Shown here piece by piece: positions 1-64,000 of a DNA stretch of 64,000 bases. Below the pieces are notes generated by a model. The model saw only the letters and a program-made list of their open reading frames with translations, searched no databases and was not told the DNA's origin. Every line of letters starts with the position of its first letter. Position 1 is the first letter of the stretch. The position numbers were made by a program, and so were the translations under genes. Source of the DNA: Fructobacillus papyrifericola (GTDB lineage Bacteria > Bacillota > Bacilli > Lactobacillales > Lactobacillaceae); assembly GCF_018437235.1 (NCBI RefSeq), contig NZ_JAAMFJ010000002.1, positions 248,001 through 312,000 of the forward strand. Direction: 5' to 3'.

Positions 1-52
1 ACAATCTTTTCCTGCTCAAGATAAACCTAACAAATCTATACTAAATTAACAT

Positions 53-81
53 AAAAACCCCAGCAGTTGCTGGGATTTTTT
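53..81 (-). terminator. Terminator of valS
   Basis: Read on the minus strand, a CCCAGCA/TGCTGGG stem is followed by a T run, just past the valS stop codon. The plus-strand side also ends in T, so it may work in both directions. Confidence 0.8.
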
Positions 82-103
82 ATTTCTTCAATTATCAGTC
101 GCT

Positions 104-2782
104 TTAAGCCCTTTTCAAATCAGCCAAACGCTTCTTTGTTGACTCGGCCTTTTCCTGCCAGTCGGCCAACTTTCCCTTTTCCTTGGCCACAACGGCTTCA
201 GGAGCAGAAGAAACGAACTTTTCATTTGAAAGCTTGCCTTGACCACGCTTGACTTCCTTTTCAAACTTGGCTAATTCGCCTTCCAAACGTTCGATTTCAG
301 CAGCGATGTCAATTAGTCCGGCAAGTGGCACGTAGACTTCAGCACCCGTAATGACCTGCGACATGGCCAAGTCAGGAACCTCAACGTCCTCTGCAATCGT
401 CAGCGACTTTGGCTTGACGAAGCGTTGAATGTAGTCGGCGTTATCATTGAAGATAGCGACCAAGTTCGCATCCTTAACCTTAATCATGACATCGATTTCC
501 TTGGACATTGGTGCCTTGGCTTCGGCGCGAATCGTTCGAACGGCCACAATCAAATCCTGCAAGGACTTGAAGGATGCAGCAGCCTCTTCGTTTTCCAGTT
601 CCTTCTTATAAACTGGGTAGGCTTGAATGCCGAGGTGGGCATCCTTACCGGCCTGTTGCGGCATTTCCTGCCAGATGGCTTCGGCCATGAATGGCATGAT
701 TGGTTGGAGGAGACGCAGGGTCTGGTCCAAAACATAAGCCAAGGTCTCTTGGACGGCCGTCTTGTCGCCATCCCCGTTCAAGGACTCCTTGGTCATTTCG
801 ATGTACCAGTCGGCAAAGTCGGACCAGATGAAGTTGTACAGGTCACGACCAGCTTCCCCGAATTCAAACTTGTCGAAGTTGTCCGTAACTTCCTTGACCG
901 TCTTGTTCAAACGATCCAGGATCCACTTGTCAGCCAAAGAAAGCTTAGCTTTATCCGGAATGCGGGCGACGGTGTCTTCTTCCAAGTTCATGATAACGTA
1001 ACGGGAAGCGTTCCAAATCTTGTTGATGAAGTTCCAGGCCGCATCCATCTTTTCATAAGTAAAGCGGACGTCTTGACCAGGCGTTGAACCGGTTGCCAGG
1101 AACCAGCGCAAGGCATCGGCACCGTACTTTTCGATGACGTCCATTGGGTCAACACCATTTCCAAGGGACTTGGACATCTTGCAGCCCTCCCCATCACGAA
1201 TCAACCCGTGAATCAAGACGTTCTTAAATGGTCGTTCGCCAGTGAATTCCTTTCCCTGGAACATCATCCGGGCAACCCAGAAGAAGATGATGTCATAACC
1301 GGTAACCAAAGTGTTGGTTGGATAGTAGCGGGCAAAGTCCTCGTCCAAGTTGTTTGGCCAACCCATCGTTGAAAATGGCCAGAGGGCAGAGGAGAACCAA
1401 GTGTCCAAAACATCTTCATCACGAACCCAGTCTTCACCAGGGGCTTCTTCACCGACGTAAATTTCTTCTTGGTCCGTGCCCTTGTTCTTGTACCAGGCAG
1501 GGATTTGGTGGCCCCACCAGAGCTGACGGGAAATGACCCAGTCACGGATGTTTTCCATCCAACGGGTGAAGGTGTCTTCAAAACGACCTGGCACGAAGTT
1601 GACTTTTTCATCTTCGTTTTGCTGCATGGCCAAGATTTGCTTAGCCAATGGCTCCATCTTAACGAACCACTGCGTTGATAGGCGGGATTCGATAGCCACA
1701 CCCGTTCGTTCGGAGTGGCCAACGGAGTGCACGTAAGGGACAACCTTCAGCATTTCGCCAGCGGCTTCGATGTCTGCAACCATGGCCTTGCGGGCTTCGA
1801 AACGGTCCAAGCCTTCGTACTTGCCCGCATTTTCGTTCATGTGGGCGTCTTCGGTCATCGTGTTGATGCGTTCCAAGTTGTGACGGTTACCGACTTGGAA
1901 ATCGTTTGAATCGTGGGCTGGCGTAATCTTCACCATTCCCGTACCAAAGTCCTTTTCAACGTATTCGTCAGCGATGATTGGAATTTCGCGACCAACAAGT
2001 GGTACCTTAACCGTCTTTCCGATGATGTCCTTGTAGCGTTCGTCCGTTGGGTTCACGGCAACGGCCACGTCACCAAAGATCGTTTCGGGACGGGTCGTGG
2101 CGATTTCGATGTAGTCCTTACCATCCAAAGTCGTGCCATCCGTGAATGGGTACTTGACGTGGTAGAAGGCCCCTTCGTCGTCTTGATAAATCACTTCGAT
2201 ATCGGACAAAGCCGTACGCGCTTGTGGATCCCAGTTGATGATGTATTCACCGCGGTAGATCAAGCCCTTGTTGTAGAGGTCGATGAAGACTTTGTTGACG
2301 GCTTCGTTCAAGCCCTTATCAAGGGTGAAACGTTCGCGGGAATAGTCCAGGGCCAAGCCCATCTTTCCCCACTGCTTCTTAATGGTTGAGGCATACTCGT
2401 TCTTCCAGTCCCAGACCTGCTCAACAAACTTTTCACGGCCCAAGTCGTAGCGGGAAATGCCCTCGGCACGCAGGCGCTGTTCAACCTTTGCCTGCGTGGC
2501 AATACCGGCGTGGTCCATTCCTGGCAACCAGAGCGTGTCAAAGCCCTGCATCCGCTTTTGACGGATCAGCATATCTTGCAAAGTCGTGTCCCAGGCGTGG
2601 CCCAAGTGCAACTTTCCCGTCACGTTTGGTGGTGGAATCACGACGGAATAAGGTTCCGGTTCGTTTCCCTGAATGGCCTTATTGGCTTCGGGGGCAAAGA
2701 GCTTGTTGTCCAACCAGTCTTGGTAACGACCAGCTTCGACCGCTGTTGGGTCGTACTTTGTTGACATGTTAACTTCGCGCAT
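104..2782 (-). CDS. valS: Valine--tRNA ligase
   Basis: Charges tRNA-Val with valine in the cytoplasm and edits mischarged threonine. The 892-residue protein has the class I signatures: HLGH at residues 59-62 within [13 protein letters not shown], and the KMSKS loop in [11 protein letters not shown]. An editing (CP1) domain lies between them, and the C-terminal end is a coiled-coil tail rich in Glu and Lys, as in bacterial ValRS. The length is normal. An AAAGGAG ribosome binding site six bases before the ATG supports the start at 2782; a second ATG five codons later is less well placed. The gene stands alone between its own terminator and a T-box leader, so expression should follow the charging state of tRNA-Val. 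Confidence 0.98.
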
Positions 2783-2815
2783 GCGCTTCTCCTTTATGCT
2801 TCACGGCGGTTTTTA

Positions 2816-3012
2816 ACTAAAAAAAGCGCCCTAATCTATCGATTAGGACGCTTGCACGTGGTACCACCTAAATTGCGTCTTAAGACAAGGGTCTTAAAAC
2901 ACCACTTCATTTAAATTAGTTGTTTAAGCCCAGCAACCTTCCGCATTAACTCTCCCGCTTTCCAGCATCCAACGGGTCTCTTTTTAAAAGCGCCTGCGTA
3001 CTCCTCTAGGTA
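2816..3012 (-). promoter_or_regulatory. T-box leader of valS
   Basis: The leader RNA carries the conserved T-box sequence GGTGGTACCACG at 2857-2868, which pairs with the free 3' end of uncharged tRNA. It is followed at 2825-2852 by a strong terminator hairpin (AGCGTCCTAATC/GATTAGGGCGCT then T run). Upstream are the Stem I elements, including an AGTA motif near 3000. In this family, uncharged tRNA stabilises an antiterminator and allows valS transcription. I could not assign the valine specifier codon with confidence. The start at 3012 is extrapolated from the promoter. Confidence 0.92.
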
Positions 3013-3018
3013 TCCTTA

Positions 3019-3047
3019 AGTTTACAAAGCTTCACCCGCTTAGTCAA
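3019..3047 (-). promoter_or_regulatory. Promoter of the valS leader
   Basis: On the minus strand, TTGACT (3042-3047) and TAAACT (3019-3024) are separated by 17 bases, a good sigma-A type promoter directly upstream of the T-box. Confidence 0.7.
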
Positions 3048-3065
3048 GCCCCATTTAAAAGCAGC

Positions 3066-3092
3066 AAAAAACCGGTCGTCAGGACCGGTTTT
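3066..3092 (-). terminator. Terminator after the 268-residue envelope protein
   Basis: The hairpin AACCGGTC/GACCGGTT is followed by a T run, immediately after the stop codon at 3096. Confidence 0.8.
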
Positions 3093-3095
3093 ACT

Positions 3096-3902
3096 TTACT
3101 GTTCAGTTCCATCGTCGGTTGGTTGCTGCTCGCTGCTTTCTTCAGCTGCTTGCTGCTCCTTGATGGCCTTTTCGCGTTCTTCGCCTTCCTTGACTTCCCG
3201 CTTGTATTCATCGCGGTAAAGGTCGACGGTCGACTTTGGCACACCGATTTGGTCCGTGTTAACCTTCAAGACCGGCAACTTGTCGGGATTATCGACCAAT
3301 GCGTCGTAAACACCGTAGGCGTTACCGGCAATCGTCTGGCCCGGCTTTAGCTTCCAGCAGAGATACTTATAGTTAGCCCCAACGCCCAAAGTAACGCCGG
3401 ACTTTTTCCTCAATTGATCACTGATCAGGTTCTTGTCCTTCAAGTTGCCCTTGTCGTTTGCAAAGAGGCTGATGCTTGACGTCCAGTACTTGGCCGTGAT
3501 GTTATCCGTCGCCAGTCCCGTTAAATTCCAGTTTTCCGAATCGGCAAAGCCGGCGTCAAAGGCCCCGTGGGGAGCAGCCGCGACAATGTAGAGGTTTTTG
3601 TTGGTCGTGTTTTGCATCTTCAACTTAAACTTGGCCACGCTGCGGGAACTATAGGCCTTGTAATCCGTCTTGGAAATCGACTCAACTTGAATCTTCAAAC
3701 CATTGACTGTTTTCGTTTCGCCACTCTTAATGTTTAACAGTGGTTCAACAGCCTTGCGATTCTTAATCGATTCAGCCTTGGCCGCGGCAGCCGCCTTTTT
3801 ATGTTCACTTTGCACGTGCTTAACAACTACTGTCGTTGTGGCAGATGCTGCAACCAACACAATGGCAATCAGCCAAATCAACATTTTACGCGTTATTTTC
3901 AT
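3096..3902 (-). CDS. Membrane-anchored exported protein of unknown function
   Basis: I do not recognise a named family. The 268-residue protein starts with a short basic N-terminus and one hydrophobic segment (about residues 8-27) with no lipobox cysteine, so it is probably an uncleaved anchor with the rest outside the cell. An Ala/Lys-rich stretch (about 33-45) leads into a folded region (about 55-215) whose composition suggests a beta-rich domain of the kind seen in DUF4352/DUF5067-type surface proteins; that is a guess. The C-terminal 45 residues are Glu/Lys/Gln-rich and probably helical or disordered. It sits among two other small membrane proteins but has its own terminator. No good promoter was seen. 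Confidence 0.75.
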   Translation of the reverse strand: MKITRKMLIWLIAIVLVAASATTTVVVKHVQSEHKKAAAAAKAESIKNRKAVEPLLNIKSGETKTVNGLKIQVESISKTDYKAYSSRSVAKFKLKMQNTTNKNLYIVAAAPHGAFDAGFADSENWNLTGLATDNITAKYWTSSISLFANDKGNLKDKNLISDQLRKKSGVTLGVGANYKYLCWKLKPGQTIAGNAYGVYDALVDNPDKLPVLKVNTDQIGVPKSTVDLYRDEYKREVKEGEEREKAIKEQQAAEESSEQQPTDDGTEQ

Positions 3903-3965
3903 CCTGCTTATCCTATCCCTGTTTCCGATAGAATTTAGTATACGCTCTGGTGTTATTTTGTATAT

Positions 3966-3990
3966 AAAAAAACAGCCAATTTAGGCTGTT
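3966..3990 (-). terminator. Terminator after the Ala/Ser-rich membrane protein
   Basis: AACAGCC/GGCTGTT hairpin with a T run on the minus strand, about 40 bases past the stop codon at 4031. Confidence 0.75.
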
Positions 3991-4030
3991 CTTAAACATT
4001 TTTACCAGATTTAATTCTTTATTAAAAGAA

Positions 4031-4513
4031 TTACTGGTGTTGTTGGTTGTTGTTATTATTTTGTGCAGCGTCAGCAGAGGACTTGGCTGCGGCTTCAGAG
4101 CTTGCCTTGGCAGCAGAATCAGCTGCTGCTTGCTTAGCAGCTGATTCGGATGAATACGCAGCCGCGTTCTTCGACGATTCGGCAGCTGCAGCCGATGCAT
4201 CAGCAGCGGCCTTGGCGTTTTGTGAAGCCTTGGCTGCGGCTTCAGAACTTGCCTTGGCAGCAGCATCGTCATTGTCGGTATCGGTCGTATCGTCATCATC
4301 AGAAGATGACGTTGACGTGCTTGAGTGGTGCTTGGTTGATGAGTATGAGATGTCTGGTGTTGGTGAATCATCGTCTGACTTGGATGAGGCAGCGCCAACC
4401 ATGTAAAGGGCAATGCCGCCGACTACCAAGACGATTAACAACCAGAACCACCACTTCTTATAGAAAGACAAGCCACGCTTGTCGGTTTGGCGGCGCTTTG
4501 AACGTGATAACAT
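4031..4513 (-). CDS. Small membrane protein with long Ala/Ser low-complexity tail
   Basis: No known family recognised. The 160-residue protein has a basic cytoplasmic N-terminus (about 1-20), one transmembrane helix (about 23-42, WWFWLLIVLVVGGIALYM), a Ser/Thr/Asp-rich acidic linker (about 45-85) and then about 65 residues of near-repeats built on AAAKASSEAAAKAS, ending in a run of Asn and Gln. Membership of the Ala/Ser/Lys/Glu repeat class suggests an extended rod projecting from the membrane into the wall; this is inference. An AGAGG site lies eight bases before the ATG. The GCN-rich repeat leaves the opposite strand open as well, but those frames look like shadows. Confidence 0.75.
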   Translation of the reverse strand: MLSRSKRRQTDKRGLSFYKKWWFWLLIVLVVGGIALYMVGAASSKSDDDSPTPDISYSSTKHHSSTSTSSSDDDDTTDTDNDDAAAKASSEAAAKASQNAKAAADASAAAAESSKNAAAYSSESAAKQAAADSAAKASSEAAAKSSADAAQNNNNNQQHQ

Positions 4514-4548
4514 AATGAATTCCTCTCAGTTTAACAATTTAATGTACT

Positions 4549-4932
4549 TTAGCGACCCAGGCGATTTAACAAATCGCGAATTTCGTGCCGGTAGTAAACG
4601 ACAAAGCCGGCAACGACGATTGGCCAAAGGCTCTTCGTTAAGACAGTCATTAACAGCTCACCCAAATAGGTAAAGAAGGCATCGAACAAAGTCCCGAAGA
4701 GCAGACGAATCAAAACTAACAAGACAACCGTGACGACCACAACCACCACCGGATTGGACCATTCGGACTGGGCCTTCACTTGGTCAACGGCTGCCTTAGC
4801 AGAATCAACGGCTGATTGCGCACCCTTTTGAGCCGCTTCTTTGGCCTGTTCGAACTGATTGGACTGCTCTTCGCTTTCCCTTGCTTGTTCTTCTTGATCC
4901 TTGTTTACTGACTCGTTTTTCTCTTCTGCCAT
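4549..4932 (-). CDS. Small membrane protein with acidic N-terminus
   Basis: Function unknown. The reading frame is open from 5049, but the ATG at 4932 has a GGAAAGGA site eight bases upstream and the segment before it overlaps a terminator, so I choose 4932 (127 residues). The N-terminal 55 residues are Glu/Gln/Lys/Ala-rich and likely form a coiled coil. Two hydrophobic segments follow (about residues 60-82 and 92-115), and the protein ends in a short Arg-rich tail. It lies just downstream of the nupC terminators and 35 bases before the Ala/Ser-rich membrane protein, so the two may be cotranscribed. Confidence 0.72.
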   Translation of the reverse strand: MAEEKNESVNKDQEEQARESEEQSNQFEQAKEAAQKGAQSAVDSAKAAVDQVKAQSEWSNPVVVVVVTVVLLVLIRLLFGTLFDAFFTYLGELLMTVLTKSLWPIVVAGFVVYYRHEIRDLLNRLGR

Positions 4933-5008
4933 TTGCCAAGTCCTTTCCAAAAAAACAAAAGTTTCAACTATCATTTTAGCAGGATTCACGGAAAAGAGCC
5001 AATCAATC

Positions 5009-5074
5009 AAAAAAGCCAGCGAGGGGGTCGCTGACTTTTTAAAACGCAAAAAACAGCCCGCAGGCCGCCCTTTG
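5009..5074 (-). terminator. Tandem terminators after nupC
   Basis: Two minus-strand hairpins follow the nupC stop. A short CGGCC/GGCTG stem with a T run lies near 5050-5072, and a longer GTCAGCGA/TCGCTGGC stem with a T run lies at 5009-5040. Confidence 0.7.
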
Positions 5075-5082
5075 ATTCACTT

Positions 5083-6351
5083 TTACCAAACGAAGAGTCC
5101 GACCATGGCCGCTGAGAAGAGCGAAACCAAGATTCCGGACAAGAGCAGGTAGCCAACGTTTTTGGCAATGACCTTGCTCTTATCGTCTGAAACCATTCCC
5201 TTGAAGCAACCAACGATCATACCAATCGTTGAGAAGTTGGCAAAGGATGTCAAGAAGACCGTCAAAACCGCAGCATAGTGGTCTGGGAAGTGACTAATCT
5301 TGTTAGTTACAGAACCCATAACAACGAATTCGTTGGTAATCAGCTTCGTTCCCATAAGTTGGGCTAGATCAAAGGCGTGAGATCCAACACCAAGTAACCA
5401 AGCGAATGGGTACATGATAATACCCAAGATGTGCTCGAGGGACAACCATGGGTTGACCATGCCAAGCAACTTGTCGACCATCGCTGCCAACGCAACGAAG
5501 GCGATCACGTTAGCCGCAATAATCAAAATCAACTTTCCAGCACCAAGGATGGAGTCACCAAGGAAGGAGAAGAATGGTTCGCGGGCCGTCTGTGCAGCTT
5601 CCTTTGTTTCAGAAGCGGCCAACTTTTCGGAACCAGAAGCGATGTCTTCGGCCGCTGCTGGCGCAGGTCCGATTTTCGCAATCGTATCCTCTTCCGGCGT
5701 TACTTCAACCGGGTTCAAGATGGCCGTGACAATCAAAGCGTTGATCACGTTGATTGGCACAGCCGTCAAAATGTAGCGACCCGGCATCATCAATGTATAA
5801 GAACCAATCACCGAAGCCGTGACACAAGACATGGACATCATGGCCAAAGTCAGCATCCGGTCGGCCTTCATCTTCTTCAACTGCAAAGCCGAAACCGCCA
5901 AGGCTTCCGTGTTTCCCAAAAACATCATTTCAATGGAGAAAAACGATTCAAACTTTGGTTGTCCGAAGAGCTTTGAAAGTCCCTTTCCAAGCCACTTGAT
6001 AACGAATGGCAAAACACCAAAGTAAGTCAAGATATCAAAGAGTGGCACCACCAACAAGATCGGCAGCAAAACGGACGTGAAGAACGTTGGTTGCAACTTT
6101 GCACCCGTCAATGGCTTCAATGCAAAGTCAATCCCCGCACTGGCCACTGAAATCAATTCGTTGAAACCGCTGGCCGCGCCGTCAACAATGTCACGTCCAA
6201 TTGAAAAGGACGTCAAGAACCAGGCCAAGGCCAAGTTGACCACGATCATCGTGGCAATCGAACGCCAGTTAATCTTGGCGCGGTTCTTTGAGAAAAGAAC
6301 GGCTAAACTGATAAAGATTAGCAGCCCAATCGCGTTAACCAATAAATACAT
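5083..6351 (-). CDS. nupC: Concentrative nucleoside transporter, NupC/CNT family
   Basis: Imports nucleosides by cation symport across the cytoplasmic membrane. The 422-residue protein has the CNT layout: N-terminal hydrophobic helices, the central re-entrant segment with FFSIEMMFLGNTEALAVSA, a long cytoplasmic loop (about 215-255, Glu/Ala-rich) and C-terminal helices containing the family pattern LITNEFVVMGS and FANFSTIGMIVGC. Length is typical. The start at 6351 follows a GGGGAT site. A -10 TATAAT lies at 6397-6402, with no convincing -35. The gene is monocistronic and divergent from pnuC, so two salvage importers, one for nucleosides and one for an NAD precursor, share this intergenic region. 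Confidence 0.93.
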   Translation of the reverse strand: MYLLVNAIGLLIFISLAVLFSKNRAKINWRSIATMIVVNLALAWFLTSFSIGRDIVDGAASGFNELISVASAGIDFALKPLTGAKLQPTFFTSVLLPILLVVPLFDILTYFGVLPFVIKWLGKGLSKLFGQPKFESFFSIEMMFLGNTEALAVSALQLKKMKADRMLTLAMMSMSCVTASVIGSYTLMMPGRYILTAVPINVINALIVTAILNPVEVTPEEDTIAKIGPAPAAAEDIASGSEKLAASETKEAAQTAREPFFSFLGDSILGAGKLILIIAANVIAFVALAAMVDKLLGMVNPWLSLEHILGIIMYPFAWLLGVGSHAFDLAQLMGTKLITNEFVVMGSVTNKISHFPDHYAAVLTVFLTSFANFSTIGMIVGCFKGMVSDDKSKVIAKNVGYLLLSGILVSLFSAAMVGLFVW

Positions 6352-6559
6352 GTCGTATCCCCCTGTATAATTCCGACAGTTTGCATAAACATCTTAATTA
6401 TACCCGCTGAAAATAAAAAGAATAGCTTTCCGTCACCTTTCCTAACGAATTTATCCGAATGTTTGATTAAAATATCTTAAATTGTTCGGTTTTATAGGGC
6501 AATCCCGCCACTTCGATCTCCAAAGTCCACCTCCAAGGCATCTTTTGCTCCCGCCTGGC
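6352..6559. other. Intergenic region between nupC and pnuC
   Basis: AT-rich spacer between divergent genes. It holds the nupC -10 element on the minus strand (6397-6402). I see no gene and no repeat in the rest; the pnuC promoter and leader that follow are listed separately. Confidence 0.5.
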
Positions 6560-6587
6560 TTTCTTGTCTTTTCTCCTGTGCTATAAT
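6560..6587 (+). promoter_or_regulatory. Promoter of pnuC
   Basis: An extended -10 (TG at 6579-6580, TATAAT at 6582-6587) with a weak -35 (TTTCTT, 6560-6565) at 16-base spacing. Transcription would begin near 6594 and give an 80-base leader. Confidence 0.65.
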
Positions 6588-6599
6588 CGACACGTTTAC

Positions 6600-6667
6600 C
6601 AATCCCGGTGAACGCTAAACACACGGTGCGTTGCTTCCGATGACGGCACCTAAAAAACAATAGGAGG
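6600..6667 (+). promoter_or_regulatory. Candidate NAD-II-type (pnuC motif) riboswitch
   Basis: The short leader can form a compact H-type pseudoknot. Stem 1 pairs AACGC (6611-6615) with GCGTT (6628-6632). Stem 2 pairs GGT (6625-6627) with ACC (6648-6650), possibly extended by flanking bases. The A-rich loop between the stem 1 strands and the nearby ribosome binding site (TAGGAGG, 6661-6667) fit a translational switch. A pseudoknot class sensing NAD+ (NAD-II, formerly the pnuC motif) is known upstream of pnuC in Lactobacillales. I see the pairing and the context; assignment to that class is inference because I could not compare with a covariance model. Confidence 0.55.
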
Positions 6668-6674
6668 ATTCGTA

Positions 6675-7403
6675 ATGAATCAAAAATCAAACACACTGGC
6701 CCTGACTTTTTCGCCCAAAGCGATCTGGTCGGACCTCGTCACACTGAACAGGGCAACCAAGGCGATGCTTGCCGTGATGGTCTTCGCCCAGCTGTTGACC
6801 TTCCTGCTCTCGTCCGACCGTTCCGGTCTGGCCTGGCTGACCCTTTCGACCGGCCTAGCAGCCGTCATTAACTTAGCCCTAGTCGACCAGGGCAAGCAGT
6901 CCAACTTCTTCTGGGGCCTGATGTGTACGGCCGCCTGGATGATGGTCGCCCTGCACTCGCGGACTTTCGGTGACGTTTTTTCTCAGGGATTTGCCTTCCT
7001 GATGCAGTTCTCCGGCATCTACTTCTGGGCCCGGGCAAGAAATAGCGAAAAGGGTGAGCTGGTCTTCAAGAAAATGTCGAAAACCCTGGCTTGGTCGGTG
7101 TTTACTTTGACCATTGTGACCTACATCGTGGTCTTAGCCATCTCAAAGCACCTGAATGGCCTCCAGGTCTACTTAGATTCCGCTGTACTTCCCCTAAACA
7201 TCATCGGTCAGCTACTCATGACCTATGGTTACCGCTCCCAGTGGTTCGCCTGGATCACCGTTGACATCGTTCAGGTCATCGTCTGGGCCCAAAACATTTT
7301 CGTTTTGGACGGAAGCTATGCCATTTCCATGCTGGTGCTTCAAATTGTCATGCTGGTTAACGCCCTCTACGGCGCCTGGTATTGGTATAAAAAAGAAAAT
7401 TAA
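6675..7403 (+). CDS. pnuC: Nicotinamide riboside transporter PnuC
   Basis: Facilitates uptake of nicotinamide riboside for NAD synthesis. The 242-residue protein has about seven predicted membrane helices. It carries the family features YFWARARN in the middle (about residue 115), the NIIGQLLMTYGYRSQWFAWITVDIVQVIVWA stretch in separate helices (Trp/Gln-rich substrate-site region, about 175-205) and a C-terminal NALYGAWYWYKK. A strong TAGGAGG site lies eight bases before the ATG. The gene is monocistronic, divergent from nupC, and probably controlled by the leader pseudoknot. A host that relies on NAD precursor uptake would explain tight control. Confidence 0.93.
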   Translation: MNQKSNTLALTFSPKAIWSDLVTLNRATKAMLAVMVFAQLLTFLLSSDRSGLAWLTLSTGLAAVINLALVDQGKQSNFFWGLMCTAAWMMVALHSRTFGDVFSQGFAFLMQFSGIYFWARARNSEKGELVFKKMSKTLAWSVFTLTIVTYIVVLAISKHLNGLQVYLDSAVLPLNIIGQLLMTYGYRSQWFAWITVDIVQVIVWAQNIFVLDGSYAISMLVLQIVMLVNALYGAWYWYKKEN

Positions 7404-7411
7404 GCCATTTT

Positions 7412-7449
7412 AAAAGTCCCGTTCTCGGATACCGAGAACGGGACTTTTT
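7412..7449. terminator. Bidirectional terminator between pnuC and the amino acid ABC operon
   Basis: A long perfect stem (AAAAGTCCCGTTCTCGG/CCGAGAACGGGACTTTT) with T tracts on both strands serves the convergent pnuC and permease genes. Confidence 0.9.
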
Positions 7450-7460
7450 CATTTATTTCC

Positions 7461-8114
7461 TTAGGCCAAACGGCGGTCTAAGTGCTTGGCCAAAAGTGAC
7501 AAGAGGTAGTTCACCACAAAGTAACAGAAGGTCATGAAGACCAGTACCGGCACAATGTAGTGGCTGTTTTGCGCGTAGACGACCTGACCGCGGAAGGTCA
7601 AGTCAGCTAAGACAATTCCAGAGGCCAAAGACGTATCTTTGACCAGTGAAATCAACTGGGAAATCAACGGTGGAATCATCTTCTTATAGGCCTGTGGCAG
7701 CACAATGTGTACCAGGGTTTGCCGGTTTGAAAGTCCCGTCGAACGAGCCCCCTCAAACTGGCCCTTGTCAACGGAATCCAAGCCACCACGAATGATTTCA
7801 GACAGCATGGCCGCTTCAAAGAAGGACATGGCCACCACCGTCGACCAGAAGACGGGCAAGCGAATGCCAATTTGTGGCAGGGCAAAGTAGGTAAAGAAAA
7901 TGATGAGCAGCAGGGGCAGGTTGCGAACAATGTTGTTCAGGGTGCCAACTAACGATGAAAAGTAAGGAATCTTTTCAAACATCACGATCCCAACAATCGA
8001 ACCTAAAAGAAAGGAAATGATAATTGAGAGGACCGAAACGGCCACCGTAATCCCCAATCCCTGTAGCAGGTAGCCCAGGTTTTCGGGTGTTAACGCATTG
8101 ATAAAGTCAGTCAT
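7461..8114 (-). CDS. Polar amino acid ABC transporter permease (second)
   Basis: Integral membrane subunit of a His/Glu/Gln-type amino acid importer. The 217 residues contain five likely membrane helices and the EAA loop that contacts the ATPase (FEGARSTGLSNRQTLVHIVLPQA, about residues 127-149, quoted here in part as EGARSTGLSNRQ). Last gene of the four-gene operon ATPase - binding protein - permease - permease; it begins 11 bases after the preceding permease ends. The two permeases probably form a heterodimer. Substrate is likely glutamate, glutamine or aspartate, judged from the binding protein. Confidence 0.9.
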   Translation of the reverse strand: MTDFINALTPENLGYLLQGLGITVAVSVLSIIISFLLGSIVGIVMFEKIPYFSSLVGTLNNIVRNLPLLLIIFFTYFALPQIGIRLPVFWSTVVAMSFFEAAMLSEIIRGGLDSVDKGQFEGARSTGLSNRQTLVHIVLPQAYKKMIPPLISQLISLVKDTSLASGIVLADLTFRGQVVYAQNSHYIVPVLVFMTFCYFVVNYLLSLLAKHLDRRLA

Positions 8115-8125
8115 GTTTCACCCTC

Positions 8126-8767
8126 CTAGCGGCTTTCCTGTAGACGTTCTTCTAAGTACTGCATGCCGTAGCTCAGTGGCAGGGTCAAGAGCAGGTAGAA
8201 GAGGCCGACGATAATGTAGGATGTAAAGGTATCAAAGGAACTGGCGGCGACCAGGTTTCCTTGGTACATCAAATCCAAGCCACCAACGAAGGCAAGAATC
8301 GATGAATTCTTCACCAGGTTGATGAACTGGTTGCCCAAGGATGGGATAGCGACTTTGAAAGCCTGGGGCAAAACGATGCGACTCATCGCTTGCCCGTAGG
8401 ATAGGCCGTTGGCCAAGGCCCCTTCCATCTGACCCTTGTCGATAGCTAGAATTCCAGCTCGGACGGATTCGGCAATGAAAGCCGAAGTGTAGAGCGAAAG
8501 GGCCACCGTTCCAGCCACAAAGCCAGTCATCTTAATCACCTTGGCAACAGCCAGGTAGAAAAAGAGGGTGATGATCAAAAGCGGCACGTTCCGGAAAAAC
8601 TGCACGTAGGCGTTTCCAAGAGCTGCCCAGGCCCGCTTCTTTGACAGCTGCAAAAGCGCAAAGAAGGTGCCCAAAACAAGGGAGGCCACCAGGGCAATCA
8701 GAGAGGCCGCAATCGTGTAGCCAAAGCCAGAGATGAATAGTGAACGGTAATGGTCAAAAATCATCAT
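8126..8767 (-). CDS. Polar amino acid ABC transporter permease (first)
   Basis: Membrane subunit paired with the next permease. The 213 residues carry about five helices, and the EAA motif EGALANGLSYGQAMSRIVLP (near residues 130-150) that docks on the ATP-binding subunit. Its ATG overlaps the stop codon of the binding-protein gene (8764-8767), so translation is probably coupled. The downstream permease follows after an 11-base gap. Confidence 0.9.
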   Translation of the reverse strand: MMIFDHYRSLFISGFGYTIAASLIALVASLVLGTFFALLQLSKKRAWAALGNAYVQFFRNVPLLIITLFFYLAVAKVIKMTGFVAGTVALSLYTSAFIAESVRAGILAIDKGQMEGALANGLSYGQAMSRIVLPQAFKVAIPSLGNQFINLVKNSSILAFVGGLDLMYQGNLVAASSFDTFTSYIIVGLFYLLLTLPLSYGMQYLEERLQESR

Positions 8768-9633
8768 GCTTGCACCTCCAATTCACTGAGGTTCAAGCCA
8801 GGCACTTGGCCGAACCACTTTTCAATCAAGGCGTTGTAAGTGCCGTTCTTCTTCAGCACGTCCAAGGCCTGGTTGGCTTGCCTGACCATCCCCGGTTGGT
8901 TGTGATCAAAGGCGATGCCATAGGGAGCGTAGCCCATGATGCCACCGACCACGTGGTAGTCGGGATTTTCTGAAACCAAACCATACAAAATGGCGTTATC
9001 GGTGACAATCGCCTGCCCCTGACCAGCCTTCAAGGCCTGCATGGCCGAGGCGTAGTCCTGCAAGGCGAGGACTTTGGCCTTTGGCGCTTCTTTTTTGACC
9101 GTGTCAGCGGCCGTCGTTCCCAAGGCGATCAAGATCGTCTTGGATGGGCCGTTTAGGTCCTGAATCGACTGGATGCCGGAATCCTTTTTGACCAAAAGCG
9201 AATTTCCAGCTGGGAAATAAGGCTTTGAGAAGTCCACAACTTTGGCCCGTTCCTTGGTGATGGTCATCACGGCCAGCACCCCGTCGATATTGGTGTTCTT
9301 CAGCAGCTGCACCTTCGAAGAGGCGTTCACCGGTGTAAAAGTCGGCGTCAACTGTTCTCCAACTTGCTTTCCTATTTGCTTGGTCAAGGCCTTGGCCAAG
9401 TCGACGTCAAAGCCTTCGGACTGACCGGACTTGGTGTTCACCAAGCCAAAGAGCTTGGTGTCGGTCTTGACACCCCAATTGATGGTCTTGGTCTTTTTCA
9501 CCCGGGCGAGTGTGTCCTGGTGCATGCGGTTTTCATGGGCTCGGTTGGCGGCCCAGAAGCCAAAGAGAACCAGGAGCAACACCAAGATAAGGGAGGCGCT
9601 GATACCAAAAAGACGTTTCTTATTCTTTTCCAT
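8764..9633 (-). CDS. Amino acid ABC transporter substrate-binding protein, membrane-anchored
   Basis: Captures an acidic or amide amino acid outside the cell and delivers it to the two permeases encoded next. The 289-residue protein belongs to bacterial solute-binding family 3: the stretch SEGFDVDLAKAL (about 75-86), VQLLKNTNIDGVLAVMTITK (about 113-132) and the DFSKPYF strand are typical of Glu/Asp/Gln binders. Unlike most Gram-positive binding proteins it shows no lipobox cysteine after its hydrophobic N-terminal segment (about residues 8-28), so it is probably held by an uncleaved helix. It follows the ATPase gene after 13 bases and overlaps the next gene by four. Confidence 0.9.
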   Translation of the reverse strand: MEKNKKRLFGISASLILVLLLVLFGFWAANRAHENRMHQDTLARVKKTKTINWGVKTDTKLFGLVNTKSGQSEGFDVDLAKALTKQIGKQVGEQLTPTFTPVNASSKVQLLKNTNIDGVLAVMTITKERAKVVDFSKPYFPAGNSLLVKKDSGIQSIQDLNGPSKTILIALGTTAADTVKKEAPKAKVLALQDYASAMQALKAGQGQAIVTDNAILYGLVSENPDYHVVGGIMGYAPYGIAFDHNQPGMVRQANQALDVLKKNGTYNALIEKWFGQVPGLNLSELEVQA

Positions 9634-9646
9634 CTTGCCCCCTTTC

Positions 9647-10384
9647 TTAGTGGTTGGCCACTTGACTCAAAAACTTCTTCGCACGGTCGTTACTTGGTTC
9701 CTTAAAGAATTGCTCCGTTGAGGAATCCTCTAGGATCTGCCCGTCAGCCATGAAAATGACGCGGTCGGCCACCGCCTTGGCAAAGCCCATTTCGTGGGTC
9801 ACAACCAGCATGGTCATGTCGGAATCTTCGGCAATTTCGCGCATGACTTTTAAGACATCGCCAATCATTTCCGGGTCCAAGGCCGAGGTTGGTTCGTCAA
9901 AGAGCAGGCACTTTGGCTTCATGGCCAAGGAACGGGCGATGGCCACACGCTGCTTCTGCCCACCGGAAAGTGCAGAGGGCATATTGTTGGCCTTATCGGC
10001 CAAGCCAACCCGTTCCAAGAGGGCCATGGCCAGCTTTTTGTTTTCTTCTTCGTCGCGCTTGAGCACCAAGCGGGGCGCTAGCATAATGTTTTCCAAGACC
10101 GTCTTATTGTTATAGAGGTTAAAGTGCTGGAAGACCATCCCCACGTTCTTGCGAATCTTATTCATATCCGTTTTCGGATCGTGCAAGTCAAAGCCGTCGA
10201 CCAGCAACTGCCCCTCCTGGATTTCTTCCAGACCGTTGACCGTTCGAATCAAGGTCGACTTTCCAGAACCCGATGGGCCAATCAAAACGACGGTTTCACC
10301 GGCATCAATCTTCAAGTTAATATCCTTCAACGCGTGAAAGTCACCATAGTACTTTTCCACGTCTTTAAATTCGATCATCGACAT
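9647..10384 (-). CDS. Amino acid ABC transporter ATP-binding protein
   Basis: Powers import by the transporter encoded downstream (GlnQ type). The 245 residues hold Walker A GPSGSGKST (about 36-44), the Q-loop in GMVFQHFNLYNNKTVLEN, signature LSGGQKQR (about 138-145), Walker B CLLFDEPTSALDPE and the switch His in VVTHEMGFA. First gene of the operon. A -10 TATAAT lies at 10432-10437 without a convincing -35. Length and all motifs are intact. Confidence 0.94.
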   Translation of the reverse strand: MSMIEFKDVEKYYGDFHALKDINLKIDAGETVVLIGPSGSGKSTLIRTVNGLEEIQEGQLLVDGFDLHDPKTDMNKIRKNVGMVFQHFNLYNNKTVLENIMLAPRLVLKRDEEENKKLAMALLERVGLADKANNMPSALSGGQKQRVAIARSLAMKPKCLLFDEPTSALDPEMIGDVLKVMREIAEDSDMTMLVVTHEMGFAKAVADRVIFMADGQILEDSSTEQFFKEPSNDRAKKFLSQVANH

Positions 10385-10501
10385 CGCGCTTCCCCCTGTG
10401 TCTTTGTCTGCCTAAAAGAGACATTTTTTCCATTATAGTCCCTGGGTAGAGAAAGCCCCCTTCTTTTGTGAACTTTCATTACATGGCTCGTTTTCAGAAA
10501 T

Positions 10502-10540
10502 AAAAAAGCAAGGCACCATTTTCGGCTCCCTGCTTGTTTT
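10502..10540 (-). terminator. Terminator after the hydroxyacid dehydrogenase
   Basis: On the minus strand AAGCAGGGAGCC pairs with GGTGCCTTGCTT (one mismatch, two G-T pairs) and is followed by a T run. Confidence 0.7.
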
Positions 10541-10562
10541 CAACATGGACTATTCACGCTCT

Positions 10563-11489
10563 TTACTTCCCAACCACTTCCTCAAACTTCGTCGCGATGG
10601 ACTTGGCGGAAGCCGCCAGTTTTTCTTCCTCGGCTTCTGTCAAAGTCAACGCCGCCTCAGCGATCACCCCCGCCCGACCAACAATGGCTGGCGTGGACAA
10701 GTACGTACCAAAGCGCTCCTGGTAGTGAGAAACCGGGAGTTCTTCGTGGGCGTCTGAGACAACGACTTTGGCCAAGCGGACGGCCGCAGAGGCAATCCCG
10801 TAAGACGTGAAGCCCTTGCCCATGAAGACTGTGTAGCCCCCGACAATCGAATCCTTTTCGATTTCAGAAAGGTCGATGCCTTTTGCTTTGGCCAAAGCAT
10901 CAGCGGACTGCCCGGCAACTTGGACCGTGGACCAAGCGGTGAACTGCGTGTTGCCGTGCTCACCCAGGTTATAGCCCGATACGGACTTGGGCGATACGTT
11001 AAAGGCCGCCCCGGTGGCCCGGCGCATCCGCGCGGTATCAAGCAGCGTGCCCGTTGCAATCACCTTCTCCTTGGGGTAACCCGTTTCTTCTTGGTAGAGG
11101 GCGGCGATGGCATCACAAGGGTTGGTAATGACGATCAGCACACCGGAAAAGTCGGTCTGCTTCAACTTAGAAGCAACGTCCTTCACCTGTTCCACGTTGT
11201 AGGGCAGTTCAATGAAGCGGTCCTTTGATGGGTTGTTATGCTGCAAGAGAATGTTGCCGACGGCCGAAATCACCACGTCAGCATCCGCCAAGGCCTGGTA
11301 ATCGTTTTCGATAATCTTGTAGGCAGCGTCTTGATTGGCCGCGGCGTCCTGCAAATCCAAGACTTCGGCCCGGACTTTTTCAGCCTTTTTGTCAATTAAA
11401 ACGTATTCGTCAAAGTCGCCTTCCTGCACCATGGCGTGGGCAACGGCGGAACCAACGTGACCCATCCCAATAATTCCAACTTTTCGCAT
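10563..11489 (-). CDS. L-2-hydroxyisocaproate / L-lactate dehydrogenase family protein
   Basis: NAD-dependent reduction of a 2-oxo acid to the L-hydroxy acid. The 308-residue protein has the Rossmann motif GIIGMGHVGSAVAHAM near the N-terminus, DTARMRR (substrate Arg), the catalytic His in SGYNLGEHGNTQF and the C-terminal TLTEAEEEKL helix. From memory it resembles the L-2-hydroxyisocaproate dehydrogenase of Weissella confusa more than fermentative lactate dehydrogenases, so branched-chain or aromatic oxo acids are likely substrates; this is inference. The frame is open 60 codons upstream, but the ATG at 11489 begins the Rossmann fold and follows a GGGGA site. The gene has its own terminator. 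Confidence 0.87.
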   Translation of the reverse strand: MRKVGIIGMGHVGSAVAHAMVQEGDFDEYVLIDKKAEKVRAEVLDLQDAAANQDAAYKIIENDYQALADADVVISAVGNILLQHNNPSKDRFIELPYNVEQVKDVASKLKQTDFSGVLIVITNPCDAIAALYQEETGYPKEKVIATGTLLDTARMRRATGAAFNVSPKSVSGYNLGEHGNTQFTAWSTVQVAGQSADALAKAKGIDLSEIEKDSIVGGYTVFMGKGFTSYGIASAAVRLAKVVVSDAHEELPVSHYQERFGTYLSTPAIVGRAGVIAEAALTLTEAEEEKLAASAKSIATKFEEVVGK

Positions 11490-11573
11490 AACAATCCCCG
11501 CTTTCTTTTCCTCAAGGATAGGCGTCCCGACTAGTAAAGTCAACTCATTTATTAAAATTTCCTCATTTAAAAC

Positions 11574-11597
11574 AAAAAAGTCGAGCAGTGCTCGACT
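11574..11597 (-). terminator. Terminator after the CHY zinc finger gene
   Basis: AGTCGAGCA/TGCTCGACT hairpin followed by a T run on the minus strand; the stem starts within the stop codon of the gene. Confidence 0.75.
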
Positions 11598-11907
11598 AAT
11601 CGTGAAAGTAACGGTCCTGATGGAGAACACAGTTTGGATTAAAGGCCGCCCCACAGAATGGGCAGGCATCGTTTTTATATTCCGCGTAGGTTAATGTTTT
11701 GTGGCAGGCCCCGCAAAGAACGGGGCGCCCAACCTTCTTGGATACGGGCTGGAAGGCATGGTGCCGCATGACGTCGTGGCAGCGATAGCAGGCAAAGTAC
11801 TGCTGGCATTCGCCACATAGCAAAGCGACCACGTCAACTGCGGAATGGTAGTGCCGGCAAGTGCCGGTTGGCCCAATGTCTTGGCCAAAAATTTCAAGCC
11901 CCGCCAT
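11596..11907 (-). CDS. CHY-type zinc finger protein
   Basis: A 103-residue protein of the CHY zinc finger family. It shows the ordered ligands C-x-H-Y near residue 17 (GTCRHYHS), CGECQQYFACYRCHD, CGACHKTLTY and CPFCGAAFNPNC, enough for three zinc ions. Related proteins in yeast help small Tim protein assembly, and plant relatives are RING ligases, but the bacterial members have no established role. It is the last gene of a three-gene unit with a DUF1304 membrane protein (one base gap) and an FMN reductase, which suggests redox or metal-linked function; that is inference. All expected ligands are present. Confidence 0.85.
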   Translation of the reverse strand: MAGLEIFGQDIGPTGTCRHYHSAVDVVALLCGECQQYFACYRCHDVMRHHAFQPVSKKVGRPVLCGACHKTLTYAEYKNDACPFCGAAFNPNCVLHQDRYFHD

Positions 11908-11908
11908 C

Positions 11909-12265
11909 TTAGAAAAAGACCAGGACCAACAAGGTCAGCAAGGCCAAGCCCGCCTGCTTGAAAAAGAGGGCGACTTTCTTAGCCGAAACAGCCCCATACA
12001 AGGCAACCAGCAGAATGTAGACCAGAATCGGCAGGAGCCAATCGGCTTTGAAAAAGGCTGCAATTAGGACACCGAGACCAATCAGCCCGTTGTAAATCCC
12101 CTGGTTTTGAAAGAGCAACTGCACTTTTTCGTTGGCCAGTTCCTCTCCCGACATGTCAAAGGTTCGGCCGGTTGCCTTGGAGGTCGTTTGAAAAGTCTCC
12201 AAGTACATAATGTAGAAAAACTCCAAGGCCACGAGCGTCGCCAAGATTTGTGTTAGTAAGGGCAT
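11909..12265 (-). CDS. DUF1304 family membrane protein
   Basis: The 118-residue protein has four likely membrane helices and the family pattern EFFYIMYLETF (about residues 13-23) and NQGIYNGLIGLG (about 53-64). The family is widespread in lactic acid bacteria and often labelled epimerase without proof; the function is unknown. It lies two bases after the NADPH-dependent FMN reductase gene and one base before the CHY zinc finger gene, so all three are probably translated from one mRNA. Confidence 0.82.
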   Translation of the reverse strand: MPLLTQILATLVALEFFYIMYLETFQTTSKATGRTFDMSGEELANEKVQLLFQNQGIYNGLIGLGVLIAAFFKADWLLPILVYILLVALYGAVSAKKVALFFKQAGLALLTLLVLVFF

Positions 12266-12267
12266 GG

Positions 12268-12816
12268 TTACTTTCTTCCTTCTTCCTGTAAGGCTTTGGC
12301 CAATAAGTCAACATCATCTAAATAAGGGGCGAGAAAGGCCGCGCTTTCAGCTTCGTCAGCATCCCGAGCCAGCTCATCCGGCTTGATGGATAAGCGGGGA
12401 TTGACGGCCAAGCGCTTCATCTTCAAGCCCTGCAGAACCAAGGACAGGGCCAGTTCACCCTGAAAGCCACCGTGTGAACCGATGGCCACTGTGGCAACGG
12501 GCATTCCCTGCCATTCGCTGTAAAGCGTGTCCAGGGCGTTCTTCAAAACGGCCGGATAGCCCCAATTATACTGAGGAAAGACGATCACCATGGCGTCAAA
12601 TTCCTGCACCATGGTCGACCAGGTCTTGGTGGCTTCCAGCTGGTAAAGTCCGGCAGCCGGAAGTTCTGGTTCATCCAACCAGGGTAAATTAATTTCGGCT
12701 AAGTCCAAGACTTCGGCATCCAGCCCCTTCTTCTCCAACAAGGGGCGAAGCCAGCGGGCGACTTTTCGAGACAGCGACACCTGCCGATTCGATCCAACTA
12801 AAATGGCAACTTTCAT
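12268..12816 (-). CDS. NADPH-dependent FMN reductase family protein
   Basis: A 182-residue flavodoxin-like oxidoreductase. The N-terminus ILVGSNRQVSLSRKVARWL is the FMN phosphate-binding loop, and QYNWGYPAVLKNALDTLY (about 100-117) is the conserved segment of the NAD(P)H:FMN reductase/azoreductase group. Such enzymes reduce quinones, azo dyes or metal ions with flavin; the real substrate cannot be told from sequence. First gene of the unit with DUF1304 and CHY genes. Confidence 0.88.
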   Translation of the reverse strand: MKVAILVGSNRQVSLSRKVARWLRPLLEKKGLDAEVLDLAEINLPWLDEPELPAAGLYQLEATKTWSTMVQEFDAMVIVFPQYNWGYPAVLKNALDTLYSEWQGMPVATVAIGSHGGFQGELALSLVLQGLKMKRLAVNPRLSIKPDELARDADEAESAAFLAPYLDDVDLLAKALQEEGRK

Positions 12817-12941
12817 GGGGAGGTCCTTTCCAAACGTAATCTTATCCCTATTGTAGTCGCTTTGAAAAAGAAAGGCGAATGATTGAAGCGGAAGCGGCGG
12901 TCTTTACGAACAAGCCCTCACGAATCAACAAAGAACAAAAT

Positions 12942-12975
12942 AAAAGCAAGAATTAGCAATCTGATTCTTGCTTTT
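12942..12975. terminator. Terminator hairpin between two minus-strand genes
   Basis: Perfect AAAAGCAAGAAT/ATTCTTGCTTTT stem with a 10-base loop. It follows the membrane protein gene ending at 12998. Confidence 0.8.
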
Positions 12976-12997
12976 ACCTATCAATCAACTCAGTGCT

Positions 12998-13531
12998 TCA
13001 CGACTCATCCCCCGAAAGATTCAGCGCCAGCATGAATTGCTGGTAAAAACGACGAACCAAAGGCAAGGGCATTGCCAAGACCTTATTTCTTTTCTCCCAC
13101 AGTTCACCAATCATCTTGTCGTACCGTTGATCATCTTTTGGAACAGTAATAATCGCTACCTTCTCATTTTCTTTAAAGGGGAAGACAATAAACTGATACG
13201 CTTCTTTCTGGTCAATGATTCCATATAAGTAGTGTGCTGGTCTAAGAAAGATACAGTAGACCAAATTATGTCTAACAAAGGGTTTTTCGAGCGGCTGCTT
13301 TGGGCGGTCGCGCAAGTCCAAAGTTTGGATATTTATTTGATCGATTAAGTCTTGTAAATACAGATTAATCTCTGTGATAAACCGAATCTGACGCACGATG
13401 AAAAAGACACTGCACAGAGCCAGGAGTGCGATGAATAGGACAAAGGGGTCAAAGTCAATAAATAAGGACAAAGCCAGAAAAAAGAAACAAAAAATCAAAA
13501 TGTTCCTCAATAACTTATAAAGGGTAGCCAC
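12998..13531 (-). CDS. Membrane protein of unknown function
   Basis: No family recognised. The 177-residue protein has two adjacent hydrophobic helices at the N-terminus (about residues 10-46) followed by a soluble part of about 130 residues, probably cytoplasmic, with a mixed alpha/beta composition (VYCIFLRPAHYLYGIIDQ, AYQFIVFPFKENEKVAIITV). It is monocistronic, with its own terminator, upstream (in transcription sense) lies tRNA-Ser. Base use is more AT-rich than its neighbours, which could hint at a different history; I did not quantify it. Confidence 0.7.
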   Translation of the reverse strand: MATLYKLLRNILIFCFFFLALSLFIDFDPFVLFIALLALCSVFFIVRQIRFITEINLYLQDLIDQINIQTLDLRDRPKQPLEKPFVRHNLVYCIFLRPAHYLYGIIDQKEAYQFIVFPFKENEKVAIITVPKDDQRYDKMIGELWEKRNKVLAMPLPLVRRFYQQFMLALNLSGDES

Positions 13532-13665
13532 TTGTGATTGTTCGAATACTGCTTTTCTAAATACGCAGTCAGTTTAGTCGATTGCATCCCCATGGCCCCC
13601 ATTCACTTCGATTTTTTGCTGAACAACTCACTCATGTGGCTGATTTCCACTTGTTTTCGAGTATT

Positions 13666-13712
13666 AAAAAAGGCCGAACACCAGTCGTTTTACCTACCAG
13701 TGCCAGCCTTTT
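13666..13712 (-). terminator. Terminator after tRNA-Ser
   Basis: An imperfect AAAAGGCTG.../...CGGCCTTTTTT hairpin directly downstream of the tRNA on the minus strand. Confidence 0.65.
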
Positions 13713-13722
13713 CGATTGATAG

Positions 13723-13810
13723 TGGAGAAGAAGGGATTCGAACCCTCGCACGCTTTAACACGTCTACACCCTTAGCAAGGGCGCCTCTTCAGCCTCTTGA
13801 GTACTTCTCC
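13723..13810 (-). tRNA. tRNA-Ser (anticodon GCT)
   Basis: Full class II cloverleaf: acceptor GGAGAAG/CTTCTCC, anticodon stem CCC/GGG with loop TTGCTAA (anticodon GCT, reads AGC/AGU), a long variable arm as expected for serine and a T arm with TTCGAAT. No CCA is encoded. The base after the acceptor stem is A, whereas many bacterial serine tRNAs carry G there. Confidence 0.95.
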
Positions 13811-13892
13811 AATAACAGATAATACTATACCAGATTATCCGCTTGCCGACAAGGCTGGTCAGCATTTGAGAAAAGGATGCCGACCCGTTTTC

Positions 13893-14222
13893 TTACCGGG
13901 CGATTGATTTCATGATGGCCAGATTGAAATGGTCCCAAACACCTTGGTCATCTGCTTTGAAGTCCTCGATTAGGGAATCGTGGATGGGCTTAATGACACC
14001 GGCTGGCTTACCGTAAACATCCGTCAATGCCAGGTTTCCCTCATCGTCCCAGGCCACGGTGTAAAAAGTCCCGTCCATGCGGTAGTCCAAAATCTGCTCC
14101 AAGCTCCGCTTCAAGGTCCGCTTGATCAGCTGATCTTCGGTCACCTTTTCACCACGGGCGTTCAAGATGGCCACCTGGTCCTTCACTTCTTGATAGTCAT
14201 CGGCAACATCGAGATTATCCAT
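13893..14222 (-). CDS. Conserved hypothetical protein
   Basis: A 109-residue soluble acidic protein with no recognised family. The N-terminal half is helical (ADDYQEVKDQVAILNARGEK, TEDQLIKRTLKRSLEQILD) and the second half looks like a small beta meander (GTFYTVAWDDEGNLALTDVYG). It has no membrane segment or signal peptide. It is divergent from nnrE across a 77-base region rich in TATA-like sequence (14260-14290). Confidence 0.7.
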   Translation of the reverse strand: MDNLDVADDYQEVKDQVAILNARGEKVTEDQLIKRTLKRSLEQILDYRMDGTFYTVAWDDEGNLALTDVYGKPAGVIKPIHDSLIEDFKADDQGVWDHFNLAIMKSIAR

Positions 14223-14299
14223 AGCCGGTCTCCTTTTTTCTGTTATTTTTCTTCGTCTAATACTATAATAACTATAACTATTATACTAAGGTGGAAAAC

Positions 14300-14947
14300 A
14301 TGACACAACTCGTAACGGCCGATGAAATCAAGGCCATCGAAGCCTACACAATCAACGAGGCCGGCCTGTCCGCCGCCGTTTTGACGGAACGGGCAGCCAT
14401 GGCCACGCTCCAAGTGCTTGCTGCGGGCCGTTTTGACCTTTCAAACGTTTTGGTCTTAGCGGGACTTGGTGGTAACGGTGCCGATGGTGTCGCCCTGGCC
14501 CGACTTTTACACCAGGCAAAGATTCCGGTGACCCTCCAGTTTGTGGGCAACGTCAACCGGGCGAGTCAGGCTGTCAAAGAGCAGCTGCACGCCGCCACTC
14601 TTTGTGGCGTGCAGCGGGCTGAAAAGTCCGACTTTAAGGAGCCTTCCCTCATCATTGATGCCATCTTCGGCACTGGTTTGAACAAGGACCTGCCAGAGGG
14701 ACTACAAAAGATGCTGAAGGCCGCCAACCACATCGACAACACGGTCGTTGCCTTAGACCTGCCAACCGGCATCGATGCTAACACCGGTGAGATTCGTGGG
14801 GCCGCTTTAAAGGCGAAGGCAACCATCGCCTTTGGCTTTGAAAAAGTCGGCTGCGAAAAGGCCCAGGGAAAGAAGATGGCCGGCCGGGTCATTCCACAAG
14901 ACATCGGCCTGGTCTTGCCTGAAGACTTTATCTTTTCAATTCAATAA
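14300..14947 (+). CDS. nnrE: NAD(P)H-hydrate epimerase
   Basis: Interconverts the R and S forms of damaged NAD(P)H hydrate so that a dehydratase can repair them. The 215-residue protein is a stand-alone YjeF N-terminal domain: GLGGNGADGVALARLL (about 56-71, nucleotide-binding loop), LIIDAIFGTGLNKDL (catalytic Asp) and DLPTGIDANTG. A GTG three codons upstream is in frame, but AAGGTGG sits five bases before the ATG at 14300, which I choose. The partner dehydratase (nnrD) is not in the window. Confidence 0.93.
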   Translation: MTQLVTADEIKAIEAYTINEAGLSAAVLTERAAMATLQVLAAGRFDLSNVLVLAGLGGNGADGVALARLLHQAKIPVTLQFVGNVNRASQAVKEQLHAATLCGVQRAEKSDFKEPSLIIDAIFGTGLNKDLPEGLQKMLKAANHIDNTVVALDLPTGIDANTGEIRGAALKAKATIAFGFEKVGCEKAQGKKMAGRVIPQDIGLVLPEDFIFSIQ

Positions 14948-14958
14948 TTCGATCAATG

Positions 14959-14983
14959 CAGCCGGACTTCGTCCGGCTTTTTT
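14959..14983 (+). terminator. Terminator of nnrE
   Basis: GCCGGAC-TTC-GTCCGGC hairpin followed by a T run, between the convergent nnrE and rlmH. Confidence 0.85.
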
Positions 14984-15461
14984 ATTTGTGGTAAGGCGAA
15001 CCGACCGCAATCATCTGGGCCCGGTAAATTTGTTCCATCAAGACTAGGCGCATGAGCTGGTGGGGTAAAGTCAGCAAGCCAAAGGACAAAAGCAAGTCCG
15101 CTCGCTTTTTGATCTTTGGCGTTAAGCCCAAAGAACCACCGATGACAAAGGTGAGTGTGCCGTGACCGGATAGCTTAGCCTGCTCCAACTTCTTGGACAG
15201 TTCTTCTGAAGGCAGCTGCTTGCCTTCAATGGCTAAGACCACAACGTAGTCCCGCTCGCCAATCTTTGCCCAGATCCGTTCGCCCTCCTTGGCCATGATT
15301 TCCTCGTTTTCAGCCTGGGAGGCCTTCTCTGGCGTCTTCTCGTCTGATAGTTCAACCATCTCTACCTTGGCAAAGCGCTGCAGTCGCTTAGCGTACTCCG
15401 CAATGCCGTCTTTGAGGTACTTTTCCTTTAATTTCCCCACTGTTACAACTTTAATTTTCAT
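14982..15461 (-). CDS. rlmH: 23S rRNA (pseudouridine-1915 N3) methyltransferase RlmH
   Basis: Methylates pseudouridine 1915 of 23S rRNA in assembled 70S ribosomes. The 159 residues match the SPOUT family: N-terminal [20 protein letters not shown], the SAM-binding knot with FVIGGSLGL (about 105-113), [24 protein letters not shown] and the C-terminal GSPYHK. Length is standard. In several Firmicutes this gene lies near the replication origin; here a cluster of DnaA boxes is immediately upstream. Confidence 0.96.
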
Positions 15462-15962
15462 TTAAATTTCCAACTTTCTTTTTGGTCTAAGTCACTAAGT
15501 TATCCCCGGAAACAAGAGTTATCCACTGACTTATCCACAGTTATCCCCGTTTTTTTCGATAAAAAGGCCCATTATTACCGCCTTTTGCCAAACTTATCCA
15601 CAGTTTTGCTCGTTTTACCCCGACTTCCCCTTGGAAGTTTTCAAAAGACAGAAATGGCGGATTTAAGCCATTTATCCCCGGAATCCCAATTTTATCCACA
15701 GACTTATCCACAGCTGTTGATAAGCACATTTGTTCGCCTGATTTTCCCTCCGCATTCTTCGGTTTTTCCGGATTTTTCGGAGGAAGAAACCGCTATTCTA
15801 TGTTAAATGAAGGTTAAAGGAAAACAAAAAAGACGAACGGGCCTTTTTCAAAAGAGGCAATGCATAAATTTTACCCCAAAACAACCGAACATGCATTCTT
15901 TAATTGGTCTAGTCGAAAAACAATTACCCCTCTTTCTTGACTTTTACAAAAACATGTCAAAA
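15462..15962. other. Non-coding region with a DnaA-box cluster
   Basis: About 500 bases with no convincing gene. Between 15499 and 15724 there are four exact DnaA boxes TTATCCACA on the plus strand (15531-15539, 15594-15602, 15692-15700, 15704-15712), one box with a single mismatch (TTATCCACT, 15519-15527), three TTATCCCCG variants (15500, 15541, 15672) and one inverted near-box (15716-15724). The right part (15800-15960) is AT-rich without clear features. This density is typical of a replication origin or a DnaA-titrating/reactivating site. dnaA and dnaN are not in the window and gene strand bias does not switch here, so a secondary DnaA site seems more likely than oriC. Confidence 0.75.
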
Positions 15963-15963
15963 G

Positions 15964-15992
15964 AAAAAAGCAAGACACTTTGTCTTGCTTTT
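15964..15992 (-). terminator. Terminator after the D,D-carboxypeptidase gene
   Basis: AAAAGCAAGACA/TGTCTTGCTTTT hairpin followed by T-rich sequence on the minus strand. Confidence 0.8.
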
Positions 15993-15997
15993 CTACC

Positions 15998-16759
15998 TTA
16001 ACGACCAGCCGCCTGCAAGCCCTTCACGTAGGCTTCCAGCGTCAAGTTATGGGCCTTCATGTACTTGGCGTTCTTCACGCCAACGTAGCGGAAGTGCCAA
16101 GACTCATAATCGATCCCCGTCTGTTTAATCTGACTCTTTTCCTTCGGATAACGAAGAACAAAGCCATAATCGGCCGCATGGTCAATCAGCCATTTTTGTG
16201 AGGCAAACTGATCCATGTTGGCCTCTAAGTTCGGATACTTTTCAAAGGCATCGGAACCGGCAATGTCAATGGCCAGGCCCGTGTGGTGTTCGGATGATCC
16301 GGGACTTTGGACGACGGCCGCTGTCGCCTTTTCGGCTTCCTCGTCCGACATTCCCTCTGCAATATTATTCTTCTTTACGTTAGCAAAGACTTCCTTTTGG
16401 TATTGGATTGAACGGTAACCAGAAATCAGGTTGGTTTGATAACCAGCTGCCCTGGCCCCGTTTTGAAAGTCCAAAACCGCCTGCTTGATGCGGGCATCGA
16501 CCGTTGCGCCCGAGACTGTCGCCTTATCAAAGTTCATTTCTGATGAAAGCGGGTGCCACTTATTGACCAAGACGAGATCCCAGTCCGTTGACTTGGCCCC
16601 CTTTGGCAAATTCGTCAACTTCTGCTCGGAACTCTTTTGGCTGCTGCTATTCTGCTGACTGCTTTTGTGTCCCTGGTTACTAAAGTTGAAGGCTCCCAGG
16701 CCAACAGCCGTAAGCACCACAAGAACAAGCAAGCCAACTAGCACTTTTTTCTTGGTCAT
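15998..16759 (-). CDS. D-alanyl-D-alanine carboxypeptidase, M15B (VanY/DacB) family
   Basis: Removes the terminal D-Ala of peptidoglycan pentapeptides outside the membrane. The 253-residue protein has an N-terminal hydrophobic anchor (about 5-22), a Ser/Gln-rich linker and an M15 peptidase domain: GYRSIQYQKEVF (substrate Arg), SSEHHTGLAIDIA (zinc His and Asp) and ESWHFRYVG (third zinc ligand and catalytic Glu region). All ligands are intact. The ATG at 16759 follows AAGGAGG; an upstream in-frame start would overlap that site. Monocistronic, adjacent to tRNA-Lys. Confidence 0.93.
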   Translation of the reverse strand: MTKKKVLVGLLVLVVLTAVGLGAFNFSNQGHKSSQQNSSSQKSSEQKLTNLPKGAKSTDWDLVLVNKWHPLSSEMNFDKATVSGATVDARIKQAVLDFQNGARAAGYQTNLISGYRSIQYQKEVFANVKKNNIAEGMSDEEAEKATAAVVQSPGSSEHHTGLAIDIAGSDAFEKYPNLEANMDQFASQKWLIDHAADYGFVLRYPKEKSQIKQTGIDYESWHFRYVGVKNAKYMKAHNLTLEAYVKGLQAAGR

Positions 16760-16778
16760 GTCTCTTCCTCCTTGATAC

Positions 16779-16806
16779 AAAAAAAGGACCGGCTACGCCG
16801 GTCCTT
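16779..16806 (-). terminator. Terminator of tRNA-Lys
   Basis: AAGGACCGGC/GCCGGTCCTT hairpin with a T run, directly after the tRNA on the minus strand. Confidence 0.85.
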
Positions 16807-16809
16807 GGA

Positions 16810-16882
16810 TGGTCAGTCAGGGGCTCGAACCCTGGACCCACGGATTAAGAGTCCGTTGCTCTACCAACTGAGCTAACTAACC
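16810..16882 (-). tRNA. tRNA-Lys (anticodon CTT)
   Basis: Cloverleaf of 73 bases: acceptor GGTTAGT/ACTGACC (one G-U pair), D arm GCTCAGTTGGTAGAGC, anticodon loop CTCTTAA (CTT) in a CGGA/TCCG stem, T arm with TTCGAGC, discriminator A. No CCA is encoded. Confidence 0.96.
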
Positions 16883-16974
16883 ATGGTGTCTTTATCAACA
16901 AAAGATATCATACCATAGCTACACTAGACTGACAAGGCTTTTGAGTGATTTTTACGAATCTTCTTCTTTTCTTT

Positions 16975-17502
16975 TTAAGTACCTTGGCCACGCTTTGCTA
17001 GGTGGTTTAACGCCCACTTCGGTAGGAAAGGTTTGACCAGGCTATATAAGTGTCGATCGAAGTCGAGCAACTCGTCTAAATCCTCAAAGTAGTCAATAAT
17101 TTCGGATAGATTCTTTTCCGAGTTCAGCTTTACAAGCAAAATCTTCATAAAAATCCGTTCGTGACGTAGACTTGGCTTCATCTGCTGCAATTCTTTTAAA
17201 ATCCTTGCCAGCACAACTGCATCATGCTGATAACGGTTCGCTTTTTCTGCCAATTCCACGACTCGAAAATCCAAAAAGATGTTTTTCTGACACAAATCGT
17301 TAATGGTGATACCCATTGCGCCAAGTATCAGAACGGTCGTGCTCAACTGGATATCGCTTTGTCCCCGCTCAAATTTTGAGATAGCACTAGCTGATAAGTT
17401 TGTTTCCAGCGCTAAATCCTGTGCAGAAATGCCGCGATTCTTACGTACCCTCCTCACTAATTCACCCAATCGTTGGACTTCTAGAAAGCTGTTTTGGACC
17501 AT
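16975..17502 (-). CDS. XRE-family transcriptional regulator, short Rgg-like
   Basis: An N-terminal helix-turn-helix of the XRE type spans about residues 11-66 (LGELVRRVRKNRGISAQDLA, then SASAISKFERGQSDIQ). The remaining 105 residues are helical. The segment around IIDYFEDLDELLDF resembles the start of the TPR-like ligand-binding domain of Rgg/GadR/MutR regulators, but those proteins are near 285 residues, so this one (175) is short and may be truncated. It is the last gene of the unit ribB - acyltransferase/TPR - TPR - regulator, 23 bases after the TPR gene. It may regulate that unit; no operator was identified. Confidence 0.8.
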   Translation of the reverse strand: MVQNSFLEVQRLGELVRRVRKNRGISAQDLALETNLSASAISKFERGQSDIQLSTTVLILGAMGITINDLCQKNIFLDFRVVELAEKANRYQHDAVVLARILKELQQMKPSLRHERIFMKILLVKLNSEKNLSEIIDYFEDLDELLDFDRHLYSLVKPFLPKWALNHLAKRGQGT

Positions 17503-17525
17503 CTTCTGCCCTTCCTTTTCCTATA

Positions 17526-18110
17526 TTAAACAGTTTCGTGCTTTTTCACCCGAATGACCACGCTTTCATCCATCTTCATGTACAGCGCCGCTAATTCAAT
17601 TTGCCGACGCCGACTCGGCTGCGACCGGGCGTTCACCTTCAGGGCCTTTTGGATGAGGGCGGTTGCTTGGCCAAAGGCCCTTTCCTCATAAAGCAGCGTT
17701 GCTAAGGATTTGTAGGCGTTCAAATTGTTTGGATTTGTCAAAAGTGCCTGATTAAAGAATCCTTTTGCTCTTTTTCTTTGCTTCAAGACAAGTGCGATTG
17801 CACCGGCTAAGTACAAGGCCCGATCGTTTTTCGGATTGAACCGCAGACTTTTCCAGGTACAGTAAATAGTACGTAAAAAGGGATAAGTTTTCGTTAGAAA
17901 GTTTTTATTGACTAACATCAGGTGGGCATAGGCGTGTCCTAGTTCGTAATAACGGGCCGAATGGATGCTCGCATCGCCTGATAGCCCCTTGGCCATTTTG
18001 ATTGCCAACTGGTGATACTGACGTTTTTTTATGGCGGAATGCATCCGGTTTTCAATTCCCTTTCGATTTAGTTCGTGAATGATGGTTAGTTGATCCTTTT
18101 CGTTATTCAA
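17526..18110 (-). CDS. TPR-repeat protein
   Basis: A soluble helical protein of about 194 residues, with tetratricopeptide-like repeats recognisable in the second half (DRALYLAGAIALVLKQRKRA, then NLNAYKSLATLLYEERAFGQ). The start is uncertain: the frame overlaps the end of the acyltransferase gene and offers TTG (18152), GTG (18125) and TTG (18110). I chose 18110 because GAGG lies nine bases upstream; the first ATG is much later (18044). It resembles the TPR tail of the upstream acyltransferase, so the two may have arisen by duplication or work together. Function unknown. Confidence 0.72.
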   Translation of the reverse strand: MNNEKDQLTIIHELNRKGIENRMHSAIKKRQYHQLAIKMAKGLSGDASIHSARYYELGHAYAHLMLVNKNFLTKTYPFLRTIYCTWKSLRFNPKNDRALYLAGAIALVLKQRKRAKGFFNQALLTNPNNLNAYKSLATLLYEERAFGQATALIQKALKVNARSQPSRRRQIELAALYMKMDESVVIRVKKHETV

Positions 18111-19290
18111 TCCCGTAGTCCTCACTTTTCTTCCACCGCATAGCCAAGGCAATCATTTCTAAGCGCCGCCGCTGATCAACCTGCTGTTTCATTTCGATTT
18201 CTGGAAGCCGTTCCATTAGCATATCTGCTTGACCTTGCATCCCCATTACCAAATACAATCGAAAGGACCAGGATCGCAGAGCCGAATTATTTGGGTTTAC
18301 CTGAAGCCCTAACTCATAGTAACGAGCCGCCTGTTGATACTTTTTCTGTTCATGAAAAAGTCGTCCAAGTGCGTACAGTGCCGCATCGTTTTTCTTGTTT
18401 TCTTGCAATACCGCTAAGAAGGCTCTGGCTCCCTTCCTGAGGTAATGGGCACGAACCATGGTCAGCTTTTTTAACAGTCCGAGTCGCGCGTAGGCAATCC
18501 CCACTTCTAACAGAGCAAGCTCGTTTTTAGAATCTTCTTTTAAAACTTTTTGCGCCAAAAGACGTGCTCGCTCAAAGCACTGTCTGCTACTTAAGGTGTT
18601 TGTTGAAAAGTCACGAATTCCCGCCGTGTTATAAAAGCGAGCAGCTTCAACCAAGTCCGTCGAGTCTTTCAACTGCTCTTTTCTGTATTCACCACTCAAC
18701 AAGGAAAGTTCCGTCATCAACTGTCTGGTTAATTCATGTCGCTCGCGATTCTTTTTAAAAAAAACGGTCCTTGGCGCCCCCACTGTAACGTGAACTGGCC
18801 GTTTCTTTGCCCAGTGACTTTTGGCCGGCAGAACATCAAAGGTTCCGTTAATCCCAACCGGGATGATTTCAGCCCCAGCCATTTTGGCCAGTGACAGGGC
18901 GCCATCTTTGCCAACACCAATCAGGCCGGTTCGGCTCCGCGTTCCCTCTGGATAGATGACCAGGACATCCCCCTCTTGCAGATGTTCTTTTACCTCCCGC
19001 ATGGTCTCTAAGACGAGCCCCTTACGATCTAAGGGGATTCCTTGCATCATTTTGTGCCACCAGTTTGAAAGAGGCTTTTCAAAGGCTTCTTTCTTTGTTA
19101 GAAAGTAGATTTTCTTTCGGTCGATTCGCCCTTTGAGCAGAGCCAAAATGACAAAATGATCCAGGTAGCTAGCATGGTTCGCCACGATAATCTTTCCAGA
19201 GACATTCGAGAGGTGTTCTGAATCCGAAACGCTTTTTAAGTACCTTGCTCGAATAAAAAAGGTAATGATTGCGGTGATGACTCTAACCAT
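18103..19290 (-). CDS. PlsC-type acyltransferase fused to a TPR domain
   Basis: The first 215 residues form a 1-acyl-glycerol-3-phosphate acyltransferase-like domain with the catalytic NHASYLD (HX4D) near residue 40 and the glycerophosphate-binding YPEGTRSR near 115. It lacks an obvious strong membrane helix beyond the N-terminal segment. The last 180 residues are TPR-like (DAALYALGRLFHEQKKYQQA, ARYYELGLQVNPNNSALRSW). Standard PlsC is about 200-250 residues, so the TPR fusion is unusual. The ATG at 19290 has GAGGAGG just upstream and overlaps the ribB stop by eight bases, which indicates translational coupling to ribB. The acyl acceptor is not known. Confidence 0.85.
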   Translation of the reverse strand: MVRVITAIITFFIRARYLKSVSDSEHLSNVSGKIIVANHASYLDHFVILALLKGRIDRKKIYFLTKKEAFEKPLSNWWHKMMQGIPLDRKGLVLETMREVKEHLQEGDVLVIYPEGTRSRTGLIGVGKDGALSLAKMAGAEIIPVGINGTFDVLPAKSHWAKKRPVHVTVGAPRTVFFKKNRERHELTRQLMTELSLLSGEYRKEQLKDSTDLVEAARFYNTAGIRDFSTNTLSSRQCFERARLLAQKVLKEDSKNELALLEVGIAYARLGLLKKLTMVRAHYLRKGARAFLAVLQENKKNDAALYALGRLFHEQKKYQQAARYYELGLQVNPNNSALRSWSFRLYLVMGMQGQADMLMERLPEIEMKQQVDQRRRLEMIALAMRWKKSEDYGIE

Positions 19291-19903
19291 TTCTTTCCTC
19301 CTCAAGGTGTTGAATGAGTTCTCGAATATGAACCAGGGGAATTTGCCATTTTTCAGCTAGGGCCTGTAAATCTTTTTGCCTGGCCATTTGACCGTTTGGC
19401 AGTAAAATTTCAATAATCACTGCCAGCTCTTTTTTCTTCGCCAGTTTGGCAAATTCAATGGCCGCTTCCGTATGTCCTGGCCGTTCCCTCACCCCTCCAG
19501 GCCTAGCCACCAAGGGGAAAACGTGGCCAGGTTGAACAAAGTCTTCTCGGGTAGCCTCCTCCTTTGCTAGCTGACGAATCGTAGCGGCTCGATCCCCGGC
19601 TGAAATTCCCGTTGTGACACCCGTTGTCAAATATTCGCCATCGATGGACACAGTAAAAGCCGTGCCGTTTCGCTCCGTGTTATGTTCCGTCATTGGTCCA
19701 AGCGCGAAATGACTGGCCAGTCCCTCCGATATTGGTGTACAGAGTAGTCCCCGACCGTTCGTCACCATAAAGTTAACCGTTTCCGGTTGAATGTTATCCC
19801 CCAGAGCAAGAAAATCCCCTTCATTTTCTCGGTCGGCATCGTCGACAACAATAATGATTCCTCCGGCTGCTAAGACTTTGACGGCTTCGTCGATTTTTTG
19901 CAT
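19283..19903 (-). CDS. ribB: 3,4-dihydroxy-2-butanone-4-phosphate synthase, stand-alone
   Basis: Makes the four-carbon precursor of the riboflavin xylene ring from ribulose 5-phosphate. The 206 residues keep the active-site loop DDADRENEGD (about 21-30), TEHNTERNGTAFTVSID, the GVTTGISAGDRA segment, RPGHTEAAIEFAKLA and the Glu in IIEILLPNG. It is the single-domain form, not fused to GTP cyclohydrolase II. No other riboflavin gene and no FMN riboswitch is nearby. Instead it is the first gene of an operon with an acyltransferase, a TPR protein and an XRE regulator. It may serve riboflavin synthesis with other rib genes elsewhere, or supply the C4 phosphate for another product. Confidence 0.92.
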   Translation of the reverse strand: MQKIDEAVKVLAAGGIIIVVDDADRENEGDFLALGDNIQPETVNFMVTNGRGLLCTPISEGLASHFALGPMTEHNTERNGTAFTVSIDGEYLTTGVTTGISAGDRAATIRQLAKEEATREDFVQPGHVFPLVARPGGVRERPGHTEAAIEFAKLAKKKELAVIIEILLPNGQMARQKDLQALAEKWQIPLVHIRELIQHLEEERNG

Positions 19904-19973
19904 GGTCCACTCCTTTTTGCTTTTATTCTATCCGCCTTTTTCGAACCGCTGCTTTCCCTTTCCAATAAGCAAT

Positions 19974-20017
19974 AAAAAAAGAAGGCGGCATACTTTTCGT
20001 ATGCCACCTTCTTTTTT
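19974..20017. terminator. Terminator after the fructokinase pseudogene
   Basis: GAAGGCGGCATAC/GTATGCCACCTTC stem (one mismatch) with A and T tracts on either side, so it can act in both directions. It separates the broken fructokinase from ribB. Confidence 0.9.
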
Positions 20018-20018
20018 G

Positions 20019-20897
20019 TCAGTATGCCCTGGTGAGTGCGGACTTGGCCAAGTAGAAGCAGCCAAGGATTCCGGCGTCATCCCCGTTGGCAACGGGAACC
20101 AGGTAATCTTCTAATTCCGGTGTTGATAGATAACCGGCCATCAGTTGTGAAAAACGTTCTCGAATTAGCGGTAAGAGAACCGAACGGTGGTTGACCCCAC
20201 CACCAAAAACGATTCGATCGGGTTGCAGAATCGTCGTATAAGTCATGGCTGCCTGAGCCAGATAATCGGCCTCAATTCTCCAGGCCTGGTGATCATCGAC
20301 CAATTCCTTGGCCGACACGCCCTAGCGATCCTCCATGGCCGGTCCGGACGCCAATCCTTCCAAGCAGCGGTCGCCATGGAAGGGACAGTGCCCAGCATAA
20401 TTATCAGCCGGATTTTTTTGCACCATAATGTGCCCGGCTTCAGGATGACCAAAGCCGGATAGCAACTGACCGTTAACGATAATGCCGGCCCCGACACCGG
20501 TTCCAACCGTGAGATAAAGCAGGGACTTCACCTCGGAGTTGGCCCCGTGACGATACTCCGCCCAGGCCGAGCCGTTGACATCGGTCGTCCAATAGTAGGG
20601 AATGTCCCGCCATTTTTTCAGATAGCCCAAAAAGTCAAAGTTGGCCCAGCCAGCCTTCGGCGTATCCAAGACATAACCATAGCTGGTTGATTGCGGGTTA
20701 AGATCAATTGGTCCAAAGGCCGCCACCCCGATGGCTGCGACATCCGGGAAACGGTCAAAGTATTCCGTTACCTTGGCCAAAGTCGTCGGTCCGTCTTCCG
20801 TCTTTAGAACCTGTCGATCGATCATATTAAAGTCTTCATCGCAGACGGCTAAGATAAACTTTGTGCCGCCGGCTTCAATTGCGCCTAGTAATGACAT
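20019..20897 (-). pseudogene. scrK: ROK-family fructokinase interrupted by an in-frame TAG
   Basis: The frame encodes a ROK fructokinase that phosphorylates fructose to fructose 6-phosphate: LLGAIEAGGTKF (phosphate loop), IGVAAFGPIDL, TTDVNGSAWAE, LYLTVGTGVGAG and the zinc segment HCPFHGDRCLEGLASGPAME. Right after AMEDR comes TAG (20322-20324), then the same frame continues with GVSAKELVDDHQAW and the usual C-terminal VFGGGVNHR to 20019. Relatives have Trp here, so a TGG-to-TAG change explains it. The truncated product would lack about a third of the protein. The ATG at 20897 follows AAAGGG. A restart at GTG 20318 is unlikely to give activity. A sequencing error or suppression cannot be excluded. 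Confidence 0.88.
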
Positions 20898-21081
20898 GGT
20901 GACGCCCTTTCCTCTCGTACTTGCACTACATATTGTAAGGGCTTTTATGGATGCAAACAATAGAAAAAACGTGATTTTTATCCAATGGTCTAGTCCAAGA
21001 AAGACTATCGGAATAAGAAAAGAGACAACTCAAGCATTTTTGGTCTATTAAACAGACCGGTTGCCTCGGACTTTTTTAGTC

Positions 21082-21112
21082 AAAAAAAGAACCAACCGTT
21101 CGGTTGGTTCAA
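21082..21112 (-). terminator. Terminator of the dnaX-galE unit
   Basis: GAACCAACCG/CGGTTGGTTC hairpin with a T run, just after galE. Confidence 0.85.
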
Positions 21113-21122
21113 AAGAAAGCAT

Positions 21123-22118
21123 TTACTTCTTATCATCGTAGCCATTTGGGTGCTTTTCAACCCAGTTCCAGGCCGTCTTAATGATTTCCTCGACGTCGTC
21201 GTACTTTGGCTGCCAACCAAGCACTTCACGGGCGGCCGTTGAATCGGCAATCAGGATATCAGGATCACCGGCACGGCGTGGCCCAATCTTGGACTTGATG
21301 TCGACACCGGTTGCCTTACGGGCTGCTTCAACCATTTCCTTAACGGAAAAGCCGGTCGCAGAACCAAGGTTGAACTGAGCCGATGGGTTCCCGTTCTTCA
21401 GGTAATCCAGGGCCAGGATGTGGGCGTCGGCCAAGTCGACTACGTGGACATAGTCACGGACGTTAAAGCCGTCTGGCGTGTTGTAGTCATCCCCGAACAT
21501 CTCGATGTAGTCGCGCTTACCAGAAGCGGCCTGCAAGATGATTGGGACCAAGTGCGTTTCTGGACCGTGGTCTTCACCAATCGAACCGTCTGGCATGGCA
21601 CCGGCCACGTTGAAGTAACGCAGCGCCACCCACTTGATGTCGTAGGCTGAATCGGCCCAGGCCATCATCTTTTCCATCATCAACTTGGATTCACCATAAG
21701 GGTTGATGGGGTTTTGTGGGTCGCTTTCCTTAATCGGAATGTTGACGGGGTTTCCGTAAGTAGCGGCCGTTGAGGAGAAGACGATCTTCTTAACGTCATG
21801 TTCCTTCATCACTTCGAGCAAGGTCACCATGCCAGCCGTGTTGTTGTCGAAGTACTTCAACGGTTCAGCCACGGATTCGGGCACGATGGAGAAGGCGGCA
21901 AAGTGGACAACGGCTTCGATGCCTTCTTTATCAAAGACTTCGGACAAGGCCTGCTTGTCACGGATGTCGACTTCGTAGAACTTGGCTTCCGGTGCAACCG
22001 CGGCGCGGTGACCCTTAACCAAGTTATCAACAACAACAACGTCACGACCATCAGCCAAGAGCTGACGAACCATGTGGGAACCGATGTAGCCGGCACCACC
22101 CAATACTAATACTGACAT
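21123..22118 (-). CDS. galE: UDP-glucose 4-epimerase
   Basis: Interconverts UDP-glucose and UDP-galactose for galactose use and cell wall polysaccharide. The 331-residue short-chain dehydrogenase has [18 protein letters not shown] at the N-terminus, the SSTAATYG strand, catalytic YGESK (Tyr-x-x-x-Lys near 145) and the sugar-binding HNPYG-like and [14 protein letters not shown] segments. An in-frame GTG four codons upstream overlaps the GAGG site, so the ATG at 22118 is chosen. It is the last gene of the long unit starting at dnaX, 12 bases after the thioesterase gene. Confidence 0.96.
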
Positions 22119-22130
22119 GTTTGTCCTCAC

Positions 22131-22874
22131 TTACTTTTCTTCTTCGGAAGCCCAGTGAATGATGGCTTCCGCAGCAGTCTTATCACCGTTTTGGACACGG
22201 TGCTTCGTCTCATTATCCCCCATAACGACCTGAGAATCAACTTGGTGGCCATAGTGGACTTCGTTTTCGTAGCGAATGGAGAAGCCGGTTGGCTCCTGTT
22301 CCTTCAAGAAATCAAGGGGCAGCACGTCAACCATCCACTCCAGGTACTTGGAGTTGTTAACGTGCTTGTTCCCGTCGATGTCTAAGAAGCGAACCTGGTA
22401 GGGCTTGTCAAAGTCGACCGGCTCATCCTTAATCTTTGGAATCCGGACCATTTTTGAAAGGCGCTTTCGCTCCTCGCCACCATAGGGCTGCACGAGGTCC
22501 AAAGGCAGTTTGATCATCCGCCGACTTTCCAGATCGATTAAGGCCCAGAGGGAGTCCATGTCGATGATGACCTCCCCGGCTGCATCCTTAAACAAGAAAC
22601 CGCGTTGGGCAAAGTAGGACCCCCACTCGCCGGCCTTGGTTTCAATCGTAATCGTTTCACCCAGGGCTGGTCGGCGCTTGATCTTCACGTCGTATTGCAA
22701 AATAACCCAGCCCAGGCCACGTCGGTCGGTTTCTTGGTAGCCGACCTTCAGGTATTCCCCCTGCTTACGGGAACAAAGAATGGCCAGGTTTAACATCATG
22801 GCCAGGGATAACTTGCGGGTTAAATCCACCTGATAATATTCGATTGGTTGTGTAATGGAGTAAGTATCAGCCAT
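22131..22874 (-). CDS. Acyl-ACP thioesterase
   Basis: Releases fatty acids from acyl carrier protein. The 247 residues form two hot-dog folds typical of the FatA/TesT family: N-terminal QVDLTRKLSLAMMLNLA, WVILQYDVKIKRRPALGE, then the second repeat with VRFLDIDGNKHVNNSKYLEW (catalytic Asn-His region, about 165-184). Length is typical. Overlaps the end of rsmI by eight bases and precedes galE, so it rides in the housekeeping unit. Confidence 0.9.
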   Translation of the reverse strand: MADTYSITQPIEYYQVDLTRKLSLAMMLNLAILCSRKQGEYLKVGYQETDRRGLGWVILQYDVKIKRRPALGETITIETKAGEWGSYFAQRGFLFKDAAGEVIIDMDSLWALIDLESRRMIKLPLDLVQPYGGEERKRLSKMVRIPKIKDEPVDFDKPYQVRFLDIDGNKHVNNSKYLEWMVDVLPLDFLKEQEPTGFSIRYENEVHYGHQVDSQVVMGDNETKHRVQNGDKTAAEAIIHWASEEEK

Positions 22875-23772
22875 TTTCTTCCTCGATGTGATGGTACAGT
22901 TTATAGATTTCTTGGCGACTCTGGCCGCTTTCCTTCGCCACTTGCTTAATGGCAGCGTTTGGCTTCATTCCCCCGTCAACTAAGGCTTGAACGGCCGCTT
23001 CGGGATTTTCAGCGGCCAGTTCCACTCGGCTGTCTTCTCCAGCCTGGTCCGTTCGACCGCTACCGTCTTTTTTACCTTCAACAAGCAAAACGAATTCCCC
23101 ACGGATTTCGCCTTCCTCTGCCCATTGCAAGGCTTCTTCGGCAGTGCCTCGTAAGAATTCTTCGTAGCGCTTGGTCAACTCCCGGGCCAAAACGACCTGG
23201 CGTTGCCCACCCAAGACCTCCACCAAATTGGCCAAAGTCTTCTTTAGCCGATGCGGTGCCTCGTAAAAAATCATCGTTTCAGGCCGCCAGGAGAGTTCTT
23301 CCAGTTCCTCTTGCTGTTCCTGCTTCTTTCTTGGTAAAAAGCCATGGAAGTAAAAGGGCTGAGGTACCAAACCAGAAGCAATCAAGGCCGTAATGCCTGC
23401 CGAAGCGCCAGGAATAGGCACAACCGGCACGCCGGCTGCAATCGCCTGGGCAACCAGTTCCTTACCCGGATCCGAAATGGAAGGCAGACCGGCGTCTGAT
23501 ACCTGGGCAATGTTGTTTCCAGCTAAGAGTTTATCAACCAACTCCGGCGCCTTCTCCTGCCAGTTATGCTCGTGCAGAGAGGTCTTTTCGTTTTTAATCT
23601 CAAAATAGTTGAGTAACTGCTGGGTGTGCCTGGTGTCTTCGGCCGCAATCAAGTCGACACTCGAGAGAATTTCAAGTGCACGGTTCGTCATATCTGATAA
23701 ATTGCCAATTGGCGTACCAACTAGGTAGAGCGTACCGGAATCATGGGTTGTAAAGGACTGTTGTCTTTGCAT
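22867..23772 (-). CDS. rsmI: 16S rRNA (cytidine-1402 2'-O) methyltransferase RsmI
   Basis: Methylates the 2'-OH of C1402 in the ribosomal P site. The 301-residue protein has the tetrapyrrole-methylase fold: LYLVGTPIGNLSDMTNRALE, AEDTRHTQQLL, SDAGLPSISDPG, PIPGASAGITALIASG and FYEAPHRL. The C-terminal 60 residues end in a helical ALVDGGMKPNAAIKQVAKES domain as in other Firmicutes. It starts two bases after holB ends; in many relatives yabA lies between them and is absent here. Confidence 0.95.
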   Translation of the reverse strand: MQRQQSFTTHDSGTLYLVGTPIGNLSDMTNRALEILSSVDLIAAEDTRHTQQLLNYFEIKNEKTSLHEHNWQEKAPELVDKLLAGNNIAQVSDAGLPSISDPGKELVAQAIAAGVPVVPIPGASAGITALIASGLVPQPFYFHGFLPRKKQEQQEELEELSWRPETMIFYEAPHRLKKTLANLVEVLGGQRQVVLARELTKRYEEFLRGTAEEALQWAEEGEIRGEFVLLVEGKKDGSGRTDQAGEDSRVELAAENPEAAVQALVDGGMKPNAAIKQVAKESGQSRQEIYKLYHHIEEENG

Positions 23773-23774
23773 GG

Positions 23775-24734
23775 TTATCCTAAGAGAATGGCGCTTTCAA
23801 GCGCGAGTTTTTCTAATTTCGATTGAAAGGCGATCTGAACCTTTTTCAACCGATCAACGGCTAAGAAGGTTTCGACCAGCTCCTGCAGCTGTTTTGTCGA
23901 ATAGCGGTTTTTCGCCTGGTTGTAAAAGCCCGTCAGTTGCTCAAAGTAGAGAGTCGGTTCCGCTAGGGTTTTTGCCATCAACAAGTCCCGGCTCAGCTGC
24001 TGCAGCCATAAAAGGACGGCCTCTTCCTGCTCCTTTTCACTGACTTTTTTTAGCAAAGTCGTCTGCAAGTAGGCCATGGAGGAAACGTCTCGGGCCACGA
24101 CTTTTTCAAACCACTTGAAAACTAGGGGTTGTACCTCTTCTTGAAAGGCCGCCAACGTTGCCTGGGCCTTCTCGGCCACTTCAGGGCTTGCTTGCAGATG
24201 GACGACCTGAGCACGGGAAACAATGGTTTGCAAGACATCCTCGGCCTTTTCGGCCAGCAAAATGATTAGCTGCGGACCAGCCGGCTCCTCGATAAATTTC
24301 AAAAGCGAGTTGGCAGCCGCTGTTGTCAGCGTCTCCGTTCGGTCAATGATGAAAACCTTGACTGGTGCCTCCAAGGAAGTCGTCGTCAGTTCGGGCACAA
24401 TGGCTCGAATCTGGCTAATCTTGATCGAGGCCCCCTTCTTTTCCGGCAGAACCGTGACCAAGTCGGGATGGTCTAGCTTGGCAATCCGTTCCGTCGTCGA
24501 CTCGTCTTTTTTTCCAAAGGCCATTTGTGCAAAGGCTAAGGCTAAGGCCAACTTCTCCTCATCGCCAGGTCCGGCTAGTAAATACAGGTGGGACCGCCGG
24601 TCTTCTTTAACCGCCTGTGACAACTGGGCCAAGTTTTTCGGATAGGCTTTTTCAGCAATGTCGAAAAAGTCGGCCATTTCAAAAACAGCCGACTCGGTAC
24701 TTTCTTTTGCAGCCGTCTTCTTCGAAGCAGCCAT
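23775..24734 (-). CDS. holB: DNA polymerase III subunit delta-prime
   Basis: Non-ATPase subunit of the sliding-clamp loader. The 319-residue protein carries an AAA-type fold: SHLYLLAGPGDEEKLALALA (degenerate P loop), HPDLVTVLPEKKGASIKISQ, VFIIDRTETLTTAAANSLLK and FIEEPAGPQLIILL with SRAQ as the SRC-like motif. The usual zinc-binding cysteines between the P loop and the HPD motif are all missing (about residues 72-88 read FGKKDESTTERIAKL). The N-terminus has a 20-residue extension; the ATG overlaps the darA stop (TAATG), which supports this start through coupling. Confidence 0.93.
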   Translation of the reverse strand: MAASKKTAAKESTESAVFEMADFFDIAEKAYPKNLAQLSQAVKEDRRSHLYLLAGPGDEEKLALALAFAQMAFGKKDESTTERIAKLDHPDLVTVLPEKKGASIKISQIRAIVPELTTTSLEAPVKVFIIDRTETLTTAAANSLLKFIEEPAGPQLIILLAEKAEDVLQTIVSRAQVVHLQASPEVAEKAQATLAAFQEEVQPLVFKWFEKVVARDVSSMAYLQTTLLKKVSEKEQEEAVLLWLQQLSRDLLMAKTLAEPTLYFEQLTGFYNQAKNRYSTKQLQELVETFLAVDRLKKVQIAFQSKLEKLALESAILLG

Positions 24735-25057
24735 TAGAACTGGTAAAAGTCATCGATGGTCTGCGTGAAGACCGTGGCTCCACCAACCTCGATTTCAACT
24801 GGGAAGGCCGCGGCGCGTTCGCCTTCGACACCCATTGGCGGCACCATGAACTGCTTGCGCTTCTGCGAAACTTCCTTGATGATGTCCAACACTTCTTGCA
24901 CCCGTTCGTCATCAATGGCTACTAAGAAAGTCGTGTTTCCAGAACGGAGAAAGCCACCAGACGTTGACAGGCGGGTTGCCTGAATCTTGGACTTTACAAG
25001 GGCGTTGGCCAACTTCGTGGCGTCCTTATCTTGAACAATGGCATTAATCAGTTTCAT
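24734..25057 (-). CDS. darA: Cyclic-di-AMP receptor protein DarA/PstA
   Basis: PII-like trimeric protein that binds c-di-AMP. The 107 residues show the family pattern: MKLINAIVQDKDATKLANAL, the conserved RLSTSGGFLRSGNTTFL loop that binds the nucleotide, and VAIDDERVQEVLDIIKE. The C-terminal PVEIEVGGATVF strand completes the fold. The position between tmk and holB is the standard one in Firmicutes. Downstream signalling targets are unknown. Confidence 0.94.
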   Translation of the reverse strand: MKLINAIVQDKDATKLANALVKSKIQATRLSTSGGFLRSGNTTFLVAIDDERVQEVLDIIKEVSQKRKQFMVPPMGVEGERAAAFPVEIEVGGATVFTQTIDDFYQF

Positions 25058-25059
25058 GT

Positions 25060-25710
25060 TTACCTCCAGTATTCTTGAATTACATCGTTAACAGCTGAGA
25101 GAACCGCTTCTTTCGGCTGGTTGGCATCGATCAACTTAATCCGCTTTGGCTCTTTTTTGGCCAGGGCCAAATAGCTCTCGCGAACCTTTTTGTGAAAGGA
25201 CAGCTTTTCCTTGTCCAGGCGATCGATTTTTTCAGTCCGGTTTTTAAAGACCCGTTCCAAGCCGACTTCGACCGGTAAGTCAAAGTAGATTGTTAGGTCT
25301 GGTAGAACCGGCTTCCCAGTCTGCGGATTTTGAATGGCAAAGTCGTTAATCTCTTGAACTGACTTTAAGCCAAGATCCCGGCCGCCACCCTGGTAAGCCA
25401 GAGAGGAGTCGAGATAGCGATCGGAGACCACGACTTGCCCGGCCTCTAAGGCGGGTAGGATGGTTTGGACCACGTGTTCTCTTCTGGCGGCTGCCAGCAG
25501 GAAAACTTCAGTCCAGGAATCGATGGCCGGGTCGGTTTGGACCTTTAACAAGTCGCGAATCGCTTCGGCCATCTGGTTACCACCGGGTTCTCGGGTGAGC
25601 AGGACCTGCTTTTGACTAAGCTTTTCAATTTCTGGCAAAATGGCCTGAATGGCCGTTGTTTTGCCAGCCCCTTCGGGTCCTTCAAAAGTGATAAAATTTG
25701 GCATTCCCAT
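25060..25710 (-). CDS. tmk: Thymidylate kinase
   Basis: Phosphorylates dTMP to dTDP for DNA synthesis. The 216-residue enzyme has the P loop FEGPEGAGKTTAI (about 8-20), the LTREPGG segment, DRYLDSSLAYQGGGR (the DR(Y/H) motif) and a LID region around FKNRTEKIDRLD. The first of two closely spaced ATGs is used since AGGGGGA lies six bases before it. Two bases separate it from darA. Confidence 0.96.
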   Translation of the reverse strand: MGMPNFITFEGPEGAGKTTAIQAILPEIEKLSQKQVLLTREPGGNQMAEAIRDLLKVQTDPAIDSWTEVFLLAAARREHVVQTILPALEAGQVVVSDRYLDSSLAYQGGGRDLGLKSVQEINDFAIQNPQTGKPVLPDLTIYFDLPVEVGLERVFKNRTEKIDRLDKEKLSFHKKVRESYLALAKKEPKRIKLIDANQPKEAVLSAVNDVIQEYWR

Positions 25711-25720
25711 GGGCTTCCCC

Positions 25721-25987
25721 CTAATCGTCTACCTGCTTATAAAAACGAAGGCCAGAGGCCACCGTTCGACGGCGCTTGGCTTCCTTATAAAGATAGGAAA
25801 AACGCGCCTTTTTGAGGGCCGTTTGGGCCTGCACCATGTGCCCGTTCACCCGGGCGTCAACCAGGGCCGTTTCGGAATCCTGCGCTTGGTGTAGGTCCTT
25901 TCTGGCATGGTTGACTTCCTCTAAGAGGATTTGGTCATAATCGGCCTTTAAATTGTCATGTTTTACTGTTTTTTTCTTAAAGATCAC
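25721..25987 (-). CDS. yaaL: YaaL family protein (DUF2508)
   Basis: An 88-residue, highly charged helical protein. The position between recR and tmk and the pattern [20 protein letters not shown] followed by [13 protein letters not shown] identify the YaaL/DUF2508 family, whose function is unknown. It overlaps the recR stop by four bases. Confidence 0.82.
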
Positions 25988-26589
25988 AGTTCGTTCCTAC
26001 CTTCAATCGACTTGATCAAAGTCAGTTGGTCAGCGTAATCAATGTCTGATCCCACCGCGAGGCCGGAAGCCAAGCGGGTGACTTTGATATTGGCGGGTTT
26101 CACTAGGCGGGCGATGTACATGGCCGTCGCCTCGCCATCGGTATTGGCGTTGGTGCCGACAATCACTTCTTTAATTTCATCATCCTTGGATAAACGGCGG
26201 ATTAAAGAAGGCAGGTTAATGTCTTCCGGTCCGGTTCCAGCAGATGGCGAAATCACCCCGTTTAGCACGTGGTAAAGGCCGTGGTATTCCTGCGTCTGCT
26301 CCATGGCCATGACGTCCTTTGGATTCTGCAAGACCAGAACCGTCGAGCGGTCCCGGGTGCTGTCCGTACAGATGGCGCAGGGATTTTCGTCCTTACTGGT
26401 AATATTACCGCAAATTTCACAAAAAGTAATCGACTCTTTAGCAGAAGCCAGGTTTTTGGAGAAATTCAAGACGTCTTCAGGATCCATGGACAGCGTGTAA
26501 AAGGCCAATCGTGAAGCTGTTTTGGCGCCAATTCCTGGTAGTTTTGAATAGGAATCAATAAGTTTTGCAATCGGTTCTGGATACTGCAT
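25984..26589 (-). CDS. recR: Recombination mediator RecR
   Basis: Works with RecF and RecO to load RecA at gaps. The 201 residues contain the helix-hairpin-helix [16 protein letters not shown] (about 16-31), the C4 zinc finger [18 protein letters not shown] (about 57-74, all four Cys kept), the Toprim domain with [17 protein letters not shown] and a C-terminal [16 protein letters not shown]. Length is normal. It lies 14 bases after dnaX, as in most Firmicutes. Confidence 0.97.
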
Positions 26590-26603
26590 GGATTCTTCCT
26601 AAC

Positions 26604-28550
26604 TTAGTCTTTTTCAACCTGCACAAGGTCGTCGCCAAAGAGGGCCTTAGCTGCTGAAACCACGTCGTCTTCAGCCGGCTTTGGTTGAGCTAGATCCTGT
26701 GCTTCAGCCGTCTGCCCCACCTTCTTAGCAACGGTTGTAGCCGTTAGTTCACTCAGGGAAATCTTGACGACCTGCCCGGCTTTTAACGCCTTCACGTATT
26801 CGGCCCGGTCATTTTTCCACTGATCTTGGCTACGCATGACCAGGGTCGTTGGCAGGCCCATCTGGTAAAGGGCAGCCGCTAATTGACCTTGCAGGTCATT
26901 ATCCTTTTCAGCCGTTTCTTGAAGGGCTGGGTAATCAAAAGCCAAAACGGTGGCTTCCAGTGATGCTGCCACAGGTTCGGCCGTCTGCAAAACGGCCTGG
27001 TCCTTAACCGGCATTTTGGAAACAACGTCCTTCCAGTCGCTTTGAATCTTGTTCAGCTGATCGCGCTTGGCCTGGGCCAGGACTGCCTGGACCGGTTCGT
27101 TACCGGTGTAGATTGTCAACTGCCAATCGGCTTCTTCTGTTTTGGCAGCCGCTGGTTGAACTGCTGAATCTTTCAAACTGGCGGCCCGGTCTTCTGACGC
27201 GCTGGCAGCCGTTTCAGTCGTCTCGGACTGGCTGGCACTGGCTGTTTCAGCGCTTTCTTCAGATTTGTCCGGCATGGTTGCCTGGCCTTCAGCTTCGGCC
27301 ACTGGTTCCGCCAAAGCCATTGGCTCTTCCTCAGGCTCTGCTGCCTTTTCGGCCGACGCTACCGCTTTCTCCTGTACCGGAGTGGTTGGCTGCTTTTCTG
27401 CTGTTGAGTCTGCCGTTTTTTCTGTTTTTGTTTCTTTTATCGTTTGGCTTGCTGCTGACTGTGCATTGGTCTTTTGGGGCGCCTGCTGGGCTACTGCCTC
27501 GGCTTGGCTTCCTTGCTGCTTTTCAGCTAGTTGTACTGTCAATATTTCAAGGTAAATATCTGACTGTAGCGACTGGGCCAGCGCCGTCTTAATTCGGTCG
27601 ATTACCTGGAGCATGTTTTGAATCTGACTTTGCGAGCTTGCCGCCAAGAAGGCCTTTAATTCGGCTTCCTTGAACTTGGCCTTGACCAAGTCCGGCGCAA
27701 GCTCAACCAACATGACATCCCGCAGGGTCGCAATCAGATCAGAAAGAAAGCGGTTGGCATCCTTTCCGGAAAGCAGGATGGCTGAAAGCGTTTCGAGGGC
27801 CTGGGCGGTTTCTCCTGCCAAAACCTGGTGCAGGTAGGTCAAGACTTGATCGATGTCGACCGAACCCGTCACGGTCAAGGCGTTTTGCACCGTGACTTTT
27901 TCAGGGCCAAAGGCAATCACCTGGTCCATGATGGAAAGCGCATCACGCATCCCACCTTCTGCAGCCGTGGCCACGACGTCCAATGCGGCCTCTTCATAGG
28001 CCTGCTTTTCCTGGTCCAAGACCTCGATCAAGCGGTTTTTAATCGTCTGATTGGACAGGCGCTTAAATTCAAAGCGCTGCGTACGGGACAAAATCGTTGC
28101 CGGCATCTTCTGAATTTCAGTTGTCGCCAGAATAAACTTCACCTGGGCCGGCGGCTCTTCCAAAGTCTTCAAAAGCGCGTTAAAGGCCCCCGTTGACAGC
28201 ATGTGGGCTTCATCAATAATGTAAATCTTGTAAGCGGCTTCAATTGGCGCATAATTGGCCGAATCACGAATGGAACGAATTTCATCGACACCGTTGTTGG
28301 AAGCTGCGTCGATTTCGATGATGTCTGGTTGAGACTGTCCGGCTTGATCCGGGCCAATGCCGTTCACTTCACGGGCAAAAATCTTTGCTGCCGAAGTCTT
28401 TCCCGTTCCACGTGGACCGGCAAAGAGGTAGGCGTGCCCCGTCTGATTCTTATCAATGGCGTTTTGCAGTGTTTTGGTAATGACCTCTTGGCCAACCATC
28501 TCTGAAAAAGTCTTTGGCCGGTATACCCGGTACAGTGCTTGATAAGCCAT
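26604..28550 (-). CDS. dnaX: DNA polymerase III subunits gamma and tau
   Basis: ATPase of the clamp loader and organiser of the replisome. The 648-residue protein has YRPKTFSEMVGQE, the P loop GPRGTGKT (45-52), IIDEAHML, EEPPAQVKFILATTE and the sensor SRTQRFEFKRL. The zinc-binding module that normally follows the P loop (four Cys) is missing: residues 61-75 read EVNGIGPDQAGQSQP with no Cys and about a dozen residues are deleted. The middle part (about 370-520) is a low-complexity Ala/Glu/Gln/Ser linker, followed by the tau-specific C-terminal domain. The ATG at 28550 follows AAGGGAG; the open frame upstream runs into the 4.5S RNA terminator. Confidence 0.95.
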   Translation of the reverse strand: MAYQALYRVYRPKTFSEMVGQEVITKTLQNAIDKNQTGHAYLFAGPRGTGKTSAAKIFAREVNGIGPDQAGQSQPDIIEIDAASNNGVDEIRSIRDSANYAPIEAAYKIYIIDEAHMLSTGAFNALLKTLEEPPAQVKFILATTEIQKMPATILSRTQRFEFKRLSNQTIKNRLIEVLDQEKQAYEEAALDVVATAAEGGMRDALSIMDQVIAFGPEKVTVQNALTVTGSVDIDQVLTYLHQVLAGETAQALETLSAILLSGKDANRFLSDLIATLRDVMLVELAPDLVKAKFKEAELKAFLAASSQSQIQNMLQVIDRIKTALAQSLQSDIYLEILTVQLAEKQQGSQAEAVAQQAPQKTNAQSAASQTIKETKTEKTADSTAEKQPTTPVQEKAVASAEKAAEPEEEPMALAEPVAEAEGQATMPDKSEESAETASASQSETTETAASASEDRAASLKDSAVQPAAAKTEEADWQLTIYTGNEPVQAVLAQAKRDQLNKIQSDWKDVVSKMPVKDQAVLQTAEPVAASLEATVLAFDYPALQETAEKDNDLQGQLAAALYQMGLPTTLVMRSQDQWKNDRAEYVKALKAGQVVKISLSELTATTVAKKVGQTAEAQDLAQPKPAEDDVVSAAKALFGDDLVQVEKD

Positions 28551-28564
28551 CGTTTCTCCCTTAC

Positions 28565-28590
28565 AAAAAAAGCCGCCTGAAGGCGGTTTT
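28565..28590 (-). terminator. Terminator of the 4.5S RNA gene
   Basis: ACCGCC-TTCA-GGCGG hairpin (reading AACCGCCTTCAGGCGGC) with a T run, between the 4.5S RNA and dnaX. Confidence 0.85.
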
Positions 28591-28680
28591 GCTATGTACA
28601 CAAGCACAAGGTCAAGCAATCTTAGAGCTGCTACATCTCTGTCCTGACTCGGTTCGAAAGAAAACCCTTGCCTGCTCTTT
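28591..28680 (-). ncRNA. ffs: Signal recognition particle RNA (4.5S type)
   Basis: RNA scaffold of the signal recognition particle. The minus strand carries the conserved domain IV core: GTCAGG, a short ACA/TGT helix closed by a GAGA tetraloop, then AGCAGC, exactly the Ffh-binding pattern. Outer strands (GCAAGG near the 5' end and CCTTGTGC near the 3' end) pair to close the hairpin. It lies between tadA and dnaX, its usual place in Firmicutes, and is followed by a terminator. The ends are approximate. Confidence 0.92.
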
Positions 28681-28745
28681 TATTATATCGAAGTTTAGAC
28701 CCCTGCGCAAACAAATGGCCTGAATTTATGAAGAAAAGCCGAAGC

Positions 28746-29294
28746 TTATTCAGCCTGCTCCGACTGCTTCCCTGTCTCTTCCTCCGCTAACTTAAGCACT
28801 CTCTTCTTAGCCTTCGCTTTGTCGCGGAGACTTTTGAAGAATTCCTTCAACAGGCCGGCCGATTCGTCCTTTAAAACACCAGGGAAGACTTTGACCTGGT
28901 GGTTCAACCGGTCATCATCAAAAACGGAATAAAGCGACGTTACCGCGCCAGCCTTCTTATCTTGGGCACCAAAATACACTAGGGGAATCCGAGCGTTCAA
29001 GATGGCTCCGGCACACATTAGACAGGGCTCCAAGGTGACAAAGAGGGCGGTTTCCTCCAACCGCCAAGTTCCAAGTTTTCCATTGGCTTCCAAAATGGCG
29101 TGCATTTCGGCATGGGCATCCGTTTTCTGGTCTTCTTCTCGGCGGTTACCAGCAGAAGCGATGACTTTTCCATCCTTGACGATGACCGCCCCAATTGGCA
29201 CCTCGCCGCGTTGGCCAGCGGCCTTCGCTTCTGCTAGGGCCAGTTCCATGAACTTCTTAACGTCTGCACCCGCAATTTCAGGAACCACAGCCAT
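28746..29294 (-). CDS. tadA: tRNA adenosine-34 deaminase TadA
   Basis: Converts A34 to inosine in tRNA-Arg(ACG). The 182-residue deaminase has the zinc motifs HAEMHAILEA (His and catalytic Glu, about 81-90) and PCLMCAGAI (two Cys, about 112-120), plus RIPLVYFGAQD. The C-terminal 30 residues are a Lys/Glu-rich tail. Its ATG overlaps the stop of the preceding methyltransferase gene by one base. Confidence 0.95.
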   Translation of the reverse strand: MAVVPEIAGADVKKFMELALAEAKAAGQRGEVPIGAVIVKDGKVIASAGNRREEDQKTDAHAEMHAILEANGKLGTWRLEETALFVTLEPCLMCAGAILNARIPLVYFGAQDKKAGAVTSLYSVFDDDRLNHQVKVFPGVLKDESAGLLKEFFKSLRDKAKAKKRVLKLAEEETGKQSEQAE

Positions 29295-29926
29295 TAGTCT
29301 TGCTCCTTTTTGGGGTCCTTAGCCATCAAAACGAAGTAGCCCTTCTTCTTTTCAATAACGGAAACATCGTGAAAGACGGCTTCTAAATTCTTTTGCGCCG
29401 ATGGTGCCCCCTGCTTCTTTTGCAAAACGGCGATAATGGCCCCACCATCAATGAGATGATCGACGGCCCCTTGCAACATGGCCGTTACCACTGGCTTTCC
29501 AGCCCGGATCGGGGGATTAACCAGGATCAAGGCGTACTTATCCACAACATTGTCATAGATGGATGACTGAAAGACCTGGGTCAGGGAAGCCACGCCGTTC
29601 CGGTTACAGTTTCCCTTCGCTAGTTCAAGGGCCCGGTCGTTCACGTCGACCATGTCGACTTGCCGTCCCCAGGCCTTGGCAACAGCGTTGCCAACGGGAC
29701 CGTAGCCTGTGCCAAGATCCAAGACTTTCCCAGGGACAAAGTCCTCTTTGTCTGCCGCATCCAGCATGACCCGGGTGCCAAAGTCGATGGTTTTCTTGGA
29801 AAATACCCCGGCGTCTGTCTTAAAATGTAGATTATGACCCAACAATTCAAAGTCGAATTCCTGGTAATCGTGTGCCGCGGACGGGTCCGCCGTAAAGTAT
29901 TGTTGACCGGAAACTTTTTCTGCCAT
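29294..29926 (-). CDS. RsmC-like class I SAM-dependent methyltransferase
   Basis: Equivalent in position to ybxB of Bacillus subtilis, between rplL and the next unit, and related to 16S rRNA guanine methyltransferase RsmC. The 210 residues show GKVLDLGTGYGPVGNAVAKA (SAM motif I, about 53-72), VDMVDVNDRALELAKGN and the catalytic ILVNPPIRAGK (NPPIR motif). The ATG at 29926 follows AAAGGAAG. Its RNA target is inferred from the family only. Confidence 0.92.
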   Translation of the reverse strand: MAEKVSGQQYFTADPSAAHDYQEFDFELLGHNLHFKTDAGVFSKKTIDFGTRVMLDAADKEDFVPGKVLDLGTGYGPVGNAVAKAWGRQVDMVDVNDRALELAKGNCNRNGVASLTQVFQSSIYDNVVDKYALILVNPPIRAGKPVVTAMLQGAVDHLIDGGAIIAVLQKKQGAPSAQKNLEAVFHDVSVIEKKKGYFVLMAKDPKKEQD

Positions 29927-29964
29927 GGTTCTTCCTTTCATGAACAAGTGGTTTGATTTATGTA

Positions 29965-29994
29965 CAAAAAAAGAGCACGAAGTGCTCTTCTTTT
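29965..29994 (-). terminator. Terminator of rplJL
   Basis: AAGAGCAC-TTC-GTGCTCTT hairpin followed by a T run, right after rplL. Confidence 0.85.
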
Positions 29995-29999
29995 ATGTA

Positions 30000-30368
30000 T
30001 TACTTCAAAGTAACTGAGGCACCAGTTTCTTCCAAAGCTTCCTTCATTGCGTTGGCGTCAGCTTCAGGAACAGCTTCCTTGATAACTGACGGTGCGTTAT
30101 CAACGAGGTCCTTTGCTTCCTTCAAACCAAGACCAGTTGCTTCGCGAACTGCCTTGATAACCTTAACCTTTGCAGTACCTGCAGAAGTCAATTCAACGTC
30201 GAAGTCTGACTTAGCAGCGGCACCGTCGGCACCAGCAGCACCAGCAGCGGCTACGGGAGCAGCAGCTGAAACGTCAAATTCTTCTTCGATAGCTGAAACC
30301 AAGTCAGCCAAGTCCAAAATCGTTGCATCCTTCAATGATGCGATAATCGCGTCTTTATCAAAAGCCAT
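30000..30368 (-). CDS. rplL: 50S ribosomal protein L7/L12
   Basis: Forms the mobile stalk that recruits translation factors. The 122 residues have the N-terminal dimerisation helices ([20 protein letters not shown]), an Ala/Gly hinge (about 38-52) and the conserved C-terminal domain [20 protein letters not shown]. It lies 50 bases after rplJ in the same transcript. Confidence 0.98.
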
Positions 30369-30418
30369 GATTAATTTCCTCCAATTTATAAATGTTTAGT
30401 AATAAGTATAGTTGAAAC

Positions 30419-30940
30419 TTATTCGGCAGCTTCGGCAGTTTCGCCTTCAGCTTCCTTCTTTTCTTGCAATGCCTTAACAGCATAAGCAAAGCTCCGGATT
30501 GGGAACTGGAACTCGGCCATCAATTGACCAAGCAAACCTTCGCGTGAAGGCAATGAAGCGTACTTGTTGATGTCGTCGATTGATACGATTGATCCATCGA
30601 TCACACCACCCTTGATAACGAGCTTTTCGTTAGCGTCGGCGTACTTCTTCAAGATGCGTGCTGGAGCAACGGCGTCATCTTCAGAGAAGGCAACGGCCGT
30701 AGGACCAGCAAACAAGTCGTTCAATTCTTCAAAACCAGCATCCTTAGAAGCACGGACAAGAACCTTGTTCTTGATAACTTCCAATACGACACCTTCTTGA
30801 CGTAATTGGTGACGCAAGTCAGTTGATTCCGCAACAGTCAAACCACGGGGGTTAACAACAACGGCAGAAGTTGAGTTCTTGAACTGGTCAGCGATCTCAG
30901 CAACCTTTTGCGCCTTTAAAGCAATAGCTTGTTCACTCAT
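30419..30940 (-). CDS. rplJ: 50S ribosomal protein L10
   Basis: Anchors L7/L12 dimers to the ribosome. The 173-residue protein carries VAEIADQFKNSTSAVVVNPRGLTV and GPTAVAFSEDDAVAPARIL, with the C-terminal helix that binds L7/L12. The ATG at 30940 follows AAGGAGA. Its expression should be autoregulated by the leader just upstream. Confidence 0.97.
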   Translation of the reverse strand: MSEQAIALKAQKVAEIADQFKNSTSAVVVNPRGLTVAESTDLRHQLRQEGVVLEVIKNKVLVRASKDAGFEELNDLFAGPTAVAFSEDDAVAPARILKKYADANEKLVIKGGVIDGSIVSIDDINKYASLPSREGLLGQLMAEFQFPIRSFAYAVKALQEKKEAEGETAEAAE

Positions 30941-30976
30941 GTGAAATTCTCCTTCCTCAAGATTTTTTTGCAAAAG

Positions 30977-31080
30977 AAACCCGCCTGCCAGAAGACAGAC
31001 GGGTCAGTTAGTTTGAATAACTTCCTCGGCAGGAGATTAAGGTGCAAGCACCACCTGAGTCTTAGGCAAAATTGATTTAA
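30977..31080 (-). promoter_or_regulatory. L10 autoregulatory leader
   Basis: The minus strand reads CCTAAGACTCAGGTGGTGC, then CACCTTAATCTCCTGCCGAGG, the hallmark kink-turn elements of the Firmicutes L10 leader (aptamer about 31021-31075), followed by a terminator-like ACCCGTCTGTC/GGCAGGCGGGT hairpin with T-rich tail at 30977-31005. In this class, excess L10-L12 complex binds the leader and stops rplJL expression. Confidence 0.9.
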
Positions 31081-31091
31081 TTTACTTTGTT

Positions 31092-31120
31092 AGTCTAACA
31101 GGTTAATTGACGGCTGTCAA
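31092..31120 (-). promoter_or_regulatory. Promoter of rplJL
   Basis: TTGACA (31115-31120) and TAGACT (31092-31097) with 17-base spacing on the minus strand, immediately after the rplA stop codon. Confidence 0.75.
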
Positions 31121-31813
31121 TTAAAGAGAAGTGACATCCAAGGTAACGGCTGGTGACATCGTTGAGGCCAAAGCCACGTTAGAAACGTAAGTTCCCTTAA
31201 CGGCGGCTGGACGAGCCTTCAAAATAACAGCGGCGATTGCCTTGATGTTTTCTGCCAACTTAGCATCATCAAATGATACACGGCCAACAGTAACCGCAAC
31301 GTTTCCGTCACGATCAGTACGGTAGGTCACTTGACCACCCTTGGCGTCAGAAACGGCCTTCTTAACATCCATGGTAACCGTACCAGTCTTAGGGTTTGGC
31401 ATCAATCCCTTAGGACCCAATGCACGACCCACGCGACCAACTTGGGCCATCATGTCAGGCGTTGCAATGGCAACGTCGAAGTCCAACCAACCGTCTTGGA
31501 TCTTTTGAACCAAGTCAGCAGCGCCAACAAAGTCAGCACCAGCGGCTTCGGCTTCCTTAGCCTTGTCACCTTGAGCGAAGACAACAACCTTCTTATCCTT
31601 ACCAGAACCGTTTGGCAAAACCACGGCTCCACGGAGTTGTTGGTCAGCTTGACGCGTGTCAACGTTCAACTTGAACGTCAATTCGACAGAAGCGTCGAAG
31701 TTTGCGTATGAAACTTCCTTCAACAAGGAAACACCTTCAGTCAAGTTGTAGGCCTTTTCAGCTTCAACCTTGGCTGCGGCTTCTAAATACTTCTTTCCAT
31801 GCTTAGTCGTCAT
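31121..31813 (-). CDS. rplA: 50S ribosomal protein L1
   Basis: Binds 23S rRNA at the L1 stalk and takes part in tRNA release. The 230 residues include [20 protein letters not shown], the conserved [20 protein letters not shown] and [18 protein letters not shown]. Its ATG overlaps the rplK stop codon by one base (TAATG). L1 often represses its own operon by binding the mRNA, but I did not find a clear rRNA-like site. Confidence 0.98.
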
Positions 31814-32274
31814 TATGCTTCCTCCTTGATTGCTGTTCCATCAACAGTCAAGTCCACACCGTCGACCGTAACACCCATTGAACGGGCAGTACCTTCGATC
31901 ATCTTCATGGCAGCTGTGATGTCGTTTGCGTTCAAATCGGCCATCTTGTTTTCCGCAATGGCACGGATTTGATCAAGGGTAACATTACCACACTTGGTCT
32001 TGTTAGGTTCACCAGAACCCTTACCAACGATCTTACGCAATTGGTCGGCTGCTGGTGGCGTCTTCGTAACGAATTCGAATGAACGATCGTCGAAAACAGA
32101 GATTTCAACAGGGATCGTTGAACCAGCTTGGTCCGCAGTCCGGGCGTTGAATTCCTTAGTAAACTGTGCAATGTTAATACCGGCTTGTCCCAAAGCAGGT
32201 CCAACTGGTGGAGCTGGCGTTGCTTTAGCAGCGGCAATTTGCAGTTTCACAACATTGATAACTTTTTTAGCCAC
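31813..32274 (-). CDS. rplK: 50S ribosomal protein L11
   Basis: Part of the GTPase-associated centre. The 153-residue protein has the Pro-rich N-terminal [19 protein letters not shown] and the RNA-binding C-terminal domain with [20 protein letters not shown]. It is some ten residues longer than the usual 141, because of a C-terminal extension ([14 protein letters not shown]). First gene of the rplKA unit; the nusG terminator lies upstream. Confidence 0.97.
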
Positions 32275-32357
32275 GATATTTTCCTCCTCGTGTTGTGGTA
32301 TCGCGTAGCTTCAGTGCTACTTCCACACATGTCTTTGACATGCCCTATTATCATAAC

Positions 32358-32386
32358 AAAAAAAAGTCCCTTCGTAAAGGGACTTT
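32358..32386 (-). terminator. Terminator of nusG
   Basis: AAAGTCCCTT-TACG-AAGGGACTTT hairpin with a T run directly after nusG. Confidence 0.9.
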
Positions 32387-32391
32387 GTTGA

Positions 32392-32961
32392 TTAGATGTT
32401 TGTATCGATATCGTTAAAGCCAAGTTCCGTTGGTGTTTCACGTCCGAAGACTTCAACCGTTGCTTCGACTTCTTGCTTTTCTTGATCGATGGAACGGATA
32501 ACCCCTTCCATTCCGTTAAAGGGACCAGCAACAATCTTGATTGTTTGACCAACTTCAACGTCCAAGTCCACGACTTTTTCACCAGTCATGCCCATGCGCT
32601 TCATCAGCAAGTCAACTTCTTCAGGCAAGAGGGAGTTTGGTTTTGATCCGGCTCCGTGGGAACCAAGGAAACCAGTAACACCCGGCGTGTTACGAACGAC
32701 ATACCATGCTTCATCGGTCATGTTGCCATCTTGTGGCGTGGCCATCTCGACCAAGACATAACCAGGAAAGTCGTTTTCAATCGACGTCTTCACTTCACCG
32801 TCTTGAACCGTTGACACTTCTTGTTCGGGAACCAGAACACGGAAGATTTGATCCGCCATCCCCATTGTTTGCGTACGTGATTCAAGGTTTGCCTGAACCT
32901 TGTGTTCGTATCCTGAATAAGTGTGCACAACAAACCATGCTTTTTCGATTGAATCCGTCAT
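32392..32961 (-). CDS. nusG: Transcription termination/antitermination protein NusG
   Basis: Elongation factor that binds RNA polymerase and couples it to Rho or ribosomes. The 189-residue protein has the NGN domain (AWFVVHTYSGYEHKVQANLE, FPGYVLVEM, GVTGFLGS) and a C-terminal KOW domain (VGQTIKIVAGPFNGMEGVI). The ATG at 32961 is where homologous proteins begin, yet the AAAGGAGG site lies 21 bases upstream with a GCGAGC-AGC-GCTCGC hairpin in between; folding leaves six bases of effective spacing. The gene is separated from secE by a hairpin at 33006-33030. Confidence 0.96.
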   Translation of the reverse strand: MTDSIEKAWFVVHTYSGYEHKVQANLESRTQTMGMADQIFRVLVPEQEVSTVQDGEVKTSIENDFPGYVLVEMATPQDGNMTDEAWYVVRNTPGVTGFLGSHGAGSKPNSLLPEEVDLLMKRMGMTGEKVVDLDVEVGQTIKIVAGPFNGMEGVIRSIDQEKQEVEATVEVFGRETPTELGFNDIDTNI

Positions 32962-32990
32962 AATGCCGCGAGCGCTGCTCGCCCTCCTTT
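32962..32990 (-). promoter_or_regulatory. Hairpin between ribosome binding site and nusG start
   Basis: On the minus strand: AAAGGAGG (32983-32990), then a perfect six-pair hairpin GCGAGC-AGC-GCTCGC (32968-32982), then GGCATT and ATG. Linear spacing of 21 bases is too long for normal initiation; the folded hairpin would bring it to six. A similar arrangement is known in phage T4 gene 38. The role here is inference. Confidence 0.7.
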
Positions 32991-33005
32991 GAATTTTTGG
33001 TAAAT

Positions 33006-33030
33006 AAAAAAGAGTCAAACGACTCTTTTT
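33006..33030 (-). terminator. Terminator-like hairpin between secE and nusG
   Basis: AAAAAGAGTC-GTTT-GACTCTTTTT followed by T-rich sequence. It either ends the rpmG-secE transcript or attenuates read-through into nusG. A TATACT sequence at about 33043-33048 could be the -10 of a nusG promoter, in which case the hairpin is in the nusG leader. Confidence 0.7.
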
Positions 33031-33059
33031 CGGCTGTTTTTAGTATACTACAGCTTCTC

Positions 33060-33236
33060 TTAGTGTGCCACTAAGAAATTAACACCCTGCTTCAAGACCC
33101 AATCAAAGGCGCCAATCAAGACACCAAAGAGGATCGACATGAAAATCACAGCGATCGTTTCACGATTCGTTTGGGCCCAGGACAACCAGGTCACTTTCTT
33201 CATTTCTGAAGCCACGTTTTTAAAATAAGTAATCAT
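33060..33236 (-). CDS. secE: Preprotein translocase subunit SecE
   Basis: Essential partner of SecY in the protein export channel. The reading frame encodes 58 residues: an amphipathic N-terminal part (NVASEMKKVTWLSWAQTNRE, with the conserved KKVTWLS) and one transmembrane helix (AVIFMSILFGVLIGAFDWVL). Short single-helix SecE is the norm in Firmicutes. Start at ATG 33236, stop TAA. It lies ten bases after rpmG. Confidence 0.95.
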   Translation of the reverse strand: MITYFKNVASEMKKVTWLSWAQTNRETIAVIFMSILFGVLIGAFDWVLKQGVNFLVAH

Positions 33237-33245
33237 GAAAAAACC

Positions 33246-33395
33246 TCACTTAGTTTCTCGATGGAAGGTGTGCTTACCGCAGTGCGGACAGAATTTCTTA
33301 ACACCCAGACGTTCACTGCGGCCCTTTGAAAGGGTCACCGTGTAGTTTCTCGAACCACAAACGTCACAGGCTAACGATGCTTTTTGACTCGGCAT
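33246..33395 (-). CDS. rpmG: 50S ribosomal protein L33 (zinc-binding form)
   Basis: A 49-residue L33 with two CxxC pairs, CDVC near residue 10 and CPHC near residue 36, i.e. the zinc-containing C+ form. It ends with the typical KHTFHRETK. The gene lies between the sigma factor and secE, the conserved position in Firmicutes (rpmGB of Bacillus subtilis). Other L33 copies may exist elsewhere. Confidence 0.93.
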
Positions 33396-33465
33396 ATTAA
33401 ACCTCACTTCCTGTTATCATAGCACGATTTGAAGAGGAGAACAAGAAAGGGACCGCCTGTCCACC

Positions 33466-34038
33466 TCACTTCTCTTTCCCTTCTTCCAATGCTTGTTGCA
33501 GCAATTTCTTAAAATGATACTGCACTTGTTCTAACTGTCTTTTTTCTTTTCCAACTAAGCCTTTTGAAAGCGGCTGTTCACCCGTCAACTGAGCGACACC
33601 GCGGGCGTATGTTTGCCCCTTTCGTAGAGCCAAGTGTTCAATCGTTTCTTTCAATAAAAATAGCTCTTCCGGATTTTCAGCGTTTGTCTGACCCATTTCA
33701 CGGTCGCTACCGGTTGTTTCGTAGGTCAGCATCTTTTCTTGAAACTGCTCCTTTTGACTGTTTTCCTTCCGCTTTAAGTCCGTTGCCTTATTTAATAGCG
33801 ACTGCATGTAGTAGGTCGAAAAACGGGCGGTGTGGTTTTTAACATCGAAGCAACGAATGGCGTTTAACAGCACAATCAGTGCCTCCGACTCCCAATCAAA
33901 ATAGGGTAAAAGGCCGACCAGGCGGTCATCATAGACCCGCCTGACTAAGCCAACCGTTGCCTTTGTCAAAAAAGCATAGGCACATTCGTGCCCCCTTTGC
34001 GCAGCCAAAACTACCGGCAACAACCGATCATGCCCCAT
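33466..34038 (-). CDS. Alternative sigma factor, SigH/ComX-like
   Basis: A 190-residue protein with the general layout of a small sigma-70 family factor. The middle segment FDVKNHTARFSTYYMQSLLNKATDLKRKE matches a region 2 (-10 recognition; quoted in two parts, FDVKNHTARF and STYYMQSLLNKA), and the C-terminal part (RKGQTYARGVAQLTGEQPLS) could be region 4, though weak. It sits between rlmB and rpmG-secE-nusG, the location of sigH in Bacillus and of its ComX-like relatives in lactic acid bacteria, where it can control competence genes. Whether it is functional here is unknown. Confidence 0.8.
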   Translation of the reverse strand: MGHDRLLPVVLAAQRGHECAYAFLTKATVGLVRRVYDDRLVGLLPYFDWESEALIVLLNAIRCFDVKNHTARFSTYYMQSLLNKATDLKRKENSQKEQFQEKMLTYETTGSDREMGQTNAENPEELFLLKETIEHLALRKGQTYARGVAQLTGEQPLSKGLVGKEKRQLEQVQYHFKKLLQQALEEGKEK

Positions 34039-34077
34039 CCATCACACCTCCCAAATTTCGGTAGGTGGAAGACCTAC

Positions 34078-34830
34078 CTAGTTTTTAGGATGTCTCGTGC
34101 CAAAGGCTTGGTAGATTAGAAGCGATGCTGCGACAGAAGCGTTCAGTGACTGCACATGTCCGATCATCGGAATCGTCAGCATGGCGTCCACCTGCTTTTT
34201 CAAAAGAGGTGAAATGCCCTTGCCTTCGTTTCCAATAATTAAGGCCGTCGCCCCCTTGGCATCCCAAGTCCGGTAATCCTGTCCGTCCATGTCGGTACCA
34301 AAGACCCAGAGCCCGCGTTCCTTTAGAGTCTTGACCGTTTGCACAAGGTTGGTTACCCGGCAAACCGGTACGTGCTCGATCGCACCAGTCGAAGCCTTGG
34401 CCACAGTTCCCGTTAATTGGACGGAACGGCGCTTTGGAATGATGATGCCATGCACACCAGCGGCATCAGCCGTTCGCATGATGGAGCCCAAGTTATGGGG
34501 GTCTTCAATCTCATCCAGGATTAAGAAAAAGGGTTCTTCCCCTGCCTCTTCTGCCTTCTTGAACAAGTCGACCAAGTCTGCGTAATCATAGGCAGCAACG
34601 GACAAGACCAGCCCCTGGTGGTTGCCTCGGTCGGCCAGTTCATCCAGCTTTCCCTTAGGTCCCTGAGTCACGACAAGGCCGCGTTCCTTGGCCAGCTTGG
34701 TTGCTTCCTGAGCAAGGCGGGGATTCAAGCCGGTTTGAATCCACAACTTGTTTAGGCTTTGGTCACCTTTTAAGGCCTCAATCACCGCATGGTGCCCATA
34801 GATAAAGGCCTGTTCACTTTGTTTTGGCAT
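34078..34830 (-). CDS. rlmB: 23S rRNA (guanosine-2251 2'-O) methyltransferase RlmB
   Basis: SPOUT-class RNA 2'-O methyltransferase. The 250 residues have the N-terminal substrate-binding domain (AFIYGHHAVIEALKGDQSLN), LILDEIEDPHNLGSIMRTAD (catalytic Asn-Arg, about 105-124), IGNEGKGI and the knot segment PMIGHVQSLNASVAASLLIY. The ATG at 34830 begins MPKQ; it overlaps the mrnC end by 17 bases. The numbering of the target nucleotide follows the E. coli homologue. Confidence 0.94.
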   Translation of the reverse strand: MPKQSEQAFIYGHHAVIEALKGDQSLNKLWIQTGLNPRLAQEATKLAKERGLVVTQGPKGKLDELADRGNHQGLVLSVAAYDYADLVDLFKKAEEAGEEPFFLILDEIEDPHNLGSIMRTADAAGVHGIIIPKRRSVQLTGTVAKASTGAIEHVPVCRVTNLVQTVKTLKERGLWVFGTDMDGQDYRTWDAKGATALIIGNEGKGISPLLKKQVDAMLTIPMIGHVQSLNASVAASLLIYQAFGTRHPKN

Positions 34831-35233
34831 CGTCTGTTCTCCCGTTTTCAACTTGCTGATAAATCCATTGCATCATTTCTTCTAGACGCTCGCTTTGACC
34901 CGATAGGTAAAGATAACCCACCATCGCTTCGACCCCGGTTGAAATCCGGTAGGCCACCACGTTGGTATTCTTCGCCTTAGTATAGGACTTGGCGTTTCGG
35001 CCCCGCTTGAAGTAGTGCAGTTCCTCATCCGTTAAATACTCATCTTCGCGCATCAAGTCAAAAAGCGCGGCGTGGGCCTTGGCGGAAACGTAGTGGCGGG
35101 ACTTTTTCTGTAGGTCGTTGACCTTCGTTAAGCCCGAATGCACCAAGTGGGTACGCACTTTGATTTCATAGATTGCATCACCAATGTAGGCAAGAGACAG
35201 CCCGTTCATTTGTTCGTAATCGAGTTTTTCCAT
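34814..35233 (-). CDS. mrnC: Mini-ribonuclease III
   Basis: Double-strand RNase that matures 23S rRNA in Firmicutes. The 139 residues contain the RNase III catalytic motif in a form without the double-strand RNA-binding domain: NGLSLAYIGDAIYEIKVRTH (catalytic Asp/Glu), YVSAKAHAALFD and the second catalytic helix ISTGVEAMVGYLYLSG. The ATG at 35233 starts MEKLDY; a TTG four codons earlier is also open. Overlaps rlmB, as in many Firmicutes. Confidence 0.94.
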   Translation of the reverse strand: MEKLDYEQMNGLSLAYIGDAIYEIKVRTHLVHSGLTKVNDLQKKSRHYVSAKAHAALFDLMREDEYLTDEELHYFKRGRNAKSYTKAKNTNVVAYRISTGVEAMVGYLYLSGQSERLEEMMQWIYQQVENGRTDDAKTK

Positions 35234-35382
35234 TTTTCCAATCAATCGATCCCTCGAACAACTTCAGTATATTCCGTTTTGGAATAGTTACACGCAAAGC
35301 CGTCGATCAAGACCCTATTTTGTCATAACTGACAGTTACAAGACTTTTTTATCCAAGTCACCCCGAAAAGTGCCTACTAAAC

Positions 35383-35430
35383 AGAAAAAAGAACCCAAGC
35401 CTGAAAAACGCGCCAGACTGGGCCTTTTAA
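35383..35430 (-). terminator. Probable terminator after the 149-residue membrane protein
   Basis: On the minus strand, CCCAGTCTG and CAGGCTTGGG can pair with one bulge and are followed by a T run. Weaker than the other terminators in the window. Confidence 0.5.
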
Positions 35431-35435
35431 AGTTC

Positions 35436-35885
35436 TTACTTTGATTGTCGTTGTGCCTTAATTCCGTTAAACCAACGCCATGACCACATAGCAATAAAGC
35501 CCAAGACAACCGAAGCAATCACGTGCACCGCGATTTCGCCCTGGTTTTGTGGCGGCCAAATCAAGAGCGCCAAAATGAGCAAGACAACGGTTGCCATCAA
35601 GGCCTGCGTCCACTGTGTCCAGCTTGTGACCTGGTACTGGTTGTTGGGAACCGCCTTTGGAAAGAGCCGGTATTGGACCTGCTCGCCGGCCGGACTAAAG
35701 GCCAAGGCGTAGTATACCGCTAAGGCATAAGCAAACCAGTTGACGCTATATTCCGAGTTGCCGGATGCCAAGCGCCAAATGAATAAAACGAGGATGAGAA
35801 TAACCGGTCCGATGGCGATTGCCCAAAGTTGTTTCTTCGTGCACTTCTTAACCCAGTCGACCCAGTCAATTGTCACTTGTGCCAT
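35436..35885 (-). CDS. Membrane protein of unknown function
   Basis: A 149-residue protein with four likely membrane helices (about residues 20-40, 48-64, 92-110, 118-137). A charged N-terminus and a basic C-terminal tail (KAQRQSK) are cytoplasmic by the positive-inside rule. No family recognised. It lies alone between rpoC and mrnC, with its own probable terminator. Confidence 0.72.
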   Translation of the reverse strand: MAQVTIDWVDWVKKCTKKQLWAIAIGPVILILVLFIWRLASGNSEYSVNWFAYALAVYYALAFSPAGEQVQYRLFPKAVPNNQYQVTSWTQWTQALMATVVLLILALLIWPPQNQGEIAVHVIASVVLGFIAMWSWRWFNGIKAQRQSK

Positions 35886-35941
35886 ACAAGCCTCCTTTAT
35901 TTACTACTTCTAGTCTACTCTATTTTCCCGCTTCCCTCAAT

Positions 35942-35985
35942 AAAAAAGCCAGTCCGTACACCTTTCGGCAATACGAACTGGTTTT
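35942..35985 (-). terminator. Terminator of rpoBC
   Basis: ACCAGTTCGTA/TACGGACTGG hairpin with a 13-base loop and a T run after the rpoC stop codon. Confidence 0.8.
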
Positions 35986-35991
35986 CTTATC

Positions 35992-38900
35992 TTAGTCTTC
36001 CTGGTCCATCTTTTGGGCCACGTCGTCTAATGATTGAATTTCAGCAGCTGGTTCGTCGGGCTTTGCCACAACTTCACCAACAACTTCTGGCTTAATCTTA
36101 CGGTATTCCGTCATACCCGTTCCGGCAGGAATAATCTTACCAATGATAACATTTTCCTTTAATCCGACCAATGGGTCGTTCTTTCCGCGGATGGCGGCAT
36201 CCGTCAAGACACGCGTCGTTTCCTGGAAGGAAGCGGCTGACAAGAAGGAGTTTGTCTCCAAGGCAGCCTTGGTGATTCCAAGCAAGACAGGACGAGCCGT
36301 TGCGGGTACCTTACCAGCAAAGAGCGCTGGTTCGTTGGCACGCTTGAAGTCAGCGATATCAAGAAGCGTTCCTGGAAGCAAGTCAGTCTGACCTGGATCC
36401 ATGACGCGCACCTTACGCAGCATCTGACGAATCATTACTTCGATGTGCTTGTCGGACACTTCGATACCCTGCAAACGGTACACCTTCTGAATTTCAGAAA
36501 GCATGTATGATTCCGTCGTCAACGTATCGGTTACGGCCAACAATTCCTTCGGATCGATTGGTCCTTCGTTGATGGCTTCACCACGCTTGATAAAGTCACC
36601 TTCACCAAAGCGCATGCGGGCCGTCAAAGGCAAAGTGTAAGTCCGAGTATCGGTCTCACCTTCGATTGTGACGTCCTTGGTACGTTCGGCTGGGTTTTCT
36701 TCGATCGCAGTAATCTTACCCGTGACTTCAGAAATTTCGGCACGTCCCTTAGGAATACGTGCTTCCACAATTTCTTGCACACGAGGCAAACCTTGCGTGA
36801 TATCGTTTCCACCGGCAACTCCACCCGTGTGGAAGTTACGCATGGTCAACTGCGTACCTGGTTCACCGATTGACTGAGCGGCAACCGTACCAACGGCTTC
36901 ACCGACTTCAACTTCTTCACCAGTGGCCAAGTTACGACCGTAGTCGAGAACTGAAACACCGTGTTCCGTTGTTGACGTGAAGACCGAACGAATGGTTACT
37001 TCTTCAATACCGGCTGCTTCGATCTTCTTGGCAGCGGCTTCGTCGATCATTTCGTTGCGGGCAACAATCTTTTCACCAGTTTCTGGATCAAAGACCGTCT
37101 TCATTGCGTAACGACCAAGGATACGGTCGAACAATGGTTCCACAACAGATGAACCATCGGTAATGGCTGCGACTTTGACACCGCGGTCAGAACCATTGTC
37201 ATACTCACGCACGATAACGTCCTGGGCAACATCGACCAAACGACGGGTCAAGTAACCTGAGTTGGCCGTCTTCAAGGCCGTATCGGACATACCCTTACGG
37301 GCACCGTGGGTTGAGATAAACATTTCCATAACAGTCAGACCATCACGGAAGTTTGATGTAACTGGCAATTCGATAATCTTACCACCAGGTCCGGCCATCA
37401 AACCACGCATTCCGGCCAACTGAACGAAGTTCGAGATGTTACCACGAGCACCAGAATCCTGCATCATGTAGATTGGGTTTCGGAGGTCGAACGTCTGAAT
37501 CAATTCGTCTTGGATAATATCCTTGGCCTTTGACCAGATTTCGATTACTCGTTGGTAACGTTCGGCATCGGTAATCAGTCCACGACGGAACTGCTTAGTT
37601 ACCGTTGCCACTTCCTTGTGGGCGTTTTCCAGAATTTCTGGCTTGTCAGAAAGTTCCGTAACGTCAGTCATGGCAACCGTCAAACCAGACTTGGTTGAGA
37701 TGTCATAACCGATATCCTTCATGCGGTCCAAGAGCAATGACGTTTCCGTCACCTTGTACTGCTTGTAAACGGCCGCGATGATGTCAGACAAGAAGCCCTT
37801 CTTAAATGGCTTAATGGCTGCCTTACCATCCAAAAAGTCGTGGATGTTCTCACCGGCTTCCATGAAGAAGTCGTCTGAGATTCCTTCGAAGTTTTCATCG
37901 GAAGGTTCGTTAATGTATGGGAAGTCGACTGGCAAGATTTCGTTAAAGAAGAGCTTACCAACTGAAGTGACCATAATCTTACCGCGCTGTTCATCGGTAA
38001 ATGGCTTTTCTTCAGGGAATGATGACGTCTGGATACCAACACGCGTGTGGTAGTGAACCAACTTGTTTTCAAAGGCCAAACGGGCTTCGTCAACAGAGGA
38101 GAAGATCATGCCTTCTCCTTCGCGGCCGGCTTCTTCAGTGGTCAGGTAGTAGTTACCGATAACCATATCCTGAGAAGGGGCAACGATTGGCTTTCCATCC
38201 TTTGGTGCCAAGATGTGGCCGGCGGCCAACATCAGCAAACGGGCTTCCGCCTGCGCTTCGTCAGACAAAGGCACGTGAATGGCCATCTGATCACCATCGA
38301 AATCGGCGTTATAGGCTTCACAGATCAATGGGTGCAGACGCATGGCCTTACCTGAAACCAAAACTGGTTCGAAGGCCTGAATTCCAAGACGGTGCAAGGT
38401 AGGTGCTCGGTTCAAAAGAACTGGGTGTTCCTTGATTACGTCTTCCAATACGTCCATGACGTCTTCATCGGCCTTGTCGATCTTACGCTTAGCAGACTTA
38501 ACGTTGCCTGCCAAACCGCGGGCCGTCAATTCCTTCATGATGAATGGACGGAACAATTCGATTGCCATTGGACGTGGCAATCCCATTTGGTTCATCTTCA
38601 AGAATGGCCCAACGTCGATAACGGAACGACCAGAGTAGTCGACACGCTTACCAAGCAAGTTTTGACGGAAACGTCCTTGCTTACCCTTCAACATGTGTGA
38701 AAGGGACTTCAATGGACGGTTACCAGGACCGGCAACGGGACGGCCACGACGACCGTTATCCATCAAGGCATCGACGGCTTCTTGAAGCATACGCTTTTCG
38801 TTTTGAACGATGATACCAGGTGCGTGCAAGTCGAACAAGCGCTTCAAACGGTTGTTACGGTTAATCACACGACGGTACAAGTCGTTCAAATCAGAAGTGG

Positions 38901-39651
38901 CAAAACGGCCACCTTCCAATTGAACCATCGGACGCAAGTCAGGTGGGATAACAGGAATAACATCCATGACCATCCATTCCGGCTTGTTGTCCGATTGCAA
39001 GAAGGCTTCAATGATGTCCAAACGGCGAACCGCACGGACACGCTTTTGACCAGTTGCTTCCTGCAATTCAGCCTTCAAGGCAGCGGCTTCACCAGCCAGG
39101 TCGACGTCGGCCAACAATTCCTTGATGGCTTCGGCACCCATTCCTGCCTTAAAGTTTGCACCGTATTCCTTCTTCAAGTCGCGGTATTCGCGTTCCGTCA
39201 GAAGCTTCTTCTTTTCGACCGGTGCATCACCTGGGTCAACCACAACGTAAGAAGCAAAGTAGATTACTTCTTCCAGTGAACGTGGTGACATGTCCAAGAC
39301 CAATCCCATTCGTGAAGGGATTCCCTTGAAGTACCAGATGTGGGTTACGGGTGCGGCCAATTCAATGTGACCCATCCGTTCGCGGCGGACCTTTGCTGAA
39401 GTAACTTCAACACCACAGCGGTCACAGACGATTCCCTTATAACGGATGCGCTTGTACTTTCCACAGGCACATTCGTAGTCCTTGGTAGGCCCAAAGATAC
39501 GTTCATCAAACAAGCCGTCTTTTTCTGGCTTGAGTGTTCGATAGTTGATCGTTTCTGGCTTCTTTACCTCACCATGAGACCAGTCATGGATTTGGTCGGG
39601 AGAAGCAAGACCGATTTGCATTGATTCGAACTTGTTAACATCAATTGCCAT
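35992..39651 (-). CDS. rpoC: DNA-directed RNA polymerase subunit beta-prime
   Basis: Catalytic subunit of RNA polymerase. The 1219 residues include the first zinc site [19 protein letters not shown] (about 60-78), the magnesium loop [12 protein letters not shown], the trigger loop area and the C-terminal [19 protein letters not shown]. The second zinc site, formed by four Cys in most bacteria (E. coli 814, 888, 895, 898), is missing: the equivalent residues are Asn819, Ser893, Ser900 and Asp903, with identical spacing. The surrounding sequence is well conserved, so this is a substitution and not a deletion. Starts 22 bases after rpoB. Confidence 0.98.
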
Positions 39652-39673
39652 CTATTCGGTCACCTTTCTAAAA

Positions 39674-42600
39674 TTATTGTTCTTCGTCACTAAAGGTGCT
39701 TTGTTCTTGTGCTTCCTTTTGACCATCCACCTTATCAAAGGCAACCTTGACTTCTTCATCGTCACGGTTCAGCAAATCTGGGTTGGTACGGGCCAACTTT
39801 TCCAAAGCGTCAACAGGCAAGACGGAGTCGTCTTCGTCCATTTGCTTCAATTGAACGGCTTCACCTTCTTGGTTCAAGACACGCATGTCCAATCCAAGGG
39901 CTTGCAATTCCTTGACCAAAACACGGAATGATTCAGGCACACCAGGCTTAGGAATGGCTTCACCCTTGATGATTGATTCGTAAACCTTTACACGACCGGC
40001 AACGTCATCTGACTTGTAAGTCAAGATTTCTTGCAAGGTGTAAGCGGCACCGTAGGCTTCCAGAGCCCAAACTTCCATTTCTCCGAAACGCTGTCCACCG
40101 AACTGGGCTTTTCCACCCAATGGCTGCTGCGTAACAAGGGAGTAAGGACCGATTGAACGGGCGTGGATCTTGTCGTCGACCATGTGGGCCAACTTCAAGT
40201 AGTGCATGACACCAACTGCAACACGCTTATCGAAGGCTTCACCGGTTTGACCGTCGTAAACGACCGTCTTACCATCGGCTGGCAAACCAGCTTCGGCCAA
40301 GGCTTCTTCGATTTCGTCATCGGTTGCTCCATCAAAGACAGGGGAGGCAACGTGGATGCCAAGCTTCTTAGCGGCAAATCCCAAGTGCAATTCCAAAACC
40401 TGTCCGATGTTCATACGAGATGGCACACCCATGGGTGACAAACAGATGTCAATTGGCGTTCCATCTGGCAAGTATGGCATGTCTTCTTCGGGAACAACGA
40501 CTGAAACAGTACCCTTGTTTCCGTGACGACCGGCCATCTTGTCACCGACCTGGATCTTACGCTTTTGCGCGATGTAGACACGAACCATTTGGTTCACGCC
40601 TGGTGCGAGTTCGTCACCGTTTTCAGGTGTGAAGACGCGGACGGACTGCACAACACCACCACCACCGTGTGGCACCTTCAATGACGTATCGCGAACTTCG
40701 CGAGCCTTTTCACCGAAGATGGCGTGCAAAAGTCGTTCTTCGGCTGACAGATCAGTGACACCCTTCGGTGTTACCTTACCAACCAGGATGTCCCCATCCT
40801 TAACTTCGGCACCGACACGGATGATTCCGTTTTCGTCCAAGTCCTTCAGTTGTTCTTCACCGGTGTTTGGAATTTCACGGGTGATTTCTTCAGGGCCAAG
40901 CTTTGTATCACGAGCCTCTGAATCGTATTCTTCGATGTGAATTGACGTATAAACGTCTTCACGAACCAAACGTTCGTTCAAAACGATGGCATCTTCGAAG
41001 TTGTAGCCATGCCAAGTCATGAAGGCAATGACGGGGTTTTGTCCAAGGGCCAATTCCCCCTTTTCCATCGATGGTCCATCGGCCAAGACTTGGTCTTCTT
41101 CGATTTGTTCACCGACTTTGACAATTGGCTTCTGGTTGTAGTTCTTACCACCGTTTGAACGACGGAACTTCATCAATTCGTAGGTATCCAACTGACCGTC
41201 TTCACGACGCACGCGGATTTCCTTGGCATCAACGTATTCCACTTCACCAGCGGCCGTTGAGATAACGGCGGCACCGGAATCGTGGGCAGCCTTGTATTCA
41301 ACACCAGTACCAACGATTGGGGCGTGTGGGTCGAGCAAAGGCACGGCCTGACGCTGCATGTTGGCACCCATCAAGGCACGGTTGGAATCATCGTTTTCCA
41401 AGAAAGGAATAACGGAAGTTCCAACGGAAACAACCTGCTTAGGCGAAACGTCGACGTAATCGATCTTTTCGACTGGCGTTTCGATGTTTTCTTCACCGAA
41501 ACGGGCCATGGCTGTGTTGTGCACGAATGAACCATCGTCTTCCAGTTCCGTGTTGGCCTGGGCAACGATGTAGTTGTCTTCTTCATCGGCCGTCAGGTAA
41601 TCGATCTTGTCGGTAACCTTGTGGGTTCCCCAATCAACACGACGGTATGGTGTCTCGATGAAACCATACTTGTTGATACGACCGTAAGTGGCCAGGGAGT
41701 TAATCAAACCAATGTTAGGACCTTCGGGCGTTTCGATTGGGTCAATACGGCCATAGTGGGTGTAGTGAACGTCTCGAACTTCAACGCCGGCACGGTCACG
41801 AGTCAAACCACCAGGTCCAAGGGCTGACAAACGACGCTTGTGGTTCATTTCCCCAAGCGGGTTGGTCTGATCCATGAACTGTGACAACTGTGATGAACCG
41901 AAGAATTCCTTAATTGAGGCAACAACCGGACGGATGTTGATCAATTGCTGTGGCGTTACCGTTGCAGCGTCTTGGATGGACATGCGTTCGCGAACAACAC
42001 GTTCCATACGAGTCAAACCAATACGGAATTGGTTTTGCAACAATTCACCAACAGAACGGATACGACGGTTACCCAAGTGATCGATGTCATCGACTGAACC
42101 AACACCTTCTTGCAAGTTCATGAAGTAGTTCATGCCCGCAATGATGTCGGCTGGACGAACGTTGTGTTCGTTTTCAGGCAAGTGACCGTTACCAATCAAG
42201 AGCAACGTCTTGTCTGGGTTTTCAGGTGATTCAATCTTAATCTTTTGCAAAACCACTTCGTCTTGCAAAACGGCATCGCCGGATGGCATGTAGGTCACCG
42301 TCTTAAAGTCTGGGTTGTCCAAGAATGGTGCCAACTTAGCCATGACAGCCTTGTCCACAACCGTTCCCTTTTCCGCGATGATTTCACCAGAATCAGGATC
42401 AGCCAAAGTTTCGGCCAAAGTCTGGTTCAACAAACGGTTCTTCAATGACAACTTCTTGTTGATCTTGTAACGACCAACTGGTGCCAAATCGTAGCGCTTT
42501 GGATCGAAGAAGCGGGCAACCAAGAGGGCACGGGATGAGTCGGCCGTCTTTGGTTCACCAGGACGCAAGCGTTCGTAGATGTCCTTCAATGATTCCTCAA

Positions 42601-43303
42601 CACGGGAGTCGGACATGTTCTTGTGAACGTCCTTTTCCAAAGTCATGTTCAAGGCATCGTATTGGTCAGAGAAGATATCCAAGATATCAGAATCTGAACC
42701 AAAGCCGAGGGCACGAACCAATTCCGTCATCAACAACTTACGCGTACGATCGATACGAACGTTGGCGATACCCTTGGCATCCGTTTCGTATTCCAACCAA
42801 GCACCACGGTTAGGAATAACCGTCGTACCAAAGTGTGGACGACCGTTCTTGTCGGCTTCCTGGTTGTAGTAAATACCAGGTGAGCGCACAAGCTGTGAAA
42901 CGATAACACGTTCGGCACCGTTAATAATGAAGGTACCTTGTTCCGTCATCAATGGGAAGTCACCAAAGAAGACGTCTTGCGACTTGATTTCACCAGTTTC
43001 CTTGTTCGTCAAACGCAGCGTCACGTGCAAAGGTGCTGAGTAGTTTGCATCATGCTCACGGGCTTCATCGATGTTGTACTTTGGCTCCATCAACTGGTAG
43101 TCAACGTACTCCAAAGACAAGTTTCCTTGGAAGTCCTCGATTGGCATAATGTCGTTAAACATCTCTTTGATTCCTTCATCAAGGAACCACTTATAAGATG
43201 CTGTCTGCACTTCGATCAAATTAGGGAGATCAAGGACTTCCTTAATCTTCGAATAAGACCGACGGGTACGGTGCTTACCGTATTTTACTAAATGTCCTGC
43301 CAC
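39674..43303 (-). CDS. rpoB: DNA-directed RNA polymerase subunit beta
   Basis: Second large subunit of RNA polymerase and target of rifampicin. The 1209-residue protein starts [17 protein letters not shown] as in other lactic acid bacteria. The rifampicin region reads [20 protein letters not shown] with the conserved [11 protein letters not shown]. The frame is open eight codons upstream, but a GTG at 43303 with GAGG eight bases before it matches the usual N-terminus, so GTG is chosen. Transcribed with rpoC from the promoter near 43520. Confidence 0.97.
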
Positions 43304-43400
43304 ACTTATCACCTCATCTAAATTCACTGTTCATGCAAAATAAATATAAAATTTCTTTAAAAATTAACGAAAAAGCCCTTATTTTTGCTCCGAAAGGCAC

Positions 43401-43442
43401 AAAAAAAGCAAGTCTTGCAACTTAAAAAGTTGTGGACCTTGC
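43401..43442 (-). promoter_or_regulatory. Terminator-like hairpin in the rpoB leader
   Basis: On the minus strand, GCAAG and CTTGC enclose an inner CAACTT-TTT-AAGTTG hairpin with symmetric five-base internal loops, followed by seven Ts. It lies 63 bases after the predicted transcription start and 97 before the rpoB start codon, so it could attenuate rpoBC transcription. The mechanism is not known. Confidence 0.6.
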
Positions 43443-43511
43443 CTACTATAAGAGCTCTGATGGACAATAGATCACCAGCCGCCATATTTATTTACAGTGT
43501 TACTGAATACT

Positions 43512-43539
43512 ATTATACGGGTCTTTTCGAAAAATACAA
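43512..43539 (-). promoter_or_regulatory. Promoter of rpoBC
   Basis: TTGTAT (43534-43539) and TATAAT (43512-43517) with 16-base spacing on the minus strand, giving a leader of about 200 bases. Confidence 0.75.
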
Positions 43540-43590
43540 GGGAAGTTCTTGACAAATTTATCAAAAACGAGTAAAGGTACGGACCAATAG

Positions 43591-43618
43591 AAAAAGTCGA
43601 CCCAAAAGACGACTTTTT
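43591..43618 (-). terminator. Terminator of the TauE-type exporter gene
   Basis: AAAAAGTCG/CGACTTTTT hairpin with a 10-base loop, about 50 bases past the stop codon. The 43304-43669 interval holds this, the rpoB promoter and leader hairpin, and no gene. Confidence 0.75.
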
Positions 43619-43669
43619 ACGGATTATTCTTTGATGTAAGAAAAAGCAAGCAGTGCCATGGCGAAAATA

Positions 43670-44413
43670 TTAAAAGTAAGCCTGCCAAGCCAGCACTGCT
43701 GAAAGCAGCAGCGCAAAAATGCCAACGTAGCGTTCAATCTTATCCTGGGGCACATGGCGGACGACAATCGGCCCGATGTAGCCACCGGCAAAGAGTCCGA
43801 TTAAGAGCACCGGAATCACCGCCCAGTGAACGGGCATGGTAAAGGCAAAGAGAATTCCAGCCACGCCGTTATTCAGGAAAGTGGCGAAGTTGCGAATGGC
43901 GTTATAGGTAGCGTACTTTTCATTTAAAGCCCGAGACAAAACGGCAATCATCAGCAGGCCAGAGCCAGCGCCGAAATAGCCAATGTAGAGACCGACCAAG
44001 CAAATCCCGGCCCAGCTAATGAAGCGAACGAAGGCACTTTTCTGCCCCTGCTGCTTGGCCTTTTTTGGCAGAAGAATCATGATGGCAGCAATCAGAATGA
44101 AGACGGGCACGACTTTTTTAAAGTCGGCATTCGAGCTATGAATTAACAACAGCGCCCCAACAACGCCGGCCGCCGTGTTCAGCACGGCAATCCAGATGGC
44201 CTGCTGCCAGTGCTGTCGTAACTCCTTTAATGAAGAAAGAAGGGTCCCAACCCCGGAACCGCTCTGGGAAATCGTGATGGTCGCATTGGCAGCAACTGGC
44301 GAAATCCCAAGCGAAAGCAAGACCGGGTAGAGCGTGAGGGCTGCCATCCCCACAATCCCGTTTAAAATACCAGCAAAGAGACTCATGATCAATAAATAGA
44401 AGAAAGAAAGCAT
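43670..44413 (-). CDS. TauE/SafE-family sulfite exporter-like membrane protein
   Basis: A 247-residue membrane protein with about eight helices in two related halves. The family motif in the first half is GILNGIVGMAALTLYPVLLSLG, and in the second GYFGAGSGLLMIAVL (about 135-149). Members move organic sulfur compounds, sulfite or other anions, or are uncharacterised. The ATG at 44413 follows GGAGGG; an upstream in-frame start overlaps that site. Monocistronic, divergent from the two-component system. Confidence 0.85.
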   Translation of the reverse strand: MLSFFYLLIMSLFAGILNGIVGMAALTLYPVLLSLGISPVAANATITISQSGSGVGTLLSSLKELRQHWQQAIWIAVLNTAAGVVGALLLIHSSNADFKKVVPVFILIAAIMILLPKKAKQQGQKSAFVRFISWAGICLVGLYIGYFGAGSGLLMIAVLSRALNEKYATYNAIRNFATFLNNGVAGILFAFTMPVHWAVIPVLLIGLFAGGYIGPIVVRHVPQDKIERYVGIFALLLSAVLAWQAYF

Positions 44414-44547
44414 CTGACCCTCCAAAAATCCTTTAGTCAATCTAGCATCAGTATAGCACTCCTGCGGTCTAAACCGGTCGGCCCTTCCTTCTGTGTTAAG
44501 ATAAGGGCAGATTATGCCATGTTTTGTATGAAAGAAAGGAAAGGCAC

Positions 44548-45228
44548 ATGTCCGAACGGCTCTTCATCGTCGAAGACAATCAAGAAATCGTCCAGCTTTT
44601 GGAAAAAGGACTTTCTGGCTGGGGTTTTTCCACAACCGCCTGCCAGGACTTTCACGACGTTGACAAAGAAATCGCCGCGTCCAAGGCCGATTTAGTCATC
44701 ATGGATGTCAACCTGCCCTTCCGGAACGGTTTTTACTGGACCCAAGAAATCCGTAAAAAAGCCTCAGTACCCATCCTCTTTCTCTCGTCAAGGCAGGAAG
44801 ACACCGACCAGATCATGGCCATGAATCTTGGCGCCGACGATTACATGACCAAGCCCTTCAACCTAGACTTGCTGATTGTTAAAATCCAGGCCCTGCTCCG
44901 CCGTTCAGCAAAAACGAGTCCGGCTAACCAGACCATTCTCTCCTTTGGCGACTTTTCCCTAAATATCTTAGAAAACGAATTGGTCAAGGGGAGCGACAGC
45001 ATCGCACTCAGCAAAAACGAAACCAAGCTGCTCTTTCCCCTCTTTGAAAAGGCCGGCCAGGTCGTATCCAAAGAAACGCTGATGGAAGCCCTTTGGGATG
45101 ACGAACTCTTCGTCGATCGCAACACCCTGTCAGTCATGGTCAACCGAATTCGCACCAAGACTAAGGCAATCGGCTTTGACGAACATTTGGCAACAGTGAA
45201 GGGAAAGGGGCTTTCGCTCCATGATTAA
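44548..45228 (+). CDS. Response regulator, OmpR family (BceR-like)
   Basis: A 226-residue DNA-binding response regulator. The receiver domain has the acidic pair in FIVEDN (about 7-12), phosphoacceptor Asp53 in VIMDVNLP, and Lys102 in MTKPFN. The C-terminal winged helix (about 125-226) has SLSKNETKLLFPLFEK-type and VDRNTLSVMVNRIRTK features. The ATG at 44548 follows AAAGGAAAGG. It overlaps the kinase gene by eight bases and precedes an ABC transporter, the Bce-module layout that senses antimicrobial peptides. Confidence 0.93.
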   Translation: MSERLFIVEDNQEIVQLLEKGLSGWGFSTTACQDFHDVDKEIAASKADLVIMDVNLPFRNGFYWTQEIRKKASVPILFLSSRQEDTDQIMAMNLGADDYMTKPFNLDLLIVKIQALLRRSAKTSPANQTILSFGDFSLNILENELVKGSDSIALSKNETKLLFPLFEKAGQVVSKETLMEALWDDELFVDRNTLSVMVNRIRTKTKAIGFDEHLATVKGKGLSLHD

Positions 45229-46216
45229 GTCTTTTATCAAAAACAGTCGACTTTTCCTTTCAGACCACCTCTCCCTCTACCTCTTTTTTGCCCTCACCAT
45301 CGCCCTTCAAGTCTGGGTTGCCCTACTTCATCCAAATGGACAAGCCATCTTAAGCGACCTACTCATCCCCGAGTGCTACTTAATTGCTATCATCACTTGC
45401 TTACTGGCCTACCGCTGGCAGAAAAAACGCCGGTCGGCGCTTCGTCTTCTTAATGAAAGCGAATTGGAGACCGTCCGGGCAGAAGTGGCCAACAGTAGTC
45501 AGGAAAAATTACTGACGGAACTCCTGCAAAAGGTCCTGCATGAAAAGCGGGCGCTTTCCGATCAGCAGCAGGAGGAAAACCAGCAATTAAAGGATTACTA
45601 CGCCCTCTGGGCCCACCAGATCAAAGTCCCCCTGTCCGTCTTGGATTTGATGAATCAAACGGGAACGGTTGACCAAAGGCAAACCAAGGAACAACTCTTC
45701 TTGGTGAACCAATACTTGGACATGCTCCTTTCCTTCATTCGTTTACAAGACATTTCATCTGACTTAGTCTTCAAATCGCAATCGGCGAAGGAGTTAGTTC
45801 TCCGAGTTGTCAAAGAATACAAGGTTTTCTTTATTGAAAAGGATCTGTCACTATCGCTTGGTGATAGTGACTTTGATTTGGTGACTGATTCAAAATGGCT
45901 GACCTTTGTTCTCGAACAGGTCATTTATAACGCGATTAAGTATACAAAAGTCGGCGGATTGACCATTAACTGCACCACAGATCAGAAAATTATCATACAA
46001 GATAGAGGAATTGGTATCGACAAAGCCGACCTACCTCAGATTTTTAATCAGGGCTATACAGGTTTTAACGGACGCGTTGAAGACAATGCTTCTGGTCTCG
46101 GTCTCTACTTAGTCAAAGAGATATTAGACAAACTGGGCCATTCCATTCAAATCGACTCCGAGATTGGACAAGGAACGACCGTAACGATTGACTGTCGGCA
46201 GAAGACATTGCGCTAA
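45221..46216 (+). CDS. Sensor histidine kinase, intramembrane-sensing (BceS-like)
   Basis: A 331-residue kinase with two N-terminal membrane helices (about 17-35 and 50-66) joined by a short external loop of about 14 residues, too small to bind ligand, which is the mark of kinases that sense through their ABC transporter. The phosphoacceptor is His132 in WAHQIKVPL. The ATPase domain has the N box VIYNAIKYTK, DRGIGIDKADLPQIFNQGYTG and SGLGLYLVKEIL. Overlaps the regulator gene; a terminator follows its stop codon. Confidence 0.93.
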   Translation: MIKSFIKNSRLFLSDHLSLYLFFALTIALQVWVALLHPNGQAILSDLLIPECYLIAIITCLLAYRWQKKRRSALRLLNESELETVRAEVANSSQEKLLTELLQKVLHEKRALSDQQQEENQQLKDYYALWAHQIKVPLSVLDLMNQTGTVDQRQTKEQLFLVNQYLDMLLSFIRLQDISSDLVFKSQSAKELVLRVVKEYKVFFIEKDLSLSLGDSDFDLVTDSKWLTFVLEQVIYNAIKYTKVGGLTINCTTDQKIIIQDRGIGIDKADLPQIFNQGYTGFNGRVEDNASGLGLYLVKEILDKLGHSIQIDSEIGQGTTVTIDCRQKTLR

Positions 46217-46230
46217 CCTAACAAGATTGT

Positions 46231-46273
46231 AAGGATGACCGACCCTGCTGTTAGCACGGGGGTCGTCCTTTTT
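46231..46273 (+). terminator. Terminator between the kinase and the ABC transporter genes
   Basis: AAGGATGACCGACCC/GGGGGTCGTCCTT hairpin followed by a T run. It separates the two-component genes from the transporter genes, which must then have their own promoter. Confidence 0.8.
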
Positions 46274-46281
46274 AAGTTAAG

Positions 46282-46296
46282 CTAAGGATATCTTAG
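46282..46296 (+). promoter_or_regulatory. Palindrome upstream of the BceA-like gene
   Basis: A perfect inverted repeat CTAAG-GATAT-CTTAG lies 18 bases before the ABC gene start, in the short region where its promoter must be. It is a candidate operator, for example for the response regulator, though it overlaps the likely -10/start area. Confidence 0.45.
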
Positions 46297-46313
46297 AAAA
46301 TAAGGAGTCAAAA

Positions 46314-47069
46314 ATGACACTATTATCCGTTAACCACTTGAAAAAAGAATACAAATCCAAGCGTTCGATTCAAAAAGTCCAGGCCCTAAAGGACGTTGAC
46401 TTTCAGGTCAATGAGGGCGAATTCATTGCGATTATGGGCGAGTCTGGTTCAGGAAAGTCGACTTTGTTAAACTGTATCGCCACTTTGGACAAGCCAACAG
46501 CCGGTCACATTCTCCTAAAAGAAGATGATTTGGCCAACTTGAAAAACAAGGACCTAGCTGCCTTTCGACGGGATCACTTGGGCTTTGTCTTTCAGGACTT
46601 TAACTTGCTCGATACCTTGACCGTAAAGGACAACATTTATCTACCACTTGTTCTGGCAAAAAATACCAAGGGTAAGGAAGAAAAGCTAGCAGTACTTTCC
46701 AAGCAACTAGGCATCAGCGATTTGTTAGACAAGTACCCCTACGAATTATCCGGTGGTCAGCAACAACGTGTGGCCATTGGTCGCGCATTAATTACAAAAC
46801 CCGAACTACTTCTCTGTGATGAGCCAACCGGTGCCTTGGATTCCAAGAATGCTGCTGATATTTTGAACCTTTTTGACAGTTGCCACCAAAACGGCCAAAC
46901 CATCCTCATGGTGACCCACTCCTCCCTTTCGGCTTCACACGCTGGTCGCGTACTCTTTATCAAGGATGGACGCGTCTTCCACCAACTTTACCGCGGCGAC
47001 AAGTCCGAACAAGAAATGCTTTTGGCCATCAACGATGCCATGACCAACTTGTTGGGAGGGCAGTCATAA
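46314..47069 (+). CDS. ABC transporter ATP-binding protein, BceA-like
   Basis: ATPase of a peptide-resistance transporter. The 251 residues have Walker A GESGSGKST (about 42-50), Q loop FVFQDFNLLDTLTVKDN, signature LSGGQQQR, Walker B LLLCDEPTGALDS and His switch MVTHSS, all of the MacB/LolD/Bce subgroup. An AAGGAG site lies before the ATG. One base separates it from the permease gene; both probably have their own promoter behind the terminator at 46231-46273. Confidence 0.95.
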   Translation: MTLLSVNHLKKEYKSKRSIQKVQALKDVDFQVNEGEFIAIMGESGSGKSTLLNCIATLDKPTAGHILLKEDDLANLKNKDLAAFRRDHLGFVFQDFNLLDTLTVKDNIYLPLVLAKNTKGKEEKLAVLSKQLGISDLLDKYPYELSGGQQQRVAIGRALITKPELLLCDEPTGALDSKNAADILNLFDSCHQNGQTILMVTHSSLSASHAGRVLFIKDGRVFHQLYRGDKSEQEMLLAINDAMTNLLGGQS

Positions 47070-47070
47070 G

Positions 47071-49083
47071 ATGTTTCACTTCAAACTTGCCTTCGATTCA
47101 CTTCGAAAAAACAAAGAAAGTTATCTGCCTTTCCTACTTGCCTCCTCGTCAGCCATTGCCCTGAACTTCCTCATGCAACTTTTGATCTACGCACCTGGTG
47201 TGAAGGGGCTAATGGCAGCCGAAATCGTCCGTCTCCTCTTGGTTCTCGGTCAGGTCATTATCGGTCTTTTGTCGATTGTCATCATGATTTACTCCTACTC
47301 CTTTTTAAATCGGGGGAAACAAAAGGAATTTGGTCTCTATAGCATTCTCGGAATGCAAAAAAAGAATTTGTTGAAAATCTCTTTCATCCAGCAGTTTCTC
47401 TCCTTTTGCATTAGCCTGATCATCGGACTCATTTCTGGATTTGTTTTTGCCAAAGTCATGATCATGCTTTTGATTAAGCTAATAGACGGAAGTTCTTTCA
47501 AGATGACCTTGTCCATCCCCGCTCTTCTCTTTACCGTCTTATTGTTCGCTTTAATCTTCATCATTTTGACGATTGTCGACACGATTGCCGTTTATCGCTC
47601 CAATACTTTGGATTTGATGAAGTCTGAAAAGAAAGTCGAAGGCCAACCAAAGAATCGCTGGATTCTGTTTCTACTTGGCTTTATCGCTCTTACGATCGGA
47701 TACGGTCTATCTTTGACGGTGCCGACACCACTTAAGGCAGTCAAACAATTCTTTTTTGCAGCACTTTTGATTATCGTGGCCACGTACTTACTCTTCATTG
47801 CGGCGTCGACTTTGATATTGAAAACACTGCAAAAAAATCAGAGTTACTACTATCAGAGTAAGCACTTCATCACCGTTTCCAATATGCTATTTCGCATGAA
47901 GCAAAATGCGGTTGGATTGGCTTCCATCACGTTGTTGTCAACCATGACCTTAGTTGTGTCTCTAACAACCGCAACCATGTTCTTTGGGCGTTCCAATCTC
48001 ATGAACGATCTCTTTCCAACGGATACGATCGTTCGAACAACAGGAAACAATCTCTCCCTGGCAGAAATTAAACAGTTGGCTAAAAAAGATTCTGTTTCAA
48101 TCAAAAAGGCTTACGAAGTAACCACTTCAAATAATGAAACACTTCAATTGAACAAGTCCGGCAAGCTTTCAAAACCAAACACTTCTGAAAGCAGTCAGCT
48201 TCGCAACGTCGCCTTCATGAGTCAAGAAAATTATCAAAAACTGACTGGAAAGAAGATTCGCTTGTCAGACCAGCAAATCGCTTTGTTCCAAGGTGCTGGG
48301 AAAAACACTGCGGATAGTAACCTCTTCAAGACCCACTCTTTGGAGATGGATGGTCAGAATTACCAGATTACTAAAACTCTTGATTCGCTAAGCGGCTACC
48401 CTAAGGGAAGCAATCAGCTCTATCCGCAGCTAGTCATCATAACCGCTGATTCCGCCTATACGAAACTAGTCAACCAATTTGTCGATGTATCGGACCTTTC
48501 CTCTGCCTTTAGTACTCATGGACTTTCCCTTGGCTTTGCGCAAAAAGAAAGTCAGCAGTTCTACTTGGACATCACTGCTAAAGGGGCGCGGAAGAAGGCC
48601 TTCTATGAGAACATTAAGCAAAAGTCCCAGAACCCCTTCTTTGATTTGGAAGACAAAGAAGACAACCAAAAGATTGCTAACGCCCTCTATGGTGGCTTCT
48701 TCTTTATTGGAATTCTCTTCTCTTTGTCCTTTATCTTAGCGACAGGACTAATGATTTACTACAAGCAGATTTCTGAAGGAAAGGCCGATCAGAGCCAGTT
48801 TGAGATTTTACAAAAAGTCGGTATGTCCGAAGACGAAATAAAAAAGACAATCCGTTCACAGATTGTCTGGTTATTCGGATTACCAATTGTCGTCTCAATT
48901 GTGCACTTGGGATTTGCTTTCCCGATGATTCAAAAGCTGCTTCTCGCCTTTGCCGTACCCATGACCTCTGCCGTTTATTGGATAATGGCAGTAACCATCA
49001 CCTTGATGGTGATCATCTACTTCTTGATTTACAAGTTAACCTCGCGCACCTACTTCAAGCAAGTAACTGCTTTTCGAGATTAA
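47071..49083 (+). CDS. ABC transporter permease, BceB-like (FtsX domains)
   Basis: A 670-residue membrane protein with the ten-helix Bce layout: an N-terminal FtsX-type group (about 15-320, with SFLNRGKQKEFGLYSILGMQ as the coupling segment), a large extracellular domain (about 310-530) and a C-terminal FtsX unit (about 545-665, with FEILQKVGMSEDEIKK). The extracellular domain is thought to bind the peptide or its lipid complex. Together with the kinase it likely confers resistance to bacitracin-, nisin- or similar cell-wall peptides; the ligand cannot be told from sequence. Confidence 0.93.
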   Translation: MFHFKLAFDSLRKNKESYLPFLLASSSAIALNFLMQLLIYAPGVKGLMAAEIVRLLLVLGQVIIGLLSIVIMIYSYSFLNRGKQKEFGLYSILGMQKKNLLKISFIQQFLSFCISLIIGLISGFVFAKVMIMLLIKLIDGSSFKMTLSIPALLFTVLLFALIFIILTIVDTIAVYRSNTLDLMKSEKKVEGQPKNRWILFLLGFIALTIGYGLSLTVPTPLKAVKQFFFAALLIIVATYLLFIAASTLILKTLQKNQSYYYQSKHFITVSNMLFRMKQNAVGLASITLLSTMTLVVSLTTATMFFGRSNLMNDLFPTDTIVRTTGNNLSLAEIKQLAKKDSVSIKKAYEVTTSNNETLQLNKSGKLSKPNTSESSQLRNVAFMSQENYQKLTGKKIRLSDQQIALFQGAGKNTADSNLFKTHSLEMDGQNYQITKTLDSLSGYPKGSNQLYPQLVIITADSAYTKLVNQFVDVSDLSSAFSTHGLSLGFAQKESQQFYLDITAKGARKKAFYENIKQKSQNPFFDLEDKEDNQKIANALYGGFFFIGILFSLSFILATGLMIYYKQISEGKADQSQFEILQKVGMSEDEIKKTIRSQIVWLFGLPIVVSIVHLGFAFPMIQKLLLAFAVPMTSAVYWIMAVTITLMVIIYFLIYKLTSRTYFKQVTAFRD

Positions 49084-49088
49084 GCAAA

Positions 49089-49130
49089 TAAAAAGCCGTT
49101 TCCTCCTTGCATAGAGGAAACGACTTTTTT
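49089..49130. terminator. Bidirectional terminator between bceB-like and lysP
   Basis: AAAGCCGTTTCCTC/GAGGAAACGACTTT stem with A and T tracts on both sides, between convergent genes. Confidence 0.85.
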
Positions 49131-49136
49131 AGTTTA

Positions 49137-50579
49137 TTACTTACCCGAAAGGTCCACTTCTTCTAGCGGAATCACTTTCGTCTTCTTGGACCACTTGTAG
49201 CCCAAGTAAGGAATTACAAAGATTGGCACGGACAGGTAAGTCACGGCAATCTTATCCCATTGCCAGTTGGCAAAGGAGGCCGGATCCTGCAGGCAGACAA
49301 CCAGCAAGGACATCAGCAAGGCAAAGATCGGGCCGAAGGGGAACCACTTTGCTTTGTAGACCAAGTCATCGACGTTGTAGCCCTGAGCCACGTAGGCCTT
49401 CCGGAAGCGTAGGTGGGCAATGGCAATCCCCATCCAGGCCAGAAAACCGGTCAAACCAGAAGCCGAAACCAACCAACCGTAAACAATGTTGCCACCCTTC
49501 ATTTCGGAAGTGAAAGCAACCAGACCAACGGCCATGGTCAAGAGCAAAGAAGCCCAAGGAACACCGTTCTTTGTCAAGCGAGCAAAGATTTTTGGTGCCT
49601 GGCCCTTTTCAGCCAGTGAGTAGAGTGTACGCGTTGATGCGTAGGTTCCAGAATTAGCCGCTGACAAAACGGAAGTCAGGATAACCGCGTTCATCAAGGA
49701 AGCGGCAAAGGCGATGCCGGCGTTTTTAAAGACAATCGTGAATGGTGACATCAAAACGTTACCGGAATCCGCAGCGGACATCAAGCGGGGATCTTGGTAG
49801 TAAACCAAGGCAGAAATCACGAAGATGGCCCCGATGTAGAAGAGCAAGATTCGCCAAAAGACGGAGTGAATGGCCTTTGGCACGGACTTGCTTGGATCCT
49901 TTGCTTCACCGGCAGTAATTCCTATCAATTCCGTTCCTTGGAAGGAGAAGCCGGCCACAACAAAGACCGACAAGACACCCTGCCAACCGCCGACAAAGCC
50001 GTGCTGGCCAACGGACAGGTTCCGCATCACGTTGGTGTTTGAATGAATAATGCCAAAGATGGCCAAGACCCCGATGAAGAGGAAGAAACAGATGGTGATC
50101 ACCTTGATCAAGGACAACCAGAATTCCGTTTCACCAAAGGTCCGGACGGAGAAGAGGTTAATCAGGAAAATCAAAACCAGAGCAATTGCCGAAAAGATCC
50201 AGGATGGCACTTGGGGCAACCAGAACTGGGCAACCAGTCCAACCGTCACCGTATCAACGGCCAGGGTGATGGCCCAGTTAAACCAGTAGTTCCAACCAAG
50301 GGCAAAGCCAAAGGCTGGATCAACGAAGCGGTTCCCATATTCTGCAAAGGAACCTGACGTTGGGGCAAAAGTCGCCATTTCACCAAGCGAAGTCATCAGG
50401 AAGTAAACCATAACCCCGATGGCCAAGTAAGCCAGGATGGCCCCAAAGGGACCAGCCTCTGAGACCGAAGCCCCAGAAGTCAAGAAGAGCCCAGTTCCAA
50501 TCGACCCGCCCAAGGCAATCATTGAGACGTGTCTTGTTTGGAGCTGGTGTTGAATTGTATTACCACTTGTTTCTGCCAT
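49137..50579 (-). CDS. lysP: Amino acid permease, lysine-specific (LysP type)
   Basis: Imports lysine by proton symport. The 480-residue APC-superfamily transporter has twelve likely helices, the substrate loop MIALGGSIGTGLFLTSGASV (about 20-39), GFSFQGTELIGITAGEAKDP and SAANSGTYASTRTLYSLAEK. Sequence alone would allow other substrates of the basic/neutral amino acid permease family, but a lysine riboswitch directly upstream strongly supports lysine. Start codon context was not remarkable. Confidence 0.92.
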   Translation of the reverse strand: MAETSGNTIQHQLQTRHVSMIALGGSIGTGLFLTSGASVSEAGPFGAILAYLAIGVMVYFLMTSLGEMATFAPTSGSFAEYGNRFVDPAFGFALGWNYWFNWAITLAVDTVTVGLVAQFWLPQVPSWIFSAIALVLIFLINLFSVRTFGETEFWLSLIKVITICFFLFIGVLAIFGIIHSNTNVMRNLSVGQHGFVGGWQGVLSVFVVAGFSFQGTELIGITAGEAKDPSKSVPKAIHSVFWRILLFYIGAIFVISALVYYQDPRLMSAADSGNVLMSPFTIVFKNAGIAFAASLMNAVILTSVLSAANSGTYASTRTLYSLAEKGQAPKIFARLTKNGVPWASLLLTMAVGLVAFTSEMKGGNIVYGWLVSASGLTGFLAWMGIAIAHLRFRKAYVAQGYNVDDLVYKAKWFPFGPIFALLMSLLVVCLQDPASFANWQWDKIAVTYLSVPIFVIPYLGYKWSKKTKVIPLEEVDLSGK

Positions 50580-50612
50580 TTTGCAAAAACCTCCATTTTG
50601 TTTTTAACAAAC

Positions 50613-50840
50613 AAAAAAATCGACCCTTTGTCCACACAAAGAGTCGATCTGTCATCACATTTGATAAATGATAGCAAAGCGCACCGTTTAAAAAACGACA
50701 GTCCGAGAAATCTTCTTCCCCGTCCCAAGCCTCTACTCCCCCGAGTAGAAACTTTCGGCAACCGCGCCTTTAACACCGGATCAAAGCCCTGGGTGGACTC
50801 CCCGGTGCGACTCATCTTGGTCGCAACCTCTTTGTTTGTT
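50613..50840 (-). promoter_or_regulatory. Lysine riboswitch upstream of lysP
   Basis: The minus strand shows the L-box core: AGAGGTTGCGACCAAGATGAG near 50825, then GGAGTC, GGTTGCCGAAAG (about 50755), the TACTCGGGGGAGTA stem and GGCTTGGGA, closing with GACTGTCG near 50695. An intrinsic terminator follows (ATCGACTCTTTG/CAAAGGGTCGAT with eight Ts, 50613-50648). Lysine binding is expected to favour termination and shut off lysP. Confidence 0.93.
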
Positions 50841-50846
50841 GACTTT

Positions 50847-50875
50847 AGATTAGCACAACTAAATTTTACCGTCAA
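50847..50875 (-). promoter_or_regulatory. Promoter of lysP
   Basis: TTGACG (50870-50875) and TAATCT (50847-50852) with 17-base spacing; TG one base upstream makes an extended -10. The -35 lies inside the last codons of the upstream membrane protein gene. Confidence 0.7.
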
Positions 50876-51512
50876 CACCAAAAAACTGTTGCCAGCGTTT
50901 GCCATTACGAATATAAAGTCCCGCCGTTAGGCGAAAGAAGTAGTAACCAAAGAGCGCAGCGCCAATAATGGTGGTGGTTGACAGGTCGTGTTCGACAATC
51001 GAAGCGGCCGCCAAGAAGAGCCAGAAGGCAATCAGCAAGGCCCCCAAGGTCTTCTTAAACCAAGCGGCCAAGTGCAGGCGGACAACGAGCACCTGTTGCA
51101 CCTGGAAAAGGAAAAAGGACCAGAGAACGTTCCCAACCGGTGGCATCATCTGCAACATGACGGGTCCGTTATCCCAGTATAAGAAAGTCAGCAAAGACCA
51201 TCCCCAGGAAAAGATAATCAAAATCGATGAAGAAGCCAGTACCCACCAAAAGCCGACTTTAAAGTTCAGGGCCCGCAAAAAGATGGCCCAGAGGATGGTC
51301 ACGACCCAGGCCAGCCAAAAACTTTTCAAAAAGTAGGAGGGAATCAGCAGAAAACCAATCTTCGAACTCGCAATCGTTTGAATAATAATCGTCGAGCAGG
51401 CGTCTAAAAGTGTCAAAAAAGAGCTATTAAAACGCAGCATGGCGGACAAAACAATGAAAATTAACAGGGACAAAAATGGTAAATACCGCCTTCTTTTCAG
51501 TGGGTAAATCAA
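50859..51512 (-). CDS. PAP2-like integral membrane protein
   Basis: A 217-residue protein with about six hydrophobic helices. The order of helices and the segment SIVEHDLSTTTIIGAALFGY near residue 180 recall the last part of PAP2 lipid phosphatases (SRxxxxxHxxxD), but the Lys/Arg and PSGH motifs are not recognisable, so it may be degenerate or another family. Starts at TTG (51512) with AAAGG 11 bases upstream. It follows trpS after 50 bases and may be cotranscribed with it. Confidence 0.65.
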   Translation of the reverse strand: MIYPLKRRRYLPFLSLLIFIVLSAMLRFNSSFLTLLDACSTIIIQTIASSKIGFLLIPSYFLKSFWLAWVVTILWAIFLRALNFKVGFWWVLASSSILIIFSWGWSLLTFLYWDNGPVMLQMMPPVGNVLWSFFLFQVQQVLVVRLHLAAWFKKTLGALLIAFWLFLAAASIVEHDLSTTTIIGAALFGYYFFRLTAGLYIRNGKRWQQFFGVDGKI

Positions 51513-51562
51513 TTAATTTGCGACCTTTCTTTCCAATCTGTCAATTAAGGTTAGGCAGCGTG

Positions 51563-52579
51563 TTAACCGAAGTAGTTAATCCCCATGGCGGCCCGAACCT
51601 GTTTCATGGTTGCTTCGGCCTTTTCGTTGGCCTTCTTTGAGCCTTCTTCGAGCATGGCCATGACGGCTGGCATATCTTTGGCGTATTCGGCCCGGCGTTC
51701 GCGAATTGGTGCCAATTCAGCCTCCATCACTTCCAAGAGGTGCTTTTTGAGCTTCATGTCACCCAAGCCACCCCGTTGATAGTGTTCTTTCAACTCAGCC
51801 ACCCGCTTTTTATCGGGATCAAAAATGTCCAAGTAAGTGAACACCACGTTGCCTTCCACGTGTCCGGGGTCTTCCACACGGACGTGGGTTGGGTCGGTGT
51901 ACATAGACTTGACTTTTTTAGCCAAAGTCTCGGCATCGTCTGACAAGTAAATCCCGTTGTTTAGAGACTTCGACATCTTGGCATTGCCGTCAATACCAGG
52001 CAAACGGCCCTGGCCCTTTGGTGGAAAGACCCCTTCGGGTTCGACCAAAATGTCCGTGTTGTAGGCGTGGTTGAAGGAACGCACCAATTCACGGGTTTGT
52101 TCAATCATGGGCTGCTGATCGTCACCGACCGGCACCTTCGTCGCCTTAAAGAGCGTGATGTCGGCGGCTTGGGAAACCGGATAAGTCAAGAATCCAGCGG
52201 GGATACTTTCCCCGAATTCCTTCTGCTTAATTTCCGTTTTGACCGTTGGGTTTCGTTCCAGACGGCCCAAAGAAACCAAGTTCATGTAAAACATGGTCAA
52301 CTCTGCCAGAGCAGGGATTTGGGACTGTACGAAGATGGTCGACTTGCTTGGGTCGATACCAACCGCTAAGTAGTCCAAGGCCACTTCGACCAATGAACGC
52401 TGAATCTTTTCGGGATCGCGCGCGTTGTCAGTGAAGGCCTGTGTGTCGGCAATCATGATGTAGGGATCATAAATCCCCTCGTTTTGCATGGCCACCCGGT
52501 TCTTCAAAGAACCAATGTAGTGTCCAATGTGTAGCTTTCCAGTTGGCCGATCACCGGTCAGGTAAATTTCTTTTTCCAT
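51563..52579 (-). CDS. trpS: Tryptophan--tRNA ligase
   Basis: Charges tRNA-Trp. The 338-residue class I enzyme has [18 protein letters not shown] (HIGH motif near residue 17), the [18 protein letters not shown] segment and KMSKS-like [11 protein letters not shown]. An ATG 12 codons upstream (52615) is in frame, but it overlaps the -10 of the promoter, so 52579 with AAAGGA upstream is chosen. No T-box was found. Confidence 0.96.
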
Positions 52580-52613
52580 GTCAACGTCGTATCCTTTATT
52601 TTCTAACTCTTTC

Positions 52614-52642
52614 ATTATAACGAATTGTTAAAAGTCTTGCAG
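52614..52642 (-). promoter_or_regulatory. Promoter of trpS
   Basis: TATAAT (52614-52619) with a weak -35 CTGCAA (52637-52642) at 17-base spacing on the minus strand. Confidence 0.65.
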
Positions 52643-52709
52643 GGTCGCTTTATTATTGGTATATTATTAAGAACAAATGATAAAACTTTAATCAAAAGGA
52701 GGTTCACGT

Positions 52710-53693
52710 ATGAAATATGCAGTTGTTGGGGCAGGTGCCATGGGCTTGCGCTACGGTTTATTGCTCCAAGAAGTGGCTGGAAAAGACGTCGATTTTGTCG
52801 AACCAACGCAGGCCTCCGTTGATAAGATTAAAGCCCAGGGAAACTTGGTTTATCAATCACGAGACCACGAAGACAAGCATCCGGTGGCCGTGAATATTTA
52901 TTCACCGGAAGAATATGAAGGCAATCCCGACGTTTGGATTTTCTTCATGAAGCAAATGCAGATGGAAGAGACTTTGAAGCGTATGGCGCCTCATTTCAAG
53001 GACCATCAAGTGGCCGTTGGTGCCATGAACGGGATGGGCCACATCGAAAAGTTGCAGTCTTACTTCAAGGATGAGAAGATCATCGGTGGAACGGCCATGA
53101 TTGCCACGATTTTAAATGACTATGGCGATGTCGACTTTATCGGTAAGGCTAACACAGGTGCTTCTGCCTACTCAAATCGTGCCGGTATTGAAACGGAAGA
53201 AACCAAGGAAGTCATGAAGGACTTCCAAGCGGCCCACTTGAACCCAACTTATTCAAACAACTTTATGGGTACGTTGTTGACGAAGGTGTTCTTTAACGCC
53301 GTTGAAAACTCCATCGCGACGATGTTCCAGGCACGAATGGGAAACTTGCTCTCATACGACCAATTTGTTCCAACCATCGCTAAGCCCTTGGTTGACGAAG
53401 CCTACGATGCCGCTGACGCAGCTGGTATCACTTTGCTTGAAACTCGCGAAGAGATGTTGGTTCAAGTGGACTACGTTGCCCGCGAAGTTGTGCCTTTGCA
53501 CTTCCCTTCCATGTACCAAGACTTTGTTAAGGGACGTCCAACAGAAGTGGATTACATTAATGGATGGATCGCCGACTTGGCTGAAGAACACGGTGTTGCT
53601 GCCCCAACGCAGCGCTTTATCACTGGTTTGGTTCACTTGGCCGAAGCCATGCGTGAATTCAACCCACCTGTTAACCAGTTGGCACAAAAGTAA
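52710..53693 (+). CDS. PanE/ApbA-family 2-oxo acid reductase
   Basis: A 327-residue NADPH-dependent reductase of the ketopantoate reductase family. The N-terminal KYAVVGAGAMGLRYGLLLQE is the Rossmann loop, NGMGHIEKL holds the conserved Asn, and the C-terminal domain has NNFMGTLLTKVFFNAVENSI and SMYQDFVKGRPTEVDYINGW with the catalytic Lys and Glu. It could make pantoate for coenzyme A, but in lactic acid bacteria members also act as D-hydroxyacid dehydrogenases on branched-chain oxo acids. Strong AAAGGAGG before the ATG. Divergent from trpS. Confidence 0.9.
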   Translation: MKYAVVGAGAMGLRYGLLLQEVAGKDVDFVEPTQASVDKIKAQGNLVYQSRDHEDKHPVAVNIYSPEEYEGNPDVWIFFMKQMQMEETLKRMAPHFKDHQVAVGAMNGMGHIEKLQSYFKDEKIIGGTAMIATILNDYGDVDFIGKANTGASAYSNRAGIETEETKEVMKDFQAAHLNPTYSNNFMGTLLTKVFFNAVENSIATMFQARMGNLLSYDQFVPTIAKPLVDEAYDAADAAGITLLETREEMLVQVDYVAREVVPLHFPSMYQDFVKGRPTEVDYINGWIADLAEEHGVAAPTQRFITGLVHLAEAMREFNPPVNQLAQK

Positions 53694-53700
53694 AGCAGTA

Positions 53701-53777
53701 AAAAAACTCTCTTACGAGAGCTTTTTGTTGCATGATTGACCGAAGTTTTTATTCAAAAGCCCTTTCGAGGGCTTTTT
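53701..53777 (+). terminator. Tandem terminators after the PanE-family gene
   Basis: Two plus-strand hairpins with T runs: AACTCTC-TTAC-GAGAGC (53705-53726) and AAAAGCCCT-TTCG-AGGGCTTTTT (53755-53777). Confidence 0.8.
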
Positions 53778-53805
53778 CTTTTGGCCAAATTCGAAAAATG
53801 CAAAC

Positions 53806-53845
53806 AAAAAAGGCTCTACACCAATAAATGATGTAGAACCTTTTT
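53806..53845 (-). terminator. Terminator of tRNA-Glu
   Basis: AAAAAGGTTCTACA/TGTAGAGCCTTTTTT hairpin just past the tRNA on the minus strand. The 53694-54014 interval otherwise holds only the tandem terminators and the tRNA. Confidence 0.75.
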
Positions 53846-53847
53846 AG

Positions 53848-53919
53848 TAGCCCGTGAGAGAATCGAACTCTCGATTCCGCCGTGAAAGGGCAGCGTCTTA
53901 GCCACTTGACCAACGGGCC
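53848..53919 (-). tRNA. tRNA-Glu (anticodon TTC)
   Basis: Cloverleaf of 72 bases: acceptor GGCCCGT/ACGGGCT, D arm GTCAAGTGGCTAAGAC, anticodon stem GCC/GGC with loop CTTTCAC (TTC), T arm GAGAG-TTCGATT-CTCTC, discriminator A. No CCA encoded. Confidence 0.95.
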
Positions 53920-54014
53920 ATGGTCAGTTGTTATTTGGTATTGCTATCAAACAACTATGTTAGTATAGCAAGGCGACGCTACCCTCGTCAATAGAAAAAT
54001 CAAAAAAATTAATT

Positions 54015-54962
54015 TTAATACCAGTGGTACTGACGGTGGTGGGCCAAAGCGGCTTGTGCTGAACCATAACGGTCGGCAATGTATTGCTGCATGGCGTGCA
54101 ACTGTGCTTGGTAATCCGTGCTATCCCCAATGCCGTATGCTTGACGCAGGCTTGGTGACAACTGTCCGATACCAAAGTAAATACCATTGCGGGCGTTGAC
54201 GTTTCCGCCAGATTCCAGCATGATAATCGTCTGCAAGGCATCGTTTTCCGCGTTATCGTCACTTTGCGCTTGGCTGGCAGCTTGTTGTGCTTGTGCATCA
54301 GCCTGAGCCTGTGCTTGAGCAGCTGCTTGCGCTTGTGCCGCTGCCTGGGCGTCCGCTTGGGCCTGTGCATCTGCTTGAGCCTTTTGTTGTGCAGCTTGAT
54401 CAGCTTGTGCTTGGGCAGCTGCTGCTGTTTGGGCGTCCGCTTGACTTTGAGCTGCGCCTGAATCGGCCTGAGCCTGTGAGTCAGCCCCGTTGTTTTGGTT
54501 CTCAGCGGTCGTAGCAGTTGTTGCGGCGGCCGTCTTCAAGACCTGACCAACGGACAGTTGGTTCACGTTTTGGATGTTGTTCCAAGAAGCCAAGTTAGCA
54601 ACGGACGTGTTAAAACGCTGTGCCAAAGTCCACAAGTTATCACCAGACTTCACCGTGTAGGCGTTCGTGTTTGAAGCCCCCGTGGCTTGTGTCTCAGTTG
54701 TCGCTGTCGTTGTGGCTTGGTTCTTTGAAGTAGCCTGCCCGATTACCAGGTTTTCACCCGAATAAATCTGGTCGACGTTTTGGATGTTGTTATCCTTGGC
54801 CAGCTGTGCCACCGTTGTGTTGTACAACTTGGCAATGGCCGTCAACGTTTCCCCTGACTTAATCGTGTGTTGTTGTACCTGGTCGGCAGAAGCAGCTTGA
54901 TGCCCAAGGGCAACCGAACCAGCCAAACCGGCAGCAAATAACAACTTATTTTTAATTGTCAT
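54015..54962 (-). CDS. Secreted LysM protein with Ala/Gln-rich linker and lysozyme-like C-terminus
   Basis: Peptidoglycan-binding extracellular protein of 315 residues. A signal peptide (about 1-27, ending in HQAASA) is followed by two LysM domains (about 30-75, HTIKSGETLTAIAKLYNTTV; about 100-145, YTVKSGDNLWTLAQRFNTSV). A linker of about 75 residues is almost only Ala, Gln and Asp repeats. The C-terminal 75 residues contain IIMLESGGNVNARNG and FGIGQLSPSLRQAYG, as in transglycosylase-like resuscitation/lysozyme domains with a catalytic Glu in LESGG. An AAAGGAGA site precedes the ATG. It probably remodels or binds the cell wall. Confidence 0.88.
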   Translation of the reverse strand: MTIKNKLLFAAGLAGSVALGHQAASADQVQQHTIKSGETLTAIAKLYNTTVAQLAKDNNIQNVDQIYSGENLVIGQATSKNQATTTATTETQATGASNTNAYTVKSGDNLWTLAQRFNTSVANLASWNNIQNVNQLSVGQVLKTAAATTATTAENQNNGADSQAQADSGAAQSQADAQTAAAAQAQADQAAQQKAQADAQAQADAQAAAQAQAAAQAQAQADAQAQQAASQAQSDDNAENDALQTIIMLESGGNVNARNGIYFGIGQLSPSLRQAYGIGDSTDYQAQLHAMQQYIADRYGSAQAALAHHRQYHWY

Positions 54963-55085
54963 ATCGTATTCTCCTTTTCTATGACTCATTTCGGAAAATG
55001 GTCCACTCCCCGAAATTACTCTTACCTTTATCATACGCTTTCAAAGATTAAGTACCGATTAAATAAGGGATAAGAAAGTCTAAAG

Positions 55086-55116
55086 AAAAAAGAAGACTAG
55101 CTAAGCTAGTCTTCTT
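55086..55116 (-). terminator. Terminator of the atp operon
   Basis: AAGAAGACTAGCTTAGCTAGTCTTCTT-type perfect hairpin (arms AAGAAGACTAGC and GCTAGTCTTCTT) followed by a T run. Confidence 0.9.
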
Positions 55117-55122
55117 CCTAAA

Positions 55123-55566
55123 TTAACGATTGCCTTGAACGGATCCCACGTGAATTCGGTTAATGGCCCGCATCAAAGCGACGTGCGCCATATCAATTTC
55201 GCGTTGGTTCTTCACTTCCTGTGCCTGTGCCAAACGGTCTTCCGCCCGCTTCTTCGCGTTTTGTGCACGGTTGATGTCTATATCATCCGCCACTTCAGCT
55301 GAATCAGCAATCACAGTCAACAGGTTGTTTGAAAATTCCGCCACACCGCCATTAACGGCAAGCGATCGCTTTTGATCGTCTTTTTTAACAATCATTTCAT
55401 CAATGGCTAAAGCCGCCAAAATTGGTTCGTGGCCCGCCATGATTCCCAACTGGCCACCCTTAGTGTTAATAACCGCAATTTCAGCACCTGCTTGGTCATA
55501 AATTTGACCTTCAGGTGTCACGATTTTAACAGTGATACCAGTCTTTTCTTGTGTTTGTTCAGCCAT
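55123..55566 (-). CDS. atpC: ATP synthase F1 subunit epsilon
   Basis: Inhibitory and coupling subunit of the F1 rotor. The 147 residues have the beta-sandwich (VKIVTPEGQIYDQAGAEIAV, KGGQLGIMAGHEPILAAL) and the C-terminal helical hairpin (ARAQNAKKRAEDRLAQAQ-like). Last gene of the atp operon. Confidence 0.96.
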   Translation of the reverse strand: MAEQTQEKTGITVKIVTPEGQIYDQAGAEIAVINTKGGQLGIMAGHEPILAALAIDEMIVKKDDQKRSLAVNGGVAEFSNNLLTVIADSAEVADDIDINRAQNAKKRAEDRLAQAQEVKNQREIDMAHVALMRAINRIHVGSVQGNR

Positions 55567-55577
55567 GGATTACCCCC

Positions 55578-57005
<1,428 letters not shown>

Positions 57006-57026
57006 TCAAACACCGCCATCATATAC

Positions 57027-57944
57027 TTATTCCAGTGCAACCATACCACCGGTAATTTCGGTGATTTCGGTCGTGATTTGCGATTGACGGGCCCGGTTAT
57101 ATTGCAAACCAAGCGTTGAAATCAAATCATCAGCAGAATCAGTTGCAGACGACATGGCCGTTGATGAAGCGGCGTGCTCGGCAGTTTTTGCATCGAGCAA
57201 GGCTTCAAAGACCAACGATTGAATGTACTGTGGCAAAACCACGTTCAAAACCGTCGTCGTATCTGGCTCCGAATCATAAGCGGAATTCGTTTGGAAGGAC
57301 TGTTCACGTCCATCCGCGCCCTCTTCCACCCTGGCTTCCTCGACCACTTCCTTTGTCAAAGGCAGGAGCTGAACGTTTCGTTGGTCAGCCTGCAAACGGT
57401 TAACAAAGTGGTTATAAACCAAGTGAAGGGAGTCAAAAGCTTCTGATTCGTACAGGGAAATCACCGTTTTCAGGACTTGGCGAACCTCGTTAAAGGTTGG
57501 TACGTCCGAAATCCCGCGGTGATCCAAGGCAACGGTAAAGCCACGCTTCTTATAAAAGTCGGCCCCGTTACCCCCGATTGCCAAAATAACCGTATTGTCT
57601 GGGGTTAAGTTTTGTTCTTTCATCAAGGCGTTTGTCTTCTTGATGATATTGGCGTTATATGAACCGACCAAACCACGATCAGAAGTCACCAAGAGCAAAC
57701 CAGTCTTTTTGATTGGTCGCTTGGCTACCATTGGTAAGTGGGAAGAATCAACGTTGTCCAAAACATGGGCTTCAATCAAGTGGGAAACCACCGCCTTTAA
57801 GCGGTAGGCATACTCGTGATAACCAGTCGTTGAACGTTGAATCTGACTCAACTTGGCCGTCGAGACCATTTGCATGGCCGAGGTAATCTGACGGGTCTTT
57901 TTCGTCGAGGCAATACGCCGTTTAATGTCTTGTAAAGAAGCCAT
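57027..57944 (-). CDS. atpG: ATP synthase F1 subunit gamma
   Basis: Central rotor shaft. The 305-residue protein has the N-terminal helix [20 protein letters not shown] and the C-terminal helix with [20 protein letters not shown], which form the coiled coil. A segment around 205-225 ([20 protein letters not shown]) is longer than in many species. Confidence 0.97.
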
Positions 57945-57955
57945 CTTGCCTCCTT

Positions 57956-59482
<1,527 letters not shown>

Positions 59483-59485
59483 TCA

Positions 59486-60028
59486 CTAACCTAGTAACTC
59501 TGCCTGTAATTTGGCAATCTTTGTCTTCAGCGATCCGTCAATCAAAATTGACTTGGATTGCATGGACACGCCGGCCAACAAGTCGGGCAAAACCCGATAG
59601 CTTGCTTCGACCTTCTTGGCACCGCTTTGCTTTTGAAAGGCGTCTTCCAACCGCTTCTTCTGATCATCATCAACTGCCACGGCAGTTGTGATTGTCACGG
59701 ATTGAATTCCTTGACGATCCTGATATAAATCAACGAAACGCTTTGAAACGTCTTCCAAGAGGGCGAAGTGATGGTGGCTTAACAAAATTTTCGTTAAGTT
59801 CACCACCGCTTGATCGGCACCCTTTGTTAACGTGTCCAATAAGGAGACTTGGTCTTCTTCTGAAATCGTTTGGGCGGATAGCAGGGCCGTTAATTTCGGT
59901 TCGCTTGCTACCACGTCGACAACGGTTTTCAAGTCAGCCAGTAGGCTGTCAAAAGAATCTTGGTCTTCGCCGTATGCCAAGAGCGCCTTGGCGTATTGGT
60001 CGACGACTTTTTCTTTCTTGTTAGCCAT
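59486..60028 (-). CDS. atpH: ATP synthase F1 subunit delta
   Basis: Links the F1 head to the b-subunit stator. The 180-residue protein begins VVDQYAKALLAYGEDQDS, and the C-terminal domain has VTITTAVAVDDDQKKRLEDA and SILIDGSLKTKI, as in the OSCP/delta family. Confidence 0.96.
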   Translation of the reverse strand: MANKKEKVVDQYAKALLAYGEDQDSFDSLLADLKTVVDVVASEPKLTALLSAQTISEEDQVSLLDTLTKGADQAVVNLTKILLSHHHFALLEDVSKRFVDLYQDRQGIQSVTITTAVAVDDDQKKRLEDAFQKQSGAKKVEASYRVLPDLLAGVSMQSKSILIDGSLKTKIAKLQAELLG

Positions 60029-60037
60029 CTGTCCTCC

Positions 60038-60544
60038 TTACTGCTGACCTAATTCTGCCAAATAGGCATCGATTAAGGCCCGCTGATCATCCGCAGATAA
60101 TTCTTTTTGAATCAACTTGGATGCAATTTGTACGGACAAGTCCGCCACGTCTTTTTTCGCCGTGTTCATTGCATCGTCCTTCATCTGAGCAGCATCTTCT
60201 TCGGCTGATTGGCGCATGCCAGCAACCTGCGTGTTTGCTGCTTGAATCAGGGAGTCGGATTGTTCCTTGGCGGATTTCTTCGCCGTCGCAATCAATTGGC
60301 TGGCCTGATCTTTTGATTGGGCCAGTTCCTTAACTCGTTGATCAACCAAGGATGCGGCGTCTTGACTCTTTTGAGCCGCCTCGTCCAAGTCCTTGTTAAT
60401 CTTATCTGCTCGTTGGTCCAAAACCTGTGTTAAAGGTCCGTAGGCCACCTTCTTCAGGATGAGCATCAGTAGGAGGAAGGCGACGATAATAAAGACCATA
60501 TCACCAAGTGGCATTGCCTTTGTCATAATTAATGTTTGCGCCAT
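60038..60544 (-). CDS. atpF: ATP synthase F0 subunit b
   Basis: Peripheral stalk. The 168 residues have one N-terminal membrane helix (GDMVFIIVAFLLLMLILKKV, about 13-32), followed by a long charged Ala/Lys/Gln-rich helix that dimerises as a coiled coil. Confidence 0.96.
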   Translation of the reverse strand: MAQTLIMTKAMPLGDMVFIIVAFLLLMLILKKVAYGPLTQVLDQRADKINKDLDEAAQKSQDAASLVDQRVKELAQSKDQASQLIATAKKSAKEQSDSLIQAANTQVAGMRQSAEEDAAQMKDDAMNTAKKDVADLSVQIASKLIQKELSADDQRALIDAYLAELGQQ

Positions 60545-60568
60545 CTTCTATCTCCTCTAAAGGTCCTC

Positions 60569-60808
<240 letters not shown>

Positions 60809-60884
60809 TTAAATACGAAAGAGCTTTCTTCTTTACTATTGGATGATAACGGTCCCCCGCGTCTGCAAGATCAGCAGTCAGTTC

Positions 60885-61601
60885 CTATTCTTCACCCGAC
60901 AACTGGGCCGTGAAGACAGCCGTCAACATCACGAAGACGTAGGCCTGGATCCCACCGATCAATAATGAGAAGGCCTGCCAGGCCATTTCAAGCGGCAAGG
61001 CGGCAATCCAGCCGAAGCCGTGTAATGAAAAGGCCATGCTTGCCAACAAGTTCAACATCAGCTCACCCGCAAAGATGTTTCCAAAGAGTCGCAGTGCCAG
61101 CGTCAAGAAGTTGGTCACTTGTTCGACTACGTTTAGCGGAAACATCGCTGCGTATGGCTTCAAAAACATGTTCTTCAGATAGCCACCAAAACCAAGCGTT
61201 TTAATTCCGGTTGCGTGGGCTAGCGTCAAGGACATGATAGCCAAACTAAAGGCGATGAGTGGATCAGCCGTTGGCGATTTAATCAAGGTGACGTCAGAGG
61301 CGTTCTTCACCTGAAGAAGGAGGCCCATTTCGTTTGAAACGACCAAGAACAAGAACAGGGTAAAGCCGTAAAGCCCAAACTGACGAGCGAGATTATTCGG
61401 CAACTGGTCGCCCAAGATTCCTCTTATAAAGTCCAAAACGTATTCAATGACGTTTTGACCACGACTCGGCCGAATGGCCACTTTCCGTGTGAGAAAGACT
61501 GCCAACAAGACAACAACGGTCATCGCCAGTAAAGTCGAAAGCACTGTTGTCCAGGTGAAAGTCAAACCCAGGAAAGAAAAGGTTGATGTCGCTTCATCCA
61601 T
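60885..61601 (-). CDS. atpB: ATP synthase F0 subunit a
   Basis: Proton-channel stator subunit. The 238 residues have five to six membrane helices with the essential Arg in the segment TLALRLFGNIFAGELMLNLL (about 166-185) and the QAYVFVMLTAVFTAQ end. First gene of the operon, expressed from the promoter at 61672-61700. Confidence 0.97.
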   Translation of the reverse strand: MDEATSTFSFLGLTFTWTTVLSTLLAMTVVVLLAVFLTRKVAIRPSRGQNVIEYVLDFIRGILGDQLPNNLARQFGLYGFTLFLFLVVSNEMGLLLQVKNASDVTLIKSPTADPLIAFSLAIMSLTLAHATGIKTLGFGGYLKNMFLKPYAAMFPLNVVEQVTNFLTLALRLFGNIFAGELMLNLLASMAFSLHGFGWIAALPLEMAWQAFSLLIGGIQAYVFVMLTAVFTAQLSGEE

Positions 61602-61671
61602 CGGTTTTCTCCTTTCTGCATGTTTCTATTTTGACGCAAGACATCATCTTCTACCTCAAAATATACCCCCA

Positions 61672-61700
61672 ATAATACGCCCACTATTTTCTAAATACAA
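61672..61700 (-). promoter_or_regulatory. Promoter of the atp operon
   Basis: TTGTAT (61695-61700) and TATTAT (61672-61677) with 17-base spacing on the minus strand, about 65 bases before atpB. Confidence 0.75.
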
Positions 61701-61749
61701 GTGATTTTGTGCTTATTTCACAACAAAAAAGGGAAGATTTTTTTCTTCT

Positions 61750-61826
61750 GCCTTTTTATGCAACAGAAACGAATTTCTGTTGTTGAAATGCCATAAAAAG
61801 GCTTTATTAAGCCTTTTATAACAATA
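61750..61826. repeat. Nested inverted repeats between uraA and atpB
   Basis: GCCTTTTTATG (61750-61760) pairs with CATAAAAAGGC (61792-61802), and inside it CAACAGAAA (61761-61769) pairs with TTTCTGTTG (61774-61782), leaving a nine-base bulge. The right arm overlaps a second hairpin AAAAGGCTT-AATA-AAGCCTTTT on the minus strand (about 61797-61822), the likely uraA terminator. The two structures are mutually exclusive. The rest of 61602-61945 is AT-rich and holds only the atp promoter. Confidence 0.7.
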
Positions 61827-61945
61827 AAATTAAAATTTAAGGCCTTCGTATTTTACAAAAAACGCGTAAAATAAAGGACATTTTTTTGCTTTTTGTGAAT
61901 TATTATCCAAACAATGATAAAAAAATCATGTGTTTTTAAAGCGCC

Positions 61946-63232
61946 TTATTTGGCCGCTCTTCCTTCCTTTGGGAGCAGGAGGTTTAGGATAACCCCCAGC
62001 ACCGTTGCCAGTGCCACACCGGAAAAGTCCACTTGGGAGGAAAGGGCCAAATGGAAGTTTCCAATTCCAATCACCATGACCGGTCCGGCAATTAATAAGT
62101 TTCGCTTCTGACTGTAGTTGACCTTGTTGTCCACCAAAACCTGCAGACCGGCCGTGGCAATCACACCGTAAAGCATTAATCCGACACCACCGGTCACAGC
62201 GGCTGGAACGGATTGGATCATGGCCGACAGCTTGCCAATGAAGGCAAAGCCAGAAGCCAAAACAGCGGCTCCACCAATGACCCAGACCGAATAAACCTTG
62301 GACAGCTGCATCACCCCGATGTTTTCACCATAGGAGGTCACGGCAGGACCGCCGACCAAACCAGCAAAGACGGAGGCTAAACCATCGCCTGCAAGCGTCT
62401 TGTTCAAACCGGGATCCACGAAAAAGTCATGCCCCGTAATCTTCTTCAAGACCAGCAAGTGACCCAGGTGTTCCGAGAGCGTGACCAAAACCAGCGGAAC
62501 CATGGTCAACATGGCCAATGGGTAGAAGGCCCCGTCAAAGTGCCCGTGGTTCATAAAGAGAAAGTCGAACTTTGGCATTGAAAACCAGTCGGCGCTTTGC
62601 ACAGGAGACAAGTCGACCAAGCCAAAGACCAAGGCCAGGCAATAGCCAAAGGCAATCCCAATTAAAACCGGAATCATACCAAGAAAGCCCTTTAGGTATT
62701 GGTTACTAAAAATCATCACCAGTAGCGTCAAAGACGCAACCAAAAAGGCCCGCCAATCGTAGTGCCCGTTAATTTGTGTACCGGACTGAGCCGCCGTTTC
62801 CGCTAGGGAAAGACCAATCACCATGATGACCGGTCCGACGACTTCGGGTGGAAAGATTTTGTCCATAAAGCCGGTTCCGACTTTGGCAACGATTAAGGCG
62901 ATGACCAGGTAGGATAAACCAACGGCCACAACGCCCTGCCCAACTGCCGGATAGCCAAAGGTTTTTAAAAGGGAGGTCATCGGAATGATAAAGGCGAAGG
63001 AAGAGCCCATGTAGGCTGGAACCCGGCCCCTTGTCACGAGTAAGTGAATCAGCGTTCCGATTCCAGATGAAAAGAGTGCCACGCCGGGATTCAGACCAAC
63101 CAACAAGGGCACGAGAATCGTCGCACCAAACATCGAAAAGAGATGTTGCAGTGACAAGCCAACTAGTGTTGGAAAGGGTGGTCGTTCATAAAGTGAGTAG
63201 CGTGGGGCGTTATTGTCGTTTTTTGCTTGCAT
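61946..63232 (-). CDS. uraA: Uracil/xanthine permease, NCS2 family
   Basis: Proton-coupled nucleobase importer. The 428-residue protein has about 12-14 helices; VGLSLQHLFSMFGATILVPL near the start, a helix-10 motif VTLSEHLGHLLVL (Glu-His) and PAVTSYGENIGVMQLSK with the conserved Glu/Asn. Uracil is the most likely substrate; xanthine is possible. No PyrR-binding leader was seen upstream. Confidence 0.93.
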   Translation of the reverse strand: MQAKNDNNAPRYSLYERPPFPTLVGLSLQHLFSMFGATILVPLLVGLNPGVALFSSGIGTLIHLLVTRGRVPAYMGSSFAFIIPMTSLLKTFGYPAVGQGVVAVGLSYLVIALIVAKVGTGFMDKIFPPEVVGPVIMVIGLSLAETAAQSGTQINGHYDWRAFLVASLTLLVMIFSNQYLKGFLGMIPVLIGIAFGYCLALVFGLVDLSPVQSADWFSMPKFDFLFMNHGHFDGAFYPLAMLTMVPLVLVTLSEHLGHLLVLKKITGHDFFVDPGLNKTLAGDGLASVFAGLVGGPAVTSYGENIGVMQLSKVYSVWVIGGAAVLASGFAFIGKLSAMIQSVPAAVTGGVGLMLYGVIATAGLQVLVDNKVNYSQKRNLLIAGPVMVIGIGNFHLALSSQVDFSGVALATVLGVILNLLLPKEGRAAK

Positions 63233-63256
63233 GATGCGCTCCTGTTTTCCTGCAGA

Positions 63257-63297
63257 AAAAGCCCACTAAAACGTGAGTTTCAGTAGGCTTTTTATTT
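63257..63297 (-). terminator. Terminator of gpmA
   Basis: AAAAAGCCTACTGAAAC/GTTTTAGTGGGCTTTTT stem with a T run after gpmA. Confidence 0.85.
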
Positions 63298-64000
63298 TTA
63301 CTTCAACGTCTTCTTGTCGTTAATTGACAAATCAGCGTTCAAATCATATACGATTGGTTGTCCGTTGGCAATTTCAACGTTCAAAATGTCATCATCAGAG
63401 ATCTTTTCCAAGTGCTTAACCAAGGCACGGAGTGAGTTTCCGTGGGCAGCGATGACAACGTCCTTGCCAGCTTCCAAGTCCTTCTTGATCTTTTCATCAA
63501 AGAAAGGCAAAACACGTTCCAAAGTAACCTTCAAGTTTTCACCCAATGGCAATTCACCGTAAGGAACATCGGCATAGCGAGCGTCAAAAGCAGGGTAAGT
63601 CTTACCCTGTACTTCAACTGTTTCTTCGTAGTTTTCAAGCAATGGAGGCAAAACATCGTATGAACGACGCCAGATGTGAACCTGTTCGTCTCCCCACTTC
63701 TTAGCGGCTTCCGCCTTGTTTTGTCCCTGCAAAGCACCGTAGTGACGTTCGTTTAGACGCCATGACTTTTCTTCTGGAACGTAAAGTTGACCAGCTTCTT
63801 CCAAAGCGTAGTGCAAAGTCGTGATAGCACGAGTCAAAACTGACGTGTAGGCTTGGTCAAAGGCAATCCCTTCTTGCTTCAACAATTCACCCGCGTGCTT
63901 GGCTTGTTCAATTCCTTGTTCAGACAACTTCGTGTCCACCCAACCGTTAAACAAGTTCAATGCGTTCCATTCACTTTGTCCGTGACGGATCAAAACTAAT
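63298..64000 (-). CDS. gpmA: 2,3-bisphosphoglycerate-dependent phosphoglycerate mutase (5' end outside window)
   Basis: Interconverts 3- and 2-phosphoglycerate in glycolysis. The visible 234 codons start [12 protein letters not shown] (phosphohistidine in RHG), then [28 protein letters not shown], and [17 protein letters not shown] (second catalytic His). Only the first few residues of the protein lie beyond 64000. Confidence 0.97.

What the first reader, a model, noticed from the sequence alone, without database searches (positions are those of the whole stretch)
16975..19903. ribB - acyltransferase/TPR - TPR - XRE regulator unit of unknown purpose
A complete stand-alone dihydroxybutanone phosphate synthase is translationally coupled to a PlsC-type acyltransferase that carries an unusual TPR tail, then a second TPR protein and an Rgg-like regulator. 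No riboflavin gene or FMN riboswitch is near. One speculative reading is that the C4 phosphate made by RibB is acylated to give a small signal or lipid sensed by the regulator, loosely like butyrolactone systems. A plainer reading is a fortuitous operon of ribB with a lipid enzyme.
Basis: inference. Interest (0 to 1): 0.6.

Follow-up and report, generated by a model that had tools for sequence, protein, structure and literature searches.

The report
Rgg-linked ribB–acyltransferase biosynthetic cluster
A vitamin B2 pathway enzyme sits in a lactic acid bacterium that lacks the rest of that pathway, in a conserved gene group with a fatty-acyl transferase and a quorum-sensing-type regulator, and so probably feeds an unknown small molecule.

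Summary
The four genes are real, at the stated coordinates, on the minus strand, with overlapping start/stop codons. The genome (a Fructobacillus) has ribB but no match to ribA or ribH, so this RibB hardly serves riboflavin synthesis. The order ribB–acyltransferase/TPR–TPR–XRE recurs intact in F. durionis and decayed in Fructobacillus sp. CRL 2054, at one site. The ribB–acyltransferase/TPR pair recurs in two more genera and in a second Lactobacillales family, where SDR genes, sometimes an MDR gene, a weakly assigned SRPBCC-like gene and HTH/TPR regulators lie beside it. In 397 family genomes, 7 of 7 copies that keep the acyltransferase domain lie directly beside ribB. The XRE protein is a short Rgg relative. 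Genes are under purifying selection but diverge faster than their flanks. Best reading: an undescribed, patchy biosynthetic cluster that acylates the RibB C4 phosphate into a lipid or lactone-like product under Rgg-type control. The product is inferred, not shown. Main rival: RibB as a formate source; 8 of 34 standalone ribB loci lie near purine or formate–THF genes.

The parts
19283..19903 (-). [quoted passage not shown]
   Evidence: PF00926 1.3e-71, TIGR00506 above cut-off; conserved motifs kept in alignment with nine other RibB/RibBA proteins
18103..19290 (-). PlsC-type acyltransferase with C-terminal TPR tail, 395 aa from the ATG at 19290
   Evidence: PF01553 1.5e-24 plus TPR hits; NHxSYLD and PEGTR motifs kept; full-length relatives in other genera
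17526..18110 (-). second TPR protein, about 194 aa from a TTG at 18110; divergent duplicate of the acyltransferase tail
   Evidence: 28% identity over 170 aa to the tail; start inferred from the overlap with the upstream stop and from the F. durionis homologue
16975..17502 (-). XRE regulator, 175 aa, short Rgg relative
   Evidence: HTH_3; profile match to Rgg2 1.2e-11; AF2 model pLDDT 82.5 and Foldseek top hits Rgg2/Rgg144
19975..20017 (-). intrinsic-terminator-like stem after the upstream ROK gene, which separates the unit from it
   Evidence: 19-pair stem with T run
16907..16935 (-). promoter-like site ahead of the downstream tRNA-Lys gene (tRNA at 16810-16882), the other border of the unit
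   Evidence: TTGTCA-17-TATGAT; tRNA

Best explanation
The unit is the Fructobacillus form of an undescribed biosynthetic cluster of Lactobacillales. RibB turns ribulose 5-phosphate into 3,4-dihydroxy-2-butanone 4-phosphate (DHBP) and formate (established RibB chemistry, recalled; here inferred from the family and its intact motifs). The PlsC-type enzyme, perhaps tethered by its TPR tail, moves a fatty acyl group from ACP or CoA onto the free hydroxyl of DHBP or of a reduced derivative (inferred). In the larger clusters, oxidoreductases and a small SRPBCC-like protein reduce or cyclise the acyl-C4 phosphate to a lipid or lactone-like product (inferred). An Rgg/RNPP-type regulator controls the cluster (shown as gene content, function inferred). 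Patchy distribution, fast divergence and repeated decay suit a signal, antagonist or other dispensable product rather than core metabolism.
For: ribB without ribA or ribH in G000, G123, G127 and G128. Same order in three Fructobacillus species at one site, one of them decayed. 7 of 7 acyltransferase-domain copies among 397 family genomes directly beside ribB, and again in another family. SDR, SRPBCC-like and HTH/TPR regulator genes recur in those clusters, an MDR gene in two. Two cross-links: Leuconostoc has the Fructobacillus-type XRE directly before an SDR that is 55-56% identical to the second SDR of the G237 cluster; F. tropaeoli and F. pseudoficulneus keep ribB-XRE as an adjacent pair elsewhere. 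Purifying selection: dN/dS 0.03-0.14 for ribB, XRE and the acyltransferase in the pairs where dS could be estimated. The enzyme is distinct from another PlsC-like protein in the same genome, and its motifs differ from those of 13 PlsC-like proteins of relatives read by eye. Chemical precedent: AfsA-type enzymes join a beta-ketoacyl thioester to the C3 phosphate DHAP (PMC7756379, passages).
Against: No product or activity is known. The Fructobacillus unit lacks the SDR, MDR and SRPBCC genes. No AfsA-family hit in the window proteins. The SRPBCC assignment is weak (best E 0.0068, 3 of 5 members, no relevant match among solved structures). RibB of these clusters does not form a clade apart from standalone RibB without an acyltransferase neighbour; G267, G143 and G237 group with G328 and G306, and G328 lies in a purine series. 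Standalone ribB is far commoner than the cluster (at least 49 genomes against 7). G143, G237 and G317 have a second ribB match that I did not examine, so lack of riboflavin genes is shown for the Fructobacillus members only. dN/dS of flanking genes is lower still (0.01-0.03).
Confidence: 0.45

Rival explanations
1. RibB is kept for its by-product: it supplies formate for 10-formyl-THF and purine synthesis in cells without pyruvate formate-lyase, and the acyltransferase neighbours merely use or remove the DHBP.
For: Standalone ribB elsewhere: purH-purD-fhs-ribB in G328; purE beside ribB in G395; ribB between two Xan_ur permeases in G298; fhs three genes away in G361. fhs in 13 of 13 and PFL-like in 0 of 13 Fructobacillus genomes. 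3 of 49 standalone-ribB genomes have PFL-like against 104 of 348 others.
Against: 8 of 13 Fructobacillus genomes lack an intact standalone ribB, yet all 13 have fhs. The PFL contrast is not corrected for phylogeny, and the three g12 genomes have both. Only 8 of 34 standalone loci show such neighbours, with no chance expectation computed. Does not explain the strict link to an acyltransferase/TPR protein, oxidoreductases and an Rgg-type regulator.
Confidence: 0.25
2. An ordinary phospholipid acyltransferase (LPA or glycerol 3-phosphate) sits beside ribB by chance or as a regulatory convenience.
For: PF01553 domain with normal catalytic motifs; the best NCBIfam match is an acyl-ACP-phospholipid O-acyltransferase model, far below its cut-off.
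Against: Adjacency kept in five contexts over two families; another PlsC-like protein is present in G000; ribA and ribH absent.
Confidence: 0.12
3. A peptide-pheromone (Rgg-type) regulon whose output is a modified membrane lipid built on the C4 phosphate: no secreted signal is made by the enzymes, and the input is a peptide.
For: Regulators are of the Rgg/RNPP kind, whose known ligands are peptides (PDB titles name SHP pheromone receptors). An acyltransferase plus SDRs parallels the acyl-DHAP route to lipids (recalled).
Against: No convincing peptide gene: a hydrophobic 25-aa TTG frame lies antisense to the ribB start region (19898-19975 +), with a similar one in CRL 2054 but none in F. durionis. 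The window regulator lacks the last third of Rgg.
Confidence: 0.15

Closest known systems
AfsA-type gamma-butyrolactone / butenolide signal systems (Streptomyces)
   Same: A small phosphorylated keto-alcohol (DHAP there, DHBP proposed here) joined to a fatty acyl group, reductases nearby, regulator beside the synthase gene (PMC7756379 and PMC7480387, passages read)
   Different: No AfsA domain in the four window proteins; a PlsC-type acyltransferase and a dedicated RibB instead; Rgg-type regulator instead of the TetR-type receptor (receptor type recalled)
Rgg/SHP peptide quorum sensing (Streptococcus)
   Same: Regulator fold: the 15 best Foldseek hits are 12 Rgg2 chains, 2 Rgg144 chains and one Listeria regulator; best profile hit Rgg2
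   Different: 175 aa against about 280; no peptide gene conserved in all three species at the unit's borders; neighbouring genes are ribB and an acyltransferase
Riboflavin pathway RibB / RibBA
   Same: Same enzyme family with intact motifs
   Different: No ribA or ribH match in the genome, no FMN riboswitch in the window
PlsC / Aas lysophospholipid acyltransferases
   Same: PF01553 domain with HX4D and EGTR motifs
   Different: Long TPR tail and ribB neighbour; 13 of 13 PlsC-like proteins of relatives whose start was printed have PHR-type first motifs, and the one read in full has SGTR in place of EGTR (by eye)

Membership tests
RibB (DHBP synthase) | PF00926 / TIGR00506 above curated cut-off, conserved active-site motifs | tested here: met
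   (which residues are catalytic is recalled)
Riboflavin biosynthesis | GTP cyclohydrolase II (ribA) and lumazine synthase (ribH) in the same genome | tested here: not met
   0 matches in G000; 2 of 13 genus genomes have them; ribD and riboflavin synthase were not searched
AfsA-type GBL system | AfsA (PF03756) synthase | tested here: not met
   no hit in the four window proteins at E 0.01; the rest of the genome was not searched for it
AfsA-type GBL system | butenolide or butyrolactone product | not testable with these tools
   needs chemistry
Rgg/RNPP regulators | XRE HTH followed by an Rgg-type helical repeat domain | tested here: inconclusive
   fold over 165 columns matches Rgg2 (TMq 0.65, TMt 0.45), but the C-terminal third is missing and RNPP_C does not score in the window protein. 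RNPP_C passes its cut-off in the G237 regulator, scores below it in G552's, and is not listed for G267's
Rgg/SHP system | adjacent short hydrophobic peptide gene | tested here: inconclusive
   one hydrophobic 25-aa TTG frame antisense to the ribB start, similar in CRL 2054, absent in F. durionis; elsewhere in the genome not tested
PlsC acyltransferase | PF01553 with HX4D and EGTR motifs | tested here: met
PlsC acyltransferase | LPA as substrate | not testable with these tools
   needs an enzyme assay

The most novel reading that the evidence does not exclude
Lactobacillales carry an unrecognised family of signals or antagonists, acylated 4-methylbutenolide or C4-polyol lipids, built from the RibB product DHBP: a beta-ketoacyl ester of DHBP closes on its ketone to a butenolide, is trimmed by SDR/MDR enzymes, and is sensed through an Rgg-type regulator. 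This would be a Firmicute counterpart, by independent enzymes, of the Streptomyces butyrolactone hormones.
Probability: 0.2. Interest if true: 0.92.

Novelty: new variant of a known kind. Interest (0 to 1): 0.68.

Why it matters
It would give a vitamin-pathway enzyme a second, non-vitamin role as the precursor enzyme of a dedicated small-molecule pathway, and would add a non-peptide product class to the cell-cell communication of lactic acid bacteria. It also makes the puzzle of orphan ribB genes directly testable: is the C4 phosphate or the formate the wanted product?

Tried and rejected
Chance operon: disfavoured because of the conserved adjacency. Riboflavin use: disfavoured for lack of ribA and ribH. 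FMN riboswitch control of standalone ribB: 1 of 31 loci examined has one (G282), and it lies downstream of ribB. A plasmid source of the acyltransferase/TPR protein: no plasmid match covers 80% of the query for two queries. A named genome-contig hit for the window acyltransferase: none. AF2 model of the acyltransferase/TPR protein: mean pLDDT 57.8 with two sequences, not used. Tree of acyltransferases with PlsC of relatives as outgroup: no such sequence passed my filters (none; 13 of 29 loci had a candidate ORF, none with the pattern asked for), so these trees hold cluster proteins only, plus one distant row; no outgroup tree was obtained. RibB tree: 36 of 43 intended sequences gave a row; G298, G244 and five RibBA fusions were lost by my motif filter, and the tool marks the places of G552 and of the window row as unsure. 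An ACP-like gene in the G267 and G237 clusters was suspected by eye; Pfam does not support it, so I do not claim it. The 173-aa and 83-aa genes of the G552 cluster have no Pfam match. Literature: the listings of searches showed no paper on such a cluster; no paper held ribB, acyltransferase, Rgg and tetratricopeptide together, and none held Rgg, Leuconostoc and Fructobacillus. Only openly licensed PMC papers are covered. PMC6201924 and PMC6413804 were looked at in passages and did not bear on the question; no other listed paper was opened apart from PMC7756379 and PMC7480387 (passages).
Full report
What is there. The four genes lie on the minus strand exactly at 16975-19903. From 5' to 3' they are ribB (19903-19283), a PlsC-type acyltransferase with a TPR tail (19290-18103), a second TPR protein (18110-17526, TTG start) and an XRE regulator (17502-16975). 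Adjacent genes overlap by 8 nt at two junctions and are 23 nt apart at the third, so one transcript with coupled translation is likely (inference). A strong terminator-like stem after the ROK gene and a promoter-like site ahead of tRNA-Lys bound the unit; the scan found no promoter-like site directly upstream of ribB. RibB passes the curated cut-offs of PF00926 and TIGR00506. The acyltransferase has PF01553 and keeps NHxSYLDHF and YPEGTR. The second TPR protein is 28% identical over 170 residues to the acyltransferase tail.

No riboflavin pathway in this genome. The genome is a 1.30 Mb Fructobacillus. The genus was inferred because contigs of same-genus genomes have the lengths and genes of named records: F. 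durionis DSM 19113 (G123), F. sp. CRL 2054 (G128), F. tropaeoli F214-1 (G073), F. pseudoficulneus DSM 15468 (G127), F. sp. EFB-N1 (G122). The genome has one ribB and no match to lumazine synthase or GTP cyclohydrolase II. These occur in only 2 of 13 genus genomes, G121 and G073, beside ribBA fusions. G123, G127 and G128 likewise have standalone ribB without ribA or ribH; F. tropaeoli (G073) has both the standalone ribB and a rib locus. No FMN riboswitch lies in the window.

Conservation in the genus. At the same site between ROK and tRNA-Lys/VanY, F. durionis has the same four genes intact. CRL 2054 has ribB and XRE intact, while its acyltransferase/TPR gene is split by a frame change and its second TPR gene has an in-frame stop. 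The eight other genomes read at this site (G126, G041, G100, G001, G127, G122, G073, G124) have ROK followed by VanY with no room for the unit; G121 and G125 were not read there. F. tropaeoli and F. pseudoficulneus carry only ribB-XRE, elsewhere and in different contexts; EFB-N1 has remnants of that pair. Unit proteins are 47-60% identical between the window and F. durionis, while the eight flanking genes compared give 71-96%. dN/dS between F. durionis and CRL 2054 is 0.09 for ribB, 0.05 for XRE and 0.08 and 0.14 for the two parts of the acyltransferase; between G143 and G237 it is 0.03 for ribB, 0.13 for the acyltransferase and 0.21 for the SRPBCC-like gene. Flanking ROK and holB give 0.01 and 0.03. 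Several dS values exceed 1, and between the window and F. durionis dS is saturated. So the genes are functional, or were until recently, and diverge faster than their surroundings.

Conservation beyond the genus. A five-row profile of the full acyltransferase/TPR protein finds 8 of 397 Lactobacillaceae genomes at E 1e-25. Seven keep the acyltransferase domain (G000, G123, G128, G143, G237, G267, G317; those of G128 and G317 are broken or cut short), and all seven have ribB as the immediate upstream neighbour. The eighth, G183, has only 102 C-terminal residues in a decayed cluster without ribB. In 395 genomes of the order, a set that overlaps the first, G552 of another family has a full-length relative next to ribB; a further hit, G580, is an 865-aa protein outside such a cluster. 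In G552's own family it is 1 of 105. The contexts of Fructobacillus, G143, G237/G317, G267 and G552 differ. My first search of 121 family genomes, with the window protein alone, had found no full-length relative; those genomes were not in that sample.

The larger clusters. G267: ribB, acyltransferase/TPR, a 151-aa protein with a weak Polyketide_cyc2 match, an MDR-type oxidoreductase (weak ADH_zinc_N_2), an HTH/TPR regulator, a small unassigned protein, a FabG-like SDR. G237: the same without the MDR, with an RNPP_C regulator (PF18768, 29 bits, above its cut-off) and a second SDR. G143 reaches its contig end soon after the 141-aa protein. G552: the SRPBCC-like gene, ribB, acyltransferase/TPR, FabG-like SDR, and two regulators related to G267's, one with a sub-threshold RNPP_C match. 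In Leuconostoc gelidum, L. inhae and L. miyukkimchii a relative of the Fructobacillus XRE stands directly before an SDR that is 55-56% identical to the second SDR of G237. ribB, acyltransferase/TPR, SDR and the two regulator types are thus tied together by overlapping pairs.

The regulator. A profile of eight XRE proteins hits Rgg2 best among solved structures (E 1.2e-11, residues 11-125). The AF2 model (pLDDT 82.5) has 15 fold matches at E 0.001: 12 Rgg2 chains, 2 Rgg144 chains and one Listeria regulator, with 25% identity over 165 columns in the best. It is an Rgg relative without the last third. For a peptide gene I listed short frames at the unit's two borders: a hydrophobic 25-aa TTG frame lies antisense to the ribB start region (19898-19975 +), a similar 26-aa one in CRL 2054, none in F. 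durionis. I take it as a by-product of the purine-rich ribosome-binding site, but it is not excluded.

Mechanism. Shown: gene content, adjacency, domain identity, intact motifs, absence of ribA and ribH from four Fructobacillus genomes, purifying selection. Inferred: RibB makes DHBP and formate; the acyltransferase uses DHBP or a reduced form; oxidoreductases and the SRPBCC-like protein finish the product; the Rgg-type regulator controls the cluster. The nearest chemical precedent is the AfsA/PBS reaction of beta-ketothioesters with DHAP, shown in vitro for gladiostatin (PMC7756379, abstract and passages) and described for GBLs (PMC7480387, passages). DHBP is a C4 methyl ketone where DHAP is a C3 hydroxymethyl ketone; the same chemistry would give a methyl-substituted butenolide phosphate (my inference). 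The unit is not an AfsA system by membership: no AfsA hit in the window proteins.

Results against. The Fructobacillus unit lacks the oxidoreductases. The SRPBCC match is weak. In the RibB tree the cluster RibBs are not a clade of their own once standalone RibBs are included: G552 groups with G095, and G267/G143/G237/G317 with G328/G306; the tool marks G552 and the window row as long and their places as unsure, and 7 of 43 intended sequences gave no row. G143, G237 and G317 have a second ribB match that I did not examine. Standalone ribB is listed for 49 of 397 genomes (open frame under 300 aa; unlisted rows and one 315-aa case left out), 33 of them with no second ribB match. Of 34 such loci examined, 8 have purine or formate-THF genes or purine-type permeases close by, partly by Pfam (7 proteins checked) and partly by eye; no chance expectation was computed. 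PFL-like proteins are in 3 of 49 standalone-ribB genomes and 104 of 348 others (Fisher p 2e-4, not corrected for phylogeny). fhs is in 13 of 13 Fructobacillus genomes, with or without ribB. Formate supply is thus a serious rival for standalone ribB in general, and perhaps for the two-gene ribB-XRE pairs.

Verdict. What is new is a conserved, patchy, fast-evolving cluster around a RibB that, in this genome, has no riboflavin pathway to serve; its product remains to be found.

Noticed in passing
window 20019-20960: The ROK (fructokinase-type) gene has an in-frame stop at 20322-20324, after which the frame continues to 20019. Either a recent nonsense change or a sequence error; the best matches in genus relatives have open frames of about 300 aa or more.
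   Followed up: partly
L133 1694-6889; L142; L137; L140: Standalone ribB in other Lactobacillaceae lies in a purH-purD-fhs-ribB series, beside purE, between two Xan_ur-family permeases, or three genes from fhs: possible RibB role as formate source.
   Followed up: partly
L141 5899-6015: In G282 an FMN riboswitch lies just downstream of a standalone ribB, ahead of a 188-aa membrane protein (RibU-like by eye).
   Followed up: no
L067 5756-7481: In Fructobacillus sp. CRL 2054 the acyltransferase/TPR and second TPR genes are broken while ribB and XRE stay intact.
   Followed up: partly
L174 4831-7331: G183 keeps regulator, MDR, SRPBCC-like gene and only the last part of the acyltransferase/TPR gene: a decayed cluster.
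   Followed up: no
L090, L091, L092: Leuconostoc species carry the short Rgg relative directly before an SDR, without ribB beside it.
   Followed up: partly
window 19898-19975 (+): A hydrophobic 25-aa TTG frame antisense to the ribB start region; similar in CRL 2054, absent in F. durionis.
   Followed up: partly
window 50669-50840: Lysine riboswitch on the minus strand (RF00168, 99.8 bits).
   Followed up: no
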